Source: Candidatus Venteria ishoeyi (lineage in GTDB: Bacteria > Pseudomonadota > Gammaproteobacteria > Beggiatoales > Beggiatoaceae). Taken from it: a stretch of DNA of 64,000 bases. Within the stretch, counting starts at the first letter, position 1; each line of letters starts with the position of its first letter. Below are positions 1 through 64,000 of this stretch, piece by piece. The stretch spans positions 1 through 64,000 of the forward strand of contig NZ_JAUCGJ010000013.1 in the NCBI RefSeq assembly GCF_030378065.1. Reading direction: 5' to 3'. The position numbers and the translations under genes were made by a program. The notes beneath the pieces were generated by a model. The model saw nothing but the letters and a program-made list of their open reading frames with translations, had not been told where the DNA came from and made no database searches.

Positions 1-329
1 AAGCCAAACATAGCTCTCATGAGGCGTTCGTTTTTCTGTATTCTGTCAAGATTCAACATTTTTTTGGCTCTGTGGATGACTCAAATTACAAGTTTGTATG
101 TTTTTGTCTTATTTGGCAACATCTCTATTTTAAGTTTTACCGTTAAACATTAGAGATAAATCTGTTCGCCTGAAAGGCGAAGGTTTTAACCTTGTGCATG
201 GAAAATTAAATACTTAATACAATATGGAAGCAATTTTCAGTATCTTTAACAGTCAATGAAGCTTGCATTGAATTCAGGTAAAATAAGCCACTTTCCCAGC
301 TTCTTTTTTTATCAGGATGCGTTTTTATC
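1..329. other. Intergenic region upstream of the aminotransferase
   Basis: No convincing gene is seen in these 329 bases. A small perfect hairpin (7-bp arms at 165-171 and 175-181, 3-base loop) is followed by a short GGTT-TT-AACC palindrome at 182-191. No T-run follows, so it does not look like a classical terminator. A pyrimidine-rich stretch (CTTCTTTTTTT) precedes the ATG at 330, and the ribosome binding site is weak (AGGATG near 314). The left edge of the window may cut off the end of an upstream gene. Confidence 0.5.
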
Positions 330-1613
330 ATGGCACACTTAAGTATTGAACAACTAAGCGAACAAGAACGGCAGCTTTCAGCGCGTTATCAGGGCTTTTT
401 ACAAGCCGGTTTAAATCTGGATTTAACCCGTGGCAAGCCCAGTACCGAGCAACTGGCTCTTTCTGATGCTTTAGACGGTATTTTGGCGGGCAATTATAAA
501 ACCCGTGACGGTGTGGATGTACGCAATTATGGCGGCATAAACGGTATTCCTGAAGCGCGTGAGCTTGGCGCAGCCTTACTGGGTGTCAGCTCTGAGCAAA
601 CTTTGGTGGGTGGCAACAGCAGCCTGACCTTAATGTATCAGTATATGATGTTTTGTATGTACATTGGTATACAGGGCGAAAACAGCGCCTGGTTTATTGA
701 AGCCGCAGGCAAACCGGTTAAATTTTTATGCGTGGTACCCGGTTATGACAGGCATTTTACGATTTGTGAATCCCTGAACATAGAAATGATTAATATTGAT
801 ATGACTGCAAGCGGCCCGGATATGGCGCAGGTTGAGGCTTTAGTTAAAGCCGACAATAATATCAAGGGCATCTGGTGCGTACCGAAATATTCCAACCCCA
901 GTGGCGAGTGTTATTCAAAAGCAACTGTGCAACGCTTGGCGCAGCTTGGCAATATCGCGGGTAAAAATTTCCGTATTATGTGGGATAACGCTTATGCAGT
1001 GCATGATCTGGATACAGTGCTCGATTTAGCCAATATTATGGATGCCTGTCAGCAAGCGGGTATGACAGACAGCGTATTTATTACCGGCTCTACTTCAAAA
1101 ATCACCTTTGCCGGAGCTGGTGTTAGTTTTGCCGGTAGTTCAGTTGATAATCTCAAGCATTTTAAAAACTGGTTGAGTGCGCAAACCATAGGCCCGGATA
1201 AGGTCAATCAATTGCGTCATGTGCGTTTTTTGAAAAATCATGCGGGTCTGCTGGCGCATATGGAAAAACATGCGCTGATTTTAAAACCTAAATTTGATCG
1301 GGTGCAGGAACATTTAACAGCGGCTTTAGAGGGGCAGGGTGTTGGGAATTGGACAATACCTCAGGGTGGTTATTTTGTGTCTTTTAATACCTTGCCGGGT
1401 CTGGCAAAAGAAGTGGTGCGTCTGACGGGAGAAGCGGGGGTCAAGCTGACACCCGCAGGCGCAACATTTCCTTATCAAACAGACCCCCAGGATTGTAATA
1501 TTCGTATCGCGCCCAGTTTCCCCAGTCTGGAGGAAATTGATCAGGCAATGCCGGTGTTTATCACTTGCGTGCAATTAGCCAGTGTGCGCCAGCAGATAGC
1601 ACAAAATAGCTAA
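330..1613 (+). CDS. Aspartate aminotransferase-like PLP enzyme (class Ic, MocR-like fold family)
   Basis: A 427-residue fold-type I aminotransferase. The N-terminal signature LDLTRGKPS and the motif GGNSSLTLMYQ are typical of the PF12897 family (the 1c aspartate aminotransferases such as the actinobacterial AspT), not of classical AspC. The PLP-binding lysine is K257 in GSTSKITFAG, and the substrate-carboxylate arginine probably lies in NIRIAPSFPS near the C-terminus. The expected reaction is cytoplasmic aspartate plus 2-oxoglutarate to oxaloacetate plus glutamate. Length matches the family (about 420-430). It stands alone: the next gene is convergent. Substrate specificity is inferred from family only. 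Confidence 0.85.
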   Translation: MAHLSIEQLSEQERQLSARYQGFLQAGLNLDLTRGKPSTEQLALSDALDGILAGNYKTRDGVDVRNYGGINGIPEARELGAALLGVSSEQTLVGGNSSLTLMYQYMMFCMYIGIQGENSAWFIEAAGKPVKFLCVVPGYDRHFTICESLNIEMINIDMTASGPDMAQVEALVKADNNIKGIWCVPKYSNPSGECYSKATVQRLAQLGNIAGKNFRIMWDNAYAVHDLDTVLDLANIMDACQQAGMTDSVFITGSTSKITFAGAGVSFAGSSVDNLKHFKNWLSAQTIGPDKVNQLRHVRFLKNHAGLLAHMEKHALILKPKFDRVQEHLTAALEGQGVGNWTIPQGGYFVSFNTLPGLAKEVVRLTGEAGVKLTPAGATFPYQTDPQDCNIRIAPSFPSLEEIDQAMPVFITCVQLASVRQQIAQNS

Positions 1614-1615
1614 TT

Positions 1616-1632
1616 AAAAACCTGGAAGGTTT
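1616..1632. repeat. Half copy of the CCTGGAAGGT palindromic repeat
   Basis: AAAAACCTGGAAGGTTT, just after the aminotransferase stop, matches one arm of the 33-bp palindromes at 2761-2793 and 61507-61539. It probably represents a decayed copy of the same intergenic family. Confidence 0.45.
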
Positions 1633-1662
1633 AAGCGGACAGTGCTGGTTTTATGCCGGAAC

Positions 1663-2745
1663 TCATTGCTGGTTTTCAGCCTGCTTTGCCTTGCGCGCCA
1701 ACAAAGCCGCATGAGCGGCTTTTTCTGTATCCATCAGAATTGCAATCCAGCGGGTTTCTGGGTAGGATTCCAGCACGATTTTGACCGTCATGGTGAGTGG
1801 CAAAGACAGTAACATGCCAACCGGCCCCAATACCCAACCCCAGAATAACAAGGACAGTAAGACCACCAGCGTTGACAAGCCCAGTCCCCGCCCCATCAAG
1901 CGGGGTTCGATAAAATTCCCCCAGAAGGTGTTAATAAATAAATAACCGATGGCGGTATAAAGACCGCTGACTGGGCCGAGCTGTAACAAAGCCAGCACCA
2001 CGGCGGGAACGGCGGCAATCAAAGATCCGATATTAGGTACATAGTTCAGAAAAAACGATAAAGTTGCCCAAAGCAAAGGGTAATCCACACCCAGCAGCGT
2101 TAATAATAACCAAACACAAAAACCTGTGGCAAGACTGATAAGTGTTTTCAGCATGATATAGCGGTTGATGTTTTCCGCCACTTTTTCAAAATGTTTTTTG
2201 CTTCTTTCCGGTGTTTTTAAAATCACATCCAGTTTCAGCGGCACATGTACCGCTTCCTGTAACATGAAAATTACCAGCAATAAAATTAAAAATGCTTCCG
2301 ACAGGATGTTGCCCACACCGCCAATAGTGCGGGTGGTAAATTCAATAATGGTGGTGGAGTTGAAATACTGGGAAAACAAATTGGGTGAGACTTCAATGTT
2401 ATGTTTTAAAAACCAGCTTTGCAGATTATCTTCCCAGGTATTAAAACGCGCCTGATAACCGGGCAGAGATTGCTGGAAATCGGTGAGCGCAGTCGTCAGT
2501 AGAGAAACTAAAAACATTTGCAGAATAATCAGGATGGTGATGACCAGTAGCATTGATACGCCACCGGAAATCTGCCGCTGCTGCAACCAGACCAGCATCG
2601 GGGCGATGATGATGGTGAGAAAAATTGCCAGTAATAAGGGCACCAGCAACACTTGCGCGGCTTTCATGCCTGCAACGAGAATGACAAAAGCGGCGCTTAA
2701 CAGTAAAAATCTGCCACTGATACCGATAGGGTGCATTTGATTCAT
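1663..2745 (-). CDS. AI-2E family transporter (PerM/YdiK-like permease)
   Basis: A 360-residue integral membrane protein of the AI-2 exporter-like family (PF01594). It shows the family pattern: paired N-terminal hydrophobic helices (roughly 10-70), a long soluble stretch (about 80-150), then further helices. The conserved sequence NYVPNIGSLIAAVP lies in the central part, followed by GNFIEPRLMGRGLGLS, a hallmark of the family. Members export small molecules or ions (AI-2 TqsA, Na+/H+ in some), so the substrate cannot be told from sequence. The gene is convergent with the aminotransferase and lies downstream of a palindromic repeat that separates it from the glycosyltransferase gene. Confidence 0.85.
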   Translation of the reverse strand: MNQMHPIGISGRFLLLSAAFVILVAGMKAAQVLLVPLLLAIFLTIIIAPMLVWLQQRQISGGVSMLLVITILIILQMFLVSLLTTALTDFQQSLPGYQARFNTWEDNLQSWFLKHNIEVSPNLFSQYFNSTTIIEFTTRTIGGVGNILSEAFLILLLVIFMLQEAVHVPLKLDVILKTPERSKKHFEKVAENINRYIMLKTLISLATGFCVWLLLTLLGVDYPLLWATLSFFLNYVPNIGSLIAAVPAVVLALLQLGPVSGLYTAIGYLFINTFWGNFIEPRLMGRGLGLSTLVVLLSLLFWGWVLGPVGMLLSLPLTMTVKIVLESYPETRWIAILMDTEKAAHAALLARKAKQAENQQ

Positions 2746-2760
2746 GATATTCTCTTTTAA

Positions 2761-2793
2761 AGATCTTCCAGGTTTTTAAAACCTGAAAGATCT
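2761..2793. repeat. 33-bp intergenic palindrome (AGATCTTCC... type)
   Basis: Two 16-base arms (2761-2776 and 2778-2793) are complementary with one mismatch around a single central base. It lies between two minus-strand genes. A very similar 33-mer occurs at 61507-61539, so this is a dispersed repeat family. It may act as a transcription terminator or mRNA-stabilising hairpin; that role is inference. Confidence 0.75.
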
Positions 2794-2809
2794 ATTTATC
2801 TGTATATTT

Positions 2810-5677
2810 CTAAATCTTTATTAGTAAAAGATTTTCCAGTTGTTGTTTTACCGCAGTCTCACCATAATGCTGCTCAATATAGGCCTGACCTTTATCCGCC
2901 AATGCCTGCCATTGCTGGGCATTTTCATAAGCCTGGCACACGGCTTCAGCAAAGCTTGCCGTGTCATCGGCAATCAGTGCATTTTCACCATCTGTCAGAC
3001 CCATGCCTTCTGCGCCAATTGACGTTGTCACCACGGGTAAACCCAAAGACATCGCCTGTCCCAGTTTGCCTTTCATGCCCGCACCATAACGCAGCGGAGA
3101 AACAAATAAACGTCGCTGATTAAACGCAGGTTCCACTTCATCCACCCAGCCGATGGTTTTTATGTATTCGCTGGCGAGGGCTTGCATATTGGTTTTCATA
3201 TGACTACCCAGTAAATATAGCTTAATTCCCGGCAATTTTTTCTGAATCAAGGGGAACACTTCTTCAACAAAATAAAATACCGCATCTTCATTCGGTGCAT
3301 GATCGTAATTGCCAATAAATACCAGGCCATCACGTTGTGCAAAACTTTGTGGGGGCAGTGTCGGGCGGGTGTGGATATTGGGCATCACGGCATATTGCAG
3401 CCAGGGTAAGTCTTTTTGCAGATGTTTACCATCTTCATCAGTGACGGTTAATACCAAATCAGAAATTTTACAATTATGCAGTTCTTTACGTTTGGTGATT
3501 TTGGCTTTGCGGGCAATTTCGACATCATTTTCAATCTCTGCCTGGCGCTGCTCACGGATATAGTGAATATCCACGGTATCGTAAAAAATCGTAGTTTCCG
3601 GTGACAGCAGGCGCACAAAGGGAATGTAACGAAAGCCGACTTCCACCCGTCCGATAAAGGCATAGTCATAAGTCAAATCATGCATCGCCTGTTGTATGGT
3701 GTAATCACCGTGATAGACGGCAATCCCCAGGTCTTCCAGTGCTTGTCGGTAACGCGGTGCGCTGTCGGCATTATCCGCCACAAAAGTGATGTGATAACCC
3801 AGTTTCACCCAGATTTTCAGCAGGGTATATAAACGCAGGGAAGCGGAATCCTGATCAAATTCCAGCAATGTGTCATTCACCACTAACACCGTTGGGCGTT
3901 GTGCGGGATTGATAAAATGACGGGGCTGGCTGAACGCACTTAAATGGGTCGGTAATTGCGCCTGCCAACGTCGGGAAAAAAGCTGCTGCTCGGCAAAAGT
4001 AACGGGGGGCGTGACAATGGCCTGAGCACGTTGGTAACTGAACTTGCTTTGATACAGACTGTGTTTGCCCTGCTGTTCAAATTGCATAAGCATGTCATTA
4101 AGCTGCATTAAGGGCTGGTCGTATTCTGACAATATTGACAAGTCAACCTGCACCAGAGCACTGCGGCGTAAACGTAGCAGTGTGCTGTGACAGGCATTTA
4201 CCTTGCGTCTATAGTTATATTCAGGATGATCGACAGGCATACCTGCTGCCGGATATTTTAAGCCGCCATCGCGCACGGTAATCGCATAGGCCGCCTGAAT
4301 ACGTTGCTTTGCATCCAACTCGCAGGGTATCAACGCAGCAACCTGGGGATCGTGCCATAAATCGGCGGTTTGTTGTAAGAGATTGTTTTCCGGCAGGGCA
4401 TGAACATCACATAAAAAAATGCTGTCAGCCGTGCTTGTCTTTGCTTCCTCAAGTAAAACCGGTAGCGCAGCCGTGTTTTTCACCACCCAGCCCTGGGCTT
4501 CACATTCGGCTTGCTGGCTTGCTGACAAGGCGGAACAAATCCACACTTGCGCGGTTTCTTGTTCAGCCTTTAGCCATTGCTCCCAACGATATAATAAGCT
4601 GCGTAACCTGCTGCCATCTTCTGCTAAAACCAGTCCGCTAACCAGCAATAAATGCTGTGCTGAAGTGGTGCTTAATACGTTGGAAAATTGATGGTTTTTG
4701 GGTGCAGCAGCAACTGTAGTTGATTCTAATGGCTCTGCGGATACCACTGCTTGTAACCAGGGTGATTTTTCCTGGCACCATACTGCCAGCGAAGCTTCAG
4801 GTCTGGCATCGGGGGAATCCAGTTCTATCCAGTAATTTTTACCCGCAGAATTGCTAATGGGTTCAAAACGAATCGGGTGAAATTGATTATCAAACACTTC
4901 CATGCCATCAAATTGCACTACGCGCACCACAGGGCCTGGTTTAACGTGATTGTATTCCCGGATAATCAGACGTAATTGACAAGAATTCACCCGCAGGCAG
5001 GTACCAAATAGTAAATCCAGACGATAAAAATCATTTTCCAGACAATATAAGGTGAAAGCCAGCACGGTTTTGGCATCGCTTAAAAAAAAGGGCTGTTTAC
5101 CCAGTTTTGGGGTGTTTTCCATAAAACATGGCTTGTCTTCACTGCCTGCAATACTCATGAAATTGGGCTGTAATTCTGACAACGGATTGGGCGGTGGCAG
5201 GTGCTTGGTGTAATCTTCAGCCAGCATCAGCAGCCCTGAATTATGGGGCTTGCTCTGGTGGTTTTGGGTTTTGCCAAACAAAGCCTGTACTTGCTTTGCA
5301 ATACTTTCCACCGCAGGCACATGGCGGCGCACTTGCGGCCAGCGTGATGCTTCCAGGCGCTCCATCAAACCGCGTAATTCGGCTTGTAAACGCTCATCAC
5401 CCATTTGCAAGGCCTGTAAATCAGCAGTTTCATCAGCGTGTTCTGAATGGCTGCCCTGTTGCCGCACCCATGCAAGTAAACGTAAATAATCCTCTCGACA
5501 ATCACCCTCACCGGCTAAGGCATAAGCGATAGGCTGCGCAATCAAAGCCCGTTCAAACGCGGGTTTGTTCATACCTGCGGCAAGTTGCTGGCTTAATTCA
5601 TGCAACCTGTCACGTAATGCGGTATTTTCTGCTTGTAAAGATTGCAGTAATTTTTGTGTATCAGGTAAATCAGACAT
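2810..5677 (-). CDS. Large multidomain glycosyltransferase (GT4-type C-terminus)
   Basis: About 955 residues from the ATG at 5677 (MSDLPDTQK). The frame stays open to 5752, but that extension would overlap the divergent kinase gene, so the shorter start is preferred. Order: N-terminal coiled coil (about 1-35); a unique region (about 100-340); a middle region (about 350-560) resembling a degenerate GT-A/GT2 fold; and a C-terminal GT4-like GT-B domain (about 610-950) containing GNYDHAPNEDA, LYLLGSHM, and the donor-binding segment RYGAGMKGKLGQA followed by GLPVVTTSIGAEGM. It probably adds sugars to a surface polysaccharide or protein. Donor and acceptor are unknown. No other polysaccharide genes are adjacent. 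Confidence 0.75.
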   Translation of the reverse strand: MSDLPDTQKLLQSLQAENTALRDRLHELSQQLAAGMNKPAFERALIAQPIAYALAGEGDCREDYLRLLAWVRQQGSHSEHADETADLQALQMGDERLQAELRGLMERLEASRWPQVRRHVPAVESIAKQVQALFGKTQNHQSKPHNSGLLMLAEDYTKHLPPPNPLSELQPNFMSIAGSEDKPCFMENTPKLGKQPFFLSDAKTVLAFTLYCLENDFYRLDLLFGTCLRVNSCQLRLIIREYNHVKPGPVVRVVQFDGMEVFDNQFHPIRFEPISNSAGKNYWIELDSPDARPEASLAVWCQEKSPWLQAVVSAEPLESTTVAAAPKNHQFSNVLSTTSAQHLLLVSGLVLAEDGSRLRSLLYRWEQWLKAEQETAQVWICSALSASQQAECEAQGWVVKNTAALPVLLEEAKTSTADSIFLCDVHALPENNLLQQTADLWHDPQVAALIPCELDAKQRIQAAYAITVRDGGLKYPAAGMPVDHPEYNYRRKVNACHSTLLRLRRSALVQVDLSILSEYDQPLMQLNDMLMQFEQQGKHSLYQSKFSYQRAQAIVTPPVTFAEQQLFSRRWQAQLPTHLSAFSQPRHFINPAQRPTVLVVNDTLLEFDQDSASLRLYTLLKIWVKLGYHITFVADNADSAPRYRQALEDLGIAVYHGDYTIQQAMHDLTYDYAFIGRVEVGFRYIPFVRLLSPETTIFYDTVDIHYIREQRQAEIENDVEIARKAKITKRKELHNCKISDLVLTVTDEDGKHLQKDLPWLQYAVMPNIHTRPTLPPQSFAQRDGLVFIGNYDHAPNEDAVFYFVEEVFPLIQKKLPGIKLYLLGSHMKTNMQALASEYIKTIGWVDEVEPAFNQRRLFVSPLRYGAGMKGKLGQAMSLGLPVVTTSIGAEGMGLTDGENALIADDTASFAEAVCQAYENAQQWQALADKGQAYIEQHYGETAVKQQLENLLLIKI

Positions 5678-5723
5678 TTTTAAGAAATTCCGGGAAATAA
5701 AAATTCTTGAATTATAGCAAGCG

Positions 5724-5729
5724 TATAAT
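5724..5729 (+). promoter_or_regulatory. Candidate -10 box of the two-component operon
   Basis: A perfect TATAAT lies 44 bases before the ATG at 5773, in the 95-base divergent gap between the glycosyltransferase and kinase genes. The matching -35 region (about 5701-5707) is a poor match, so an activator or other sigma factor may be involved. Assigned by eye only. Confidence 0.35.
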
Positions 5730-5772
5730 AAAAGATTCAGATTCAAGCGCAAAAAAACAGGATATAAAAACC

Positions 5773-8148
5773 ATGAGCATTGCGCCTTTGCAACTTCTGG
5801 TAATTGAGGATAACGAAGATGACTTTTTTCTGCTTCAAGATGCTTTAGATACCGCCTTCGATAAAGAAAATATCACAGTTGAGGCACGGCGTATTGATTG
5901 TGCAGCAGCTATGGAAGCAGCACTGCTTGAGCAGAGTTGGGATGTTATTATCAGTGATGTCTGCCTGCCAGATTTCAGCGCACAAGCAGCACTGGAAATT
6001 TATCAGGCGCAGCAGTTGGATATTCCTTTTATTATCATATCAGGGGTGATCCGTGAAGAGGATTCGGTCAGTTTACTGAAAGCTGGCGCACATGATTTTA
6101 TCAGTAAAGAAAATTTTGCGCGCTTGGTGCCTGCCATTTTGCGGGAATTGGGCGATACCGCAGAACGTCACCAACATCAACAAGTTAAAATTGCGTTTCA
6201 TAAAGATGAAGAAATACTGGAGCAGATTTTTGCAACCACTAATTTTCTGCTGGCGTACATGGATAAGTCCTTTAATTTTATCCGGGTGAATCGCGCGTAT
6301 GCCGTGGCAGGAAAAAAGCAGGCTGAAGATTTTATTGGGAAAAATCATTTTCAACTCTATCCCAATCAAGAAAATGAAAAGATATTCCAAAGGGTTGTTG
6401 ATACCGGAAAACCTTATTTTGTACAGGCAAAACCTTTTGAACATCCCGAACAAATAGAGCGTAACACCACCTATTGGGATTGGAGTTTAACGCCAGTGAC
6501 TAATGCTCTGGGAGAAACTACTGGCGTTCTGCTTTCAGTGGTTGATGTGACTGATCGCATCCAGGCCCAGATTCATGCCGCACGTCTGGCAACAGTGGTG
6601 GAACAAGCACCCGTGAGTATTGTAATAACAGATACTGATGCGAATATTATTTACACGAATCCTTATTTTGAAAAAAATACCGGCTATTCTGCACAAGAAG
6701 TATTGGGAAAAAATCCCCGCATGTTGCAAAGTGGTGAACACAAATCAGATTTTTATGAAAATATGTGGGTGCAACTGACACAGGGGAAAACCTGGTTTGG
6801 GCATTTAATCAATCAGCGTAAAAACCATCAGCACTATTATGAAGCGGCATCGATATTCCCCATTAAAGATCAGGCTGGCAAAATTGTTAATTATGCCGCC
6901 GTAAAACGTGACATCAGCGCACAAATACAAGCAGAAAAAGAATTAAAACAGCACAAGAATAACCTGGAAGAACTGGTTACCGCCAGAACCAGTAAGTTGC
7001 AACAACTGGAGCAGGAACTTAAACAAATTTTTGAGCTATCTATTGATATGATCTGCATTGCCAGTATGGATGGTTATTTTCTTAAGCTTAATCCGGCATT
7101 TGAGGACATTCTGGGTTACAGCAAAAATGAATTACAAGCACAATCATTTTTTGCTTTTATTCATCCTGAAGATCGTCAAAAAACAAAAAAGATGATTCAA
7201 ACCCAGTTGGGCAAAGGTATTCAAGTATTACATTTTGAAAACCGTTACCGTTATAAAACGGGTGGATATTGCTGGCTGGAGTGGAATTTTCACCCGGAAC
7301 CTCAAGAACAAAGAATTTATGCGGTGGCGCGTGATATCAGCAAACGCCGACACATTGAACAACAACTCTTGCAGGCGAAAGAGGCCGCAGAAGCAGCAAA
7401 CCGGGCCAAGAGTATTTTTCTGGCGAATATGTCACATGAATTGCGCACCCCCTTAAATGCCATCCTGGGCTTCTCACAGTTAATGACACATGCGCCTGAA
7501 GTCACATTAAAGCAACAAGAACAACTCAATACCATTAATCGCGCCGGTGAGCACCTGTTGACAATGATTAATGATGTGCTGGACTTATCTAAAATTGAAG
7601 CAGGCAAGACCGAGTTGCATCTGGAAAATTTTGATCTGCATAAAATGCTTAAAAATCTGCTTGAGATGTTTATGTTTCGGGCGCAAACTCAAGGACTGAG
7701 TTTGGAGGTGGAGATTGATGACAGTGTGCTTTGTTATATTCAGACTGATCCCGGTAAATTACGCCAGATCATCACCAATTTACTGGGTAATGCGCTTAAA
7801 TTCACCAAAAAAGGGGGCATCACCTTACGCGCAGATTGTCGCCTTGATTCCGATCAGAAACTGTGGTTGCATATTGATGTCGAAGATACGGGGGTGGGTA
7901 TTGAAGCGAATCAGTTACAGGCAATATTTAGCCCTTTTGTTCAGGCGTATTCGATACTTCAGATGGAGCAAAAAGGAACCGGGCTGGGGTTGGCTATTTC
8001 GCGTTCATTCATTGAATTAATGGGGGGCAGTATCCATGCACAAAGCACACCCGGAAAGGGTACTTTATTTCATTTCAAAATTCCGATAAAAAAATCAGCA
8101 GGCCCGCGCCTGTTGACAAAACTCAACAACTGGAAATCACCGGGTTAG
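5773..8148 (+). CDS. Sensor histidine kinase with N-terminal receiver (REC-PAS-PAS-PAS-HisKA-HATPase)
   Basis: 791 residues from the ATG at 5773 (MSIAPLQLLV, preceded by AACAGGA); an upstream in-frame start at 5707 has no good binding site. Domains: REC (about 5-125, acceptor Asp in IISDVCLPDF), three PAS domains (about 145-265, 280-395, 425-535), HisKA with H555 in MSHELRTPLN, and HATPase_c (about 665-775) with N box (TNLLGNALKF), G1 (DTGVGIE) and G2 (GTGLGLAIS). No transmembrane segment is seen, so it is a cytosolic sensor. The zero frame ends at 8148, but the -1 frame continues uninterrupted into a receiver domain that looks like the missing C-terminus of this protein. See the slippery-site entry. 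Confidence 0.9.
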   Translation: MSIAPLQLLVIEDNEDDFFLLQDALDTAFDKENITVEARRIDCAAAMEAALLEQSWDVIISDVCLPDFSAQAALEIYQAQQLDIPFIIISGVIREEDSVSLLKAGAHDFISKENFARLVPAILRELGDTAERHQHQQVKIAFHKDEEILEQIFATTNFLLAYMDKSFNFIRVNRAYAVAGKKQAEDFIGKNHFQLYPNQENEKIFQRVVDTGKPYFVQAKPFEHPEQIERNTTYWDWSLTPVTNALGETTGVLLSVVDVTDRIQAQIHAARLATVVEQAPVSIVITDTDANIIYTNPYFEKNTGYSAQEVLGKNPRMLQSGEHKSDFYENMWVQLTQGKTWFGHLINQRKNHQHYYEAASIFPIKDQAGKIVNYAAVKRDISAQIQAEKELKQHKNNLEELVTARTSKLQQLEQELKQIFELSIDMICIASMDGYFLKLNPAFEDILGYSKNELQAQSFFAFIHPEDRQKTKKMIQTQLGKGIQVLHFENRYRYKTGGYCWLEWNFHPEPQEQRIYAVARDISKRRHIEQQLLQAKEAAEAANRAKSIFLANMSHELRTPLNAILGFSQLMTHAPEVTLKQQEQLNTINRAGEHLLTMINDVLDLSKIEAGKTELHLENFDLHKMLKNLLEMFMFRAQTQGLSLEVEIDDSVLCYIQTDPGKLRQIITNLLGNALKFTKKGGITLRADCRLDSDQKLWLHIDVEDTGVGIEANQLQAIFSPFVQAYSILQMEQKGTGLGLAISRSFIELMGGSIHAQSTPGKGTLFHFKIPIKKSAGPRLLTKLNNWKSPG
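8088..8116 (+). promoter_or_regulatory. Candidate -1 frameshift site: A AAA AAA heptamer plus hairpin
   Basis: Seven As at 8088-8094 are phased exactly as X XXY YYZ in the kinase frame (ATA AAA AAA). A -1 slip puts the ribosome on the codon starting at 8094, which is the frame of the downstream receiver. Directly after the run, bases 8095-8103 can pair with 8108-8116 (9 pairs including one G-T, 4-base loop), with a GC-rich core at 8099-8112. From 8094 to 8178 the -1 frame has no stop and encodes the linker TGLDARQPKWRILVVDDD, which is typical of kinase-receiver hybrids. The alternatives are transcriptional slippage, a real one-base deletion, or a sequencing error in the A run. Confidence 0.6.
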
Positions 8149-8177
8149 ATGCCAGGCAGCCAAAATGGCGGATTTTA

Positions 8178-8792
8178 GTGGTTGATGATGATGCCGTAAA
8201 TCGCAGTTTATTGCAGGAACTTTTAGAACAGAAAGGGTTTAGCGTTTATAGTGCCGAAGATGGTTTTACAGCAATCAGTGCTTTTCAAAAGTGGTCGCCA
8301 CATTTATTGTTATTGGATATGCGGATGCCGCTGATGGATGGTTATCAGGCTGCACGTAAAATCCGTGAACTGCCGGGTGGTAAAGCGGTTAAAATTATTG
8401 CCGTAACAGCCAATGTATTTAAAACGCAACGTGATAAAATTCTTGCTGCCGGATGTGATGACGTTCTTAAAAAACCTTATCATTTTAATGAATTATTTAA
8501 ACATCTGGAGGACGCTCTGGGGGTGCGTTATACTTTTGCAGAAAAACAGCAGGAAATATCAACTGCAACACAGCTTTATTTACAGGCAGAAGACTTGACA
8601 GCACTGCCAGAAATACTGGTAAATGACTTATATGAAGCCACATTATCTCTGGATGAAGAAGCGATAGCACAAATTAATATTCAGATTCAGCAACAACACC
8701 CTGCCGTTGCAAAAGCAATTCAGGCACTGGTCAGTGAATACCATTATGAGCGTTTGCTGGAACTCTGTGAGCAAGCACTCAATATAGAATAA
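8178..8792 (+). CDS. Response regulator receiver domain with helical tail; probable C-terminus of the preceding kinase
   Basis: If translated alone from the GTG at 8178 it gives 204 residues, but that start removes the first beta strand of the receiver fold (RILVV lies just upstream in the same frame, which is open back to 8094). Receiver residues: acidic DDD at the new N-terminus, acceptor D47 in LLLLDMRMP, conserved Thr in IIAVTANV, Lys in DDVLKKPYH. The last ~80 residues form a helical module (ALPEILVNDLY... HYERLLELC) that often ends PAS-kinase hybrids. The missing beta strand and the linker upstream indicate that this domain is made as part of a frameshifted kinase fusion. It is followed after 14 bases by another kinase gene. 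Confidence 0.8.
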   Translation: MVDDDAVNRSLLQELLEQKGFSVYSAEDGFTAISAFQKWSPHLLLLDMRMPLMDGYQAARKIRELPGGKAVKIIAVTANVFKTQRDKILAAGCDDVLKKPYHFNELFKHLEDALGVRYTFAEKQQEISTATQLYLQAEDLTALPEILVNDLYEATLSLDEEAIAQINIQIQQQHPAVAKAIQALVSEYHYERLLELCEQALNIE

Positions 8793-8806
8793 TTAAGGAA
8801 TCAGCA

Positions 8807-9997
8807 ATGCCTGACAGTATTATGATTGTAGATGATAACCCCGATAATTTAGCCGTTTTAAAAGGCGTATTAAGCAACCACGGTTATCAGGTGCGTCCTA
8901 CTAACAGCGGAAAAATGGTACTGAAATCATTACAACACCGCATGGTTGATTTGATTTTATTAGACATCCGTATGCCTGAAATGGACGGCTATGAGGTGTG
9001 CAGACAATTAAAAGAGAATCCGGAAACTCAGGAAATTCCGGTTATTTTTATCAGCGCCTTAGATGATCCCAGAGATAAGATTAAAGCCTTTGAAACCGGT
9101 GCGGTGGACTATGTTTCCAAACCATTTAATGAAATGGAAGTGCTGGCCCGGGTTTCCACCCATTTACAATTGCATCATTTACAGCAGGACTTAGCCCGCC
9201 AAAATGAAGTGCTTGAAGAATTGGTTGCCAAAAGAACAGAAAAGTTAAAGCAGAGTAATACCGCGTTAAGTGAATCAAACGCGGCTCTAGAAAAAGCCTT
9301 GCAGGTTAAAAATGAATTTCTGATGCTGATGAGCCATGAATTTCGTACCCCCCTCAATGGTATTCTTGGTATGACCAGCTTTCTGAAAAATACCTCAGAT
9401 GAAACCCAACGGGAGAATATTGAAATCATTGATTCCAGCGGTTGGCGTTTATTAAAGCTGGTTGATAATATATTAGAAACCACCAAGCAAGGGACGATGG
9501 ACAGTGCAACAAAAGTTCAACTGCATCAGGCAATTGATATCCGCCATTTGTGTGATGAAAGCCTGCAAACGATTGCACAATTAGCACTGAAAAAGCATAT
9601 CACTGTACATTTAAACCCCAAATATCTGAAATTGCTGGAAATTCCAATGAACACATCACGCCTGCGTCAGGTTATTGGTAATTTATTGGATAATGCGGTG
9701 AATTTTAGTCCTGAGCATAGTCAGATTGGTATTGACATTCAATATGCGCAGGATTCTCAGCAACTCTTTATTGATGTTTGGGATAGCGCTGAAACTATTC
9801 CCAATGAGGAGCAACACAGAATTTTTGATCCCTTTGTGCAGTTATGCCCAATTACCACACGTTCACATGAAGGCCCAGGTTTAGGTTTAACTTTGGCACG
9901 TAATCTGGTTGAATTGCATGGGGGACAGATTCAGGTGACGGAGCGGGAAGAGCAGGGGAATATTTTTGAAGTCAGCCTGCCTGCCAAACCCATATAA
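8807..9997 (+). CDS. Receiver-histidine kinase protein (REC-coiled coil-HisKA-HATPase)
   Basis: 396 residues, start supported by AAGGA seven bases upstream of the ATG. REC at about 4-120 with acceptor D53 (LILLDIRMPEMDG) and Lys in YVSKPFNE; coiled coil about 122-165; HisKA with H177 in MSHEFRTPLN; HATPase_c about 270-390 with N box (GNLLDNAVNF) and G2 (GPGLGLTLA). The G1 box, normally DxGxG, reads DSAETI here, so the two glycines that line the ATP pocket are missing. It may be a weak kinase or act mainly as a phosphatase or partner. It probably receives phosphate on its REC from the preceding hybrid kinase; the order in the operon supports such a relay. Confidence 0.88.
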   Translation: MPDSIMIVDDNPDNLAVLKGVLSNHGYQVRPTNSGKMVLKSLQHRMVDLILLDIRMPEMDGYEVCRQLKENPETQEIPVIFISALDDPRDKIKAFETGAVDYVSKPFNEMEVLARVSTHLQLHHLQQDLARQNEVLEELVAKRTEKLKQSNTALSESNAALEKALQVKNEFLMLMSHEFRTPLNGILGMTSFLKNTSDETQRENIEIIDSSGWRLLKLVDNILETTKQGTMDSATKVQLHQAIDIRHLCDESLQTIAQLALKKHITVHLNPKYLKLLEIPMNTSRLRQVIGNLLDNAVNFSPEHSQIGIDIQYAQDSQQLFIDVWDSAETIPNEEQHRIFDPFVQLCPITTRSHEGPGLGLTLARNLVELHGGQIQVTEREEQGNIFEVSLPAKPI

Positions 9998-10016
9998 GGA
10001 ATTCGCTTTTGGCTTC

Positions 10017-10039
10017 TTTCAGCCGCTACGCGGCTGAAA
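10017..10039. repeat. Perfect hairpin downstream of the kinase operon
   Basis: Arms 10017-10026 and 10030-10039 are perfectly complementary (10 bp, TAC loop), 20 bases after the kinase stop. There is no T-run on the plus strand immediately after, so Rho-independent termination is uncertain. The remaining ~200 bases up to the next gene show no convincing gene. Confidence 0.6.
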
Positions 10040-10245
10040 ACCGCCAGAAGCTCATGCTGGTTTTTGATAGATATGGGGTTGAATTTGGCTTTCAGCTTTT
10101 TCACAAACACTACGCAAGTGAAAATTGCGGCAATAGTGCTTGGTATAATCGTGGCAATAAATACTAATGTCACGGCACTGTTACCGTACACTGGCAGCGA
10201 TAAACATAACAATATATCCATCCAAAATCAGAATAGAGAATACAT

Positions 10246-11187
10246 ATGTCAATATTGAAGTTTATGCAACAACGTCTGGATTTAGTCTGGAAAGGCTTTT
10301 TTATGGGGGCGGCGGATGTGGTGCCGGGTGTCAGTGGCGGGACGATGGCGCTGGTGCTGGGTATTTATGAACGCTGGCTGGCGGCAATTCGCTCATTTGA
10401 CCGGGTTTGGCTACAACATATTATGCATTTTAATATGCAAGGCGCTTTGTTTCATCCGCAATGGGCTTTTTTACTGCCCTTAGTGCTGGGTATTTTTGCT
10501 GCGCTGATGTTTTTCACCCGGGTCATTCCTTTGCCAGAGTGGCTGCACACACATCCTGAAGCGGTGTATGGGTTATTTTTTGGATTGATAGTGGGTTCTA
10601 TTATCACCTTGTTGCGGGATTTACAGGTTGAAAAAAATAGTTATTGGCTGTTCTGGCCGTTGGGCGCGGTGCTGGGTTGGTTTGTCGTGACCAGCGTACC
10701 AATGAGTACGCCGGATACCAGCTGGTTTATTTTTATTAGTGGTTTTCTTGCTATCAGCGCCATGTTGCTACCCGGTATTTCAGGCTCTTTTATTCTGCTC
10801 ATTTTGAAAAAATATGACACCATACTCAATGGTCTGGGGCATTTTAATCTCTGGATTATTGTACCTTTTGCCTTTGGCGCAGCCACGGGACTGGTGATTT
10901 TCAGCCGCGTGCTGGGTTGGTTACTGGGGCATTATCATACTCAGGCACTGCTCAGTATTATCGGTGTGCTGACGGCTTCCTTGTGGGTGATCTGGCCTTT
11001 TCAGGAACGCACTTACGCGCTGATACACAACAAGGAAAAGCTCATCAGCACCACGCCCTACTTCCCCAAAACGCTTGACAGTACCTTGGTGTTATCTATG
11101 GATTTGATGATCGTAGGTTTATTGGTGGTGGTGCTGTTACACCATTATTCATCCAAACCTTCTACCACAATGGCATCCAGCCATTGA
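10246..11187 (+). CDS. DUF368 family membrane protein (polyprenyl-phosphate transporter, PopT-type)
   Basis: 313 residues with about 8-9 membrane helices. The N-terminal signature GAADVVPGVSGGTMA and the second, inverted-half motif AISAMLLPGISGSFILL are the diagnostic repeats of DUF368. DUF368 proteins (PopT) have been shown in other bacteria to flip undecaprenyl phosphate back across the inner membrane for peptidoglycan and surface-glycan synthesis. That role is inferred here from family. The start follows a weak ribosome binding site. The 3' end overlaps the convergent DUF302 gene by 43 bases. Confidence 0.88.
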   Translation: MSILKFMQQRLDLVWKGFFMGAADVVPGVSGGTMALVLGIYERWLAAIRSFDRVWLQHIMHFNMQGALFHPQWAFLLPLVLGIFAALMFFTRVIPLPEWLHTHPEAVYGLFFGLIVGSIITLLRDLQVEKNSYWLFWPLGAVLGWFVVTSVPMSTPDTSWFIFISGFLAISAMLLPGISGSFILLILKKYDTILNGLGHFNLWIIVPFAFGAATGLVIFSRVLGWLLGHYHTQALLSIIGVLTASLWVIWPFQERTYALIHNKEKLISTTPYFPKTLDSTLVLSMDLMIVGLLVVVLLHHYSSKPSTTMASSH

Positions 11188-11636
11188 TTAATTTTTTGGT
11201 TTAACGCGGCTTTTGCCTTGTCATCATCGCCTTGCAAATAAATCTTTCTGACTGAAACATACACCTGCTCTGGTGAATCGGCCTTGCTGTAAATATTAAT
11301 GGTAAATGGGCAAACCGCAGCATTGGCCGGATCTAACTGCACCATGCGATGTGACATTAAAGCACTGCAAAACTCAATGGATTCGGCATGATGAAATACA
11401 TTGTTAAAACCCAGGTCTTTTGCCGTGCGCTGCATCATTTCTGCAATATGTAAATAACCACTGACTTTCAACCCTTGGTTGGTAATGGCCATAACCATAT
11501 TTTCTTTCACCATCTCAAACTCATCTGCCGCTTTGTAAGTAACCAAAGCATCAGTCTCACTGATTTTTTCAGCACAAACAGTCGTTGAAAAAAAACCAGA
11601 TGATAAGACCAGGCAGGCAGAAAGTATTTTTAACAT
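11145..11636 (-). CDS. Secreted DUF302 family protein
   Basis: 163 residues with a signal peptide (about 1-22, ending near VCAEK). The mature part matches the DUF302 fold: an N-terminal ADEFEMVKENMVMAITNQGL helix region, then MQRTAKDLGF, then CPFTINIYS and a C-terminal helix. DUF302 proteins are small periplasmic or cytosolic proteins of unknown function, often near sulfur or respiratory genes. Cysteines at about 91 (EFCSAL) and 109 (VCPFTI) might form a disulfide. It is transcribed with, or separately from, the small lipoprotein gene upstream (92-base gap holding a palindrome). Confidence 0.8.
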   Translation of the reverse strand: MLKILSACLVLSSGFFSTTVCAEKISETDALVTYKAADEFEMVKENMVMAITNQGLKVSGYLHIAEMMQRTAKDLGFNNVFHHAESIEFCSALMSHRMVQLDPANAAVCPFTINIYSKADSPEQVYVSVRKIYLQGDDDKAKAALNQKINQWLDAIVVEGLDE

Positions 11637-11681
11637 AAGATATGTCCTTTGGTGTTATAAGCTGAATTTCCTGACCCTAAC

Positions 11682-11709
11682 GGATAACACCCCTTCAAGG
11701 GGGTTATCC
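11682..11709. repeat. GGATAAC...GTTATCC palindrome
   Basis: Arms of 13-14 bases (11682-11695 and 11697-11709) pair with one bulge. The element lies between two minus-strand genes. A related palindrome with the same outer arms sits at 36075-36110, so it is a small dispersed family. It may terminate transcription of the lipoprotein gene. Confidence 0.6.
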
Positions 11710-11728
11710 ATAAAATGACTCAGGTTTA

Positions 11729-12040
11729 TTAAAAACGTGGCCCCGCATTCTTTTGTTGTTCCGCCTGTTGAATTGCCATTTTAGACTGGAGGATGGCTTT
11801 TTTAGCTAACTTAATCGCTGTCGCCTGATCACCGTCAGCCGCTGCTTTTTTTGCTTTTTTAATCACTTTTGCGGTATCACGCCATTGATATTCAACGGCG
11901 GCTGCTTGCTTGGTTACCGCCTCCGCTTCTGCAATGAGGGCTTCTGCCGAAGCACCTGCATTGGCGTTGCTGATACTGGGCGCGGAAGCACAACCAAATA
12001 AGAATAAACAAGTGATCAGATAACCAGATAATTTTTTCAT
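11729..12040 (-). CDS. SoxXA-binding protein-like lipoprotein (SoxK-like)
   Basis: 103 residues. The signal peptide ends in a lipobox (LFGC, Cys16), so it is probably a lipoprotein. The mature part is a helical hairpin: EALIAEAEAVTKQAAAVEYQWRDT followed by an Ala/Lys-rich helix (KKAKKAAADGDQATAIKLAKKA) and IQQAEQQ. This pattern fits the small SoxXA-binding protein family (SAXB/SoxK), which stimulates the SoxXA cytochrome in thiosulfate oxidation. No sox gene lies in the window, so assignment rests on sequence pattern. A paralogue with another periplasmic partner is possible. Confidence 0.65.
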   Translation of the reverse strand: MKKLSGYLITCLFLFGCASAPSISNANAGASAEALIAEAEAVTKQAAAVEYQWRDTAKVIKKAKKAAADGDQATAIKLAKKAILQSKMAIQQAEQQKNAGPRF

Positions 12041-12104
12041 AAGACCCTCCTTCGGGTATCAATAATCAAGAAAAATAGTGTATCATATAATGTTTTTTTA
12101 TTAA

Positions 12105-13685
<1,581 letters not shown>

Positions 13686-13697
13686 AGCTAAGGAAAC

Positions 13698-14984
13698 ATG
13701 CAAAAACCTGACTTTTTGCTGAATACCCGCACCCACTTTGCCAGTCATTTATTATTATGGCTGGTTTTTGGCTTCATGCTGATTGCAACAGTCTGGGCTT
13801 ATTTTGCCGAGATTGATGAAGTCACGCGCGGTCAGGGGCGGGTAATTCCTTCGCGTCAGGTGCAACAGGTGCAGAATCTGGAAGGTGGTATTGTTGTTGA
13901 GTTAAAGGTCAGCGAAGGGGATATTGTCGAACAAGACCAGATTCTGCTGCGCATTGATGACACCCGCTTTGCCTCTTCTTATCAGGACAATAATCTGCAA
14001 CGTCAGGTGTTACAGGCAAAAATCAAACGCCTGGAAGCAGAAACCCGGCAACAGCCATTAAAAATGCCCGAAACCTTACCAGCAGGCGAGAACTTCTGGG
14101 GTAATGAACAAGCCTTGTATTTTTCCCGGCAGCAGGAATTAAAAACGGCTATCAGTGTTTTTAAGCGTCAACTTGAACAAAAACAACAGGCCTTAAAAGA
14201 ATTACAAGCCAAACAAGGTCAATTACAACGTAGTTATCAATTAGCCAATAAAGAATTAAAAATTACCCAGCCTTTAGTTAAACAAGGCATTATGTCGGAA
14301 GTGGAGTTATTGCGCCTGAAGCGTCAGGTGAATGACTTGCGCGGCGACATGAACAGTAATCAATTGACCATTCCACGCGCTAAAGCAGCAATTAATGAAG
14401 CCAAAGGTAAAATTGCAGCCCATCAAGCCACTTTCCTCTCCTCAGCATTTAACGAACTCAATGAGACCCAGGCCCAACTCTCACGCCTGCAAGCCAGCAA
14501 GGAAACCCTGACTGATCAGGTTACCCGCACCGCAGTACGCTCCCCCGTGCGCGGCACCATCAAAACCTTACATGTCAACACCATTGGCGGCGTGGTACAA
14601 CCCGGCATGACGCTGGCGGAAATTGTGCCCTTGGAGGATAATTTGCTGATTGAAGCAGAAATCCGTCCTGCTGATATTGCCTTTTTACACCCCGGACAAA
14701 AAGCCATGGTCAAATTTACCGCTTATGATTTTGCAATTTTTGGTGGTTTACCGGCGCGTCTTGAATATATTGGCGCGGACACCATTCATAACGACAAGCA
14801 GGAAGCCGTGTTCCTGATTCGAGTACGCACGGAACATCATTATCTGGGCAGCAAGGAAAACAGTCTGCCGATTATTCCCGGCATGACCACATCGGTGGAT
14901 ATACTGACCGGGCGCAAGACCGTGCTGGATTATTTGTTAAAACCTTTTAACCGGATGCAGGAGCGGGCGTTGCGGGAGCGGTAA
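13698..14984 (+). CDS. HlyD family periplasmic adaptor (type I secretion membrane fusion protein)
   Basis: 428 residues, AAGGA binding site six bases before the ATG. One membrane helix (about 18-36), then the lipoyl-like half motif VQNLEGGIVVELKVSEGD, a long periplasmic coiled coil (about 95-270), the second lipoyl half and beta-barrel (RTAVRSPVRGTIKTLHV), and a C-terminal GMTTSVDILTGRKTVLDYLLKPF, the standard end of HlyD/LapC proteins. It links an inner-membrane ABC transporter to TolC to export large RTX-type proteins. No ABC ATPase, TolC or substrate gene is nearby, so its partners must be elsewhere. The close spacing to guaB suggests cotranscription. Confidence 0.9.
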   Translation: MQKPDFLLNTRTHFASHLLLWLVFGFMLIATVWAYFAEIDEVTRGQGRVIPSRQVQQVQNLEGGIVVELKVSEGDIVEQDQILLRIDDTRFASSYQDNNLQRQVLQAKIKRLEAETRQQPLKMPETLPAGENFWGNEQALYFSRQQELKTAISVFKRQLEQKQQALKELQAKQGQLQRSYQLANKELKITQPLVKQGIMSEVELLRLKRQVNDLRGDMNSNQLTIPRAKAAINEAKGKIAAHQATFLSSAFNELNETQAQLSRLQASKETLTDQVTRTAVRSPVRGTIKTLHVNTIGGVVQPGMTLAEIVPLEDNLLIEAEIRPADIAFLHPGQKAMVKFTAYDFAIFGGLPARLEYIGADTIHNDKQEAVFLIRVRTEHHYLGSKENSLPIIPGMTTSVDILTGRKTVLDYLLKPFNRMQERALRER

Positions 14985-15081
14985 AGAATGGAAAAAAATA
15001 AAGATTCTATATTGATTTGTTTTAAAGGATGTTCAGTTTTATTGGGATACTATCCTTAATACTTTGGAACAGGAAAGATAA

Positions 15082-16416
15082 GTGAAAATTAATGATTTGC
15101 ACCTTGAAAATTACCGTTGCTTTGATACCTTTAAGATAGATTTTCATCCTCAATTAACAGTGATTGCCGCAGAAAATGGGGGAGGAAAAACCGCTATTTT
15201 AGATGCAGTTACCGTTGCATTAGGTGTTTTTGTCGGTAATTTTGATGAAGGCAAAGGTAATGGTTTTGTCAATGATGATGTACAATTACGCAGAACTTCA
15301 CAGACCCCCATCACAATGGAAGCGCAATATCCATTGAGCTTAGAGGCTAGTGGCGATATTGCAGGTACGCCCCAAACCTGGAAACGCACACTCAATGGTA
15401 AAAAATCAAAAACAACAATAAAAGATGCAGTTTGCTTAAAAACATATGCCAAAAAATTACAAGTACAGGTTAGAAACGGGGAAACCGTGACACTGCCTTT
15501 GTTAGCATATTATGGAACAGAGCGTTTATGGCGAAAAACCAAATTATCTAAAAATCGTAAGGCCAAACATTCAAGATCCAGAATGATGGGATATGATGAA
15601 TGCCTCAATCCAGCCTCTAATTATCTTGTTTTTGCAGATTGGTTCGCGGCACTTGAACGTGCGGATTTTGAGCATAGACTGCAACAGGCTCAGGAAAAAC
15701 AAACACCGACCCATTCTGAATTTCATCCTTTACTTCAAAGCATCAAACAAGCAGTAAATATCTGTCTGCGTATCAGTGGTTGGAAAAATTTACATTATCG
15801 CGCAGGTTTAGAAACTTTAGTGGTTGAACATGATGATTATGGAATCCTGCCTTTTGCGCAATTGAGTGATGGTATTCGTAATTTACTCGCCCTGGTAGGT
15901 GATATTGCCTATCGCGCAGCCCGTCTCAATGCCCATCTTAAAGCCAATGCTGCCTTGGAAACTATAGGCATTATTTTAATTGATGAAGTGGATTTACACT
16001 TGCATCCACGTTGGCAGCAAACGGTTTTACACGATTTAACAACGGCTTTTCCCTTATTGCAATTTATTGTTACCAGCCACAGCCCCCAAGTACTCAGCAC
16101 GGTAAAAAAAGAACAGATTCGACTGCTAAATGCTGGTGAAGTACATGCGCAACAACCTGCTATCAACCCTTATGGGCGAGAAAGTCGAGAAGTTTTGGAA
16201 GATATTTTTCATGTCAATTCCAGAGCACCAAGAGATGTAATAGAAGAAACAGGTTTGCTCAATGATTATTTGAAACGGGTTGAAAGCGGTGATTATGACA
16301 GTCCACAAGTCAAGGAATGGCGCGAACTGTTAGAGCAAACATTTGGCGTAGGTGATATTCATTTGCAAATGGCTGATATGGTTATTCATCAATGGCAGGC
16401 AAAAAAGGTAAATTGA
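15082..16416 (+). CDS. ptuA: Septu-type defence ATPase (PtuA-like, AAA_21/ABC-type)
   Basis: 444 residues, GTG start with AGGAAAG upstream. SMC/RecF-like ATPase: Walker A AENGGGKT (30-37), signature-like region LSDGIRNLLALVGDIAYR, Walker B IGIILIDEVDLHLHP (D301, E302) and the switch histidine in FIVTSHSPQVL. The C-terminal helical part follows. The next gene, one base later, encodes an HNH nuclease of the kind paired with PtuA in Septu and retron-Ec78-type systems. In Septu the ATPase binds the nuclease and controls its attack on nucleic acid during phage infection. No reverse transcriptase is present, so this is Septu rather than a retron. The function is inferred from the pair. Confidence 0.82.
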   Translation: MKINDLHLENYRCFDTFKIDFHPQLTVIAAENGGGKTAILDAVTVALGVFVGNFDEGKGNGFVNDDVQLRRTSQTPITMEAQYPLSLEASGDIAGTPQTWKRTLNGKKSKTTIKDAVCLKTYAKKLQVQVRNGETVTLPLLAYYGTERLWRKTKLSKNRKAKHSRSRMMGYDECLNPASNYLVFADWFAALERADFEHRLQQAQEKQTPTHSEFHPLLQSIKQAVNICLRISGWKNLHYRAGLETLVVEHDDYGILPFAQLSDGIRNLLALVGDIAYRAARLNAHLKANAALETIGIILIDEVDLHLHPRWQQTVLHDLTTAFPLLQFIVTSHSPQVLSTVKKEQIRLLNAGEVHAQQPAINPYGRESREVLEDIFHVNSRAPRDVIEETGLLNDYLKRVESGDYDSPQVKEWRELLEQTFGVGDIHLQMADMVIHQWQAKKVN

Positions 16417-16417
16417 T

Positions 16418-17119
16418 ATGAAGTATTTAGCGCCAGCCAGTCATACCCCTTATCAATTAGAACAACGCCAACAACAAACTATTCCAGGTAATGAGCAAGA
16501 GGCAACATCTGCCTGGAAAAATTTTAGCTACAAGAAAAAAGTGGAAGATGCCTTATTACCACGCCAACAAGGACTTTGTGCCTATTGTGAAAACCGATTG
16601 GATAGCGATATGGGACAACATATTGAGCATGTTCAGCCAAAATCACGTTATCCAGAAAAAACCTTTGACTATGATAATTTAGTACTTTCTTGTCGCGACA
16701 GCGATGCCTTAAAAGGTGGTGTTGATATTTCAGATTCCAGTTGTGGGCACTATAAAGGCAGTCGCTACAATGCAGGAAAATTTATCAGCCCAATAGATGC
16801 CGATTGTGAACACTATTTTTTCTACTCCCTGACAGGTGAAATATTGGTCAGCGATAAGTCATCTACAGAGGAACAAGAAAAAGTAAATTATACCGTTAAT
16901 GAACTACTGAATCTTAATTGCAGACGCTTAGTTCGCGAACGCGCAGATATATTATTGGAAGGTTTTCGTATTTTGCAGGATTTAAAGAATCAAGAAAATG
17001 ATGAAGTCTTAAAATATTTTTTGGATTCTGAATTACAAAGCACCAATGGTAAATTACAATCCTATACCAGTATTCGAGAGCAACATCTCAAATCATATTA
17101 TCCAGATGCAAAAAAATAA
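16418..17119 (+). CDS. ptuB: HNH endonuclease of the Septu system (PtuB-like)
   Basis: 233 residues. Compact HNH fold: CAYCENRL (C54, C57), GQHIEHVQPKS (H68, H71), DNLVLSC (N87, C92) and DSSCGHYKG (C109, H111), together giving the beta-beta-alpha metal site and a zinc knuckle. The N-terminal 50 residues and the layout resemble the TIGR02646 'retron-associated HNH' family and PtuB. It starts one base after the ATPase stop, so the two are coupled. It is the predicted effector of the system, degrading DNA or RNA once PtuA senses infection. The target is not visible from sequence. Confidence 0.82.
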   Translation: MKYLAPASHTPYQLEQRQQQTIPGNEQEATSAWKNFSYKKKVEDALLPRQQGLCAYCENRLDSDMGQHIEHVQPKSRYPEKTFDYDNLVLSCRDSDALKGGVDISDSSCGHYKGSRYNAGKFISPIDADCEHYFFYSLTGEILVSDKSSTEEQEKVNYTVNELLNLNCRRLVRERADILLEGFRILQDLKNQENDEVLKYFLDSELQSTNGKLQSYTSIREQHLKSYYPDAKK

Positions 17120-17137
17120 AAGACGGAGTCTAATCTC

Positions 17138-17461
17138 ATGAAATGGTATCGCGTTGCACACGCTGATGAATGCCCTCCTGGCAAAATGTTACGGGTTGAA
17201 ATTGCAGGTAAACGTATTTTGATTGCCCATGTAGAAGGTGTCTTTTATGCGCTGGATGATACCTGCACGCATGAGGATGCCTCCTTGTATACCGGCTGCT
17301 TAAAGGGTAAATCAGTGAAATGCCCCTTGCATGGCAGTTATTTCAGTCTGGCAACGGGACAGCCCAGTGAAGAACCGGCAGAGGAGCCATTGCAAACCTA
17401 CGCTATCAAACAGGAAGGTGAAGCACTGTGGATTGAATCTATGCCGGAAAATGCCTCATAA
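17138..17461 (+). CDS. Rieske-type non-heme ferredoxin
   Basis: 107 residues, a single Rieske domain with C43-x-H45 (DTCTHED) and C62-xx-H65 (KCPLHGSYF), which ligate a 2Fe-2S cluster. It is the length of soluble biphenyl-dioxygenase-type ferredoxins and nitrite reductase small-subunit-like proteins. There is no signal peptide, so it is cytosolic. It transfers electrons to an unidentified acceptor. The next gene (cobyrinate amidase) starts 22 bases downstream, and that operon ends in another 2Fe-2S protein. A role in that pathway is possible but unproven. Confidence 0.88.
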   Translation: MKWYRVAHADECPPGKMLRVEIAGKRILIAHVEGVFYALDDTCTHEDASLYTGCLKGKSVKCPLHGSYFSLATGQPSEEPAEEPLQTYAIKQEGEALWIESMPENAS

Positions 17462-17483
17462 GGCGAGTAACACAGGAACAAAC

Positions 17484-18887
17484 ATGCCACATTTGCTGAT
17501 TTCCGCCGCGCACAAATCCTCCGGTAAAACCACGGTCAGTATTGGCTTGTGCGCCGCCCTGCGCCAGGCGGGTGAGATTGTACAGCCATTTAAAAAAGGC
17601 CCGGATTATATCGATCCCCTGTGGCTGGGAGAAGCCGCGCAACGTCCTTGTTATAATCTGGACTTTTATACCATGGGCCATGAAGAAATTCTGCGCAATG
17701 TATCCTGTTACAGTCAGGGCAGTGACATCAGCCTGATTGAAGCCAACAAGGGCTTATATGATGGCCTGGATATTGACGGCAGTAACAGCAATGCGGCATT
17801 AGCCCATCTGCTGCAAGCACCAGTGGTATTGGTGCTGAGCACCAAGGGCATGACCCGGGGCATTGCGCCACTGATTATCGGCTATCAGGCTTTTGATCCC
17901 AAGTTGAATATTGCCGGGGTGATTCTCAATCAGGTGGGGGGAACGCGCCATGAAGCAAAGCTGCGCGCAGTGATTGAACATTATACGGATGTGCCGGTAT
18001 TAGGCGCAGTGCATAAAGACCCGGCAATGGTGATAGATGAACGTCATTTAGGACTGATGCCCAGTAATGAAAATCAACAGGCGCAGCATAAAATTCAGCA
18101 AATTGCTGACCTGGTGGCAGCGCAAGTGGATTTGGCACAATTAAAAACACTGGCAGCACAGGCAACATTACCTCCCGCGCCCGTTTGTCCACCGCCAGGC
18201 GGTCAACATAGCAAGCGAGTGCAAATAGGCATACTGCGTGATGAGGCTTTTGGTTTTTATTACCCCGGTGATTTGCAGGCGCTGGAAAAGGCTGGCGCAG
18301 AGTTACATTTTATTGATGCACTGCATGACACACGTTTGCCGAAAATAGAGGGTTTATTCATTGGTGGCGGTTTCCCGGAAACCCAGGCAGCACAATTGGC
18401 AGACAATAAAATACTACGCCGGGCAGTGCGTGATGCGGTAGAATCCGGTTTGCCGGTTTATGCCGAGTGTGGCGGTTTGATGTATTTAGGCCGTCAGTTA
18501 CATTGGCAGGGGCAGGCTTACCCCATGACCGGCGCTTTGGCACTGGATACGGTGATGCATGAAACGCCTCAAGGCCGGGGTTATATTCGTTTACAGGAAA
18601 CTGGCTTGGGTTTATGGGGCTTAAATGATAAGCAGGGACTACCTGCGCAGTTCAGTGCTCATGAATTCCACTATTCCCAGGTCATTGCACTTGACCCGAA
18701 GCTGACATTTGCTTATAAGGTATTGCGCGGTCATGGTATTAATGGCAAACAAGATGGCATTATTTATAAAAATACCCTGGCTTGTTATGCGCATTTACGA
18801 GATGTGGATAATAATCCGTGGACCCAACGTTTTGTGAATTTTATCCAGCAAATTAAAGAGAATAGTAAAGAGCATACTCATGTCTGA
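17484..18887 (+). CDS. cbiA: Cobyrinate a,c-diamide synthase
   Basis: 467 residues from the ATG at 17484 (MPHLLISAAH, preceded by ACAGGAACA). The frame is open further upstream inside the Rieske gene, but those starts lack support. N-terminal ATP-binding domain with P-loop SSGKTT (12-17) and PFKKGPDYIDP; C-terminal class I glutamine amidotransferase domain (about 240-450) with nucleophile C329 in YAECGGLMYLG and the catalytic His region HEFHYSQV. It amidates the a and c side chains of cobyrinate (or hydrogenobyrinate, CobB) in corrinoid synthesis. No other cobalamin gene is in the window. The 3' end overlaps the next gene by 8 bases. Confidence 0.9.
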   Translation: MPHLLISAAHKSSGKTTVSIGLCAALRQAGEIVQPFKKGPDYIDPLWLGEAAQRPCYNLDFYTMGHEEILRNVSCYSQGSDISLIEANKGLYDGLDIDGSNSNAALAHLLQAPVVLVLSTKGMTRGIAPLIIGYQAFDPKLNIAGVILNQVGGTRHEAKLRAVIEHYTDVPVLGAVHKDPAMVIDERHLGLMPSNENQQAQHKIQQIADLVAAQVDLAQLKTLAAQATLPPAPVCPPPGGQHSKRVQIGILRDEAFGFYYPGDLQALEKAGAELHFIDALHDTRLPKIEGLFIGGGFPETQAAQLADNKILRRAVRDAVESGLPVYAECGGLMYLGRQLHWQGQAYPMTGALALDTVMHETPQGRGYIRLQETGLGLWGLNDKQGLPAQFSAHEFHYSQVIALDPKLTFAYKVLRGHGINGKQDGIIYKNTLACYAHLRDVDNNPWTQRFVNFIQQIKENSKEHTHV

Positions 18888-19203
18888 TATAGCCAGTTAT
18901 TACAAATACCATGTTTTTTTCTGTACCAACCAACGTGCAGAAGGCGAGTCCTGCTGTCAAAGTTTTGATGCACTGGCAATGCGGGATCATGCAAAAAAAC
19001 GTTGTAAACAATTGGGTCTGGTGCGCTCTGGCACGGTACGCATCAATACCGCAGGCTGCTTAAATCGCTGTGAATCCGGGCCGGTTATCGTGGTCTATCC
19101 GGAAGCTGTTTGGTATAGCTGGGTAGATCAAAGTGATATTGATGAGATTATTGATGAGCATTTAGTCAATGGTCGTATTGTAGAACGTTTGTTGATTCGG
19201 TGA
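18880..19203 (+). CDS. Thioredoxin-fold (2Fe-2S) ferredoxin
   Basis: 107 residues. Cysteines at 15, 25/26, 60 and 64 (FFCTNQRAEGESCC and AGCLNRCESGP) match the thioredoxin-like 2Fe-2S ferredoxin family (also found as the NuoE C-terminal domain and in clostridial-type ferredoxins). The following GPVIVVYPEAVWYSWV is characteristic of small proteobacterial members. The start overlaps the cbiA end by 8 bases, so it is translationally coupled. It might supply electrons for cobalt reduction or adenosylation; that is inference from position only. Confidence 0.88.
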   Translation: MSDIASYYKYHVFFCTNQRAEGESCCQSFDALAMRDHAKKRCKQLGLVRSGTVRINTAGCLNRCESGPVIVVYPEAVWYSWVDQSDIDEIIDEHLVNGRIVERLLIR

Positions 19204-19231
19204 ATACCAAACCTGTCTGAATCGTTATAGC

Positions 19232-19261
19232 TTGACGAAACATCAGGGTAAGATGGATAAT
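19232..19261 (+). promoter_or_regulatory. Sigma70-like promoter of the small secreted protein gene
   Basis: TTGACG at 19232-19237, an 18-base spacer, and GATAAT at 19256-19261. It lies 74 bases before the ATG at 19335, and the leader between contains an ATCGC...GCGAT inverted repeat and a CGGTTTAACCG palindrome. Assigned by eye. Confidence 0.5.
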
Positions 19262-19334
19262 ATCATCGCGATCACATTTTGCGATTGTAACGGTTTAACC
19301 GTTGAGTTTCTTACCCTTTATGCGAGGAATAAAA

Positions 19335-19691
19335 ATGAAAAAGATATTTTTTGATCGTTTGAGTGTACTTACGATTGTTGCGGCGTGTGGGATTACAATG
19401 ATGCCAGCGAGTGTAATGGCTAACGATTGTGAAACTTTGGAAAAAGCAGCAAAGAAGTACTGGTCAACATGTGATCCTATGGAGGCTGATATAAAAAAAT
19501 ATGCACAACAAAAAGATAAAGCCGACAAGGAAAAAGACTCTGGAAACTATGCAGAGGCTGCCCGTATAATGGGAACTGCATCGGGACTTAGTGCTCGAAT
19601 TAAAAAGCTTGCACCTAAATGTGACAAGCTATTGAAGAAGGCAAACAAGATCCGCGATTCCATTGATAGACCAGAGGACTGTGATAAATAA
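19335..19691 (+). CDS. Small secreted, Lys-rich helical protein of unknown function
   Basis: 118 residues from the ATG at 19335 (MKKIFFDRLS, preceded by GAGGA); an earlier in-frame ATG at 19302 lacks a binding site. A signal peptide (about 1-29) probably is cleaved after VMA. The mature part is helical and highly charged, rich in Lys and Asp/Glu, with four cysteines (DCETLEK, STCDPME, PKCDKLL, EDCDK) that could pair into two disulfides. No family is recognised. It has its own promoter and stands between the cobalamin genes and a 460-base gene-poor gap. Confidence 0.6.
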   Translation: MKKIFFDRLSVLTIVAACGITMMPASVMANDCETLEKAAKKYWSTCDPMEADIKKYAQQKDKADKEKDSGNYAEAARIMGTASGLSARIKKLAPKCDKLLKKANKIRDSIDRPEDCDK

Positions 19692-20151
19692 TACCAAGAA
19701 AAATTTACAGACACCCACTTAAATACCAATATAAAAATCTTGGTTATTGTTATGTGTCTTTAATTTTTTTTGCGGTAAACGAGGGAAAAATTGCCTTTAA
19801 CAACCCGTTTGGTAGTGTGTGATTCAAAATATACTACTTTATGAGATAAAAATAACTGGGTTTAGGCTATCTTTTCAGATAGCTTAAGCCTATAAATATG
19901 CTATAAATTGCTTGCTTTCATTACTATCTACCCACTGGCTATTTTCAATAATACCCGTGACAATCAATCATCCATTAGTAAGTGCCGTAGCATAATCGAA
20001 GCGTTCAGACTCATCACAACTGTGTATCAGATTTCCGTTAGTTTCTATATGCTGGGAGTTATGGTGTTCAACTTCAGTAAGCGTCTTATTCATCAAATCT
20101 ACTTCATGTTCTTCATGGTGAATATTATAGCTACACATAATCTAAACAATC
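19692..20151. other. 460-base AT-rich intergenic region
   Basis: No convincing gene. A hairpin with 7-bp arms (19866-19872 and 19877-19883, TTTC loop) lies inside a longer imperfect dyad and could end transcription of the small secreted protein gene. A short open frame at 19908-20159 gives a composition unlike its neighbours and lacks a ribosome binding site, so it is not called. Confidence 0.4.
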
Positions 20152-20805
20152 ATGCCTGAATGTACTGCACAAACCCTGCTGTTAGATGGTCAGGCCGGGG
20201 CTATAGAAACCCGTATTGACTGTCCTCAATCAGATAGCTCCCCCCTAATCATTGCCATTATTTGTCATCCACACCCTTTACATGGTGGCAGCATGGATAA
20301 TAAGGTGGTATATATGCTCAATAGCGCCTTAAAAAATGCAGGTGCAATCACTGCACGTTTTAATTTTCGTGGGGTAGGTAAGTCGGCTGGCAGCTTTGAC
20401 CACGGTATCGGCGAAACTGAAGATTTATATCAGGTGACTGAGTATTTACAGCAAGCTTATCCACAAGCGCAGCTATGGCTGGCAGGTTTTTCCTTTGGTA
20501 GTTATGTGGCATTTCGTGCGCATTTTGCCTTAAAGCCACAACGCCTGTTATTAGTCGCGCCACCTGTACAACGTTTTGCATTTGCAGAGACTGGTACAGG
20601 CCAGTTGCTTAAACAACCGACCTTGGTGATACAAGGTGGAAAAGATGATGTCGTAGACCCCGAGAGCGTAAAAACCTGGATTGATACGCAGCAACGACAA
20701 AGCAATGCCTTAAGGGATATCTTATGGCTGGAAGAAGCCGGGCATTTTTTTCATGGTTTACTGATTCCCTTGCGGGAGAGTGTACAACAATGGCTGGAGA
20801 AATAA
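20152..20805 (+). CDS. Alpha/beta hydrolase (COG2945-like)
   Basis: 217 residues. Features: oxyanion-side CHPHPLHGGSMDNKV (about 38-52), RFNFRGVGKSAG, nucleophile elbow GFSFGSY (Ser at about 116), an acidic residue in GGKDDVVDP, and a catalytic His in EEAGHFFHG. This set is typical of the small COG2945 hydrolases found across proteobacteria; substrates are unknown. It heads a tight three-gene operon: the methyltransferase starts three bases after its stop. Confidence 0.85.
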   Translation: MPECTAQTLLLDGQAGAIETRIDCPQSDSSPLIIAIICHPHPLHGGSMDNKVVYMLNSALKNAGAITARFNFRGVGKSAGSFDHGIGETEDLYQVTEYLQQAYPQAQLWLAGFSFGSYVAFRAHFALKPQRLLLVAPPVQRFAFAETGTGQLLKQPTLVIQGGKDDVVDPESVKTWIDTQQRQSNALRDILWLEEAGHFFHGLLIPLRESVQQWLEK

Positions 20806-20807
20806 GA

Positions 20808-21653
20808 ATGGATGATCCACAACGTGTGCTGCAACAACGTCTGTTGACTTACCAACAACAACACCCAAAAGTGGTGACACCCGTCATGCTGCAATATTGG
20901 CAACAATGGTTAAGCTTATATTTCAGCCCACCCGAAAAAAAACAATCAGCCACAAGCAAAACCCCGGTGCATACCGAGCAGCAACAATTACGGGAATATC
21001 TGGCAAATCAATATCTGCGAGGGGCAGGCATTGAAATTGGTGCCTTGCATAACCCCATAAAACTACCATCCACGGCGCAGGTATCCTATCTGGATCATCT
21101 GCCCAATGAATTATTACGCCTGCACTATCCCGAATTGTGCCACCGTGAACTGGTGCCGGTTGATATTATTGATGATGGCGAGCAGTTGAATACTGTTGCA
21201 GATAACAGTCAGGATTTTTTAGTTGCCAATCATTTTCTGGAACATTGTGAAAACCCCTTACGGAGTATACAGCAGCATTTCCGGGTGTTGAAGCCGGAAG
21301 GTATTTTATATTATGCCTTGCCAGATAAACGTTTTACTTTTGATAAGCCACGCGAAGTCACGCCATTTGAACATTTATTACGTGATGATCAACAAGGTGT
21401 TAAACATTCCCGCGCCAAGCATTATCAGGACTGGTCGTTACAAGTGAACCAAAAGCAAGGGGATGAGCATGAAGCCTGGTGGCGTTTTCTTGAAATTGCC
21501 GATTACAGTATTCATTTTCATGTTTGGGAACAAAAAGATATGCTGGAATTATTGCTGCGAGGCGGTAAGTATTTAGGTGTTTGTTTTGAATTTGAAGCTT
21601 TTTTTCGCAATCAGGATGAAAATATTTTTATTCTGAAAAAAATCGACTCATGA
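20808..21653 (+). CDS. SAM-dependent methyltransferase-like protein
   Basis: 281 residues from the ATG at 20808, with GGAGA ten bases upstream; longer frames inside the hydrolase gene are not supported. After a helical N-terminus (about 1-65) comes a class I methyltransferase core: GIEIGALHNP (motif I), SYLDH, LNTVADNSQDFLVANHFLEH (motif IV region) and HFRVLKPEGILYYALPD (motif V/VI). The EIGALHNP variant occurs in methyltransferases found with glycosyltransferase loci. The substrate is unknown. The stop overlaps the rimI start (ATGA). Confidence 0.75.
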   Translation: MDDPQRVLQQRLLTYQQQHPKVVTPVMLQYWQQWLSLYFSPPEKKQSATSKTPVHTEQQQLREYLANQYLRGAGIEIGALHNPIKLPSTAQVSYLDHLPNELLRLHYPELCHRELVPVDIIDDGEQLNTVADNSQDFLVANHFLEHCENPLRSIQQHFRVLKPEGILYYALPDKRFTFDKPREVTPFEHLLRDDQQGVKHSRAKHYQDWSLQVNQKQGDEHEAWWRFLEIADYSIHFHVWEQKDMLELLLRGGKYLGVCFEFEAFFRNQDENIFILKKIDS

Positions 21654-22144
21654 CCACGCCCACTACTGAGTTATCCCAATTACAATTTTATCCCATGACA
21701 CCCGCTGATTTGGAGCAGGTCATGGCTATTGAGCAGCAGGCTTATCAGATTCCCTGGACCCAGCGTATTTTTTCCGATTGTCTGAAAACGGATTATGCCT
21801 GCTGCTTAATGCGTCAGGCCGAAGATTTGCTTGCTTATGGCGTGATGAGCGTGGCGGTGGGTGAGGCACATATTTTAAATATCTGCGTACAGCCACGTTA
21901 CCAGGGCCAGCAACTGGGTTATCATTTGATGTTGCACCTGATTAAACTCGCCAAAAAACATGGTGCTAAAACGATGTTCCTGGAAGTACGACCCTCTAAC
22001 CGTGCAGCCTGCGCCTTATATGAAAAACTGGGGTTTAATGAAGTGGGTCTGCGTAAAAATTATTATCCCGCAGAACCCACCCACTACAGCACAAAAAACC
22101 AGCGCGAAGATGCGCGGATTCTGGCACTGGAATTAGCCCTGTAA
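21650..22144 (+). CDS. rimI: Ribosomal protein bS18 alanine N-acetyltransferase
   Basis: 164 residues with a GNAT domain: PMTPADLEQVMAIEQQAY, IPWTQRIFSDCL (the RimI substrate loop), ILNICVQPRYQGQQLG (acetyl-CoA-binding motif A) and LEVRPSNRAACALYEKLGF (motif B), the classic RimI signature. It acetylates the N-terminal alanine of S18. Usually it follows tsaB; here it closes a hydrolase/methyltransferase operon with a 4-base overlap. Confidence 0.9.
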   Translation: MTTPTTELSQLQFYPMTPADLEQVMAIEQQAYQIPWTQRIFSDCLKTDYACCLMRQAEDLLAYGVMSVAVGEAHILNICVQPRYQGQQLGYHLMLHLIKLAKKHGAKTMFLEVRPSNRAACALYEKLGFNEVGLRKNYYPAEPTHYSTKNQREDARILALELAL

Positions 22145-22280
22145 AAAACAATATCTTAATCGCTAAAAATTGCCTGCTCATATTTATTTCCTCGCTGAGT
22201 ATTTGTTTTCCTGGCATCAATGAAACCGACTCATGTTATACTTCCCGGTCTCTTTGACGCATACCAAATAAGTAATTCAT

Positions 22281-22976
22281 ATGGATAATTTTACCCCTGA
22301 ATTAGACCAAGCACTACGTAAAGTCTATTTATTTAACAAACTGACTGATGAGCAGATGCAGCAATTAGTGCCTAATATGAAGCACCTCAATCTGAAATCA
22401 GGCACTTATCTTTTCAGGCAAAATCAACCGGCACGTTATTTTTATGTATTATTAACGGGGCATGTAAAGCTATTACGGCTCTCTGCGGAAGGGGGAGAGA
22501 AGGTAATCGAAATCATTTCACGCAATGATACCTTTGCCGAAGCTTTGATGTTTATGGAAAAGCGCCTGTATCCTGTTGATGCACAGGCATTATTAGACAG
22601 TGAAGTGCTGGCGATATCCAACACTGATTTTCTGCAATTATTGTCCGAATCTTTTGATACCTGTCAACGTATCCTGGGTGATATGAGTTTGCGCTTGCAT
22701 CATTGGCTGGATGAAATTGATAATTTGACACTGCAAAATGCCAGCTATCGCCTGGTCAATTACCTGCTGTGCCAAATTCCCACCCAGCTTGAAGATAATC
22801 AATACGATATTTATATTGATTTCCCCAAACAGGTATTGGCTTCCCGCCTCTCTATCAAACCAGAAACACTTTCCAGAATTTTGCACCAATTAACGAACAA
22901 AGGTTTGATCACGGTTGAAAAACGGGTTATTCATGTACTTAATGTGCAGGAATTCCGTAGCTGTTGGCAGGCGTAA
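22281..22976 (+). CDS. Crp/Fnr family regulator, DNR-like
   Basis: 231 residues. N-terminal cyclic-nucleotide-binding-like beta-roll (about 15-130), dimerisation helix (RLHHWLDEIDNLTLQNASYRLVNYLL) and C-terminal winged HTH (about 150-222) with recognition helix LSIKPETLSRILHQL. The motifs DTFAEALMFM and LSIKPETLSRI are very close to those of Pseudomonas DNR, which senses NO through heme. No N-terminal cysteine cluster is present, so it is not an oxygen-sensing FNR. The likely role is control of denitrification or NO-response genes. It is monocistronic. No target box was identified nearby. Confidence 0.82.
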   Translation: MDNFTPELDQALRKVYLFNKLTDEQMQQLVPNMKHLNLKSGTYLFRQNQPARYFYVLLTGHVKLLRLSAEGGEKVIEIISRNDTFAEALMFMEKRLYPVDAQALLDSEVLAISNTDFLQLLSESFDTCQRILGDMSLRLHHWLDEIDNLTLQNASYRLVNYLLCQIPTQLEDNQYDIYIDFPKQVLASRLSIKPETLSRILHQLTNKGLITVEKRVIHVLNVQEFRSCWQA

Positions 22977-23034
22977 TGGGACTTCTGGATATGGATTTTG
23001 AAGCCGCCGCCAATATCATGTTGGATTTCGTGCT

Positions 23035-24315
23035 TCAGTGCAAACGTGGCGACCATGCTGGCTCACGCACACTACCCTGATTACCGGCAACCGCCAGACG
23101 CTGCTGAATTTGACCATCACTGGAAACCGCAGCCAGACTAGGCCCAGTGGCATAAATAATCATTTGTCCATTAGGTGCAAACGCGGGGGATTCATCCAGG
23201 GTGGTTTGGGTCAAGGTAAGCAGTTGTCCATTGCTTAAATCCTGTACAGCAATACGATAACCGTGTTGGCTGCCATTGATCAAAGCCAGTTTTTGCCCAT
23301 CGGGCGAGAAGCGGGCGCGACTGTTGGAACTACCGGAAAAACTCAAGCGTTGTGCCTGTCCGCCTTTCGCTGAAATGCGATAAATCTGCGGTTTACCACC
23401 ACGATCAGAAGTAAAAACCAGACTCTTGCCATCCGGTGCCCAGTCGGCTTCGGTATCAGTGGCACGGTTAAAAGTCAGGCGTTGCAGACGACGGTTACTT
23501 AAGTCCAGCAAATAAATTTCAGCATTGCCATCTTTAGATAAGGTCAATGCCAGTTTTTGACCATCAGGCGACCACGCAGGTGCGCTGTTTAATCCAGGCC
23601 ATTTGGCAACCGACTCGCGCTTACCACTGCTGATATGCTGCACATAGATTTCATTGCGTTTATTTTCCAGCGAAACATAAGCCAGTTTTTGTCCATCAGG
23701 TGACCAGGCTGGCGACAGGATCGGCTCATGAGAGCTAAAAATTGCTTTGGCATCCGCACCATCCATATCCGCAATATTTAACTGATAAGGCTTCTTGCTG
23801 CTGTGCTTGACTGAAACATAAGCAATGCGCGAATCAAACGCCCCCACTTCCCCGATGAGGGCTTCATAGACTAAATCACTAATGCGATGCCCGATGCGGC
23901 GCAGATTATCATTGCGTGCAGGAAAGCTGAATCCCAGGACTTGTTCTGCTTTAGGAATATTAAACAGTTGAAAGCTAACATTATAAGCTCCGCCCACGCT
24001 GGTGACTTGGCCGATTAATAAATAATCTGTTGCCAATGTGCGCCAGGTTGGGAAATTCACCTGATCGCCGGAAACGGGTTGTTGTGGCAGGCTGGCAACT
24101 GCTAAAGGCGAGAAATGACCACTACGCGCCAAATCATTACGAATAATTTTTGCAATGTCCGTGCTGACTGCGCCTTGTCCCGACCCGCCAAATGGTACGA
24201 TAGCAATGGGCAGGGTACTGTCTGCGCCTTTGGTGATTTCAATGGTTAATACCGCATGCGCAGAGCTGCTTAAAAAAAACAGCAGCCATAAAGCGGATAA
24301 AAATTGTTTGAACAT
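23035..24315 (-). CDS. tolB: Tol-Pal system protein TolB
   Basis: 426 residues. Signal peptide (about 1-21), the TolB N-terminal domain (about 22-150) with IAIVPFGGSG and IIRNDLARSGHF, then a six-bladed propeller built of repeated SPDGQKLA blades. TolB is periplasmic and links TolA/Pal during outer-membrane constriction at division. It follows tolA after 9 bases in the same operon. No pal gene follows, which is unusual: the next gene on the left is a Crp/Fnr regulator on the other strand. Confidence 0.95.
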   Translation of the reverse strand: MFKQFLSALWLLFFLSSSAHAVLTIEITKGADSTLPIAIVPFGGSGQGAVSTDIAKIIRNDLARSGHFSPLAVASLPQQPVSGDQVNFPTWRTLATDYLLIGQVTSVGGAYNVSFQLFNIPKAEQVLGFSFPARNDNLRRIGHRISDLVYEALIGEVGAFDSRIAYVSVKHSSKKPYQLNIADMDGADAKAIFSSHEPILSPAWSPDGQKLAYVSLENKRNEIYVQHISSGKRESVAKWPGLNSAPAWSPDGQKLALTLSKDGNAEIYLLDLSNRRLQRLTFNRATDTEADWAPDGKSLVFTSDRGGKPQIYRISAKGGQAQRLSFSGSSNSRARFSPDGQKLALINGSQHGYRIAVQDLSNGQLLTLTQTTLDESPAFAPNGQMIIYATGPSLAAVSSDGQIQQRLAVAGNQGSVREPAWSPRLH

Positions 24316-24324
24316 AATGCTTCC

Positions 24325-25605
24325 TTATTGGGGACGGAATTTTAGATTCAGCGTTCTGAAATGGTTTTCAAATAATTGACTGTCTTTAGGCGTTGGTAAA
24401 GGCGATGCATTCCACACCGCATTTTCAGCAGAGGTATCAAAAGCCGGATTGCCACTGCTGACAATCACCCGCGCGTTTAATACTTCACCTGAAGCAATCA
24501 TACGAATTTCCAGCGTGCATTGCAGACTTTTGGCAGCACCTGGTATGGGTTGCCAGACCCCCCAGATTTTTTGCTGAATGGCCTGCTTCGTACTATTTAA
24601 CTGGCGTGTTTGTTGAACGGTGCTGAGTTGGCGCTGCGCAGCTGCTTTTGCCATTGCTTCGCGTTGTTGTTGCGCGGCTCTGGCTTTTGCTTCCTGGCGT
24701 TCTTTTTCGGCCTGCGCCTGTCGTTTAGCTTTTTCTGCCGCAGCTTGATGTTTGCGCTCAGCGTCTGCTTTGCGTTTTGCTTCTGCTAAACGTTGTTGCT
24801 TAGCCTCTGCTTTGCGTTGACGCGTCGCGGCTTCTTCAGCCTTACGCTGTGCTATTTTTTTCTGCTCAGCAGCCTGTTGTGCTTTTTCAGCTTGCACTTT
24901 ACGCGCTTGCTCGGCTTTTTCTTGCTCTGCTTGTTTGCGCCGTTGCATAAGCTGGGCTTGCTTTTTTTGTTCAATACCTTGTTGTTCTATTAAAAGTTCT
25001 GCTGCCGCCTGTCGCTCTTTAGCCGCCTGAATTTGCTGCGCCAGTTGCGCTTTGCTGACTTGCATTTCCTGGTCACGACGCTGTTGCTCAGCCTGAACCT
25101 GTTCCTGTACCTGCTGCAAAGCTGTTTGCGCCGCTTTTAAGGCTTCGCTCTGAGCTTCCAGGCTTGATTCCCGCTGTTTTAAAGTGGTTTCCGCCTGTTT
25201 TATCAGACTTTCACGCTGCTGCATCTTTTCCAGCTCAGTTTTAGCTTGCGCTTGAGTTTGATTTAATAATAAATCTGCTTCCTGCTGCTGTTGTTGAATG
25301 GTTTGTTGTTGTTGCGCCAGACTCAGTTTCTCTTGCGCCAGTAAGCTTTGTTGTTGTTGCAACTGTGTTTGCTGGTCTTGCAGATGCTGATTTTGAGTAT
25401 CCTTGCTTGTCTGCACGACACTGAGCGCCGCATTAACCGCCGTTTCTGAGATCGTTTGCGCAGGCAGGCTGGCAGAGGCGCAATCCTTGTTTGCGCCGGA
25501 TTTATGCCAGTTCTCCCCCGCACTGATAAAAAACAGGCTCAGCATCAATATATGTGCCAGCAGCGTTAAGAGTAACACCCAGACTTTTTCAGTAAAATCT
25601 GCCAT
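24325..25605 (-). CDS. tolA: Cell envelope integrity protein TolA
   Basis: 426 residues. One N-terminal membrane helix (about 8-28), a very long Gln/Ala/Lys/Glu-rich helical stalk (about 65-340) with many AxxQ/KA repeats, then a C-terminal TolA/TonB-like domain (about 345-426: WGVWQPIPG, LQCTLEIRMIASGEV, FRTLNLKFRPQ). It transmits force from TolQR to TolB/Pal. tolQ, tolR and ybgC are not adjacent. The stalk DNA is rich in GC-biased codon repeats and creates many spurious frames on the opposite strand. Confidence 0.9.
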   Translation of the reverse strand: MADFTEKVWVLLLTLLAHILMLSLFFISAGENWHKSGANKDCASASLPAQTISETAVNAALSVVQTSKDTQNQHLQDQQTQLQQQQSLLAQEKLSLAQQQQTIQQQQQEADLLLNQTQAQAKTELEKMQQRESLIKQAETTLKQRESSLEAQSEALKAAQTALQQVQEQVQAEQQRRDQEMQVSKAQLAQQIQAAKERQAAAELLIEQQGIEQKKQAQLMQRRKQAEQEKAEQARKVQAEKAQQAAEQKKIAQRKAEEAATRQRKAEAKQQRLAEAKRKADAERKHQAAAEKAKRQAQAEKERQEAKARAAQQQREAMAKAAAQRQLSTVQQTRQLNSTKQAIQQKIWGVWQPIPGAAKSLQCTLEIRMIASGEVLNARVIVSSGNPAFDTSAENAVWNASPLPTPKDSQLFENHFRTLNLKFRPQ

Positions 25606-25660
25606 ATCTTAAGCAATCAGTATGAAATCTGGGCAACTTTTAACGCCACATACATGGCAT

Positions 25661-25972
25661 TTATGATTTTTCATCTTCCGTTGGTTCAACCACTTCAATC
25701 GGTGCTTGCGCTGATTTTGGCCAACTGCGGAAAGGAAAAGGTTTTTCTTCAGTATTAAACGTCAGATAACGGATAATCTGATAACTATAAATACTTAGGT
25801 GCTCGCCAAATTCCAACAGACGCTCATTGACTTTGCCGGTAAATAACAAGCTACCAAACTGAAAAATGATAATCGTGAGAATAACAATACGCGCCACGCT
25901 ATAAATGACAAGAAATAATAATAAAAAAAAGCCGCGTACCCAGGTTGGGAAAAATAAAATATGATCTTTCAT
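25661..25972 (-). CDS. DUF4389 domain membrane protein
   Basis: 103 residues with one strong membrane segment (about 10-45: GFFLLLFLVIYSVARIVIL) and a conserved tail (GKVNERLLEFGEHLSIYSYQIIRYLTFNTEEKPFPF), which matches DUF4389. Function is unknown. Being 55 bases upstream of tolA in the same direction suggests cotranscription with tolAB and a role in the envelope. Confidence 0.8.
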   Translation of the reverse strand: MKDHILFFPTWVRGFFLLLFLVIYSVARIVILTIIIFQFGSLLFTGKVNERLLEFGEHLSIYSYQIIRYLTFNTEEKPFPFRSWPKSAQAPIEVVEPTEDEKS

Positions 25973-26175
25973 TGTGCCTCTGAATAAAGTGAACTATAAT
26001 AACCGGTTTTTTTAGACGACAAGAACTTTTCCCTGCCGCACTAAAATTTTACCCTGAAATACTAAAATGGAATACTAAAAAATAGAATTTTAGGCGATTA
26101 ATGAAAAAGAATATACCAGATTGTGGTGAATTTTTGTTCGACTTCAAGTGTGGCTGAGGAAAACGGAGATTATTT

Positions 26176-26484
26176 ATGTATGCAGTAATTAAAACCGGTG
26201 GCAAACAATACACCGTACGTGAAGGCGATAAGCTGAGAGTTGAGACCCTGGATGCCGAAGCAGGCGCAAACATTGAATTTGACGTATTGATGCTGGGTAA
26301 TGATGAAACCGTTAAGGTCGGCACACCTATCGTTGAAGGCGCTAAGGTCACCGCATCTGTACTCGAACATGGACGCCACAAAAAAGTGACCATTATTAAA
26401 TTCCGCCGCCGTAAACATCATCGTAAACAGATGGGGCACCGCCAGAATTATACCGCGCTGCAAATCGACAGTATTACCGGTTAA
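26176..26484 (+). CDS. rplU: 50S ribosomal protein L21
   Basis: 102 residues, full length. [29 protein letters not shown] and the basic [16 protein letters not shown] tail are diagnostic of bL21. The start has ACGGAGA upstream. It pairs with rpmA 131 bases downstream, as in most bacteria, but obgE does not follow. Confidence 0.97.
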
Positions 26485-26615
26485 TCATCCGCTGTTACGC
26501 AAAAGCTTCTTTTTCACCGGTTTTGAAACGTGAAAAAACCGCTTTTGCTTCACGCTGATTTGCATTTGCGTGACATCAATTAATTATTGTTTATCGAAAA
26601 AAGGATATTTTACTC

Positions 26616-26867
26616 ATGGCTCATAAGAAAGCAGGCGGTAGTACCCGCAATGGTCGCGATTCCGAATCCAAACGCCTAGGCGTTAAATGCTATGGCGGCG
26701 AAGCCGTTAGAGCAGGCAACATCATTATCCGCCAACGCGGCACCCGTTACCATGCTGGCCCTAATGTCGGTATTGGTCGTGACCATACTTTGTTTGCCTT
26801 ATCCGATGGTCAAGTTAAATTTGAAATCAAAGGCAGCAAAAACCGCCAGTTTGTTAGCGTGATATAA
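26616..26867 (+). CDS. rpmA: 50S ribosomal protein L27
   Basis: 83 residues. [20 protein letters not shown], the N-terminal tail that reaches the peptidyl-transferase centre, is intact and begins directly with the mature residues (no cleavable leader as in Firmicutes). [15 protein letters not shown] and [13 protein letters not shown] complete the bL27 signature. An AAGGA site precedes the ATG. Confidence 0.97.
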
Positions 26868-26870
26868 CAT

Positions 26871-26941
26871 GTAGGATGGGCAAAATAATGCATGCCCATC
26901 TTTATAATAATGATGGGCACACTGTGCTTTACCCATCCTGC
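26871..26941. repeat. TAGGATGGGC double-hairpin repeat element
   Basis: Two 28-base arms (26873-26900 and 26912-26939) are complementary with about seven mismatches. The left arm also folds on itself through GATGGGCA/TGCCCATC; the right arm does so more weakly through its outer GATGGG/CCCATC ends. The compact, non-coding, palindromic layout right after a highly expressed gene resembles a REP/BIME or MITE relic. Only one copy is in this window. Confidence 0.6.
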
Positions 26942-26948
26942 GGTTCAT

Positions 26949-26977
26949 AAAAAATCCAGCTTTTAGCTGGATTTTTT
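26949..26977 (+). terminator. Rho-independent terminator of rplU-rpmA
   Basis: Stem 26949-26960 with 26966-26977, core AATCCAGC/GCTGGATT, 5-base loop, flanked by A-run and T-run. The symmetry means it could work in both directions. It lies 82 bases after rpmA. Confidence 0.85.
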
Positions 26978-27033
26978 ACTGGTATTCCCTGCCTTATATC
27001 CCAATTCACACTATTTTTTAGAAGCACGCCCTC

Positions 27034-27939
27034 ATGAGTACAGATCCTTTTACCACGGCAACAGATGATTTAAGCACCTTAAATGATTTTGTGCGCTGGG
27101 GAGCCAGTTTGTTTAATGAACACCAACTTTTTTTTGGTCACGGCACGGACAACGCCATTGACGAAGCAATGGTATTGGTCTTACATGCCTTGCATTTACA
27201 AGCTAATCCCCCGGAAAGTTTCTGGAGTGCACGCCTGACCCGCAGCGAAAAAAACAGCATCATTCATTTGTTCCAGCAGCGCATTAATGCGCGTATGCCA
27301 GTCCCTTATCTTACTCATGAAGCCTGGTTTGCCGGTCTGTCGTTTTATGTGGATCAGCGGGTATTGATTCCGCGTTCACCTTTTGCAGAACTTATTCAGC
27401 ACCAGTTTTCACCCTGGCTGGAAGCAGAAGATATCCATCAGGTATTGGAACTGGGTACGGGTAGTGGCTGCATCGCCATTGCCACCGCACTGGCTTTACC
27501 ACACAGCCAAGTGGATGCAGTGGATATTTCTCCTGATGCCTTGCAAGTTGCACGAAAAAATATCAGTGATTATGGTTTGGAACATCAGGTACAGGCCATA
27601 GAAAGTAATTTATTTTCGCAATTAAGTGGACAGCGTTACGACCTGATTATTGCCAACCCCCCTTATGTGGACGCGCAGGAAATGCACGACCTACCTCCAG
27701 AATATCGTCATGAACCGGAACTGGGACTGGCTGCGGGTGAGGATGGCCTGGATTTGGTGCATCACATTATTAAACAAGCAACAAATCATCTGAATCCTGG
27801 TGGCGTACTGATTGTTGAAGTAGGTGCCAGTGAACAAGCCATGATTGAAACTTACCCTGATTTAGCACTCACCTGGCTGGAATTTGAACAAGGTGGTAGT
27901 GGTGTTTTTTTAATCAGGAATGAGGATCTTAGTTTTTAG
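27034..27939 (+). CDS. prmB: 50S ribosomal protein L3 N5-glutamine methyltransferase
   Basis: 301 residues. The N-terminal helical domain (about 10-95) is followed by the PrmB-specific sequence VPYLTHEAWFAGLSFYVD and RVLIPRSP. The Rossmann methyltransferase domain has LELGTGSGCIAIA (motif I) and the NPPY catalytic motif (IIANPPYVDA). It methylates the GGQ-type glutamine of L3, a late step in 50S assembly. It is next to rpmA, in keeping with a ribosomal role. Confidence 0.93.
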   Translation: MSTDPFTTATDDLSTLNDFVRWGASLFNEHQLFFGHGTDNAIDEAMVLVLHALHLQANPPESFWSARLTRSEKNSIIHLFQQRINARMPVPYLTHEAWFAGLSFYVDQRVLIPRSPFAELIQHQFSPWLEAEDIHQVLELGTGSGCIAIATALALPHSQVDAVDISPDALQVARKNISDYGLEHQVQAIESNLFSQLSGQRYDLIIANPPYVDAQEMHDLPPEYRHEPELGLAAGEDGLDLVHHIIKQATNHLNPGGVLIVEVGASEQAMIETYPDLALTWLEFEQGGSGVFLIRNEDLSF

Positions 27940-27981
27940 TCTTATTTCATCCACGTTCCTTAAAACAGAAGAGTTCTAACA

Positions 27982-28536
27982 ATGTCTGTACGTTTAAAAA
28001 CCCAGTGGCATAAAGAAAAAGCCCGTTCCCTGGAAGAAACCGCCTCCACCACCGCATTTATCATCTGGCGCATCAGCACCCAGACGCTGCTGGAACTGGA
28101 AAATGAAGGTTTTATGACTTACAGCAACGAGCATCGTTTGCAAGTAGTCGGCGAATGCTTGGCCTTTCTACTCCAGGCTACGGATCGTCTGGTACACGCC
28201 GATAAAATGCCCGATAGTGTGCGTCACAGCTTTATCAATGCCGTTGCCCTGCATTTACTGCGCACTTATGAAGAAAACCACCAGGAACTCTATGGCAGTG
28301 GTGATTACCGCCAGGTATTGCTGGATTTATTTAATAAGCAGGCTGAAGCTTATGCGCCTTATGCATTTGCCGGTGGTGAAGCTAAACTGGATTTTCTGCG
28401 CCATTTTGCCACGAGTGTCGGCGCAGTATTAGGCGACAGTAAAAATAAACATTGGATTATTGAACAAATTACAGAAATTAATGGCCCGAATATGGTGAAA
28501 TCATTGCGTAAAGCGGTAAACGAGCTATTTGATTAA
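27982..28536 (+). CDS. Conserved hypothetical helical protein
   Basis: 184 residues, mostly alpha-helical, no signal peptide or membrane segment. Visible blocks: WHKEKARSLEETASTTAFIIWRIS, CLAFLLQATDRLVHA, and a C-terminal VKSLRKAVNELFD. Similar proteins are likely in other gammaproteobacteria, but I do not recognise a named family. The 42-base spacing after prmB suggests they are transcribed together. Confidence 0.65.
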   Translation: MSVRLKTQWHKEKARSLEETASTTAFIIWRISTQTLLELENEGFMTYSNEHRLQVVGECLAFLLQATDRLVHADKMPDSVRHSFINAVALHLLRTYEENHQELYGSGDYRQVLLDLFNKQAEAYAPYAFAGGEAKLDFLRHFATSVGAVLGDSKNKHWIIEQITEINGPNMVKSLRKAVNELFD

Positions 28537-28850
28537 AACCAGCCTTGCTGAAGTGCCACAGAAAGAGCATTAGTGAAGAATATCTGCAAACTTCCGCGCT
28601 TTCTGCGGCTAAAAAATTTCCTTTTAATAAAGCCGCTAAAAACGCAGAAGGACGCTGAATAGGCAATACCTATGGAATACACACCATGATCATAAAAAAA
28701 TACTTTTAATTCACACCACAAAGCAGACGCCAAAACACACGCCTGCATAATGTTTAACTAACAAATTAACTTGCCAAAAACGTGGTTTTATGAGACGCTA
28801 ACGGGCTTTTTTAACCAGCTATTTTGTCACTTTACACGGGAGAGTGTAAC
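28537..28850. other. Intergenic region before petABC with decayed repeat
   Basis: No gene is convincing. Around 28585-28655 there is an imperfect inverted arrangement of CTTTCTGCGGCTAAAAA-like and CCGCTAAAAACGCAGAAGG-like segments, resembling common degenerate intergenic repeats. Short frames on the minus strand cover it but have no ribosome binding sites. The petA ribosome binding site (GGGAG, 28839-28843) lies at the right end. Confidence 0.35.
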
Positions 28851-29453
28851 ATGAGTACAGAAGGCGTAGATATGAAACGACGCCGTATGCTGATTGGTGC
28901 AACCTCAGCAATCAGTGCGGTAGGTGTCGGTTTTGTCGCAGTACCCTTTATTAAGTCTATGCAACCAAGTGCAAAAGCACAGGCCGCAGGTGCGCCGGTT
29001 GAAGTCGATATCAGCAAACTGGAACCCGGTCAGATGCTGACCGTGGAATGGCGAGGCAAGCCAGTCTGGGTTGTCTATCGCACCGAAGAAAACCTTAAAG
29101 ATTTACCCGCTATGGATGGGGGATTACGTGATCCCAACTCCGAAGTAAAAAGTCAGCAACCTGAGTATGCCGCCAATCCAGCGCGTTCTATTAAAGGTAA
29201 AGAAAAATATGCGGTTTTAGTTGGTATCTGCACCCATCTGGGTTGTTCACCAACGCATGTACCTTTAGGTGCGCCAAACAGCCCCACAGAGGACTGGAAA
29301 GGTGGTTTCTTCTGTCCTTGTCATGGCTCGCGCTTTGATTTGGCTGGTCGTGTTGCCCAGGGTGTGCCAGCGCCTACTAACTTAGTGGTTCCGCCTCACG
29401 CCTATCTGTCTGACACCCGCCTGATTATCGGCGTTGATCAAGGAGCAGCCTGA
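28851..29453 (+). CDS. petA: Ubiquinol-cytochrome c reductase iron-sulfur subunit (Rieske)
   Basis: 200 residues from the ATG at 28851. N-terminal KRRRMLIG twin-arginine-like signal anchor (about 8-36), then the Rieske domain with cluster ligands C127/H129 (CTHLGC) and C155/H158 (CPCHG) and the disulfide cysteines C132 and C157. It passes electrons from ubiquinol to cytochrome c1 in the bc1 complex. Its stop overlaps the petB start by one base. Confidence 0.97.
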   Translation: MSTEGVDMKRRRMLIGATSAISAVGVGFVAVPFIKSMQPSAKAQAAGAPVEVDISKLEPGQMLTVEWRGKPVWVVYRTEENLKDLPAMDGGLRDPNSEVKSQQPEYAANPARSIKGKEKYAVLVGICTHLGCSPTHVPLGAPNSPTEDWKGGFFCPCHGSRFDLAGRVAQGVPAPTNLVVPPHAYLSDTRLIIGVDQGAA

Positions 29454-30682
29454 TGAAAGCATTAGTCGCTATGCGTGACTGGGTCGATGAACGTTTCCCC
29501 ATGACCGAAACCTGGAACCTTCATCTCGCCAAATATTACGCGCCAAAAAACTTTAATTTCTGGTATTACTTTGGCTCACTGGCATTAATGATGTTTGTGA
29601 TTCAGATTGTTACTGGTATTTTCCTGACCATGAATTACAAGCCTGATGCTTCATTGGCATTTGCCTCTGTTGAATACATCATGCGCGATGTCGATTGGGG
29701 CTGGTTGATTCGTTATCTGCACTCTACCGGCGCTTCTTTCTTCTTTATCGTCGTCTATCTGCACATGTTCCGTGGCTTGATGTACGGTTCTTACAAAAAA
29801 CCCCGCGAATTGCTGTGGGTCATCGGTATGTTCATTTATCTGGCACTGATGGCTGAAGCCTTTATGGGTTATCTGCTGCCTTGGGGGCAGATGTCCTTCT
29901 GGGGCGCGCAGGTGATTATTTCACTGTTTGGCGCAATTCCCTGGGTAGGCGAGACGCTGGCTTTATGGATTCGTGGTGATTTCGTGATTGCCGATGCGAC
30001 CTTGAACCGTTTCTTTGCATTCCATGTGATTTTAGTGCCCTTTATCCTGGCAGCACTGGTTTTTGTTCATATCATTGCCTTACATGCTGTGGGTTCTAAT
30101 AACCCTGATGGTATTGAAATCAAGAAAAACAAAGATGCTAACGGCATCCCTGTTGATGGTATTCCTTTCCATCCTTATTACAGTGTCAAAGATATTGTTG
30201 GTGTGGTATTTTTCCTGATGATTTTCTCAGCCGTGGTATTTTTCCTGCCGGAAATGGGTGGCTGGTTCCTGGAAAAAGATAACTTCATCCCGGCTGATCC
30301 ATTAAAAACACCTGAGCATATCGTACCTTTGTGGTATTTCACGCCATTTTATGCAATTTTGCGCGCAGTACCGGATAAATTCCTCGGTGTTGTTGCTATG
30401 GGTGGTGCTATTGTTGTGTTATTTCTCCTGCCTTGGCTGGATCGCAGCAAAGTTAAATCCATTCGTTATAAGGGTCTGATATTCAAAACTGCCGTATCCA
30501 TTTTTGTCGTCAGCTTCATCATGTTGGGCTGGCTGGGTACACAACCGGCAACCCCTGAATTGACCCAGTTGGCACGTATTTTCAGTGTTCTGTATTTTGC
30601 TTTTTTCCTGCTGATGCCAATCTATTCAGTCATGGATAAAACCAAACCCGAACCTGATCGCGTCACTTTTGATGCGCACTAA
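29453..30682 (+). CDS. petB: Ubiquinol-cytochrome c reductase cytochrome b
   Basis: 409 residues, eight membrane helices. Quinol-site motif PLWYFTPFYAILRAV (PEWY variant: PLWY), conserved GYLLPWGQMSFW and the paired heme-ligand histidines in helices B (RYLHSTGASFFF; VYLHMFRG) and D (FHVILVPF; FVHIIALH). It carries the two b hemes and both quinone sites. The PEWY Glu replaced by Leu is seen in several proteobacterial sequences, but should be noted for Qo-site chemistry. Confidence 0.96.
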   Translation: MKALVAMRDWVDERFPMTETWNLHLAKYYAPKNFNFWYYFGSLALMMFVIQIVTGIFLTMNYKPDASLAFASVEYIMRDVDWGWLIRYLHSTGASFFFIVVYLHMFRGLMYGSYKKPRELLWVIGMFIYLALMAEAFMGYLLPWGQMSFWGAQVIISLFGAIPWVGETLALWIRGDFVIADATLNRFFAFHVILVPFILAALVFVHIIALHAVGSNNPDGIEIKKNKDANGIPVDGIPFHPYYSVKDIVGVVFFLMIFSAVVFFLPEMGGWFLEKDNFIPADPLKTPEHIVPLWYFTPFYAILRAVPDKFLGVVAMGGAIVVLFLLPWLDRSKVKSIRYKGLIFKTAVSIFVVSFIMLGWLGTQPATPELTQLARIFSVLYFAFFLLMPIYSVMDKTKPEPDRVTFDAH

Positions 30683-30701
30683 ACGGAAAGGAATGTTTAT
30701 T

Positions 30702-31472
30702 ATGAAAAAACTGTTACCTTTAACGGCCTTTTTCTCCGCTTTGCTGAGCGCATCCGTGGCTTTAGCTGGCGGTGGTGGCGCGCATTTAATGCACGTAGAT
30801 ACTGATATGAATGATCAGGGTTCACTGCAAAATGGTGCCAAGCTGTTTGTGAATTACTGCTTAAGCTGTCATTCTGCTTCTTTTATGCGTTTTAACCGCA
30901 TGGGTAAGGATCTGGGTTTGACCGATGAGCAGGTTAAAGAAAACCTGATGTTTACCACCGACAAGGTGGGCAACACCATGGAAATCGCAATGGATAGCAG
31001 CGATGCTGAGCGCTGGTTTGGGGTCACCCCACCGGATCTGAGCGTGATTTCCCGTGCTCGCGGCAGTGATTGGCTGTATACCTATTTCCTGAGCTTTTAC
31101 AAGGACGACAGCAAGCCACTGGGCATTAATAACCTGGTATTCAAAGATGTGGGCATGCCTCACGTTTTAGGAGACCTGCAAGGTGGTATTCCTGAGCCGG
31201 TTTATAAAACGGTGAAGGATGATAAAGGTCATGAGCATCAGGTGATTGAAAAAGTTGCAGTTCCCAAAGGAAGTATGAGTGACAGCGAATACGCTAAACT
31301 CAATGCAGACTACGAGCGTAATGTTCGTGATCTCGTGAATTTCCTGGAGTACATGGGCGAACCTGCAAAAATGGTACGTTACAGTTTAGGCGTTAAAGTC
31401 ATTTTGTTCTTACTGTTATTGTTTATTTTTGCCTTTGCCCTTAAAAAGGAATACTGGAAAGATATTCATTAA
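30702..31472 (+). CDS. petC: Ubiquinol-cytochrome c reductase cytochrome c1
   Basis: 256 residues from 30702 (or 259 from the ATG at 30693). Signal peptide to about residue 22; heme c site C53-xx-C56-H57 (CLSCHS); heme-region RARGSDWLYTYFLSFY and the downstream methionine region (GMPHVL) for the sixth ligand; C-terminal membrane anchor (VKVILFLLLLFIFAFAL) ending KKEYWKDIH. It accepts electrons from the Rieske protein. AAAGGA lies upstream. It closes the petABC operon. Confidence 0.96.
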   Translation: MKKLLPLTAFFSALLSASVALAGGGGAHLMHVDTDMNDQGSLQNGAKLFVNYCLSCHSASFMRFNRMGKDLGLTDEQVKENLMFTTDKVGNTMEIAMDSSDAERWFGVTPPDLSVISRARGSDWLYTYFLSFYKDDSKPLGINNLVFKDVGMPHVLGDLQGGIPEPVYKTVKDDKGHEHQVIEKVAVPKGSMSDSEYAKLNADYERNVRDLVNFLEYMGEPAKMVRYSLGVKVILFLLLLFIFAFALKKEYWKDIH

Positions 31473-31473
31473 T

Positions 31474-31499
31474 TTTTTCAGGTACTTGCCTGAAAAAAT
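31474..31499. terminator. Hairpin directly after petC
   Basis: TTTTTTCAGG and CCTGAAAAAA arms around a TACTTG loop begin just after the petC stop. The A/T-flanked stem could act as a bidirectional terminator, alone or together with the stronger hairpin 10 bases on. Confidence 0.6.
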
Positions 31500-31508
31500 A
31501 GCATATTA

Positions 31509-31540
31509 AAAATAACACCGCTTTACGCGGTGTTATTTTT
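31509..31540 (+). terminator. Rho-independent terminator of petABC
   Basis: Stem AAAATAACACCGC / GCGGTGTTATTTT (31509-31521 with 31527-31539) around TTTAC, ending in a T-run. A strong intrinsic terminator. Confidence 0.85.
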
Positions 31541-31573
31541 ATGGAAGACAGCATGTAAGTCATAACTATTTTC

Positions 31574-31739
31574 GGCCTTGGTCGCAAATCCCTCACCTGT
31601 TTGTAATTCGGCGATTTTTTATACCTCCCACAGAGGTGCAGAGGCACAGGGATGCAGAGAGTGCCTTGAAAATAGATCTAAAACCTCTGCGCCTCCATGC
31701 CTCTGTGGGAAAAAATTTGATAGATTGATGACCAAGGCC
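31574..31739. repeat. Nested inverted-repeat element between petC and the LRR gene
   Basis: Outer arms GGCCTTGGTC (31574-31583) and GACCAAGGCC (31730-31739) are perfect complements. Inside, 31627-31651 (CCCACAGAGGTGCAGAGGCA...) pairs imperfectly with 31684-31709 (ending CCTCTGTGGG). The ~166-bp non-coding palindrome has the size and structure of a MITE or other non-autonomous element. CCACAGAGG-type repeats are widespread in bacterial genomes. No transposase is present. Confidence 0.6.
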
Positions 31740-31817
31740 ACTATTTTCAAAATAATAATTTTTTTTTAGTTGTTCCTTCACAGGTAGGAATCCGGATTTT
31801 ATAAAAAGAGAAAAAAT

Positions 31818-34418
31818 ATGAATAAAATGCGATTAAATATTTGTTTCATACTGTTTGCTTGTTTCTGGGGGATTTCCCAATCAACTCAAGCAGCAACGGA
31901 TTGTAATGCTGCGACAGAAATTCCAGTTAGTGAATGTCAGGCTTTGTTAGCGTTTCACGCCAGCACAGGTGGTGAAAATTGGACAAATACTGCTACAAAT
32001 TCCTGGAATGTAACAAATACACCTTGTGGTTGGAAAGGGGTAACTTGTGATACTGGGCATGTAACAGAACTTGAATTAAAAGAAAATAATCTTGTAGGGA
32101 CGTTACCTGATGTTGCTTTGCCTGGTTTAACAGAGCTTTTTTTGGAAAAAAATCAGCTTAGTGGAACTATTCCAGACTTTAGTAATTTATCCCTATTGAA
32201 AAGACTTGTCTTGGGTTATAACCAATTAACCGGTTCGATTCCTGATTTTACCAATATACCTAATCTAACGACACTTGCTTTATATGGTAACCAGCTTAGT
32301 GGGCGTATTCCTGATTTCAATCATTTAACTAAAGTGGAAACGCTTGCTTTAGCAGAGAATCAATTGACTGGTTCAATTCCTGATTTTAGTAACTTGCCTA
32401 ACCTTAAAAGAGTTTTTTTAGATAAAAACCAGTTAACAGGGATTATACCCAATTTTAACAATTTACCTTTATTAGAGATACTTTCTTTACCAGAGAACCT
32501 GTTAAGTGGTTCTATTCCTGATTTTAGCAATCTACCTAGTCTTACAGAAATTGCTTTATGGGATAATAAATTGACAGGTAGCATTCCAGATTTTAGTGAA
32601 TTGCCAAATTTAGTGAGCTTGAATTTGTTTGGTAACCAGCTTACAGGAAGTATTCCTGACTTTAATAATTTGCCCATATTAGAAAACCTTGTTTTATCTG
32701 GAAGTACTAATAACCTGACAGGAATAACTCCAAATTTCAGTAAGTTACCTAAGTTAAAATTATTGTATTTAGGCGGAAACAGCTTAAGTGGTCCAATTCC
32801 AAATTTTAATAATACGCCAGAATTGGAAGCTCTTTCTTTAGGAGGTAACCAGCTTATCGGTTCTATTCCTAATTTTAGTGACTTACCTAATCTTATAACG
32901 CTTCATTTAGATAACAATCAATTAACTGGAAACATTTCTAATTTTAACTATATCTCTAATCTAACCGAGATTAATTTGAGTCATAATCAGCTATCTGGAA
33001 GTATTCCAGATTTTAATAATTTACCTGTATTAGAAACACTTTCATTGGCAGACAATCAGTTGACTGGTTCAATTCATGATTTCAGTAACTTGCCTAATCT
33101 TAACAAACTTTCTCTAAATGTTAATCAACTAACAGGAAATATTCCAAACTTTAACAATTTACCCATATTGACGGAACTTTATTTGTCAGGGAATCAGCTT
33201 AGTGGAAGTATTCCTGATTTTAGCAACTTACCTAAATTAACTTTCCTTGTCCTAGAAAGAAATAGGTTGTCTGGAACTATTCCAAATTTTACCAGCCTTC
33301 CTTTATTGGAATACCTTGTTTTAGGAAATAATCAGTTCAGTGGCACTATTCCTGATTTTACTAATCTGCCAAATTTGATAGACCTTTATTTAGGATTTAA
33401 CCAATTACAGGGTTCGATTCCAAATTTTAGTCAATTACCTAAACTGGATAGATTGAGTTTAGTAACTAACCAATTAAGTGGTGAAATCCACAATTTTAAT
33501 AATTTACCCTTACTAAAAGAGATTTATTTAAGTTTCAACCGATTGAATGGAAGTATTCCTAATTTCAATGGTCTACCTAACCTCACTCATCTGGTATTAA
33601 GGCATAACCAATTAACGGGAAGTGTTCCTAACTTTAACCTGACGCAATTAGAAGCACTCTTATTAGATGAAAATCAACTTAGTGGAACAATCCCTAATTT
33701 CACTGCTTTTAATTTACAAAGTTTAACGGAAGTTAATTTTTATCAAAATTGTCATCTTTCCGCATTTAATGATGCGCAGAGTGCCATTTTAAGTGAAAAA
33801 AATACCTTGCATCAATTTTTCGATGGATCGGGGACTGCTATACCTTTTCCTGTAGGAGCCAACTTTACAAGTGTCAGCAGTAAGTGTGGCAAGTCCCTTT
33901 TTGGCGTAACAACCAGCGCAATTGGTACAGGCAGTGGAAAAATAAGCGGCTACGGTAATTATGCGTCAGGTGATACCGTGACTTTAACCGCTACGCCGGA
34001 CATTGGCAGCAGTTTTGTTGGTTGGAGTCCCGCTTCTTGCGCAACGCCTTTTGCCTTGACAGGAAACACCGTTTGCACCGCTGAATTTGTGCGTATGCCA
34101 TCAGACCCGGCACAATGTACCATATTTAACGCCAACGCACCCAATCTCGAAATACCTTGTGTAGTCGTTAATAACACAGCTTACCGCGTTAATATGAATC
34201 TTGTGCCAACTGGTGCGTTACACTTTGAAGTGGATAATACCTCTTTAATACCAACAACAGTCACGCCAGCGGAACAGTGCGCAATTTATCCCTTTGCTGA
34301 GGAAAATCGTTTGCGCTTAAATTGCGTGGATGTTAATAGTGACAAGTTGTGGGTGGAAATGGCAATTGTACCAAATGCACCTGGGATTCAATTTGAAGTG
34401 GTGGATTATGGCTTATAA
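31818..34418 (+). CDS. Secreted leucine-rich-repeat protein
   Basis: 866 residues. Signal peptide (about 1-26, cleavage near TQAA). Cys-rich N-cap typical of plant-type LRRs (LLAFHASTGGENWTN, CGWKGVTCD). About 25 repeats of roughly 23 residues follow, with consensus LxxLxLxxNQLxGxIPDFxNLPx (residues about 85-625), then a cap with CHLSAF. Next is a bacterial beta-repeat module (SGKISGYGNYASGDTVTLTA ... FVGWSPASC), then two similar C-terminal modules (CTIFNANAPNLEIPCVVV and CAIYPFAEENRLRLNCVDV). It is exported and probably binds a protein or carbohydrate surface. AT-rich codon use unlike the neighbouring pet and ssp genes suggests horizontal acquisition. Confidence 0.88.
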   Translation: MNKMRLNICFILFACFWGISQSTQAATDCNAATEIPVSECQALLAFHASTGGENWTNTATNSWNVTNTPCGWKGVTCDTGHVTELELKENNLVGTLPDVALPGLTELFLEKNQLSGTIPDFSNLSLLKRLVLGYNQLTGSIPDFTNIPNLTTLALYGNQLSGRIPDFNHLTKVETLALAENQLTGSIPDFSNLPNLKRVFLDKNQLTGIIPNFNNLPLLEILSLPENLLSGSIPDFSNLPSLTEIALWDNKLTGSIPDFSELPNLVSLNLFGNQLTGSIPDFNNLPILENLVLSGSTNNLTGITPNFSKLPKLKLLYLGGNSLSGPIPNFNNTPELEALSLGGNQLIGSIPNFSDLPNLITLHLDNNQLTGNISNFNYISNLTEINLSHNQLSGSIPDFNNLPVLETLSLADNQLTGSIHDFSNLPNLNKLSLNVNQLTGNIPNFNNLPILTELYLSGNQLSGSIPDFSNLPKLTFLVLERNRLSGTIPNFTSLPLLEYLVLGNNQFSGTIPDFTNLPNLIDLYLGFNQLQGSIPNFSQLPKLDRLSLVTNQLSGEIHNFNNLPLLKEIYLSFNRLNGSIPNFNGLPNLTHLVLRHNQLTGSVPNFNLTQLEALLLDENQLSGTIPNFTAFNLQSLTEVNFYQNCHLSAFNDAQSAILSEKNTLHQFFDGSGTAIPFPVGANFTSVSSKCGKSLFGVTTSAIGTGSGKISGYGNYASGDTVTLTATPDIGSSFVGWSPASCATPFALTGNTVCTAEFVRMPSDPAQCTIFNANAPNLEIPCVVVNNTAYRVNMNLVPTGALHFEVDNTSLIPTTVTPAEQCAIYPFAEENRLRLNCVDVNSDKLWVEMAIVPNAPGIQFEVVDYGL

Positions 34419-34486
34419 TTTTACTGTCAAACCATCAGTTAAAAATCTGAAACTAATAATTCATATTTGGTGATGGATAAAATATG

Positions 34487-34519
34487 CCGCGCCAGTTCCT
34501 GTTAAGGGAACTGGCGCGG
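34487..34519. terminator. 13-bp perfect hairpin between the LRR gene and sspB
   Basis: Arms 34487-34499 and 34507-34519 are perfectly complementary and GC-rich (CCGCGCCAGTTCC), with a 7-base loop. No T-run follows, so it may be a Rho-independent-like stop, an mRNA end stabiliser, or a cis element in the sspB leader. Confidence 0.55.
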
Positions 34520-34543
34520 AATACGTTTTAAAAGGAAAAAACA

Positions 34544-34945
34544 ATGGAAACGATGCCAATGACATCGCAACGTCCCTATTTCATTCGGGCTATCTATGAA
34601 TGGATTATTGATAACGACTTAACCCCTTATGTTCTGGTTGATACTGAAATGGAACAGGTCGAGGTACCACAAGAACATATTCAGGATGGCAAAATTATTC
34701 TGAATTTATCCCCTTCGGCAATTCAAGGTCTGGATATGGGAAATGAATGGATCAGCTTCAGTGCGCGTTTCAGTGGCCGCAGTATGCATTTATTATTTCC
34801 CGTTACTGCGGTACTGGCAGTTTATGCACAGGAAAATGGACAAGGCGTTACTTTCCCACCAGAGCCTGTTGCAGAACCAGCTAAAGCACCTGAGCCTGTG
34901 ACCCCCCCCAAAAAAGGTAAACCAGTATTAAGACGGGTAAAATAA
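34544..34945 (+). CDS. sspB: ClpXP protease specificity-enhancing factor SspB
   Basis: 133 residues. The N-terminal substrate-binding domain (about 8-108) includes SQRPYFIRAIYEWIIDN, TPYVLVD and ISFSARFSGR; a Pro/Ala linker and the basic C-terminal ClpX-binding tail (PVLRRVK) follow. SspB delivers ssrA-tagged and other substrates to ClpXP. An AAGGA site precedes the ATG. Normally sspA lies immediately upstream after petC; here sspA is not in the window. Confidence 0.93.
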   Translation: METMPMTSQRPYFIRAIYEWIIDNDLTPYVLVDTEMEQVEVPQEHIQDGKIILNLSPSAIQGLDMGNEWISFSARFSGRSMHLLFPVTAVLAVYAQENGQGVTFPPEPVAEPAKAPEPVTPPKKGKPVLRRVK

Positions 34946-35033
34946 TTTATCCTAAAAAATCTTAGGTTAAGTTCAGTAATGATAAAATTACATTGGGATT
35001 TACCGAAGATACTGTACGCAGTCGGGGATTATT

Positions 35034-36074
35034 ATGCTTAAATTATCTAAAGCGCATTGGTCATTCGGATTGATCATGCTGTTTTTAATATTATTGCTGT
35101 TATTCTGGATTGGTAGCCGCCCCCCCAGGGTTTTAGTTATACAAAGTTATTCTCTGGACTATCCCTGGACAGCCGATCTGGATCAGGCCATTCATAAAGT
35201 TTTAGATCAAAAACCTTATGAAACGCACTGGTTATTTATGGATACCAAGCGCAACCCGGATGCGGCATCCAAGCAAGCAGCTGGAGAAAAGGCACGCGCA
35301 CTGATTGAAGAATGGGAGCCTGAAATTATTCTGACAGTAGATGATAACGCCCAGGAATACGTGGCAAAACATTATGTGGATAATGAAGACATACAAATTG
35401 TATTCAGTGGCGTGAATAAAGATCCCAGAACCTATGGTTACACCAATGCGAGTAATGTAACCGGTCTGCGGGAGCGGCTGGATTATATCAATATTAAAAG
35501 TCTGCTATTTTATCTGCTACCGGCAGGACAACGTAATTTCATCCATATTTCAGATAATACTGCTTCTTCGCAAGGCCGCCGTAAAGAACTTGAGGCTTTT
35601 AACTGGAAGCCACTGGAATTTAAAGGATCTGTCCAGGTAACAACCTTTGATGAGTGGAAACAAGCCATTAAAGCCGCAGATAAAATTGCTAAAGTACTGG
35701 TATTAACGCAATATCATACTATTTTGCGCGCTCAGGACTCTAATGAGCGGGTGCCGCCCAGTGAAATCATAAGCTGGACTCAAAAAAACTCAAAACTGCT
35801 GATGATTGGTTTATTTATATTCCATGTAAAAACAGGTGGTACGATTGCGGTGGGTCCCAATCCTCAGGAACATGGTTATGATGCTGCAAACCGGGTTATT
35901 GCGTTATTGGAAAAAAACACGACACCAAGGGCTTTAGGCATTCAGGATAATAAAGACTTTATTTTGTTTATGCGCAATAAAGATGACAGTATTTCCAAAC
36001 GCTCTCTTGAAAAACTTGACTTGTCAATTATTTATGATGCTTATGCTTTGATGGGGCAAAAACGATTGGAGTAA
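35034..36074 (+). CDS. Membrane-anchored ABC-type substrate-binding protein
   Basis: 346 residues. N-terminal hydrophobic helix (about 10-28) without a clear cleavage site, so probably anchored. The rest is a type I periplasmic-binding fold resembling the PF04392/COG2984 family: VLVIQSYSLDYPW, EIILTVDDNAQEYV, IVFSGVNKDP, NVTGLRE, and GGTIAVGPNPQEHGYDAANRVIALL. In this family the protein binds tryptophan/tyrosine-like or unknown ligands, or acts as a sensor subunit. No permease or ATPase gene lies nearby, so a sensing role is also possible. Confidence 0.75.
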   Translation: MLKLSKAHWSFGLIMLFLILLLLFWIGSRPPRVLVIQSYSLDYPWTADLDQAIHKVLDQKPYETHWLFMDTKRNPDAASKQAAGEKARALIEEWEPEIILTVDDNAQEYVAKHYVDNEDIQIVFSGVNKDPRTYGYTNASNVTGLRERLDYINIKSLLFYLLPAGQRNFIHISDNTASSQGRRKELEAFNWKPLEFKGSVQVTTFDEWKQAIKAADKIAKVLVLTQYHTILRAQDSNERVPPSEIISWTQKNSKLLMIGLFIFHVKTGGTIAVGPNPQEHGYDAANRVIALLEKNTTPRALGIQDNKDFILFMRNKDDSISKRSLEKLDLSIIYDAYALMGQKRLE

Positions 36075-36110
36075 ACGGATAACCCCCCTTAAAAGGGGGA
36101 GGGTATCCGT
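36075..36110. repeat. ACGGATAACCCCCCTT palindrome
   Basis: Arms 36075-36090 and 36093-36110 pair with small bulges; it shares the GGATAAC outer arm and central C/G runs with the palindrome at 11682-11709. It lies between two convergent genes and could act as a bidirectional terminator. Confidence 0.6.
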
Positions 36111-36145
36111 AAAGTTGTTTACCTAAAAGGTTATACCGTAGGAGA

Positions 36146-36544
36146 TCAACGAATACGATTAGCGGGTGGCATCATATTATTATTGTAGGGGTTGTTTCTG
36201 GGCATATTACCTTGTGGATAACCATAAGGTTGTTGATAAGCACCGCCATAAGGATTTCCCCCAGGATAAGCACCACCCGGATAATAGCCTTGCCCACCAT
36301 AAGGTGCACCTTGATAATAACCGCCTTGTGGTGGGTAACCATAAGGGCCATAATCCTGATTATAATCACGATAGTCTCTATCGTTATTACGGTTATTTTT
36401 ATTTCCCCCCATAAACTTAGAAGGATTCATCATATCCATCGGATTAAACGCATGGACATAAGCCGGACTCAACAGGCTCAAGCTACCTAATACGATTGCC
36501 GATAAACTAATCACTGAAAATTGATTCGTATATTTTTTTTTCAT
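36146..36544 (-). CDS. Secreted Gly/Tyr/Pro/Asn-rich low-complexity protein
   Basis: 132 residues. Signal peptide (about 1-32, cleaved after VHA). The mature chain opens with FNPMDMMNPSKFMGG, then Asn/Arg/Asp repeats (NNRNNDRDYRDYNQDYG) and a Gly-Tyr-Pro tract (YPPQGGYYQGAPYGGQGYYPG). Such composition is disordered and prone to phase separation or surface adhesion; function unknown. The NPMDMMNPSKFMG segment may mark a small family. It is the last gene in a minus-strand series. Confidence 0.6.
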   Translation of the reverse strand: MKKKYTNQFSVISLSAIVLGSLSLLSPAYVHAFNPMDMMNPSKFMGGNKNNRNNDRDYRDYNQDYGPYGYPPQGGYYQGAPYGGQGYYPGGAYPGGNPYGGAYQQPYGYPQGNMPRNNPYNNNMMPPANRIR

Positions 36545-36671
36545 AAATAAAGTCCTTTGATAAAAGCTATAAAATAAATCTATTTCTCATAAAAATCAAA
36601 TTGCCAGTCCCATGCGGGAAATAGAAAGTCCTGAGTATGACCTACATCGAAATTATCCGCAAGATAGTGAA

Positions 36672-37013
36672 TTAGTGTTTTAAGTTATCACTGTCTGGGT
36701 TTGTATCAAAATGATAATACTCCTGGCTTAACCAGGCGGCAGTATCATTAATTTCTGTATCAAACCAGCCCAGTCCCAGGTTTTGATTACATGCCTGCAC
36801 TTGGTTATCCAGTTTATTTTTATCCGTTACTTTGTGATCAGCACGGGTATAAATGGTTTTTTCATCACCAAACATAGAAATATGGCAGGCTTGACAATGT
36901 TTCTGATGTAAAACCTGACCATTTTTTGGGTTAATGTCATCAGCTGCCTGCACAGACAAGATCAGACAAAATGGCAGGCTACCGATCAAAGCAATAAATG
37001 ATAATTTATTCAT
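36672..37013 (-). CDS. Small periplasmic c-type cytochrome
   Basis: 113 residues. Signal peptide (about 1-23, ending VQAAD), then a single heme site C40-xx-C43-H44 (HCQACHISMFG). No clear methionine ligand follows in the expected place except in the SMFG motif region, and the C-terminus (YYHFDTNPDSDNLKH) carries histidines that could ligate the iron. It is a class I-like mini cytochrome, electron carrier in the periplasm, partner unknown. It is 19 bases downstream of the M48 protease gene, probably in one transcript. Confidence 0.8.
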   Translation of the reverse strand: MNKLSFIALIGSLPFCLILSVQAADDINPKNGQVLHQKHCQACHISMFGDEKTIYTRADHKVTDKNKLDNQVQACNQNLGLGWFDTEINDTAAWLSQEYYHFDTNPDSDNLKH

Positions 37014-37032
37014 AAAAATATCCTTACATCAG

Positions 37033-38268
37033 TTATTGAGATAAGTGCGCAATGCGCACAGGCGCAGGCGGATGTGAGTCATAAAATGCAGAATAGCAGG
37101 CATCTGGCGTTAAGGTGCTGGCATTTTCCCGGTACATTTTAACTAAAGCCCGTATCAGATCTTGTGCATCAGCTTGCTGGGCGGCAAAATCATCCGCTTC
37201 AAACTCATGTTTACGCGATAAACGCGCCATTATGGGCGAAATAAAGGCTGTAAATACCGGCAACACCAGCATAAATAAAATTAATGCCATATAGCTTGAA
37301 GCTTCCGTTACGCCCAACCCAAGGTAAAACCAGTTTTGCTGCATCAGCCACGCCAATAAAAACAAACCTGATAAGCTCAGCACAGCCATCATCACTAAGC
37401 GTTTAACCACATGCTTGCGCTTAAAATGTCCGATTTCATGGGCCAGCACCGCTTCAACTTCTGCTGCTTCCAAACCTTCCAATAATGTGTCATAAAATAC
37501 GATACGTTTGTTTTTGCCAAGGCCAGTAAAATAAGCATTACCATGCCCGCTGCGTTTGGAGCCATCCATCACAAAAATGCCATCACTGTTGAGTCCATTA
37601 CGCTGTAATAAATGTTCAATACGTTGTTTTAATTCTCCCTCTTCCAGAGGATTAAATTTATTAAATAAGGGTGCGATAAAGCTGGGATAAGCCCACAGCA
37701 TCAGCAATGAAAAGCTCATCCATACCAACCAGACTGTCAGCCACCAGTAACTGCCAGCGGATTCCATCAGCCAGAACACCAGTGCAGCCAACGGTGTACC
37801 AATAAGTAGCATTAATACCAGCCCCTTCAGGTTATCGTTGATAAACAGCTTTAAATTACTGCGGTTGAAATCAAAGCGGCTTTCAATCTTAAACGTGCGG
37901 TAATAACCCGCTGGCAACTCAATAAGATGATTAATCATTAAAAAGCTTAATAAAACCGCAACCCCCGTCCAAACTGGCGACCATCCCAGTGTTTGCCAGA
38001 ACTGATCCAGCCCGTTGAGCAGGCCGCCCACCGTCCAGGCTAATAGCAGTAAAACTTCCAGTGGTAATAACAACAGACTGAAATGCGCCTTGACCTGGGT
38101 GTAATCTGCTGCTTTCTGATGTTCTGCCAGGGTGACTTGTTCACTGAAGGCATCAGGAACCTGCGCGCGGTGTTTTTGTACCGCACCTATCTGACGGCGG
38201 GTCAACGTCCATTGTAATATAGCGCCCAGCAGCAGTGTGATGATAAAAATCCAGCTAAACAGATTCAT
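37033..38268 (-). CDS. M48 family zinc metalloprotease (Ste24/CAAX-type)
   Basis: 411 residues with several membrane helices (N-terminal segment, about 60-80, 95-120, 150-205, 295-350). Zinc site HEIGH (H277, E278, H281) with the second glutamate in HEFEADDFAAQQ. The layout, with an N-terminal membrane domain and FKIESRFDFNRSNLKLF, is that of Ste24-type proteases. In bacteria these act in membrane-protein quality control. It precedes the small cytochrome gene in a minus-strand pair. Confidence 0.9.
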   Translation of the reverse strand: MNLFSWIFIITLLLGAILQWTLTRRQIGAVQKHRAQVPDAFSEQVTLAEHQKAADYTQVKAHFSLLLLPLEVLLLLAWTVGGLLNGLDQFWQTLGWSPVWTGVAVLLSFLMINHLIELPAGYYRTFKIESRFDFNRSNLKLFINDNLKGLVLMLLIGTPLAALVFWLMESAGSYWWLTVWLVWMSFSLLMLWAYPSFIAPLFNKFNPLEEGELKQRIEHLLQRNGLNSDGIFVMDGSKRSGHGNAYFTGLGKNKRIVFYDTLLEGLEAAEVEAVLAHEIGHFKRKHVVKRLVMMAVLSLSGLFLLAWLMQQNWFYLGLGVTEASSYMALILFMLVLPVFTAFISPIMARLSRKHEFEADDFAAQQADAQDLIRALVKMYRENASTLTPDACYSAFYDSHPPAPVRIAHLSQ

Positions 38269-38419
38269 TGCAGTTTTGTCTCCTATAGATTTTCAGGTAA
38301 TGATTTCCCGGTAATGATAATACCTGGCCTGTTAACAGTGCTCAATTTGGAAAATTAATAGCTGAAAATCTATAATAAAGGCTGAGTAAAAAAATTAAAA
38401 TTCATAATAAACTTCCACA

Positions 38420-38467
38420 AAAATAATCCTGGTGAGAAGGCTACTGCCTTCTCACCAGGATTATTTT
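38420..38467 (-). terminator. 22-bp perfect terminator hairpin
   Basis: Arms 38420-38441 and 38446-38467 are perfectly complementary around a TACT loop and directly adjoin the DUF4426 stop codon (38468-38470). The arms begin and end with A/T runs, so it works as a strong intrinsic terminator for that gene and perhaps in both directions. Confidence 0.85.
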
Positions 38468-38920
38468 TTAGTCAATAAAAAACTCTTGTTTGAACTTGAT
38501 TTCATGGGTCTTGCCCTGGTGTTCGGCATCAACATCCACTTTAAAATTCAAAGTTTCGGCATTATCGATCCGGACTTCACCAATGTAATAAATGGCCTCG
38601 CCTTCACGCACTTCTTTTATTTTAATGTTTTGTAATTGCCCATTAAGATTAGTGGCAGTTGCACTGACCTTAGCTGCAACCGCATGATCTTGTGGATTTT
38701 TAGCGGAGCCTTTTTTACGCACGGAAATATTCAGCAATCCCCGGTGTTTGCTGCGACTCAGCTTATACTGTTTCGCAACATCCGTAGTCAGAATACTGGT
38801 GTTGATCGCATTATAATGAATGACATAATCGCCAACTGTTGTAAACTGTGCTGCGGATAGCGATAAACTCAGTACCCCCAGAAACAGACCGACTAAAGCA
38901 CTAAAATGGAACTTTTTCAT
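38468..38920 (-). CDS. Periplasmic DUF4426 protein
   Basis: 150 residues. Signal peptide (about 1-24), mature part of beta-strands matching DUF4426: VGDYVIHYNAINTSILTTDVAKQYKLSRSKHRGLLNISV, then IKIKEVREGEAIYYIGEV and a FKQEFF C-terminus. DUF4426 proteins are small, gammaproteobacterial, periplasmic and functionally uncharacterised. A strong terminator ends the gene, so it is monocistronic. Confidence 0.85.
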   Translation of the reverse strand: MKKFHFSALVGLFLGVLSLSLSAAQFTTVGDYVIHYNAINTSILTTDVAKQYKLSRSKHRGLLNISVRKKGSAKNPQDHAVAAKVSATATNLNGQLQNIKIKEVREGEAIYYIGEVRIDNAETLNFKVDVDAEHQGKTHEIKFKQEFFID

Positions 38921-39138
38921 GGTTTTTCTCCTTTTGGAAACCGCTCATTATGGAACGAGGATGAAATAAGAACCGAAACCGGGCGATGGAGAAAAAGGCC
39001 AGCCTGGTTTCGGGAATTATAAAATCCTCGCTCCTATGTTAAAATACCAATAAAATTGAACGGTTTTTGTTGGTGGTGTTTTCAAATATAATTAAACTTG
39101 AGAATTTTACAAGGTTTTTTTCATAAAAAAGATAATTA

Positions 39139-40077
39139 ATGAACATAGACTGGCAACAATATGCAAGCCAATACCGCATTTTTTTAAACCGTTTGCAGCA
39201 GATTCAACGCTTTGCTCATCCCGCACTCGCTTACCCACTGGCTGCGCGCATTGCGCATCATTACAGTCCTAATAAGGAGATGCAGGCAAATATCTGTCAA
39301 TCTTTTGCGCAGGCTGCAAATAAACCGGAAATACCGCTTAAAAAATTCTGGTCACATTATCTGAATCATGTGGGCGCGACAGACTTAAATACCTTTATGT
39401 ATCGGAAAATGACACCACAATGGATAAAACAGCGCGTAAAAATTAACAGCCCGGTTACTCTGGAAAGTTTGAGAAAACATGACAGAGGCTTATTTGTGAT
39501 GACTTATCATAATCACTATCCCCATTTTCTGGGCGTGGTACTGGGACAAATGGGGCTTGAGGCAGGCTTAAAAAGCCATTTGATTGCTATGGATATTACA
39601 GCCAGTCCTTTGTATGATTATTTGCGCGAAGAAGCTGAGGCTTATTATCGTGATTGTGAAAACTGTTTTGCCGGTGGTCAGTATTTGTATATGCATCAAA
39701 ATCAACCAATAGCCGCCATGCGTAAATTACATCAAGCTTTGCGCAATGGTGAAACAGTGATCAGCTTAAATGATTTTCCCAGCCCATTTATTTCCAAGCG
39801 CAATTTGGAACTATCAGTTTTTGGGTATCAATACGCCTTTCCGGTGGGTACGCTGGAAATTGCACTGCGTCAGAAAACCCCGGTTGTTGCGGCCTGGATA
39901 CGCTGGTTGGGTTGGGATCGATTTTGTCTTGAAGTGCGCCCATTAGCTACGGAAAATGGTTTGGAAAATGTAATGGCACAATATCTGGAAATTCTGCAAT
40001 CACAACTGGTAGTTGCTGACCCCGCCTTGTGGGAAGGCTGGAAATGGCTGACACCTGAAATGAAAGTGAGCTTATGA
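39139..40077 (+). CDS. LpxL-like acyltransferase family protein
   Basis: 312 residues, apparently soluble or peripheral. It resembles the lauroyl/myristoyl acyltransferase (LABLAT, PF03279) group: an N-terminal amphipathic region, then the acyltransferase core with FVMTYHNHYPHFLG (the usual HxGxxE block is altered: HNHYPH here), LKSHLIAMD, ISLNDFPSPF and PVGTLEIALRQKTPVVAAWIR. Either it transfers acyl groups to lipid A or another acceptor, or the fold has been reused. The stop overlaps the start of a radical SAM gene by 4 bases, an unusual partner for such an enzyme. Confidence 0.7.
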   Translation: MNIDWQQYASQYRIFLNRLQQIQRFAHPALAYPLAARIAHHYSPNKEMQANICQSFAQAANKPEIPLKKFWSHYLNHVGATDLNTFMYRKMTPQWIKQRVKINSPVTLESLRKHDRGLFVMTYHNHYPHFLGVVLGQMGLEAGLKSHLIAMDITASPLYDYLREEAEAYYRDCENCFAGGQYLYMHQNQPIAAMRKLHQALRNGETVISLNDFPSPFISKRNLELSVFGYQYAFPVGTLEIALRQKTPVVAAWIRWLGWDRFCLEVRPLATENGLENVMAQYLEILQSQLVVADPALWEGWKWLTPEMKVSL

Positions 40078-41063
40078 ACCTAACACCAATTAAATATCTA
40101 CAAGTTGAAACCACAACCACCTGCAATCAACGTTGCCAGTTTTGTCCGGTTTCTACCAGCCACCGACCTAAAGCCAGTTTATCCCTACACGATCTTGAGC
40201 ATATTTTAGAAGACTTAAAAGATCAGCCTTTAGAAGCGGCTTGGATCAATGGCTTTAATGAACCCACCTATGACCGTCATCTGGTGGAAAAAGTACAGCG
40301 TTTACATGCAGCAGGTATTGATATTCGTTTAAACAGCAATGCCTCAGGCTTAAATCCAAAATTGATTCAACAATTGCTGGCTGCGGGTGTGCGCAGTTTT
40401 ACCATTAATATTTCAAGCATTGATCCACAACGCTATAAAGAAGTACGAGGCAGCAGCAATGTCGAACAAGTCATTACTCATGTAGAAGCCTTATTAGAAC
40501 AGGCGCAACAGCAAGGCAATGTGGAAGTGGTGCTGCTGGTTTTAGGCCAGTTGGATAAACAGCATGCCAAGGATATTCAAGCAATTACCCAACATTTTTC
40601 TGATACGGCACAAGTATCCATTTGCCCGGTGGCTGATTTTGCCGCAGGAGCCACTGACATGCTGAAACTACAGATTCACCATAAAAAATTGCATGGTTGT
40701 AGCGGCTTGCGTCACGTGCAATGGCTGCATGTCACGCCATCAGGGCAAGCCATCTTATGTTGCCAGGATTATGCTGAAAACTATGTGGTGGGTAATATTC
40801 ACAAGCAAACACCCACTGAAATTTTACACAGTGAAAAGTTTGCACAGTTGCGGCGTTGGGTAGAAGGTGAAGAAGACGCGCCAGAAGATTTTATCTGCCG
40901 CAGCTGCGTGTTTGCAGTGGGAGAAGAACCTTATCAGGAAAAAATGCAGTTTTATTTTTGCAGCCAGTGTTTATTGCCTGAACAGTTGGGTTTTGAAAAA
41001 AGTTGTGGACACTGCGTGTTACAAGCCTATCACCCCAGCCTGAAAAGCCATTTAAAATCATAA
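40074..41063 (+). CDS. Radical SAM/SPASM domain protein
   Basis: 329 residues. Radical SAM cluster C17-xxx-C21-xx-C24 (CNQRCQFC) with NGFNEPTYD (the GGxEP-equivalent) and a barrel (about 5-190). The SPASM region follows with GQAILCCQDYAENYVVGNI and CRSCVF, and a further Cys-rich tail (FYFCSQC, KSCGHCVL) that may bind another cluster. SPASM enzymes modify peptides (RiPPs, quinone-like cofactors) or other substrates. No precursor peptide gene is visible nearby. Coupling to an acyltransferase hints at a modified lipid or acylated product. Confidence 0.85.
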   Translation: MNLTPIKYLQVETTTTCNQRCQFCPVSTSHRPKASLSLHDLEHILEDLKDQPLEAAWINGFNEPTYDRHLVEKVQRLHAAGIDIRLNSNASGLNPKLIQQLLAAGVRSFTINISSIDPQRYKEVRGSSNVEQVITHVEALLEQAQQQGNVEVVLLVLGQLDKQHAKDIQAITQHFSDTAQVSICPVADFAAGATDMLKLQIHHKKLHGCSGLRHVQWLHVTPSGQAILCCQDYAENYVVGNIHKQTPTEILHSEKFAQLRRWVEGEEDAPEDFICRSCVFAVGEEPYQEKMQFYFCSQCLLPEQLGFEKSCGHCVLQAYHPSLKSHLKS

Positions 41064-41101
41064 TATTAAACAGTGGAGGATTCTGGACGCTTACGCCCAG
41101 A

Positions 41102-41152
41102 CCCTTGCTCCTAACCACCCTGTGATAATGTGAACGGTGATTCGAGCAAGGG
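41102..41152. repeat. CCCTTGCTC...GAGCAAGGG inverted repeat
   Basis: Nine-base arms (41102-41110 and 41144-41152) flank 33 bases in the gap between two convergent genes. It could form a large-loop hairpin; no function can be assigned. Confidence 0.35.
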
Positions 41153-41214
41153 CGTGCAAAGTAGTCGTATTTTACAGTTTACAGTTGCACAAAAACGAGC
41201 AACTGATAACCTCT

Positions 41215-41886
41215 TTATCTGGAATAACTCCTGCCTTTTTCTTTTGAAATCTGACGTTTTTTAACCGCTTTATAACGTTGCAGGTAGACATCATATTCTG
41301 CGGTGATGTTTTTTGTATCCTGTTCTTTATCTTTAATTGAATTTTCAATTACTTTAATTTGCGCTTCCAGATTTTTAGAATGTTTAGCCAGACGTTCCCT
41401 GTCTGTTTTGGAGGAGGCATCACTGCGCGTTGCTAATTGTTTTTCCAGTTTCCGCTGATTTTTAAGTGTATTCTGGTAAGATTTTAATTGCCCCTTGGTT
41501 ATACGAATACCTTGTTCAATACGCATTAACTGACTATCACGCGCCAGGATAATATCGTTTTCTGTTGGATATAAATCCAGTAGGCGGCGATCTTCTTCAG
41601 CCTGTCTTTTATCTTTTTTCTCCTGCTCAAAGCGCTGTTGTTCTGCCTCTATCAGTGCTTTGATTTCTGCTTCGGTTTTATCGCGCTGGATAACTTCAAC
41701 AACGTCCCCGCTATCATTTCGGATTTCATGTTTTTCTTTCACATATTGCTGAGGAATGACATTACCACATTCCATAATACCGTCTTCATTGGTCCAGCAT
41801 TTGATATCTTCTGCAAAGACAGTAGTGGTATTAAATAAACAGGCCACGCTTAAAATCAGTTGTCCCAGATGTGTTCTTTTATTCAT
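41215..41886 (-). CDS. Secreted coiled-coil protein (DUF4124-like N-terminus)
   Basis: 223 residues. Signal peptide (about 1-25, ending VFAED); the mature start IKCWTNEDGIMECGNVIP with two cysteines recalls the DUF4124 domain. The remainder (about 60-223) is a long highly charged coiled coil (EAEQQRFEQEKKDKRQAEEDRR ... IKDKEQDTKNITAEYDVYLQ). It starts one base after the glmM stop, so the two are probably cotranscribed, although no functional link is obvious. Confidence 0.75.
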   Translation of the reverse strand: MNKRTHLGQLILSVACLFNTTTVFAEDIKCWTNEDGIMECGNVIPQQYVKEKHEIRNDSGDVVEVIQRDKTEAEIKALIEAEQQRFEQEKKDKRQAEEDRRLLDLYPTENDIILARDSQLMRIEQGIRITKGQLKSYQNTLKNQRKLEKQLATRSDASSKTDRERLAKHSKNLEAQIKVIENSIKDKEQDTKNITAEYDVYLQRYKAVKKRQISKEKGRSYSR

Positions 41887-41887
41887 T

Positions 41888-43240
41888 TTAGTTTTCCTTG
41901 ACTAAAGCGTGTACCGTATCAGCAATTGATGTGGCTAATGTTTTTACCTGTGTAATATCACGGCCTTCCACCATCACCCGAATCAAGGGTTCGGTACCAG
42001 AGGGGCGCAATAAAACGCGGCCTTGTCCGGCAAGTTCAGTTTCTGCTGCTGCGACTGCCTTGCGTACAGCATCGGTATTGAGTACCTCTTGTTTTTGTGG
42101 CAAGGCAACATTAATTAACTGTTGGGGGCATTTTTCCATGCCCATGCACAGTTCCTGTAAAGTTTTTGCACCTTGCACCATAATTGCTAATACCTGCAAA
42201 GCCGTGATAATGCCATCACCTGTTGTCGTATGATTCAGGCAGATAATGTGCCCGGAAGACTCACCACCTAACAGACCCTGATGCTTTCTTAATAATTCAA
42301 TGACATAACGATCCCCGACTTTAGCGCGTAAAAAAGGGATGTTGAGTTCTTTAAACGCTTGTTCCAGGCCAAAATTACTCATCAAGGTACCCACCACCGG
42401 GCCACTTAATTTTCCTGATTGTTGTCTGGCTTTAGCAATAATAAACAGAATTTCATCACCATCGACTTCCCGCCCCTGGCTGTCTACCATCATCAGGCGG
42501 TCACCATCACCATCCAGAGCAATACCTAAATCTGCCTGGTGCTCTTGCACCGCAGCTTGCAAGGTTTCGGTATGCGTTGCACCGCAACCCTGGTTAATAT
42601 TCAGGCCATCAGGTTGTGCGCCGATGCGGATGACTTCAGCACCGAGTTCCAGAAAGACATTTGGCGCAATATGATAAGTTGCGCCATGCGCGCAATCGAC
42701 CACCAGTTTTAAGCCAGTAAGACTGAGGTGGGTGGAAATACTGCTTTTACAAAACTCAATATAACGCCCTGCGGCATCGTCAATGCGTTTGGCCTTACCC
42801 AACTCTTTAGCAGCCACGGTGGTCATGGGTTTATCCATTTCCGCTTCAATTGCGAGTTCAACCTCATCGGGCAGTTTAAAACCCTCATGGGAGAAGAACT
42901 TGATGCCATTATCCTGAAACGGGTTATGCGAGGCACTGACTACAATGCCAGCACTGGCGTGGAAAGTACGGGTCAGATAAGCAATGCCCGGGGTTGGCAT
43001 AGGGCCAAGCAAACGCACATGCATACCCGCCGCCGATAGCCCTGCCTCCAGGGCAGACTCCAGCATATAACCGGAAATCCGGGTATCTTTACCAATTAAA
43101 ACGCGGCGGCGATGTTGTTTATTACCCAACACCCGACCGGCTGCCCAGCCCAATTTGAGGACAAAATCAGGGGTAATGGGATAATCCCCCACTTTGCCAC
43201 GGATGCCGTCGGTGCCAAAATACTTACGTTGTTGTGTCAT
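41888..43240 (-). CDS. glmM: Phosphoglucosamine mutase
   Basis: 450 residues, the usual length. Phosphoserine loop SASHNP (S104), metal-binding [11 protein letters not shown], sugar-binding GGESSGH and phosphate loop [15 protein letters not shown] are all present. It converts glucosamine-6-phosphate to glucosamine-1-phosphate for UDP-GlcNAc synthesis (peptidoglycan, LPS). It starts 9 bases after the stop of a hybrid kinase gene; glmM is more usually found with folP or ftsH. Confidence 0.97.
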
Positions 43241-43249
43241 GTACGTTCC

Positions 43250-45664
43250 TTAATATGCGCTTGCCCGTTGCAACGCAGCTGCTAATTCATTTTTACGCAC
43301 GGGTTTGGACACATAATCATCCATACCCGCTTGCAGGCATTCTTCCTTATAACCTTGCATCGCATGAGCAGTCAGCGCAATAATATAAGGTTGTTTGATT
43401 GCTAATTTGCGAATTTCTGCTGTCGCTGTCATGCCATCCATTTTCGGCATTTGCATATCCATTAATACCGCATCATAAGTTTTTGCCTGAAGTGCGGTGA
43501 CAGCTTCCAGCCCATTATTCACAATGTGTACAGCATAACCTAATTTATTCAGGAGTAACAAAGCCACTTTTTGGTTGAGTGGGTTATCTTCTGCCATCAG
43601 GATACTTAATGTTTTGATATCAGCTTTTGTTTCTTCCTGTGCTTTTTCTGCTGCCGGGGGAATATTGGTTTTTAAAACATCTTCAGTTGCCAGCGCTGTA
43701 TCGCTTAATAAAGCCTTTAGACTTTGATGAAGTGATTTCAGCTTCAATGGCTTATGCACATAAGCATTAAATAAGTCCTGATTTTCTTCATCTTTCCAGG
43801 CCATGCTGCCTAAAGATACCATTAATAAGATAGGTACATTTTTACAGTTCGCTTGCTCTCGCAGGTGTTGACACAGTATCAAACCATTCCCCTGGGATAA
43901 TTCCATATTGATAATGATCAAATCAAATGGACAAACAGGCTGTTGCGCCAAATAGGCATAGGCTGCTTCTGGATCACCTTGGCTTTCAATCTGGAGTCCC
44001 CATTGCAATAAATGCTGCTCCAGCCACTGCTGGGTTGCCAGATGGGACTCCACCAGAAATACCCGCTGCGTAGCGCTGCCCTCAGGAAGCAACGCCTTAT
44101 TTAACCAGGCTGGTGGTGGGTAATGCGGTTTCAGGTGTATGCTAAAAATAAAACGGGAACCTTGCCCCGGTTCACTTTCAACGCGAATCTGCCCATCCAT
44201 GAGTTCCACCAGTTCTCTGGAAATTGTCAGGCCCAGACCCGTGCCGCCAAAGCGCCTGGTCGTGCTGGAGTCAAGTTGGGTAAATGGTGTGAATAAATTT
44301 TCTATTTTTTCTACCGAAATACCGGACCCGGTATCAGAAACTATAAATTCAAATTCTGACAGCTCTGCGCTTAATCGCCGATAGGATACATCAACAATAA
44401 CCTCACCCTGTTGGGTGAACTTCACCGCATTACTGAGTAAATTGACCAGAATCTGTCGCAACCGGGAAGCATCGCCAAATGCTGAAGCCGGTGTATTGTC
44501 GGCGATACGCCCCAGTAATTCCAAATTTTTTTGCATGGCACGTTCGGTAATTAAATCCAGCGCATTTTCAACGACCGCGTATAAATTGAAACTACTCTGT
44601 TCTAACTCCAGTTTACCTGCCTCAATCTTGGAAAAATCAAGTATATCATTGATTAAACTCAATAAGGCTTCACTGCTGCTATGAATGGTATCAGTATAAT
44701 CCTGTTGTATGGCATTTAGTTGGGTATCCAGCAATAAGTCAGACATGCCGATAACTGCATTGAGCGGGGTACGAATTTCATGACTCATATTTGCCAGAAA
44801 AGCCCCTTTTAAATGACTGGCAGATTCTGCGGCAACCTTGGCTTTATGTAAATCAGCAATGGTTTGTTGTAAATTCTGATTGAGGTGAGAGAGTTCCTGA
44901 TTACGCTGAGCCAAAGCAGCATTCGCCTCATCCAGTGATTCCTCATGTGAATCCACCAATGCCAGGGCTTGTTCTTTTTCTGCCTGTAAGTTCAATTCAT
45001 TTTTGCGAATATAACGAAAAATCATAAAACCGATCAGCAGGCTCAGTACTAATGCCATGATCCCGGCACCGCCAAATAGCCAGCGTGCTTCTTCATAGGC
45101 CAATCCTGCCGCTTTGCGTTCATTCTCCATGGCCTGCTCCTGAAATGCCAACAGTTCTGTCAAACCATCCAGAGAATGCTCATGTAAAGATATTTTTTGT
45201 TCTTGTATTAATAGCAACGCTTCAGTATCACGATTTTCAACTAATAATTGTGCAATCTGGTTACGAATACTCGAATAACGCTGGGTACTCAGACGCGAGC
45301 GATCTAATTGTCGATGCTCCACAAAGGTTAAGGGCATTCTTTCCAGTTGGCGACGTGTGGCGATGAATTTACCTGCCAGCATATGATATTGCTGAAACAA
45401 ATCATCACGCAGAAAAAAATCATCTGTCATTGACATCGCATATAATGTCAGTACACGTTGGGATACCAAAAAATTTAAACGGTGTACCAGCTCACTTTTC
45501 TGATGATGTTGATTGATGACTGCCAACAAATGCGTGTTAATTTTTTCAATACGATCCAGGCCAAGGAAAATTAATCCTATCAAAAGCAAAGCAACGATAA
45601 TAAAACCTGAAAATACAGGGAAACGTGTATTGAGATGGTGCAGAATATATTGGGTAAATTTCAA
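43250..45664 (-). CDS. Membrane hybrid histidine kinase (HisKA-HATPase-pseudoREC-REC)
   Basis: About 804 residues if it begins at the TTG at 45664 (LKFTQYILHH); the frame is open to a TTG at 45730 (826 residues), and no ATG is suitable. A helix near the start and another (about 192-215) bracket a periplasmic helical sensor. A coiled coil leads to HisKA (MSHEIRTPLN, His about 295) and HATPase_c (DTGSGIS, GTGLGLTIS). The first receiver (about 520-640) has DLIIINMEL, with Asn where the acceptor Asp should be, so it is probably inactive. The second (about 680-800) has VLMDMQMPKMDG and VSKPV and is intact. It is transcribed with glmM. Confidence 0.85.
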   Translation of the reverse strand: MKFTQYILHHLNTRFPVFSGFIIVALLLIGLIFLGLDRIEKINTHLLAVINQHHQKSELVHRLNFLVSQRVLTLYAMSMTDDFFLRDDLFQQYHMLAGKFIATRRQLERMPLTFVEHRQLDRSRLSTQRYSSIRNQIAQLLVENRDTEALLLIQEQKISLHEHSLDGLTELLAFQEQAMENERKAAGLAYEEARWLFGGAGIMALVLSLLIGFMIFRYIRKNELNLQAEKEQALALVDSHEESLDEANAALAQRNQELSHLNQNLQQTIADLHKAKVAAESASHLKGAFLANMSHEIRTPLNAVIGMSDLLLDTQLNAIQQDYTDTIHSSSEALLSLINDILDFSKIEAGKLELEQSSFNLYAVVENALDLITERAMQKNLELLGRIADNTPASAFGDASRLRQILVNLLSNAVKFTQQGEVIVDVSYRRLSAELSEFEFIVSDTGSGISVEKIENLFTPFTQLDSSTTRRFGGTGLGLTISRELVELMDGQIRVESEPGQGSRFIFSIHLKPHYPPPAWLNKALLPEGSATQRVFLVESHLATQQWLEQHLLQWGLQIESQGDPEAAYAYLAQQPVCPFDLIIINMELSQGNGLILCQHLREQANCKNVPILLMVSLGSMAWKDEENQDLFNAYVHKPLKLKSLHQSLKALLSDTALATEDVLKTNIPPAAEKAQEETKADIKTLSILMAEDNPLNQKVALLLLNKLGYAVHIVNNGLEAVTALQAKTYDAVLMDMQMPKMDGMTATAEIRKLAIKQPYIIALTAHAMQGYKEECLQAGMDDYVSKPVRKNELAAALQRASAY

Positions 45665-45730
45665 AATAGGGGCTCTTGAGCATAACCGCTCATCATAACA
45701 GTCAAATTTTGTTAAGAAACGTAATACCAA

Positions 45731-45985
45731 TCACATCATATTCCCTAACTTTTGTTTCCAAAAGGTAACATAACAGATTTATTTTTGTTTCGGGAACGAA
45801 AGCAATATAATATCATCAATTACTCAAATAGTTGTTGTACATTTTCTGCTGCTCATCCCATTGTAGCGCGATCCTGGTAGAGCACAATCGGGCATTCAAT
45901 TAATATCAGATTATCAACCATTAACTGACAGCATTACTCATCACTACAGACATCCAGCTTGTTTAATTCTAATTCCTTATAGCAT
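45731..45985. other. Divergent intergenic region between two signalling operons
   Basis: About 255-320 AT-rich bases (depending on the kinase start) separate the minus-strand kinase-glmM operon from the plus-strand bioC-cheR operon. Promoters for both must lie here, but no consensus box was convincing by eye. No gene recognised. Confidence 0.35.
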
Positions 45986-46891
45986 ATGACAATATTAAAA
46001 TCGACCCTAAACCCAACTGTTAAATCATCTACGCAAGCTGTGCCAGATCCTGAACTTGATCAATCAAGCATGGTTGCAGCATTTAATCGCGCTGCTTCTC
46101 ATTACCAGGGGGCGGCAAAGTTACAACAGGAAATTGCCCAGCGTTTGCTGGCGCGTTTAGCTGCGGATACAACGCTGCAACCGCAGTGGATTTTAGATAT
46201 GGGCTGCGGTACCGGTATGTTAACCCGGGGCTTGGCTGAGTTATATCCTAAAGCCCATATTGTTGCGCTGGATATCGCACCAAGCATGTTAAGCGAAGCC
46301 AGAAAACAGTCGCCGCGTTGGTTCTCACGGCAATTATTTTGTGCCGCAGATGCTGCCGAGCTACCATTTAAGGCAGATAATTTTGATCTGGTTGTCTCCA
46401 ATCTGATGTTGCAATGGTGTCCAGATTTTTTACAGGTATTTAACGAAGTTGCGCGAATTTTATCGCCACAGGGGCATTTTTTATTTTCCAGCTTTGGTCC
46501 AGACACATTGACGGAACTGCGCGCCAGTTGGGCCAGCGTTGATGATAAACCACATGTGAACCAATTTATTGACTTACATGCCTTAGGTGATGCTTTGCAG
46601 CAAGCCGGGTTACAACAACCCGTGATGGATGTTGATCGCATTACCATGACTTTTGATGATGCACTGGCGCTAATGCGTAACTTAAAAACCATCGGTGCGC
46701 ATAATGTTGCACATGAGCGGCGACGTGGTTTATTAGGTAAGGCAAAGTTACAGCGTGTTATTCAGGCTTATGAAAGTTATCGACAAAGTGATGGGCGACT
46801 TCCCGCCAGTTATGAAGTGACCTATGGTTATGCCAAAGCGATAGCGGGCGTATCAGGAAAATTAGCCAATATTGGCATTAAAGTGATATAA
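45986..46891 (+). CDS. bioC: Malonyl-[ACP] O-methyltransferase-like protein
   Basis: 301 residues. The N-terminal FNRAASHYQGAAKLQQEIAQRLL is the BioC hallmark, followed by SAM motif I (LDMGCGTGMLTRGLAE), VALDIAPSMLSEA, and the BioC-type VVSNLMLQWCPDF and LLFSSFGPDTLTEL blocks. BioC methylates malonyl-ACP to start the pimeloyl chain of biotin. It is separated from any other bio gene and sits three bases before cheR, so either an orphan BioC or a relative with another substrate. Confidence 0.85.
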   Translation: MTILKSTLNPTVKSSTQAVPDPELDQSSMVAAFNRAASHYQGAAKLQQEIAQRLLARLAADTTLQPQWILDMGCGTGMLTRGLAELYPKAHIVALDIAPSMLSEARKQSPRWFSRQLFCAADAAELPFKADNFDLVVSNLMLQWCPDFLQVFNEVARILSPQGHFLFSSFGPDTLTELRASWASVDDKPHVNQFIDLHALGDALQQAGLQQPVMDVDRITMTFDDALALMRNLKTIGAHNVAHERRRGLLGKAKLQRVIQAYESYRQSDGRLPASYEVTYGYAKAIAGVSGKLANIGIKVI

Positions 46892-46894
46892 AAC

Positions 46895-47731
46895 ATGCAA
46901 AATCTTGAAAATCAAAACATTGAACTGCAACTGTTATTACAGGCCATTTATTTAAAATATGGTTATGATTTCAGGCAGTACGCAAAGGCCTCGATTAAGC
47001 GCCGGGTGTTATATCATCTGGAAAAACATCATTTATCAAATATTTCACAAATGCAGCACCGACTGCTGCACGATGTGGCTTTTTTTGATTCTTTGCTGTT
47101 GGATATGTCGGTTAATGTCACGGAAATGTTCCGCGATCCTGCCTGTTACCGCGTATTGAGAAAGGAGGTGTTACCGGCATTAAAAGACTTCCCGCATATT
47201 AAAATCTGGCATGCAGGCTGTGCCACGGGAGAAGAGGTTTATTCGATGGCCATTTTGCTCAAAGAAATGGGCTTATATGAGCGTACACAAATCTATGCCA
47301 CAGATATCAATGAAAAAGTATTAAAACAAGCAAAAGAAGGGGTATTCCCTATCAGCCGTTTGCGTCAATATACGCAAAATTACCAAAAAGCGGGTGGCAC
47401 GGAATCTTTTTCAGATTATTATCATGCACAATATGAACATGTGGTGATGGATCGCAAGTTACGGAAAAATATTTTATTTTCTGATCATAATCTGGCAACG
47501 GATAATGTGTTTGGCGAAATGCACTTGATATTATGTCGTAATGTCTTAATCTATTTTGATCGTGGCTTACAAAATCGGGTATTAAATTTATTTGATGAAG
47601 CTTTGATTAAAAGTGGTTTTTTGTGTCTGGGTTCTAAAGAAAGTCTGAATTTTTCTACGGTAACTGAACACTTTGATGTGATTGCCAAAACCGAGAAAGT
47701 CTATCGTAAAAAAAATGAGGAAAAGACATGA
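46895..47731 (+). CDS. cheR: Protein-glutamate methyltransferase CheR
   Basis: 278 residues. N-terminal CheR helical domain (about 12-70) then the methyltransferase domain with IWHAGCATGEEVYSMAILL, IYATDINEKVLKQAKEGVF and LILCRNVLIYFDRG. It adds methyl groups from SAM to glutamates of receptors. There is no MCP with a methyl-accepting domain here, so its target may be one of the coiled-coil HAMP/GAF proteins encoded downstream. cheB follows after 22 bases. Confidence 0.92.
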   Translation: MQNLENQNIELQLLLQAIYLKYGYDFRQYAKASIKRRVLYHLEKHHLSNISQMQHRLLHDVAFFDSLLLDMSVNVTEMFRDPACYRVLRKEVLPALKDFPHIKIWHAGCATGEEVYSMAILLKEMGLYERTQIYATDINEKVLKQAKEGVFPISRLRQYTQNYQKAGGTESFSDYYHAQYEHVVMDRKLRKNILFSDHNLATDNVFGEMHLILCRNVLIYFDRGLQNRVLNLFDEALIKSGFLCLGSKESLNFSTVTEHFDVIAKTEKVYRKKNEEKT

Positions 47732-47753
47732 AACATGAACCCTGTCGATTGTT

Positions 47754-48371
47754 ATGAGCCAAAGAGAAAATCAGTTTCAGGCAGTGGTTATTGGTGCATC
47801 GGCAGGTGGCATCCATGCATTGCAGCAGGTTTTAATGCCATTGCCAGCAGACTTTCCATTGCCAATCATTGTGGTACAACATCTGCACCCTGATGCAGGT
47901 GCTTATTTGCCGCAGTTACTGGATAATAAGTGCCAACTGAAAGTTAAACAAGCCGATGAAAAAGAATTCGTGCAGGCGGGCTGGGTCTATCTTGCGCCAC
48001 CTGCATACCATTTATTAATCGAAGAAGATCACAGTCTGTCACTGTCTTTAGAAGCGCCCGTTAGTTATTCAAGGCCTTCTGTGGACGTATTGTTTGAATC
48101 AGCCATATTCGCTTATGGTAAACGTTTAATTGGTATTATTCTCACAGGCGCTAACAGTGATGGCGCGCTGGGTATTAAAAAAATCAAGCAAGCAGGCGGC
48201 TACGTCATTGTGCAAGCACCCGAGACGGCTGAAGCGGATGCCATGCCCAAAGCAGCCATTGCTGCGGTTGCAGGCAATCAGGCTGTCGATAAAATTCTGG
48301 CTTTAGACCAGATTGGTCAATATTTGTTACAGTGGGTTAATCGAAATTTCTTAGGAATACGCATGAAATAA
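47754..48371 (+). CDS. CheB methylesterase, catalytic domain only
   Basis: 205 residues, lacking the N-terminal receiver of standard CheB. Catalytic serine in GASAGGIHAL (Ser about 17), His in VVQHLHPDAG, Asp in LTGANSDGALG. It removes methyl groups from (or deamidates) receptor glutamines. Without a receiver it cannot be switched on by CheA phosphate, so activity must be controlled in another way, perhaps through partner kinases encoded downstream. Confidence 0.92.
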   Translation: MSQRENQFQAVVIGASAGGIHALQQVLMPLPADFPLPIIVVQHLHPDAGAYLPQLLDNKCQLKVKQADEKEFVQAGWVYLAPPAYHLLIEEDHSLSLSLEAPVSYSRPSVDVLFESAIFAYGKRLIGIILTGANSDGALGIKKIKQAGGYVIVQAPETAEADAMPKAAIAAVAGNQAVDKILALDQIGQYLLQWVNRNFLGIRMK

Positions 48372-48386
48372 GTCGGGTTAATCAAT

Positions 48387-50375
48387 ATGTCGCTTAAGCC
48401 AAAAGTCATTCTAACTGCATTTCTATTGTTATCGATTCTATTATTGAGTGTCGTGGGTTTGTTTATGCTCGATATTCAACGCCAGGCAGCAGAAGAATTA
48501 CAACAATACCGTAAAGAAGCCGTCGCTATCGTGCAGGATAAATTGAAAAACATGGTGGATCTGGCCTATACCACTGTTGACAATATTTATCAGAACGGTC
48601 AAAAAGCAGAATTTTTAGAAAAACGCTATGGCAGCAGTATGAAACCTATGGTTGATATGGCGTTGTTGATATTAAACCGCAAAATCAACCTTATCCAGGA
48701 AGGTGAGTTATCTCTGGAAAAAGGGCGTATCCAGGCCTTAAAAGCCATTCAAAATATTCAGTTTAATCTGCATCAGACGTGGATAGCTGATCTACATAAT
48801 ATTGTTGAACCCACAAAACAGCATTATAAACACCAGGTTTGGGTTGCTGATGCCGGACAAATGCCGCCGGTTTTACTGGTTCATCAACTATTTTCTGCTA
48901 CGGTTGTCAATAATCAGGAAAGACAGGCTGATATCCAACGTTTTTTCCAAAGCTTGCACCAGCAGGATCTCATCCAGAATGCTGGTTTTTTGCGGTTTAC
49001 AGACACTCATCAGCACACTTATTTATGTTATGCACAGGGTTTTCCACAATGGGACTGGGTGGTAGGCACCTGTATGAATCTGGAAGAAGCCTATCGTGAA
49101 ACACAAGCGCGAATTCAGGCTAATATCCGGCAAATACGTTACGATAAAGGCATGGGTTATTACTGGTTAAATAATACCGAGCGCCCTTATCCACGCTTTG
49201 TCATGCACCCCATAAAGCCGGAATTGAATGGGCAGTTATTTAAAGGTCAACAATATCACACGGTTGCTGGTGGAAAAAATATAGGGCAGGCTTTTCTGGA
49301 AGCGGTCGATAACGCAGAAGGTGGCGGTTTTGTGCGTTACTCATGGCCTAAGCCCGTTGGCGAACAAAAAATACCCATGCCCAAGTTATCTTATGTACGT
49401 TTATATAAGCCACTGAACTGGATTATTGGCACCGGCGTGTATATTGATCATATTGAAGGCCATGTCGCGCAAAAGGATCAGGAGATGACAGCAAGGTATT
49501 ATCAGTTGCTGCGTAATACCAGTTTGCAAACTTTGGCTTTATTTATATTGATGGGTTTTTTTCTGGGTTTTTTAATGAATTACCTGCTCAAACCCTTGCA
49601 ACAAGTTAATGCGCAGTTGCAGATGCTGGCAAGAGGGACACTGCCGCAACAAAGTATAGATTATCGAGGACAGGATGAAATTGGTGGAATCATTCATGCA
49701 TTCAGAGTTTTAAGTCAGCGCATAAAAACCACGATCAATCAGGCAAAAGCGATTGCCGATGGTGATTATTCACAGAAAATCAAAGTACGTTCCGATTCTG
49801 ATCAACTGGCCCTGGCTTTATCTGATATGACGCGCTCCTTACAGTCAGCCACTGAACATAACATTGCTCAGGATTGGTTAAAAACCGGTCGCACTGGCTT
49901 ACATGAAGCCATGTTAGGCGATCAGAGCATGTTGGAACTGGCAAATCATATCATTGCTTATCTTACGCAATATACGACGGCTAAAACGGGGTTGTTTTAT
50001 CAATTACAGGTTTCTAATGACAGCCAGCACCCCATACATTTGACATTAATAGCCAGTATTGGTTTTAACCATCGCAAAATGCTATCTAATCAAGTGTTAC
50101 CGGGACAGGGTATTGTTGGTCAGGCGGCTTTAGAAGAAAATAGTTTTTTAGTTCAAGAGAACAACGAATCGGAAACCTTAATCGACAAACCTTATGTTTT
50201 TGCCTTGCCATTTTTATATGAGTCCAGTTTACAAGGTGTCATCGAACTGGGGTTTGAAAATGAACCCTCAGCATTACATTTGGAATTTTTGGAGCAGGTT
50301 GGGCAAGATATCGCTATTACAGTGAAAGCCACAGAGACCCGCAGTCAGTTAAAAAAACAAAATACATACGATTAA
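48387..50375 (+). CDS. Cache-HAMP-GAF sensory protein without output domain
   Basis: 662 residues. Membrane helix (about 8-28), a large periplasmic region with two single-Cache-2-type modules (the second has RYDKGMGYYWLNN and FVMHPIKPELNG), second membrane helix (about 379-400), HAMP (about 402-450), another HAMP-like segment, and a GAF domain (about 510-650, GIVGQAALEENSF, ALPFLYESSLQGVIELGF). It ends after GAF: no methyl-accepting signalling tip, no kinase. Its linker and GAF are clearly homologous to those of the next protein. It may signal by direct contact with that kinase. Confidence 0.85.
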   Translation: MSLKPKVILTAFLLLSILLLSVVGLFMLDIQRQAAEELQQYRKEAVAIVQDKLKNMVDLAYTTVDNIYQNGQKAEFLEKRYGSSMKPMVDMALLILNRKINLIQEGELSLEKGRIQALKAIQNIQFNLHQTWIADLHNIVEPTKQHYKHQVWVADAGQMPPVLLVHQLFSATVVNNQERQADIQRFFQSLHQQDLIQNAGFLRFTDTHQHTYLCYAQGFPQWDWVVGTCMNLEEAYRETQARIQANIRQIRYDKGMGYYWLNNTERPYPRFVMHPIKPELNGQLFKGQQYHTVAGGKNIGQAFLEAVDNAEGGGFVRYSWPKPVGEQKIPMPKLSYVRLYKPLNWIIGTGVYIDHIEGHVAQKDQEMTARYYQLLRNTSLQTLALFILMGFFLGFLMNYLLKPLQQVNAQLQMLARGTLPQQSIDYRGQDEIGGIIHAFRVLSQRIKTTINQAKAIADGDYSQKIKVRSDSDQLALALSDMTRSLQSATEHNIAQDWLKTGRTGLHEAMLGDQSMLELANHIIAYLTQYTTAKTGLFYQLQVSNDSQHPIHLTLIASIGFNHRKMLSNQVLPGQGIVGQAALEENSFLVQENNESETLIDKPYVFALPFLYESSLQGVIELGFENEPSALHLEFLEQVGQDIAITVKATETRSQLKKQNTYD

Positions 50376-50379
50376 AATT

Positions 50380-53300
50380 ATGAAAATTTTTCACTTAAAA
50401 TTATTACTGGTTATTGGCATCAGCACTTTGCTATTCGTTGGTTTAACGGTTTATTTGTTTAACCAATCTTATTCCTGGAATCTCGCACTACAACAAATTC
50501 AGGAAAAACAGTTTTATTTTCAGGAATTTGAAAAGCTTGAAACACAAAAGCTATCTGCTGCATTAAGCATGTTAGCAGATAATCAAGCCTTAAAAGCAGC
50601 CTTCCTCAAACAGGACAAAGAAGCCTTATATCAATTAGCATGGCCCTTATTTGAAAAACTCAAACAAAACAATCATATTACTCATTGGTATTTTCATCTG
50701 CCCACGCCCAGCCAAAAAAATTTTTTGCGGGTACACAACCGTAACAAAAACGGTGACACAATTACTCGCGCAACTTACCTGATGGCGAGCAAACAAAAAC
50801 AGGAAGCGGCGGGTAAGGAACTTGGTAAAACAGCATTTGCCTTGCGTGTCGTACACCCCTGGTTCGATCAAGGCAAGCTCATCGGTTATCTGGAATTGGG
50901 CCAGGAGATTGATGCCTTGCTTGAGGCACTCCAACAAAAGAATGAGCAATATGATGTTATTGCCTTAAAAAAATACCTGGATCAGGAAAAGTGGGCGCAA
51001 GTGCGTACAAATCAAGACTTGCGGGATAACTGGGCGGATAATCCCCATCTCTTACAGGTCAGTCATGTGCAGGCAATGACACCCGATTTAAGCCGCCTGA
51101 AACCTTTGCTGGAATCATCAGTCAAACAGGCGCAACTGCTGGGTATTCAACGGATGGAGACGGGGGAAATTTACAGCCACGGACTGTTTCCTTTATATGA
51201 TGCCAGCAACAATAAAGCTGGCGCGGTGGTGGTCTGGATCGATATCAGCCAGCAATTGCAGTTGCGCTGGAATATTTATTTAAGTTTATGGCTTGTGCTC
51301 GGTCTGCTTATTCTGCTGGTTTTTGCTGGCTTTTTGAAATATTTTTTACTGAATCCAATTTACAAAATTGAATACCTGGCTAAAATCATAGAAAAAATGA
51401 CACTGGGTGATTTTAACGCGGAGCTGGTGCAAAATAATGCCCTGCTGAAAGCATCGGGAAGTGGTGATTTATTGTTGCAGGCGGTTGATAACAGTATCGC
51501 TTCCACCCTTAAATTAAAAACCAATATGCAGGCAACCATTGCGCAAACACGCTTAATCAGCGCAGGTCAGTATGATACGCAACTTGAATTACTGTCCCGG
51601 CAGGATCAGCTCAGTCAGAGCTTGAATGAAATGATGCTGGCATTGCAAAAAAGTGTGCAGGACAGTCAACAAAAAAACTGGCTGGAAACCGGGCATAGCC
51701 AATTAAATGCCACTTTACGCGGCGAACAGGATATGCTGCAACTGGCTAAAAAAACCATTCAATTTTTATGCACCTATCTGGATGCCAAAGTCGGCACCTT
51801 TTTTATCGCCAAAACAGAATATGATAAAGCTGGCACTGAGACCGAGGTTTGTTTTCAACTGATTGCCAGTTATGCCTACAGCCAACGCAAAACCCTGGCA
51901 AATCATTTCAAACTGGGTGAAAGTCTGGTTGGGCAGGCAGCCTTAGAACAACAAACAATCGTTATTAAAGAACCACCGGCAGATTATATCCAGATTCAAT
52001 CCGGGCTGGGTAAAACCACACCAGGTAATATCCTGGTTATCCCTTTTATTTATGAAAACAATGTTAAGGGTGTGATTGAACTGGGTTTTATGAACCCACT
52101 TAGCGTGGAACAGGAAACCTTCCTGGAGCAAGCCATGCCGGTGATTGCAATTACTATCAATCTTGCACAGTCACAAACCCAGACACAAACATTGCTGGAA
52201 CAAAGTCAGGCTCATGCCAAAATATTGCAAGAGCAAAGTGAAGAACTGCAAAGCCAGAGCGAAGAATTGCAGACGCAACAGGAGGAGTTACGCCAGACTA
52301 ATGAAGAGCTGGAAGAGCGTACTCACGAACTGGAGCGCCAGCGTCAGGACATCGGTCAACAGAACCAGCAACTGGAAGAAACCAAAAAAACACTGGAAAC
52401 CAAAGCACTGGAACTGGAGCGCGCCAGCAAATACAAATCAGAGTTTCTGGCCAATATGTCACATGAACTGCGCACGCCGCTGAACAGTTTATTAATTCTG
52501 TCAAAAATGCTGGCAGATAATAAACCGCATAATCTTAACGATAAACAAGTGCAACACGCAAAAACCATTCATCGCGCCGGCAATGATTTACTGACCCTGA
52601 TTAATGAAATTCTGGATTTATCCAAAGTGGAAGCCGGACGCATGGAAGTCAATCCTGAAGACATTATGTTAACTGAACTGATGCAGGATTTTGAACACCG
52701 CTTTGATCATGTGGCGGCAGAAAAACACATTAATTATCAAATTGAATTAGATGAGGCTGTATCTGAGCAACTGCATACCGACCGGCAACGCTTGCAGCAA
52801 ATATTAAACAACCTGCTGTCCAATGCTTTCAAGTTCACGCCTGAAAATGGCAAGGTGATTTTAACTATCCACCCTGTGAGCAATGAACCTGAAATGCTGG
52901 CAATTGCTGTGCAGGATTCCGGCATTGGTATTCCAGCCGATAAACAGGCGATGGTGTTTGAAGCATTTCAACAAGCAGATGGCACCACCAGTCGGCGTTT
53001 TGGTGGTACCGGGCTGGGTTTGTCGATTTCCCGTGAGCTGGCGGGCTTGCTGGGTGGCAGGCTGGCATTAGAGAGCGCAGAAGACAAAGGCAGTACCTTT
53101 ACCTTGTATTTGCCACAAATATTCAATGCTGCCACTACCGCCTCTGTAACAAATAGCAGCAACATTATGAAGCCGCCTGCCAGCACTGAAAATGCAAGCA
53201 AAGCAGATCCTGAAAAACCAATAGCAGAAATCCAGGCAGCAGAAGAAGTAACCGCGCCAAGCAACACGCCGCAAGCAACTGCTGTTGTGGATAATCCCGA

Positions 53301-54495
53301 TGATCGGGCGCAAATCAGTGAGTTGGATAAGGTCTTACTGGTGATTGAAGATGATCCGGGATTTTCACAGATTTTACTCGATCTCGCGCATGAAAAAGAT
53401 TATAAATGCCTGTTGGCAGAAGATGGTAAAACAGGTTTGCAACTGGCAGAAGACTATCATCCCGCAGGTGTTATTTTAGATGTTGGCTTGCCACAGGTTG
53501 ATGGTCTGACCGTTATGGAACGTTTAAAGGAAAACGCCAAAACCCGCCATATTCCTGTGCATTTTATCTCTGCCAGCAATCAAGGCAGTGATGCGCGTGA
53601 TATGGGCGCAGTCGGTTATCTACTTAAACCCGTCAACCTGACAGAATTAAGCGAAGCATTTAAGAAAATAGAACACTTCAGCGCCGATCATCTGAAAAAC
53701 CTGCTAATCGTCGCCAAGCAGGCAAAACGTGAAGCTGAAATTTCAAAACTGGCAGGCGGTGATGGCATCCACACTAAAACCTGTGCAGATATGCAGGAAG
53801 CCTGGGAAGCTTTGCAAGCGCATACTTATGATTGCATGGTCATTGATTTGGAAGCGGCTGAACAAAAGCAGCTACAGCAACTGGCGCAACAACAAAAAAC
53901 CACACCACTACAAATACCCGTGATTATTTATGCCAATCGGGAATTCAGTCAGGAAGAAACGCAATATGTAGAAGATTGTAATCCACATTTGACGGTAAAA
54001 ACTGTGCGTTCCCCTGAGCGCCTGTTAGATGAAACTTCCCTGTTTTTACATCAACTGGAAGCCGGATTACCGGATGAAAAACGTGAATTACTACGTATGG
54101 TGCATGACAAAGAAGCTATTTTACAAAACAAACAAGTGTTAATTGTGGATGATGATATTCGCAATCTCTATGCGCTCAGCCATTCCCTGGAAGAAAAAAA
54201 CATGGAAGTATTTGGCGCGAATAACGGCAAGGAAGCACTGGCCTTGCTGGAAGAAAATCTCCATATCAATATCGTCATCATGGATATTATGATGCCGGAA
54301 ATGGATGGCTACGAAACCATGCGCGCAATTCGTGCGGATTCCAGATTTTATAAGCTGCCGATTATCGCTTTAACCGCTAAAGCGATGAAGGCGGATAAAG
54401 CAAAATGTATTGATGCCGGTGCTAATGACTATTTAGCAAAACCCACGGATATGGATAAACTGTTAACCTTGTTACGTGTCTGGTTGTACCAATAA
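50380..54495 (+). CDS. Giant hybrid histidine kinase (sensor-HAMP-GAF-coiled coil-HisKA-HATPase-REC-REC-REC)
   Basis: 1371 residues. Periplasmic sensor between two helices (about 7-27 and 310-330), HAMP (about 332-385), second HAMP-like segment, GAF (about 440-590), a long EEL-rich coiled coil (about 600-680: SEELQSQSEELQTQQEEL), HisKA with H695 (MSHELRTPLN), HATPase_c (about 790-920, DSGIGIP, GTGLGLSIS), Pro/Ala linker, REC1 (about 985-1100, VILDVGLPQVDG), a degenerate middle REC (about 1105-1235, VIDLEAAEQK), and REC3 (about 1250-1370, VIMDIMMPEMDG, LAKPTD). Large kinases of this type are often methylation-controlled near the EEL coiled coil. The neighbouring CheR/CheB support that idea. 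Confidence 0.9.
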   Translation: MKIFHLKLLLVIGISTLLFVGLTVYLFNQSYSWNLALQQIQEKQFYFQEFEKLETQKLSAALSMLADNQALKAAFLKQDKEALYQLAWPLFEKLKQNNHITHWYFHLPTPSQKNFLRVHNRNKNGDTITRATYLMASKQKQEAAGKELGKTAFALRVVHPWFDQGKLIGYLELGQEIDALLEALQQKNEQYDVIALKKYLDQEKWAQVRTNQDLRDNWADNPHLLQVSHVQAMTPDLSRLKPLLESSVKQAQLLGIQRMETGEIYSHGLFPLYDASNNKAGAVVVWIDISQQLQLRWNIYLSLWLVLGLLILLVFAGFLKYFLLNPIYKIEYLAKIIEKMTLGDFNAELVQNNALLKASGSGDLLLQAVDNSIASTLKLKTNMQATIAQTRLISAGQYDTQLELLSRQDQLSQSLNEMMLALQKSVQDSQQKNWLETGHSQLNATLRGEQDMLQLAKKTIQFLCTYLDAKVGTFFIAKTEYDKAGTETEVCFQLIASYAYSQRKTLANHFKLGESLVGQAALEQQTIVIKEPPADYIQIQSGLGKTTPGNILVIPFIYENNVKGVIELGFMNPLSVEQETFLEQAMPVIAITINLAQSQTQTQTLLEQSQAHAKILQEQSEELQSQSEELQTQQEELRQTNEELEERTHELERQRQDIGQQNQQLEETKKTLETKALELERASKYKSEFLANMSHELRTPLNSLLILSKMLADNKPHNLNDKQVQHAKTIHRAGNDLLTLINEILDLSKVEAGRMEVNPEDIMLTELMQDFEHRFDHVAAEKHINYQIELDEAVSEQLHTDRQRLQQILNNLLSNAFKFTPENGKVILTIHPVSNEPEMLAIAVQDSGIGIPADKQAMVFEAFQQADGTTSRRFGGTGLGLSISRELAGLLGGRLALESAEDKGSTFTLYLPQIFNAATTASVTNSSNIMKPPASTENASKADPEKPIAEIQAAEEVTAPSNTPQATAVVDNPDDRAQISELDKVLLVIEDDPGFSQILLDLAHEKDYKCLLAEDGKTGLQLAEDYHPAGVILDVGLPQVDGLTVMERLKENAKTRHIPVHFISASNQGSDARDMGAVGYLLKPVNLTELSEAFKKIEHFSADHLKNLLIVAKQAKREAEISKLAGGDGIHTKTCADMQEAWEALQAHTYDCMVIDLEAAEQKQLQQLAQQQKTTPLQIPVIIYANREFSQEETQYVEDCNPHLTVKTVRSPERLLDETSLFLHQLEAGLPDEKRELLRMVHDKEAILQNKQVLIVDDDIRNLYALSHSLEEKNMEVFGANNGKEALALLEENLHINIVIMDIMMPEMDGYETMRAIRADSRFYKLPIIALTAKAMKADKAKCIDAGANDYLAKPTDMDKLLTLLRVWLYQ

Positions 54496-54509
54496 ATGGG
54501 AGAATACGC

Positions 54510-55034
54510 ATGACTGTTTTTAAAGCCTCCAGTGATCAGGTTGAAATATTAGGTGCAGCGATTATTCCCGTACTTAAAGGCATACCGGTTTCTTCTGTCA
54601 GCAGCAAGTTATTACAAGAGTATCACTTGGAAAACCCGGTTGCCGATCAGTATTATAATCAGCAACAGTATCTGGATTTGCTGAAAAAGATAAACACTTA
54701 CATGGATATGGTATTATTTGGTATTGGACAGAACATTTTTCTGGAAGCCGTTTTCCCCCCTGATATCGATACCTTTGAAAAAGTTTTTTTAGGTCTGGAT
54801 CAAGCCTATCACCTAAATCATCGCGGTGGTGAGATTGGTCATTACAACACCCAAAAAATTGATGAACAGAGCTATCTGGCAGATTGCGATAACCCCTACC
54901 CCTGCAATTTTGATCAGGGTATCATCCAGGGAATTGCTAAATATTTTAATCAACGCATACTCATTGAGCATCAAACTGAGGCATGCCGCATGAAAGGAGA
55001 TGAACATTGTATTTATGAAATCAGTGTTCTGTAA
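54510..55034 (+). CDS. V4R-like small sensory domain protein
   Basis: 174 residues, GGGAG site before the ATG. The C-terminal LIEHQTEACRMKGDEHCIYEISVL carries the C...KGDxxC signature of V4R (4-vinyl reductase) domains, which bind small hydrophobic ligands, hemes or metals. The N-terminal half (VEILGAAIIPVLKGIP) fits the helical part. It lies between two hybrid kinases (14 bases and 3 bases away), so it probably acts as a ligand-binding accessory of that system. Family call is tentative. Confidence 0.6.
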   Translation: MTVFKASSDQVEILGAAIIPVLKGIPVSSVSSKLLQEYHLENPVADQYYNQQQYLDLLKKINTYMDMVLFGIGQNIFLEAVFPPDIDTFEKVFLGLDQAYHLNHRGGEIGHYNTQKIDEQSYLADCDNPYPCNFDQGIIQGIAKYFNQRILIEHQTEACRMKGDEHCIYEISVL

Positions 55035-55037
55035 TTC

Positions 55038-57452
55038 ATGGAAGATATTCAAATACTGATTGTCGATGACAATCAAAACAATTTATATACACTACGCACC
55101 CTGCTGGAAGAACATATTAAAGCCGTTGTGCTGGAAGCAGACTCCGGTACTGCGGCATTAACGCTGTTGTTGAAACAACATGTCGATCTTATCATTATGG
55201 ATGTGCAAATGCCGGATATGGATGGTTTTGAAACCGCAACATTGATTCGTGGTCGCAAAAAAACCCGGCATATCCCTATCGTCTTTCTGACCGCAGCCTA
55301 TAAATCCGAAAACTTTAAACAAAAAGGGTTTGGTATTGGTGCGGCTGATTACCTGACAAAACCCATAGATGAAGCGCAACTCATCAGCCGGATTCAGTCC
55401 TATTTACGTTTTATTGAGCAAGAACGTCTACATAATCAGGTTTTATCCCAGACTAATCTGAAATTACAGCAAGAAATGCAGCACCGCGAAGAAGCCCAGG
55501 CCAAACTTGAACACCTCAGTCATCAAAATCAGACAATTCTGGAAAATATGGCAGAAGGTTTATTTGGGATAGACCTGCAATGCCGCACGACATTTGTCAA
55601 CCCGGCAGCCACTCATATTTTGGGTTATCAGGCAGAGGAACTGATCGGCTTGCTGCAACATGATGTGATTCATTACGCCATTGCTGATGGTACGCCCACC
55701 CCCAAACACGACTGCCCGATTTGCAACGCATTGAAAAAAGAACAGTCCTGCCAAATTGACAATGAAGTATTTTGGCACAAAGACGGACATGCCATTCCGG
55801 TTGAATATAATGTTGCTATAATTCATGAAGATGATTTAATGACAGGCGCGGTGGTGACTTTTCGTGACATCAGTGAGCGCAAAAAAAATGAACAGGCATT
55901 AAAAGCAGCTAAAGAACATGCAGAGTACGCCAACTATGCCAAAAGCCGTTTTCTTGCCAATATGAGCCATGAATTACGCACGCCACTCAATGCGATTATT
56001 GGTTACAGTGAAATGCTCGGGGAAGAGGCAGAAGACCTGGCATTAGATGATGATTTTTCTAAAGATTTACAGAAGATTCAACATTCAGGACAACACTTGT
56101 TAGGTTTGATCAATGATGTGCTGGATATTTCCAAAATTGAAGCGGGTAAAATGACGCTGGATCTGGAAACCTTTAACCCTGAACTACTGATACAGGAAAT
56201 AATAGAAACCAGTCATCCTTTGCTTAAACAAAAAAATAATCACTTAAAGCTGGAATTCCCTCCACAATTTTTTGAGATACAAAATGATTCGGTTAAATTA
56301 AAACAAGTGTTGCTGAATCTGATCAGCAATGCCTGTAAATTTACTGAAGAGGGTCAGATCACCTTACACATTAGCTATCATAAAAGCCCGGAAAATACCA
56401 CGCAAAAAATATATGAATATATTGAATTTGCAGTGCAAGATAATGGTATTGGCATGACTGAACAACAACAGAAAAATCTGTTTCAACCTTTTATGCAGGC
56501 AGATAATTCCACCACGCGCAAATATGGCGGCAGTGGTTTGGGTCTGGCAATCAGTCAGCGCTTTGTCAAAATGATGGGCGGCAAGATCCAATTACAAAGT
56601 CAATTTGGGCAGGGCAGTTGCTTCACCATACAACTGCCGTTAAAAGTCAATCAGCAGCAACTCGAAAACCGTATTGCCGAACAAAAACTACCCGGTCATA
56701 CGTTGCCACAGCATGGCACGGTTATTCTGATTATCAGCCCACATGAACAAAATAACCTGATTTTGCAACAGTTTCTTGATGAAAATGCCTATGCCAGTAC
56801 GACCTGCTCAGAGGTTGAAACAGGTCTTAAGCTTGCCTGTAAATTACGCGCAGATTTAATTCTAATGGATATTGAGCTGGTCAGTGATACGGTGATTAAG
56901 CACTTTAAAGAAAACCCGATACTCGAAGATACCCGCTTGATTCTGATCAATGGACAAGATACACAGGCAGAAAAACAGGATTTGCCAGAGCTTGCTAAAA
57001 TGTTGCCTTACCCCACAACGCAAACAGAGGTCATTGAGTTATTGCAACAATACCAACTGCATCATTTCAGTCGACCACTGGTCATGCTGATTGAGGATGA
57101 TGAGCTTAGTCGCAAATACACCAGCGTAATTTTTCAGAAGGAAAACTGGCGTGTTTTCAGTTGTGAAAGCGCACAAATCGCCTTAGAGCATTTGGAAAAG
57201 CGCAGACCCGATTTAATCGTATTAGATTTAAATATGCCGAATATGGATGGTTATGAGTTTCTATCTCATCTACATCAAACCAGTATCAATGTACCTGTTA
57301 TTATTATTACCGGCGAGGAACTGAGCCAGGAACAACGGTTACGGCTTGAAGGTCAGGTGATTGCCATTTTTCATAAAGGGCATTACCGTACCAAAGCGTT
57401 AATCGCAAAATTGCATAATTGCTATGCTCACGAATCGCCGGTAGAAACGTAG
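55038..57452 (+). CDS. Cytosolic hybrid histidine kinase (REC-PAS-HisKA-HATPase-pseudoREC-REC)
   Basis: 804 residues. REC at about 3-120 (LIIMDVQMPDMDG, LTKPIDE), coiled coil, PAS (about 155-280, with CPICNALKKEQSC, two Cys pairs that might bind metal), HisKA with H311 (MSHELRTPLN), HATPase_c (about 415-540: DNGIGMT, GSGLGLAIS), a degenerate receiver (about 550-670; ILMDIELVSD has a possible acceptor but no Lys equivalent), and an intact C-terminal REC (about 678-795; IVLDLNMPNMDG). No membrane segment. It starts 3 bases after the V4R gene and likely receives phosphate from the upstream kinase. Confidence 0.88.
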   Translation: MEDIQILIVDDNQNNLYTLRTLLEEHIKAVVLEADSGTAALTLLLKQHVDLIIMDVQMPDMDGFETATLIRGRKKTRHIPIVFLTAAYKSENFKQKGFGIGAADYLTKPIDEAQLISRIQSYLRFIEQERLHNQVLSQTNLKLQQEMQHREEAQAKLEHLSHQNQTILENMAEGLFGIDLQCRTTFVNPAATHILGYQAEELIGLLQHDVIHYAIADGTPTPKHDCPICNALKKEQSCQIDNEVFWHKDGHAIPVEYNVAIIHEDDLMTGAVVTFRDISERKKNEQALKAAKEHAEYANYAKSRFLANMSHELRTPLNAIIGYSEMLGEEAEDLALDDDFSKDLQKIQHSGQHLLGLINDVLDISKIEAGKMTLDLETFNPELLIQEIIETSHPLLKQKNNHLKLEFPPQFFEIQNDSVKLKQVLLNLISNACKFTEEGQITLHISYHKSPENTTQKIYEYIEFAVQDNGIGMTEQQQKNLFQPFMQADNSTTRKYGGSGLGLAISQRFVKMMGGKIQLQSQFGQGSCFTIQLPLKVNQQQLENRIAEQKLPGHTLPQHGTVILIISPHEQNNLILQQFLDENAYASTTCSEVETGLKLACKLRADLILMDIELVSDTVIKHFKENPILEDTRLILINGQDTQAEKQDLPELAKMLPYPTTQTEVIELLQQYQLHHFSRPLVMLIEDDELSRKYTSVIFQKENWRVFSCESAQIALEHLEKRRPDLIVLDLNMPNMDGYEFLSHLHQTSINVPVIIITGEELSQEQRLRLEGQVIAIFHKGHYRTKALIAKLHNCYAHESPVET

Positions 57453-57494
57453 CACTGCTATGTCTCTACACCTTTACATCTACGCTGATTGTTT

Positions 57495-59657
57495 ATGACC
57501 CAAACGCCACTTTCCCTGCTCAATCAAATTTTTGGTTATCATCAGTTTCGTGGTGATCAGGCAGAAATTATCGATCATATTATTAGCGGTAATGATGCGC
57601 TGGTTTTAATGCCTACCGGTGGCGGTAAATCTCTGTGTTATCAACTACCCGCACTGTTACGCCCCGGTATTGCCATTGTGATTTCCCCCTTGATTGCATT
57701 AATGCAGGATCAAGTAACGGCCTTATTGCAGTTGGGCATACGCGCAGCCTGCCTGAATTCCTCATTAAACTATGAAGAAACCCAGCAAGTCTCGCGGCAA
57801 CTACGCAGCGGCGAACTGGATTTATTATATATTGCACCAGAGCGTTTAATGACTGAACGCTTCCTGGCTTTTCTTGAGCAAACACAGGTTGCCTTATTTG
57901 CCATTGATGAAGCGCATTGCGTTTCACAATGGGGACATGATTTTCGCCCGGAATATGCGCAACTTTCAATTTTGCATGAGCGCTATCCACAAATTCCACG
58001 TATTGCCTTAACTGCGACCGCTGATGGCCCGACACGGCGGGAAATCATGACCCGTCTGCAACTGGAAACAGCGCAACACTTTGTTTCCGGCTTTGATCGC
58101 CCAAATATCCACTACCGGGTTATTGATAAAAACCAACCACGCCAACAGGCACTGGAATTTATTCGCCAGGAACACCAGGAAGATGCCGGTATTATTTATT
58201 GTTTGAGCCGCAAAAAAGTAGATGACACCGCGCTCTGGCTGCAACAGCAAGGCTTAAATGCCCTGCCCTATCACGCAGGAATGCCAGCAGCGACACGTAA
58301 ACTACACCAGCACCGGTTTATTCATGAAGAAGGCTTGATTATCGTTGCCACCATCGCCTTTGGCATGGGCATTGACAAACCTAATGTACGCTTTGTCATT
58401 CATCTGGATTTACCCAAAAGCATAGAAGCCTATTATCAGGAAACCGGACGTGCCGGGCGTGATGGCCTGCCCGCCAACGCCTTGCTGACCTATGGCCCGG
58501 AAGATGTGGTGATGCTGCAAAAGTTTATCCACAGCTCCGATGCTGATGAACAACACAAACGTCTGGAACTACATAAACTTGATGCCTTGCTGGGTTTTTG
58601 TGAAATGACCACATGCCGCCGCCAAGGTTTGTTGGCATACTTTGAAGATCACCTGCCTGAACCTTGTAATAATTGCGATACCTGCCTGGAACCACCAGAA
58701 ACCTGGGATGCCACGGAAGCCGCGCAACAGGCATTATCTTGCATTTATCGCACGGGCCAACGTTTTGGCATGAGTTATTTGATTGACGTACTACGTGGTA
58801 AAAGCAACGACCGTATCCGCAACTTTGGACATGAGCAACTCAAAGTCTTTGGCATAGGTAAAGAGCGTCCTGCCACGCAATGGCGCAATCTTTACCGGCA
58901 ATTGGTCGCACAAGGTCTGGCAAGTGTCGATATTGAAGGTTATGGCGGTTTGTTTTTAACCGATGCCGCGCGTCCTATTCTACGCGGTGAAGAAACGCTA
59001 TTATTGCGCAAACTGCGGCCCACGAAAAAACAAAAAGCCGATAAACGTAAATCTGCCTCTCTGTTTGAAGGTACTGATTTAGTACTTTGGGAACAACTGC
59101 GCAGCAAACGCCTGGAACTGGCAAATGCCCAGGATGTCCCACCTTATGTCATTTTTCATGATGCTACGCTGGTGGAAATGGTCTGCCATTGCCCCACTAC
59201 AGATGCGGAACTGACACAGCTTTCAGGTGTTGGCAGCGCCAAACTGAAACGTTATGGCCCTGCTTTTCTGGAAGTCATAGAAAACCATGTCATTGAACAG
59301 GATCTGGATAAATCCAGCTTACCCGCTATACCGGAACCTGAGGCAACAAGCCTGCCTGAAACCATGCAAATCAGCCTGATCAGTTATCAGGAAGGTAACG
59401 ACATCGAACAAATTGCCCAGATGCGTGACTTAAAATCCAGTACAATTTATGGGCATTTAGCCAGAGCCATAGAACTGGAAAAGCTTAATCTGGAAGAGAT
59501 TCGGGAAGTCAAAACCGAAGATATTCAAACCATTGAAGCCGCTTTAGCCGATTTACCCAAAACCGAACAAATGGCACTCAAGCCTTTATATCAGCAATTG
59601 GAGGAAACCTATTCCTATGGCCTGTTACGTTGTGTCATGGCGGGTTTATTGCGTTGA
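57495..59657 (+). CDS. recQ: ATP-dependent DNA helicase RecQ
   Basis: 720 residues from the ATG at 57495 (an upstream TTG at 57489 adds two residues). Walker [14 protein letters not shown] ([18 protein letters not shown]), helicase motif VI ([15 protein letters not shown]), the RecQ zinc site [12 protein letters not shown] ... CNNCDTC, winged helix, HRDC (about 545-615, [13 protein letters not shown]), and an extra C-terminal HTH-like tail (about 640-720, [20 protein letters not shown]). It unwinds DNA in RecF-pathway repair. The tail is found in some longer RecQs and may bind DNA. Confidence 0.95.
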
Positions 59658-59718
59658 TTTCAACCTGAATTCGCAACCGTTCCAAAGCGTCACTCAAGAG
59701 ACTGTTTTTCACAAAATA

Positions 59719-61491
59719 TCAACGCTTACCGCGCGTAATATATTCCGCCTGTTGCCGCGCAACATCCTGCGCGTGATTGCTGGAACTACCCGCTGGCAAA
59801 AGTTCGTCAATTGGATGATTGGCATTCTCGTCAACTTGTTGCCAGTATAAAGTTTGAGTTGGAAAGGCAAATTCAACCCCCATGCGCTCAGCCAGTTTTA
59901 AGGCATCCAGTAAAAATTGATGACGCGCCTGTAATTCCATGCTCCAGGTGGGAACCTCAAAAAAGATATACACCATAATATCCAAAGAAGAAGCGGCATA
60001 TTCATTAAAATAAATATGGAAATAATCTTTACGGGTGTGCGGATGTTGGCGCACCAGTTCGCGCAGTCCTTCACAATAACCATCAATGCGCTCTGGTGGC
60101 GTATCATAAGTCAATGATAAAACCGTTTTTAAGCGCCTATAACGCCGCTGCCCCATATTATCCACTTCAGCGGTAATCATACGGGAGTTGGGCAGGGTAA
60201 TCACCGAGTTATAAAAGGTACGAATCCGGGTACTGCGAAAACCGATGCTTTCAACCGTGCCTTCAATTTTATCGATGACAATCCAGTCACCCACCAGAAA
60301 CGGGCGATCTGTCAGTACCGTAACAAAACCAAACAGGTTTTCTACCGCATCTTTTGCCGCCAGGGCAAAGGCCAATCCGCCCAAGCCCAGACCTGCTAAA
60401 ACACCGCTGATATTCAGGCTCAGGCTGTTGGCAATGAAAATGATACCGGCAACCGTGACAAAAATTTTAAGTACCTGAGTAATCAAAGGCACCAGCATAT
60501 CATCGAGCAAAGTCTCTGTTTTTAATGCCTGCTCCTGGAAAAATGCGCTGATTAAATCGACCAGACGATAGGCTGTCCAGATACCGGATAATCCCGCCAT
60601 AAATTTTGCGGCAACCAGTAATACCAGCAATACATCATCGGGTAAACCCAGCAAATTCAGACCCATCCACCAAATGCTCGCCATCATCATCAGGCCCAGA
60701 GGACGCAATATGTTGCTGGAAAGCTTTCGATAATAGGGTTTTGCAAATTTTTGCCAGATTTTAACGCTGACTCGCAGCACAAATGCCGCCAGACGATCAG
60801 CAACCACCCCCAACAGCACTATCAACAAAATACTCAGCCATTGCCAATACGCTACATCCAGCAAGGTGGGTTTTAACCACTCAGGGACTTTTTGACTAAT
60901 GCGTAAATGCCAGGGTAGGTGTTCAGGTGCACTGCTGACCAGTGGCGCTACCGATTTATCTGTTTCAGCTTGTGTTTGTTGCTGAGTTTGCAGCGTATTT
61001 AAAATGGCTTGTAAGGTATCCAGAGATTCATGCGCAAACAGCCAGCGTCCATCTGTTTGTTTGGCAAAATAGAGCTTGCCTTCAGCGTAGTCATATAAGG
61101 TATATTCGCTATCTTTATGCGCTGGGGGCAGGGTTTTGGGTTCCAGATACGGGGTGTTTTCCAGCACCGTCAGCAGCATCCAGGCTAAATCTCGACCGCG
61201 TTCTTTACGCACCAGTGTGTTCACCTGGCTTAAATCCAGCGTTTGCTCGGCTTTATCGAGGGCATCTTTATCTCCGGCTTTCAGGGCTTCCATTGCCATG
61301 AGAAAGCTGTCCAGGGTTTTTTGTGGGGATTTCAATCCTTCAGGCACGGGGGCAGATACAGATTTTTCAGTACGCACTGTGGTGATAACCGTTTCAGAGG
61401 TTCCAATTACCTCTGATTGCCCCTCTTCGGCAACGGCGACAGTGGAAAACATAAGCCAAACTAAGGCAATAAAGTAATACATGTATTTCAT
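59719..61491 (-). CDS. MscS family mechanosensitive ion channel
   Basis: 590 residues. Signal peptide (about 1-21), a periplasmic region (about 22-190), then membrane helices (about 210-380) with the pore-lining helix LSGVLAGLGLGGLAFALAAKDAVENLFG and the MscS cytoplasmic beta domain (DRPFLVGDWIVIDKIEGTVESIG) and C-terminal alpha/beta domain. It is a medium-size MscS paralogue that opens on membrane tension during osmotic downshock. It converges with recQ. Confidence 0.92.
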   Translation of the reverse strand: MKYMYYFIALVWLMFSTVAVAEEGQSEVIGTSETVITTVRTEKSVSAPVPEGLKSPQKTLDSFLMAMEALKAGDKDALDKAEQTLDLSQVNTLVRKERGRDLAWMLLTVLENTPYLEPKTLPPAHKDSEYTLYDYAEGKLYFAKQTDGRWLFAHESLDTLQAILNTLQTQQQTQAETDKSVAPLVSSAPEHLPWHLRISQKVPEWLKPTLLDVAYWQWLSILLIVLLGVVADRLAAFVLRVSVKIWQKFAKPYYRKLSSNILRPLGLMMMASIWWMGLNLLGLPDDVLLVLLVAAKFMAGLSGIWTAYRLVDLISAFFQEQALKTETLLDDMLVPLITQVLKIFVTVAGIIFIANSLSLNISGVLAGLGLGGLAFALAAKDAVENLFGFVTVLTDRPFLVGDWIVIDKIEGTVESIGFRSTRIRTFYNSVITLPNSRMITAEVDNMGQRRYRRLKTVLSLTYDTPPERIDGYCEGLRELVRQHPHTRKDYFHIYFNEYAASSLDIMVYIFFEVPTWSMELQARHQFLLDALKLAERMGVEFAFPTQTLYWQQVDENANHPIDELLPAGSSSNHAQDVARQQAEYITRGKR

Positions 61492-61506
61492 AAACCATTT
61501 ATTAAA

Positions 61507-61539
61507 AGACCTGCCAGGTTTTTAAAATCTGGAAGGTCT
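61507..61539. repeat. 33-bp intergenic palindrome, second copy
   Basis: Arms 61507-61522 and 61524-61539 are complementary with two mismatches and match the 2761-2793 element at nearly all conserved positions. It lies in the gap between two minus-strand genes (cardiolipin synthase and MscS-type channel), just as the first copy lies between two minus-strand genes. Confidence 0.75.
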
Positions 61540-61547
61540 GATGCATG

Positions 61548-62996
61548 TTACAACAAGGGGGATAAGATACGCCCCAGCCCAATGAACAAAGATGCCTTAA
61601 AATCCCACTGAATATCTTGCGGCGACAGAATCCTACAGGAATCTTTTAGCAGATGGTTAAAATCATGCTGTAACTGTTGCGCCAGTCCCTGATTATACAG
61701 CAGGGTGCTGAGTTCAAAATTAATCCGAAAACTGCGGATATCCATATTTGCAGATCCCACCATGCCCCAGTTGTCATCTACAATAACCACCTTGGAATGC
61801 ACCATGCCCCGCTGGTATTCATAAATCTGGATACCGGCATTTAACAAGGTTTGATAATAGCTGCGTCCAGCCCATAAAACGATGGCATGATCGAGTTTAT
61901 TAGGCAATAACAGGCGCACCCGCACATTGCGATACGCTGCGGCCTCCAAAGCCAGCACCATGCTGGCATCCGGCACAAAATAAGGCGTGGCAATATCGAT
62001 CTGGTGTTGTGCGGTAGAAATAATTGCCAATAATAAATGGTGCAGGATACGGGTATTCATATCCGGGCCGGAAGGAAATATCTGTACAATCTGATTATCC
62101 GACCCTGTTGCTTGCGGCTGTGGTGGAGGAAAATAGCTGGCAGCACTTAAATCCTGATGCTGCGCATAATGCCAGTCTTCAACAAACACATCCTGTAATT
62201 CATGCACCGCAGGCCCGGTCAGGCGCAAATGGGTGTCGTGCCAACTCTGATAATGTTTATCCAGACCCACATATTCATTACCGATATTCTGGCTGCCGGT
62301 AAAACCGATTAAACCATCAATAATCGCAATTTTACGATGATTACGAAAGTTAACCCGCCAACGCCCACGCCAAGGCACCACCGGCAGAAAATAACTGACC
62401 TCCACCCCGCTTTTACGCAGACGATGTAAAAAATGCCGGGACCAACCCCAGGAGCCGATAAAATCCACCAACACACGGCATTCAACCCCCGCTCTGGCTT
62501 TTTCCCGCAACAGTTTTGCCAGCTTTTGCCCGGTTTCATCGGCATGAAACGCATAATATTCCAAATGAATATGCTGTTGTGCCTGACTGATAGCCTCACA
62601 TAATGCCGCCAGTGCCTGTGGCCCATCATGATAAATTTGCACTTGATTATTACAGGTGGGCGGCATTTTATTCAAATGGCTGATAAAGGTGATAAACCCC
62701 CGCACCCGCTCCGGCAGCACTTCGCAGGAGGGATGTATATATTGTTGTTGCAGGCGTTGCAGACGTAACTCCAGGGTATCGAGCTGTTTACGTTTTTTAT
62801 CCCGTCGCTTGCGCATACGCGCCAGCTTTGGCGTACCCAGCAGCAGAAACAAAACCACGCCCAGTATTGGCAACAAAAAAAACAGCATCATCCAACTGAG
62901 CATCACCTGCGGCTCGCCAGGATGACGTAAGATATAGATGATGGCAAAAATCACCAACACCACATCAAAACCCAGTACCACTAACAGCCAGTCCAT
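61548..62996 (-). CDS. cls: Cardiolipin synthase (phospholipase D family)
   Basis: 482 residues. Two N-terminal membrane helices (about 5-23, 32-52), then two HKD motifs: NHRKIAIIDG and VHSKVVIVDDNW, each followed by GSxN (GSQNIGNEY; GSANMDIRSF). It condenses two phosphatidylglycerols to cardiolipin. The length matches bacterial ClsA. It is transcribed just after a coiled-coil gene (gap 6 bases). Confidence 0.95.
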   Translation of the reverse strand: MDWLLVVLGFDVVLVIFAIIYILRHPGEPQVMLSWMMLFFLLPILGVVLFLLLGTPKLARMRKRRDKKRKQLDTLELRLQRLQQQYIHPSCEVLPERVRGFITFISHLNKMPPTCNNQVQIYHDGPQALAALCEAISQAQQHIHLEYYAFHADETGQKLAKLLREKARAGVECRVLVDFIGSWGWSRHFLHRLRKSGVEVSYFLPVVPWRGRWRVNFRNHRKIAIIDGLIGFTGSQNIGNEYVGLDKHYQSWHDTHLRLTGPAVHELQDVFVEDWHYAQHQDLSAASYFPPPQPQATGSDNQIVQIFPSGPDMNTRILHHLLLAIISTAQHQIDIATPYFVPDASMVLALEAAAYRNVRVRLLLPNKLDHAIVLWAGRSYYQTLLNAGIQIYEYQRGMVHSKVVIVDDNWGMVGSANMDIRSFRINFELSTLLYNQGLAQQLQHDFNHLLKDSCRILSPQDIQWDFKASLFIGLGRILSPLL

Positions 62997-63002
62997 TACT
63001 GA

Positions 63003-64000
63003 TTATTCCGCTTGGCGCAACTCCGTGGTGAGTTTTTCAAACTCAGCGCGCATTGCCATATTTTCAAAGGGCACTAACTCCGGCAATTGCAAGTTTGCCA
63101 GACTGCTAAATTGCTGGTTACTGGCGCGAATCAAGGTCACCAATTCACCACTGATACGCACAGTCTGATAACGGATTAAGGCCACGTCATAGTCTTTTTT
63201 CAAAGCCCCCTGTGCTTTTAACACCTGATTGGCCTGCCGGGTCAATTGCTGGCGATATAAATTCAAAGTATTACTGGTCAATTTCTGCGCCTGAATACTG
63301 ATTTGTAAATTACTGCGGCGCAAGGCGTCGGTTTCCCGCATCAACATATTCTGGGTTTTTTGTTGCAAACGCTGATTATCCGCACGAATTTTTTCCAGTT
63401 TGGGTAAATAATTTTGCACAATACGATCTATAAAATTCTGCTGCATGGTAATCACCACCTCCAACAACACCGCATACATGCCATAATGTTTACGCGCAAA
63501 TTCCAGGTCTTCACCGTTATCAATCATCAATTGTGCCAGATGGTTGCTGATTTGTTTGACATTATCAAACACCACACTCATTGCAATCACATCATCCCCC
63601 ACCACGCTGGTCATCAACACATCTAACTGCGCCTCGCTTAAATACACGCCGGTTTTTTGCATGTGCTGGGCAATATTGGCTTTGTGTTGTTTAATTTGTG
63701 TTTTATTTTCCGCAATATCGCCTTTTAAGTCAGCTATTTTGTCATCGTAACTTTTTGCCTTGCCCGGACGGCTGATTTTTTTGGTTTGATATTCCGCCAT
63801 TTGCCGACGTTTCTGACTAATCGTATTTTCCAGGTTTTTAATCGCCTGCACATCCTCCGACACGGCTGACAAGCCCAGAATTTTGACAGCCTCCTGCAAT
63901 AAAGCATCAATTTCTTTCTGATGCGATTTTTGATCCTCGCCAAACCATTTTGATTCTGGTAAATCCTTATGCCGCTCTTTTTCTGCCAGCAAATCATCCA
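63003..64000 (-). CDS. Coiled-coil protein of unknown function (partial, N-terminus outside window)
   Basis: At least 332 residues, still open at the right edge, so the true start is beyond the window. The visible part is almost entirely charged alpha-helix with long coiled coils (about residues 60-110 and 195-275 of the fragment) and no membrane segment or known motif. The C-terminal EFEKLTTELRQAE lies close to the cls start, suggesting cotranscription. Toxic anion resistance (TelA-like, PF05816) proteins have this type of all-helical build and length, and this is a possible but unproven identity. Confidence 0.55.
   Translation of the reverse strand, partial: DDLLAEKERHKDLPESKWFGEDQKSHQKEIDALLQEAVKILGLSAVSEDVQAIKNLENTISQKRRQMAEYQTKKISRPGKAKSYDDKIADLKGDIAENKTQIKQHKANIAQHMQKTGVYLSEAQLDVLMTSVVGDDVIAMSVVFDNVKQISNHLAQLMIDNGEDLEFARKHYGMYAVLLEVVITMQQNFIDRIVQNYLPKLEKIRADNQRLQQKTQNMLMRETDALRRSNLQISIQAQKLTSNTLNLYRQQLTRQANQVLKAQGALKKDYDVALIRYQTVRISGELVTLIRASNQQFSSLANLQLPELVPFENMAMRAEFEKLTTELRQAE

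Follow-up and report, generated by a model that had tools for sequence, protein, structure and literature searches.

A stretch of 64,000 nucleotides of Candidatus Venteria ishoeyi DNA, referred to here as the window, contains two overlapping genes that encode an LpxL-like acyltransferase (AT) and a radical SAM enzyme (rSAM). Do the two proteins work together and, if so, on what substrate?

The locus

The two genes and those flanking them are arranged as follows.

38468-38920, - strand: DUF4426 gene, flanking the pair
39139..40077, + strand: AT gene, 312 aa; LpxL/PatA-type fold, assigned from a PF03279 match, a structure model and Foldseek
40074..40077, + strand: overlap of the AT and rSAM genes, 4 nt, ATGA
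40074..41063, + strand: rSAM gene, 329 aa; PF04055 and PF13186, with a twitch-type auxiliary domain
41215-41886, - strand: open reading frame without assigned function, flanking the pair
41888-43240, - strand: GlmM gene, flanking the pair beyond the preceding frame

Because the genes on either side are on the opposite strand, AT and rSAM form an isolated pair, and both the isolation and the four-base overlap are as described in the first-pass annotation. Within the window neither gene adjoins a glycan gene, and the window has no Wzm or Wzt gene; the Wzt gene of this genome is on a different contig (C64). A canonical LpxL (L001, 3.4e-78) and a second PF03279 protein (L002) are encoded elsewhere in the genome, so that the AT of the window is an extra, divergent copy.

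Two other reading frames of the window have distinctive features. The product of the one at 31818-34418 is large, looks secreted and contains numerous repeats of the LRR type (L.G.IPDF.NLP.L). The frame at 36672-37013 encodes a short secreted protein that has one haem-binding motif, CQACH, is weakly cytochrome-c-like and adjoins an M48-type protease gene.

Recurrence of the pair

Co-occurrence was analysed in a sample of 43 genomes of the same bacterial family. The scan for AT was run with a five-row alignment, an eight-row alignment being too diverse. Close AT relatives were found in 8 of the 43 genomes and close rSAM relatives in 9; four genomes (G000, G014, G031 and G405) have both. This co-occurrence is weak (Fisher p = 0.046, with no correction for phylogeny, and G014 and G031 belong to one genus). 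An rSAM orthologue without a close AT was found in five genomes, one of which (G025) has only a distant AT. The named AT matches come from Parabeggiatoa, a Thiomargarita sp., a Thiotrichales MAG, Albibeggiatoa and one other gammaproteobacterial MAG. Since class-wide and phylum-wide samples contained few relatives of either protein, the close AT and rSAM families look mainly confined to the bacterial family of the host. When viral contigs were searched with both proteins, no relative was found.

Absence of the pair as a unit elsewhere would have counted against the first-pass annotation. This is not the case. In Candidatus Parabeggiatoa sp. nov. 3 (G405, L075) the rSAM gene comes after AT in the same orientation, 340 bp away, in surroundings that are otherwise unlike those in the window. 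On the Methyloprofundus plasmid AP023241.1 an operon of overlapping genes encodes, in this order, Wzm, Wzt, AT, a radical SAM protein and a GNAT protein; the overlap of AT with the radical SAM gene is 8 nt long. This AT is related to that of the window. The radical SAM protein is twitch-like and is not orthologous to the rSAM of the window; the alignment of the two covers 242 columns, reaching the twitch region and including a CC pair there. The AT–rSAM pair is real, recurrent and rare.

The 340-bp gap in Parabeggiatoa contains inverted repeats (L075:3345-3531) whose 50-nt arms are 74% complementary and enclose a perfect 20-nt hairpin. This structure resembles a small inserted element.

The main rival to the glycan-tailoring role proposed below is chance neighbourhood, in which AT would act on lipid A or another glycolipid while rSAM would serve an unrelated process, for instance the maturation of a cofactor or metalloenzyme. 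We consider this somewhat unlikely. It would fit G014 and G031, where AT and rSAM are unlinked and on different contigs, and the occurrence of either gene without the other in some genomes. The best NCBIfam matches of rSAM, a tungsten-oxidoreductase maturase and MoaA, are also in its favour, at scores far under their cut-offs, as is a ccmA-like gene, recognized by eye, that follows the rSAM orthologue of G031. However, the adjacency is found again in Parabeggiatoa in different surroundings, and in Methyloprofundus AT overlaps with a radical SAM gene that is not an orthologue. By our estimate, two genes among about 4,000 in a genome are unlikely to become neighbours with identical order and strand by chance. 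The coupling suggested from the window is upheld as more than chance, in that adjacency recurs, but it is not obligatory.

The acyltransferase

Two elements of the AT gene bear on catalysis.

39508..39525, + strand: HNHYPH block with the putative catalytic histidine H124; codons 124-129, context TYHNHYPH
39772..39774, + strand: codon of D212, the proposed relay acid, putatively equivalent by alignment to E200 of PatA (PatA dyad from PMC4792965)

AT matches Pfam PF03279 (Lip_A_acyltrans) with 25.4 bits, just above the cut-off of 22.3, and the match is limited to the C-terminal half; 9 of 11 AT relatives match the same family at E <= 0.01. No NCBIfam equivalog model fits either AT or rSAM. The AF2 model of AT has a mean pLDDT of 89.3. 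In a Foldseek comparison of this model with the PDB the best E-value was obtained for LpxM (5KNK, 3.5e-9) and PatA gave a target-normalised TM of up to 0.78, with no credible match beyond these two proteins. PatA is also matched on sequence by the AT alignment profile (E 2e-5, a weak full-profile match). The PatA block-1 histidine aligns with the HNHYPH block of AT, and the listed part of the PatA alignment ends before the E200 region.

The HX4(D/E) motif of LpxL and LpxM is replaced in AT by H124-NHYP-H129, and none of the 11 AT relatives has Asp or Glu at position +5 from the block-1 histidine. This absence would be explained if AT were catalytically dead or altered in its chemistry, serving for example as a glycan-binding or scaffold protein, which is quite improbable. 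When the AT relatives were aligned with three ordinary PF03279 proteins, the sole invariant columns were H124 and D212, which would correspond to the relay residues of LpxL and PatA (block-1 His and block-3 Asp/Glu). The catalytic relay of PatA consists of H126 and E200, both of them essential, whereas the aspartate of HX4D (D131) is structural, the D131A mutant retaining 37% activity (PMC4792965). A block-3 acid serves in HtrB and MsbB too, as inferred by the authors of the PatA study (PMC4792965). Judging from the alignment, H124 and D212 of AT very probably match the H126–E200 relay of PatA, and D212, rather than the residue at +5, is the likely relay partner of H124. Given the conservation of H124 and D212 and the position of D212 in the region of the PatA block-3 acid, AT is probably an active acyltransferase, and a dead enzyme was set aside. 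The block had been described as altered, which is correct in that the +5 acid is missing throughout the group, but it does not follow that the enzyme is dead or a different one.

The radical SAM enzyme

Two cysteine-containing regions of the rSAM gene lie beyond the SAM-cluster motif.

40698..40910, + strand: putative auxiliary cluster region with a twitch pattern; C209, C229 (C230), C275, C278
40959..41015, + strand: tail CX2C-X11-CX2C; C296-X2-C299-X11-C311-X2-C314, invariant in 7 orthologues

rSAM matches PF04055 with 68.7 bits, the radical SAM domain beginning at residue 11. The motif C17-X3-C21-X2-C24 (CX3CX2C) is invariant among orthologues, and its three cysteines are predicted to hold the SAM cluster. 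The auxiliary cysteines, C209-X14-G-X4-C229 followed by C275-X2-C278, are invariant in 7 orthologues. The seven-cysteine SPASM motif has the form CX9-15GX4C–gap–CX2CX5CX3C–gap–C (PMC6231123). Compared with it, rSAM has the first half and the CX2C, and CX5CX3C is missing, leaving four cysteines that would be able to ligate one auxiliary cluster. By cysteine count, the auxiliary domain is a BtrN-like four-cysteine twitch, not the SPASM region named in the first-pass annotation. The Cys-rich tail reported together with it is conserved, and could be a zinc site or hold a second cluster.

BtrN, a dehydrogenase of a sugar alcohol, is the closest solved relative of rSAM by both sequence and fold, at an identity under 20%. 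The structure model of rSAM is weaker than that of AT, with a mean pLDDT of 67 and values below 50 in the tail. Equivalog assignments as the tungsten-oxidoreductase maturase, MoaA, mycofactocin, PqqE or NirJ2 were rejected, as all scores were far under the cut-offs. The function of SPASM and twitch enzymes is hard to predict from sequence (PMC6231123).

A lipopeptide or RiPP system, in which a small peptide would be modified by the radical enzyme and then lipidated by AT, is very improbable: although SPASM and twitch enzymes are common in peptide maturation (PMC6231123, PMC9012708) and the peptide maturases SkfB, CteB and SuiB are among the Foldseek matches of the rSAM model, Pfam shows neither an RRE-like N-terminal domain in rSAM nor an extension ahead of the radical SAM domain, no peptidase or peptide-exporter gene was noticed beside rSAM, and the nine loci compared share no conserved small ORF within 2.5 kb of the rSAM gene, in agreement with the earlier remark that no precursor peptide is visible next to the pair. 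The lack of a recognition domain and of a conserved small ORF makes a peptide substrate unlikely.

Association of relatives with glycan export

Relatives of AT are found in loci for polysaccharide export. An AT relative shares its locus with both Wzm and Wzt in L010 and L111; only Wzt accompanies it in L013, L015 and L016. In the last three, all from members of the family, the AT homologue adjoins a Wzt that has a C-terminal carbohydrate-binding domain. In G330 (L111) AT is situated between Wzm and Wzt with a 4-nt overlap on each side, and genes for glycosyltransferases and sugar transferases precede this stretch. Three genomes of one genus have a distant AT that overlaps or is adjacent to genes for glycosyltransferases or methyltransferases, and another distant AT follows a sulfotransferase gene. 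Of the 8 genomes with AT, 6 also encode an orthologue of a methyltransferase–GNAT (MT–GNAT) fusion (Fisher p = 3e-4), an association with AT that is stronger than that of rSAM among the 43 family genomes.

Genes for MT–GNAT fusions are located at L016:5699-7465, L013:10927-12693 and G000:C54:17284-18609, and they adjoin Wzt in several family genomes. To our knowledge, these fusions are an undescribed part of Wzt glycan-export loci. At L013:3130-6930 there are also four tandem genes for proteins of about 310 aa with an identical N-terminus (MPNSPRKLISFDWAIKKILRSK…), which are apparently recent duplications.

Sugar-related genes also accompany rSAM. In G025 (contig C33, L066:7690-10725) the rSAM orthologue forms the C-terminal part of a single-frame, 1011-aa GT4–GT2–rSAM fusion, and in G014 it follows a polysaccharide deacetylase gene. 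The orthologues in L064, L065 and L110 have no adjoining glycan gene, and the neighbours of other orthologues are unrelated.

Proposed role

We propose that AT and rSAM act in the cytoplasm or at the inner membrane to tailor a surface glycan or glycolipid that leaves the cell through a Wzm/Wzt-type ABC transporter, and give this reading about an even chance. Its basis is the gene pair itself and its recurrence, the folds and motifs of the two proteins, and the placing of relatives in loci for polysaccharide export. From these we infer the substrate, the reactions, the order in which they occur and a connection with export in the host of the pair, where Wzt is encoded elsewhere in the genome.

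An exported glycan or glycolipid is suggested as the substrate by the contexts of AT and rSAM genes in relatives. Of the acylated, radical-modified lipid or peptide envisaged in the first-pass annotation, the peptide is without support. The glycan or glycolipid would be completed inside the cell in a lipid-linked form and then exported by an O-antigen-type ABC transporter (Wzm/Wzt). rSAM would abstract hydrogen from one of the sugars in the lipid-linked glycan, leading to oxidation or rearrangement, comparable to the action of BtrN on an aminocyclitol. A sugar substrate is supported by the activity of BtrN, the best solved relative, on a carbocyclic sugar, the match being distant. AT would add an acyl chain to a sugar hydroxyl via its His–Asp relay, comparable to the action of PatA on mannose O6; here a sugar-lipid substrate is supported by the closest solved folds, LpxM and PatA, both of which acylate sugar lipids. 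The modified product might then be a recognition target of the Wzt C-terminal domain ahead of export.

ABC-exported O antigens often require a modified end that is read by Wzt, and the caps named for ABC-exported glycans comprise methyl, (methyl)phosphate and additional sugars, for example Kdo (PMC9445017). In giant sulfur bacteria and Methyloprofundus a radical-SAM-modified, fatty-acylated sugar might be the terminal mark or lipid anchor of the exported glycan, in which case Wzt would read an acyl cap and not methyl, phosphate or Kdo; this is speculative and we consider it improbable. We know of no described cap that is the product of an LpxL-type acyltransferase or of a radical SAM enzyme.

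Literature searches gave no description of the combination of AT and rSAM, in line with the initial impression that no described pathway uses exactly this pair. Both enzymes are variants of known families, and their combination appears to be undescribed in searchable papers. An acyltransferase encoded with Wzm/Wzt and a radical enzyme would, if the proposal is true, indicate a new kind of glycan tailoring. It would also offer genes through which to approach the envelope of large sulfur bacteria, organisms that are difficult to grow.

Relation to known systems

PatA (phosphatidylinositol mannoside acyltransferase; PDB 5F2T, 5OCE; PMC4792965) has the fold, the block-1 histidine and the block-3 acid in common with AT. 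However, the identity between the two is about 15%, AT does not have the acid of HX4D, and its relatives are found in ABC-glycan contexts and not with PIM genes. LpxL and LpxM (HtrB and MsbB, the lipid A secondary acyltransferases, PF03279), whose acceptor is Kdo2-lipid IVA, share with AT the Pfam family and the H and D residues, and the top Foldseek E-value belongs to this group. AT differs from them in lacking HX4E, and its genome has a separate canonical LpxL.

BtrN (2-deoxy-scyllo-inosamine dehydrogenase; PDB 4M7T) has, like rSAM, a twitch domain with four cysteines for one auxiliary cluster, whereas the additional CX2C-X11-CX2C tail belongs to rSAM, and the identity is under 20%. In the window Wzm and Wzt are not adjacent to the pair, in contrast to the ABC-dependent O-antigen systems with terminal capping (Wzm/Wzt with a C-terminal CBD; PMC9445017), to which AT is connected through its relatives in Wzm–Wzt loci with MT–GNAT proteins.
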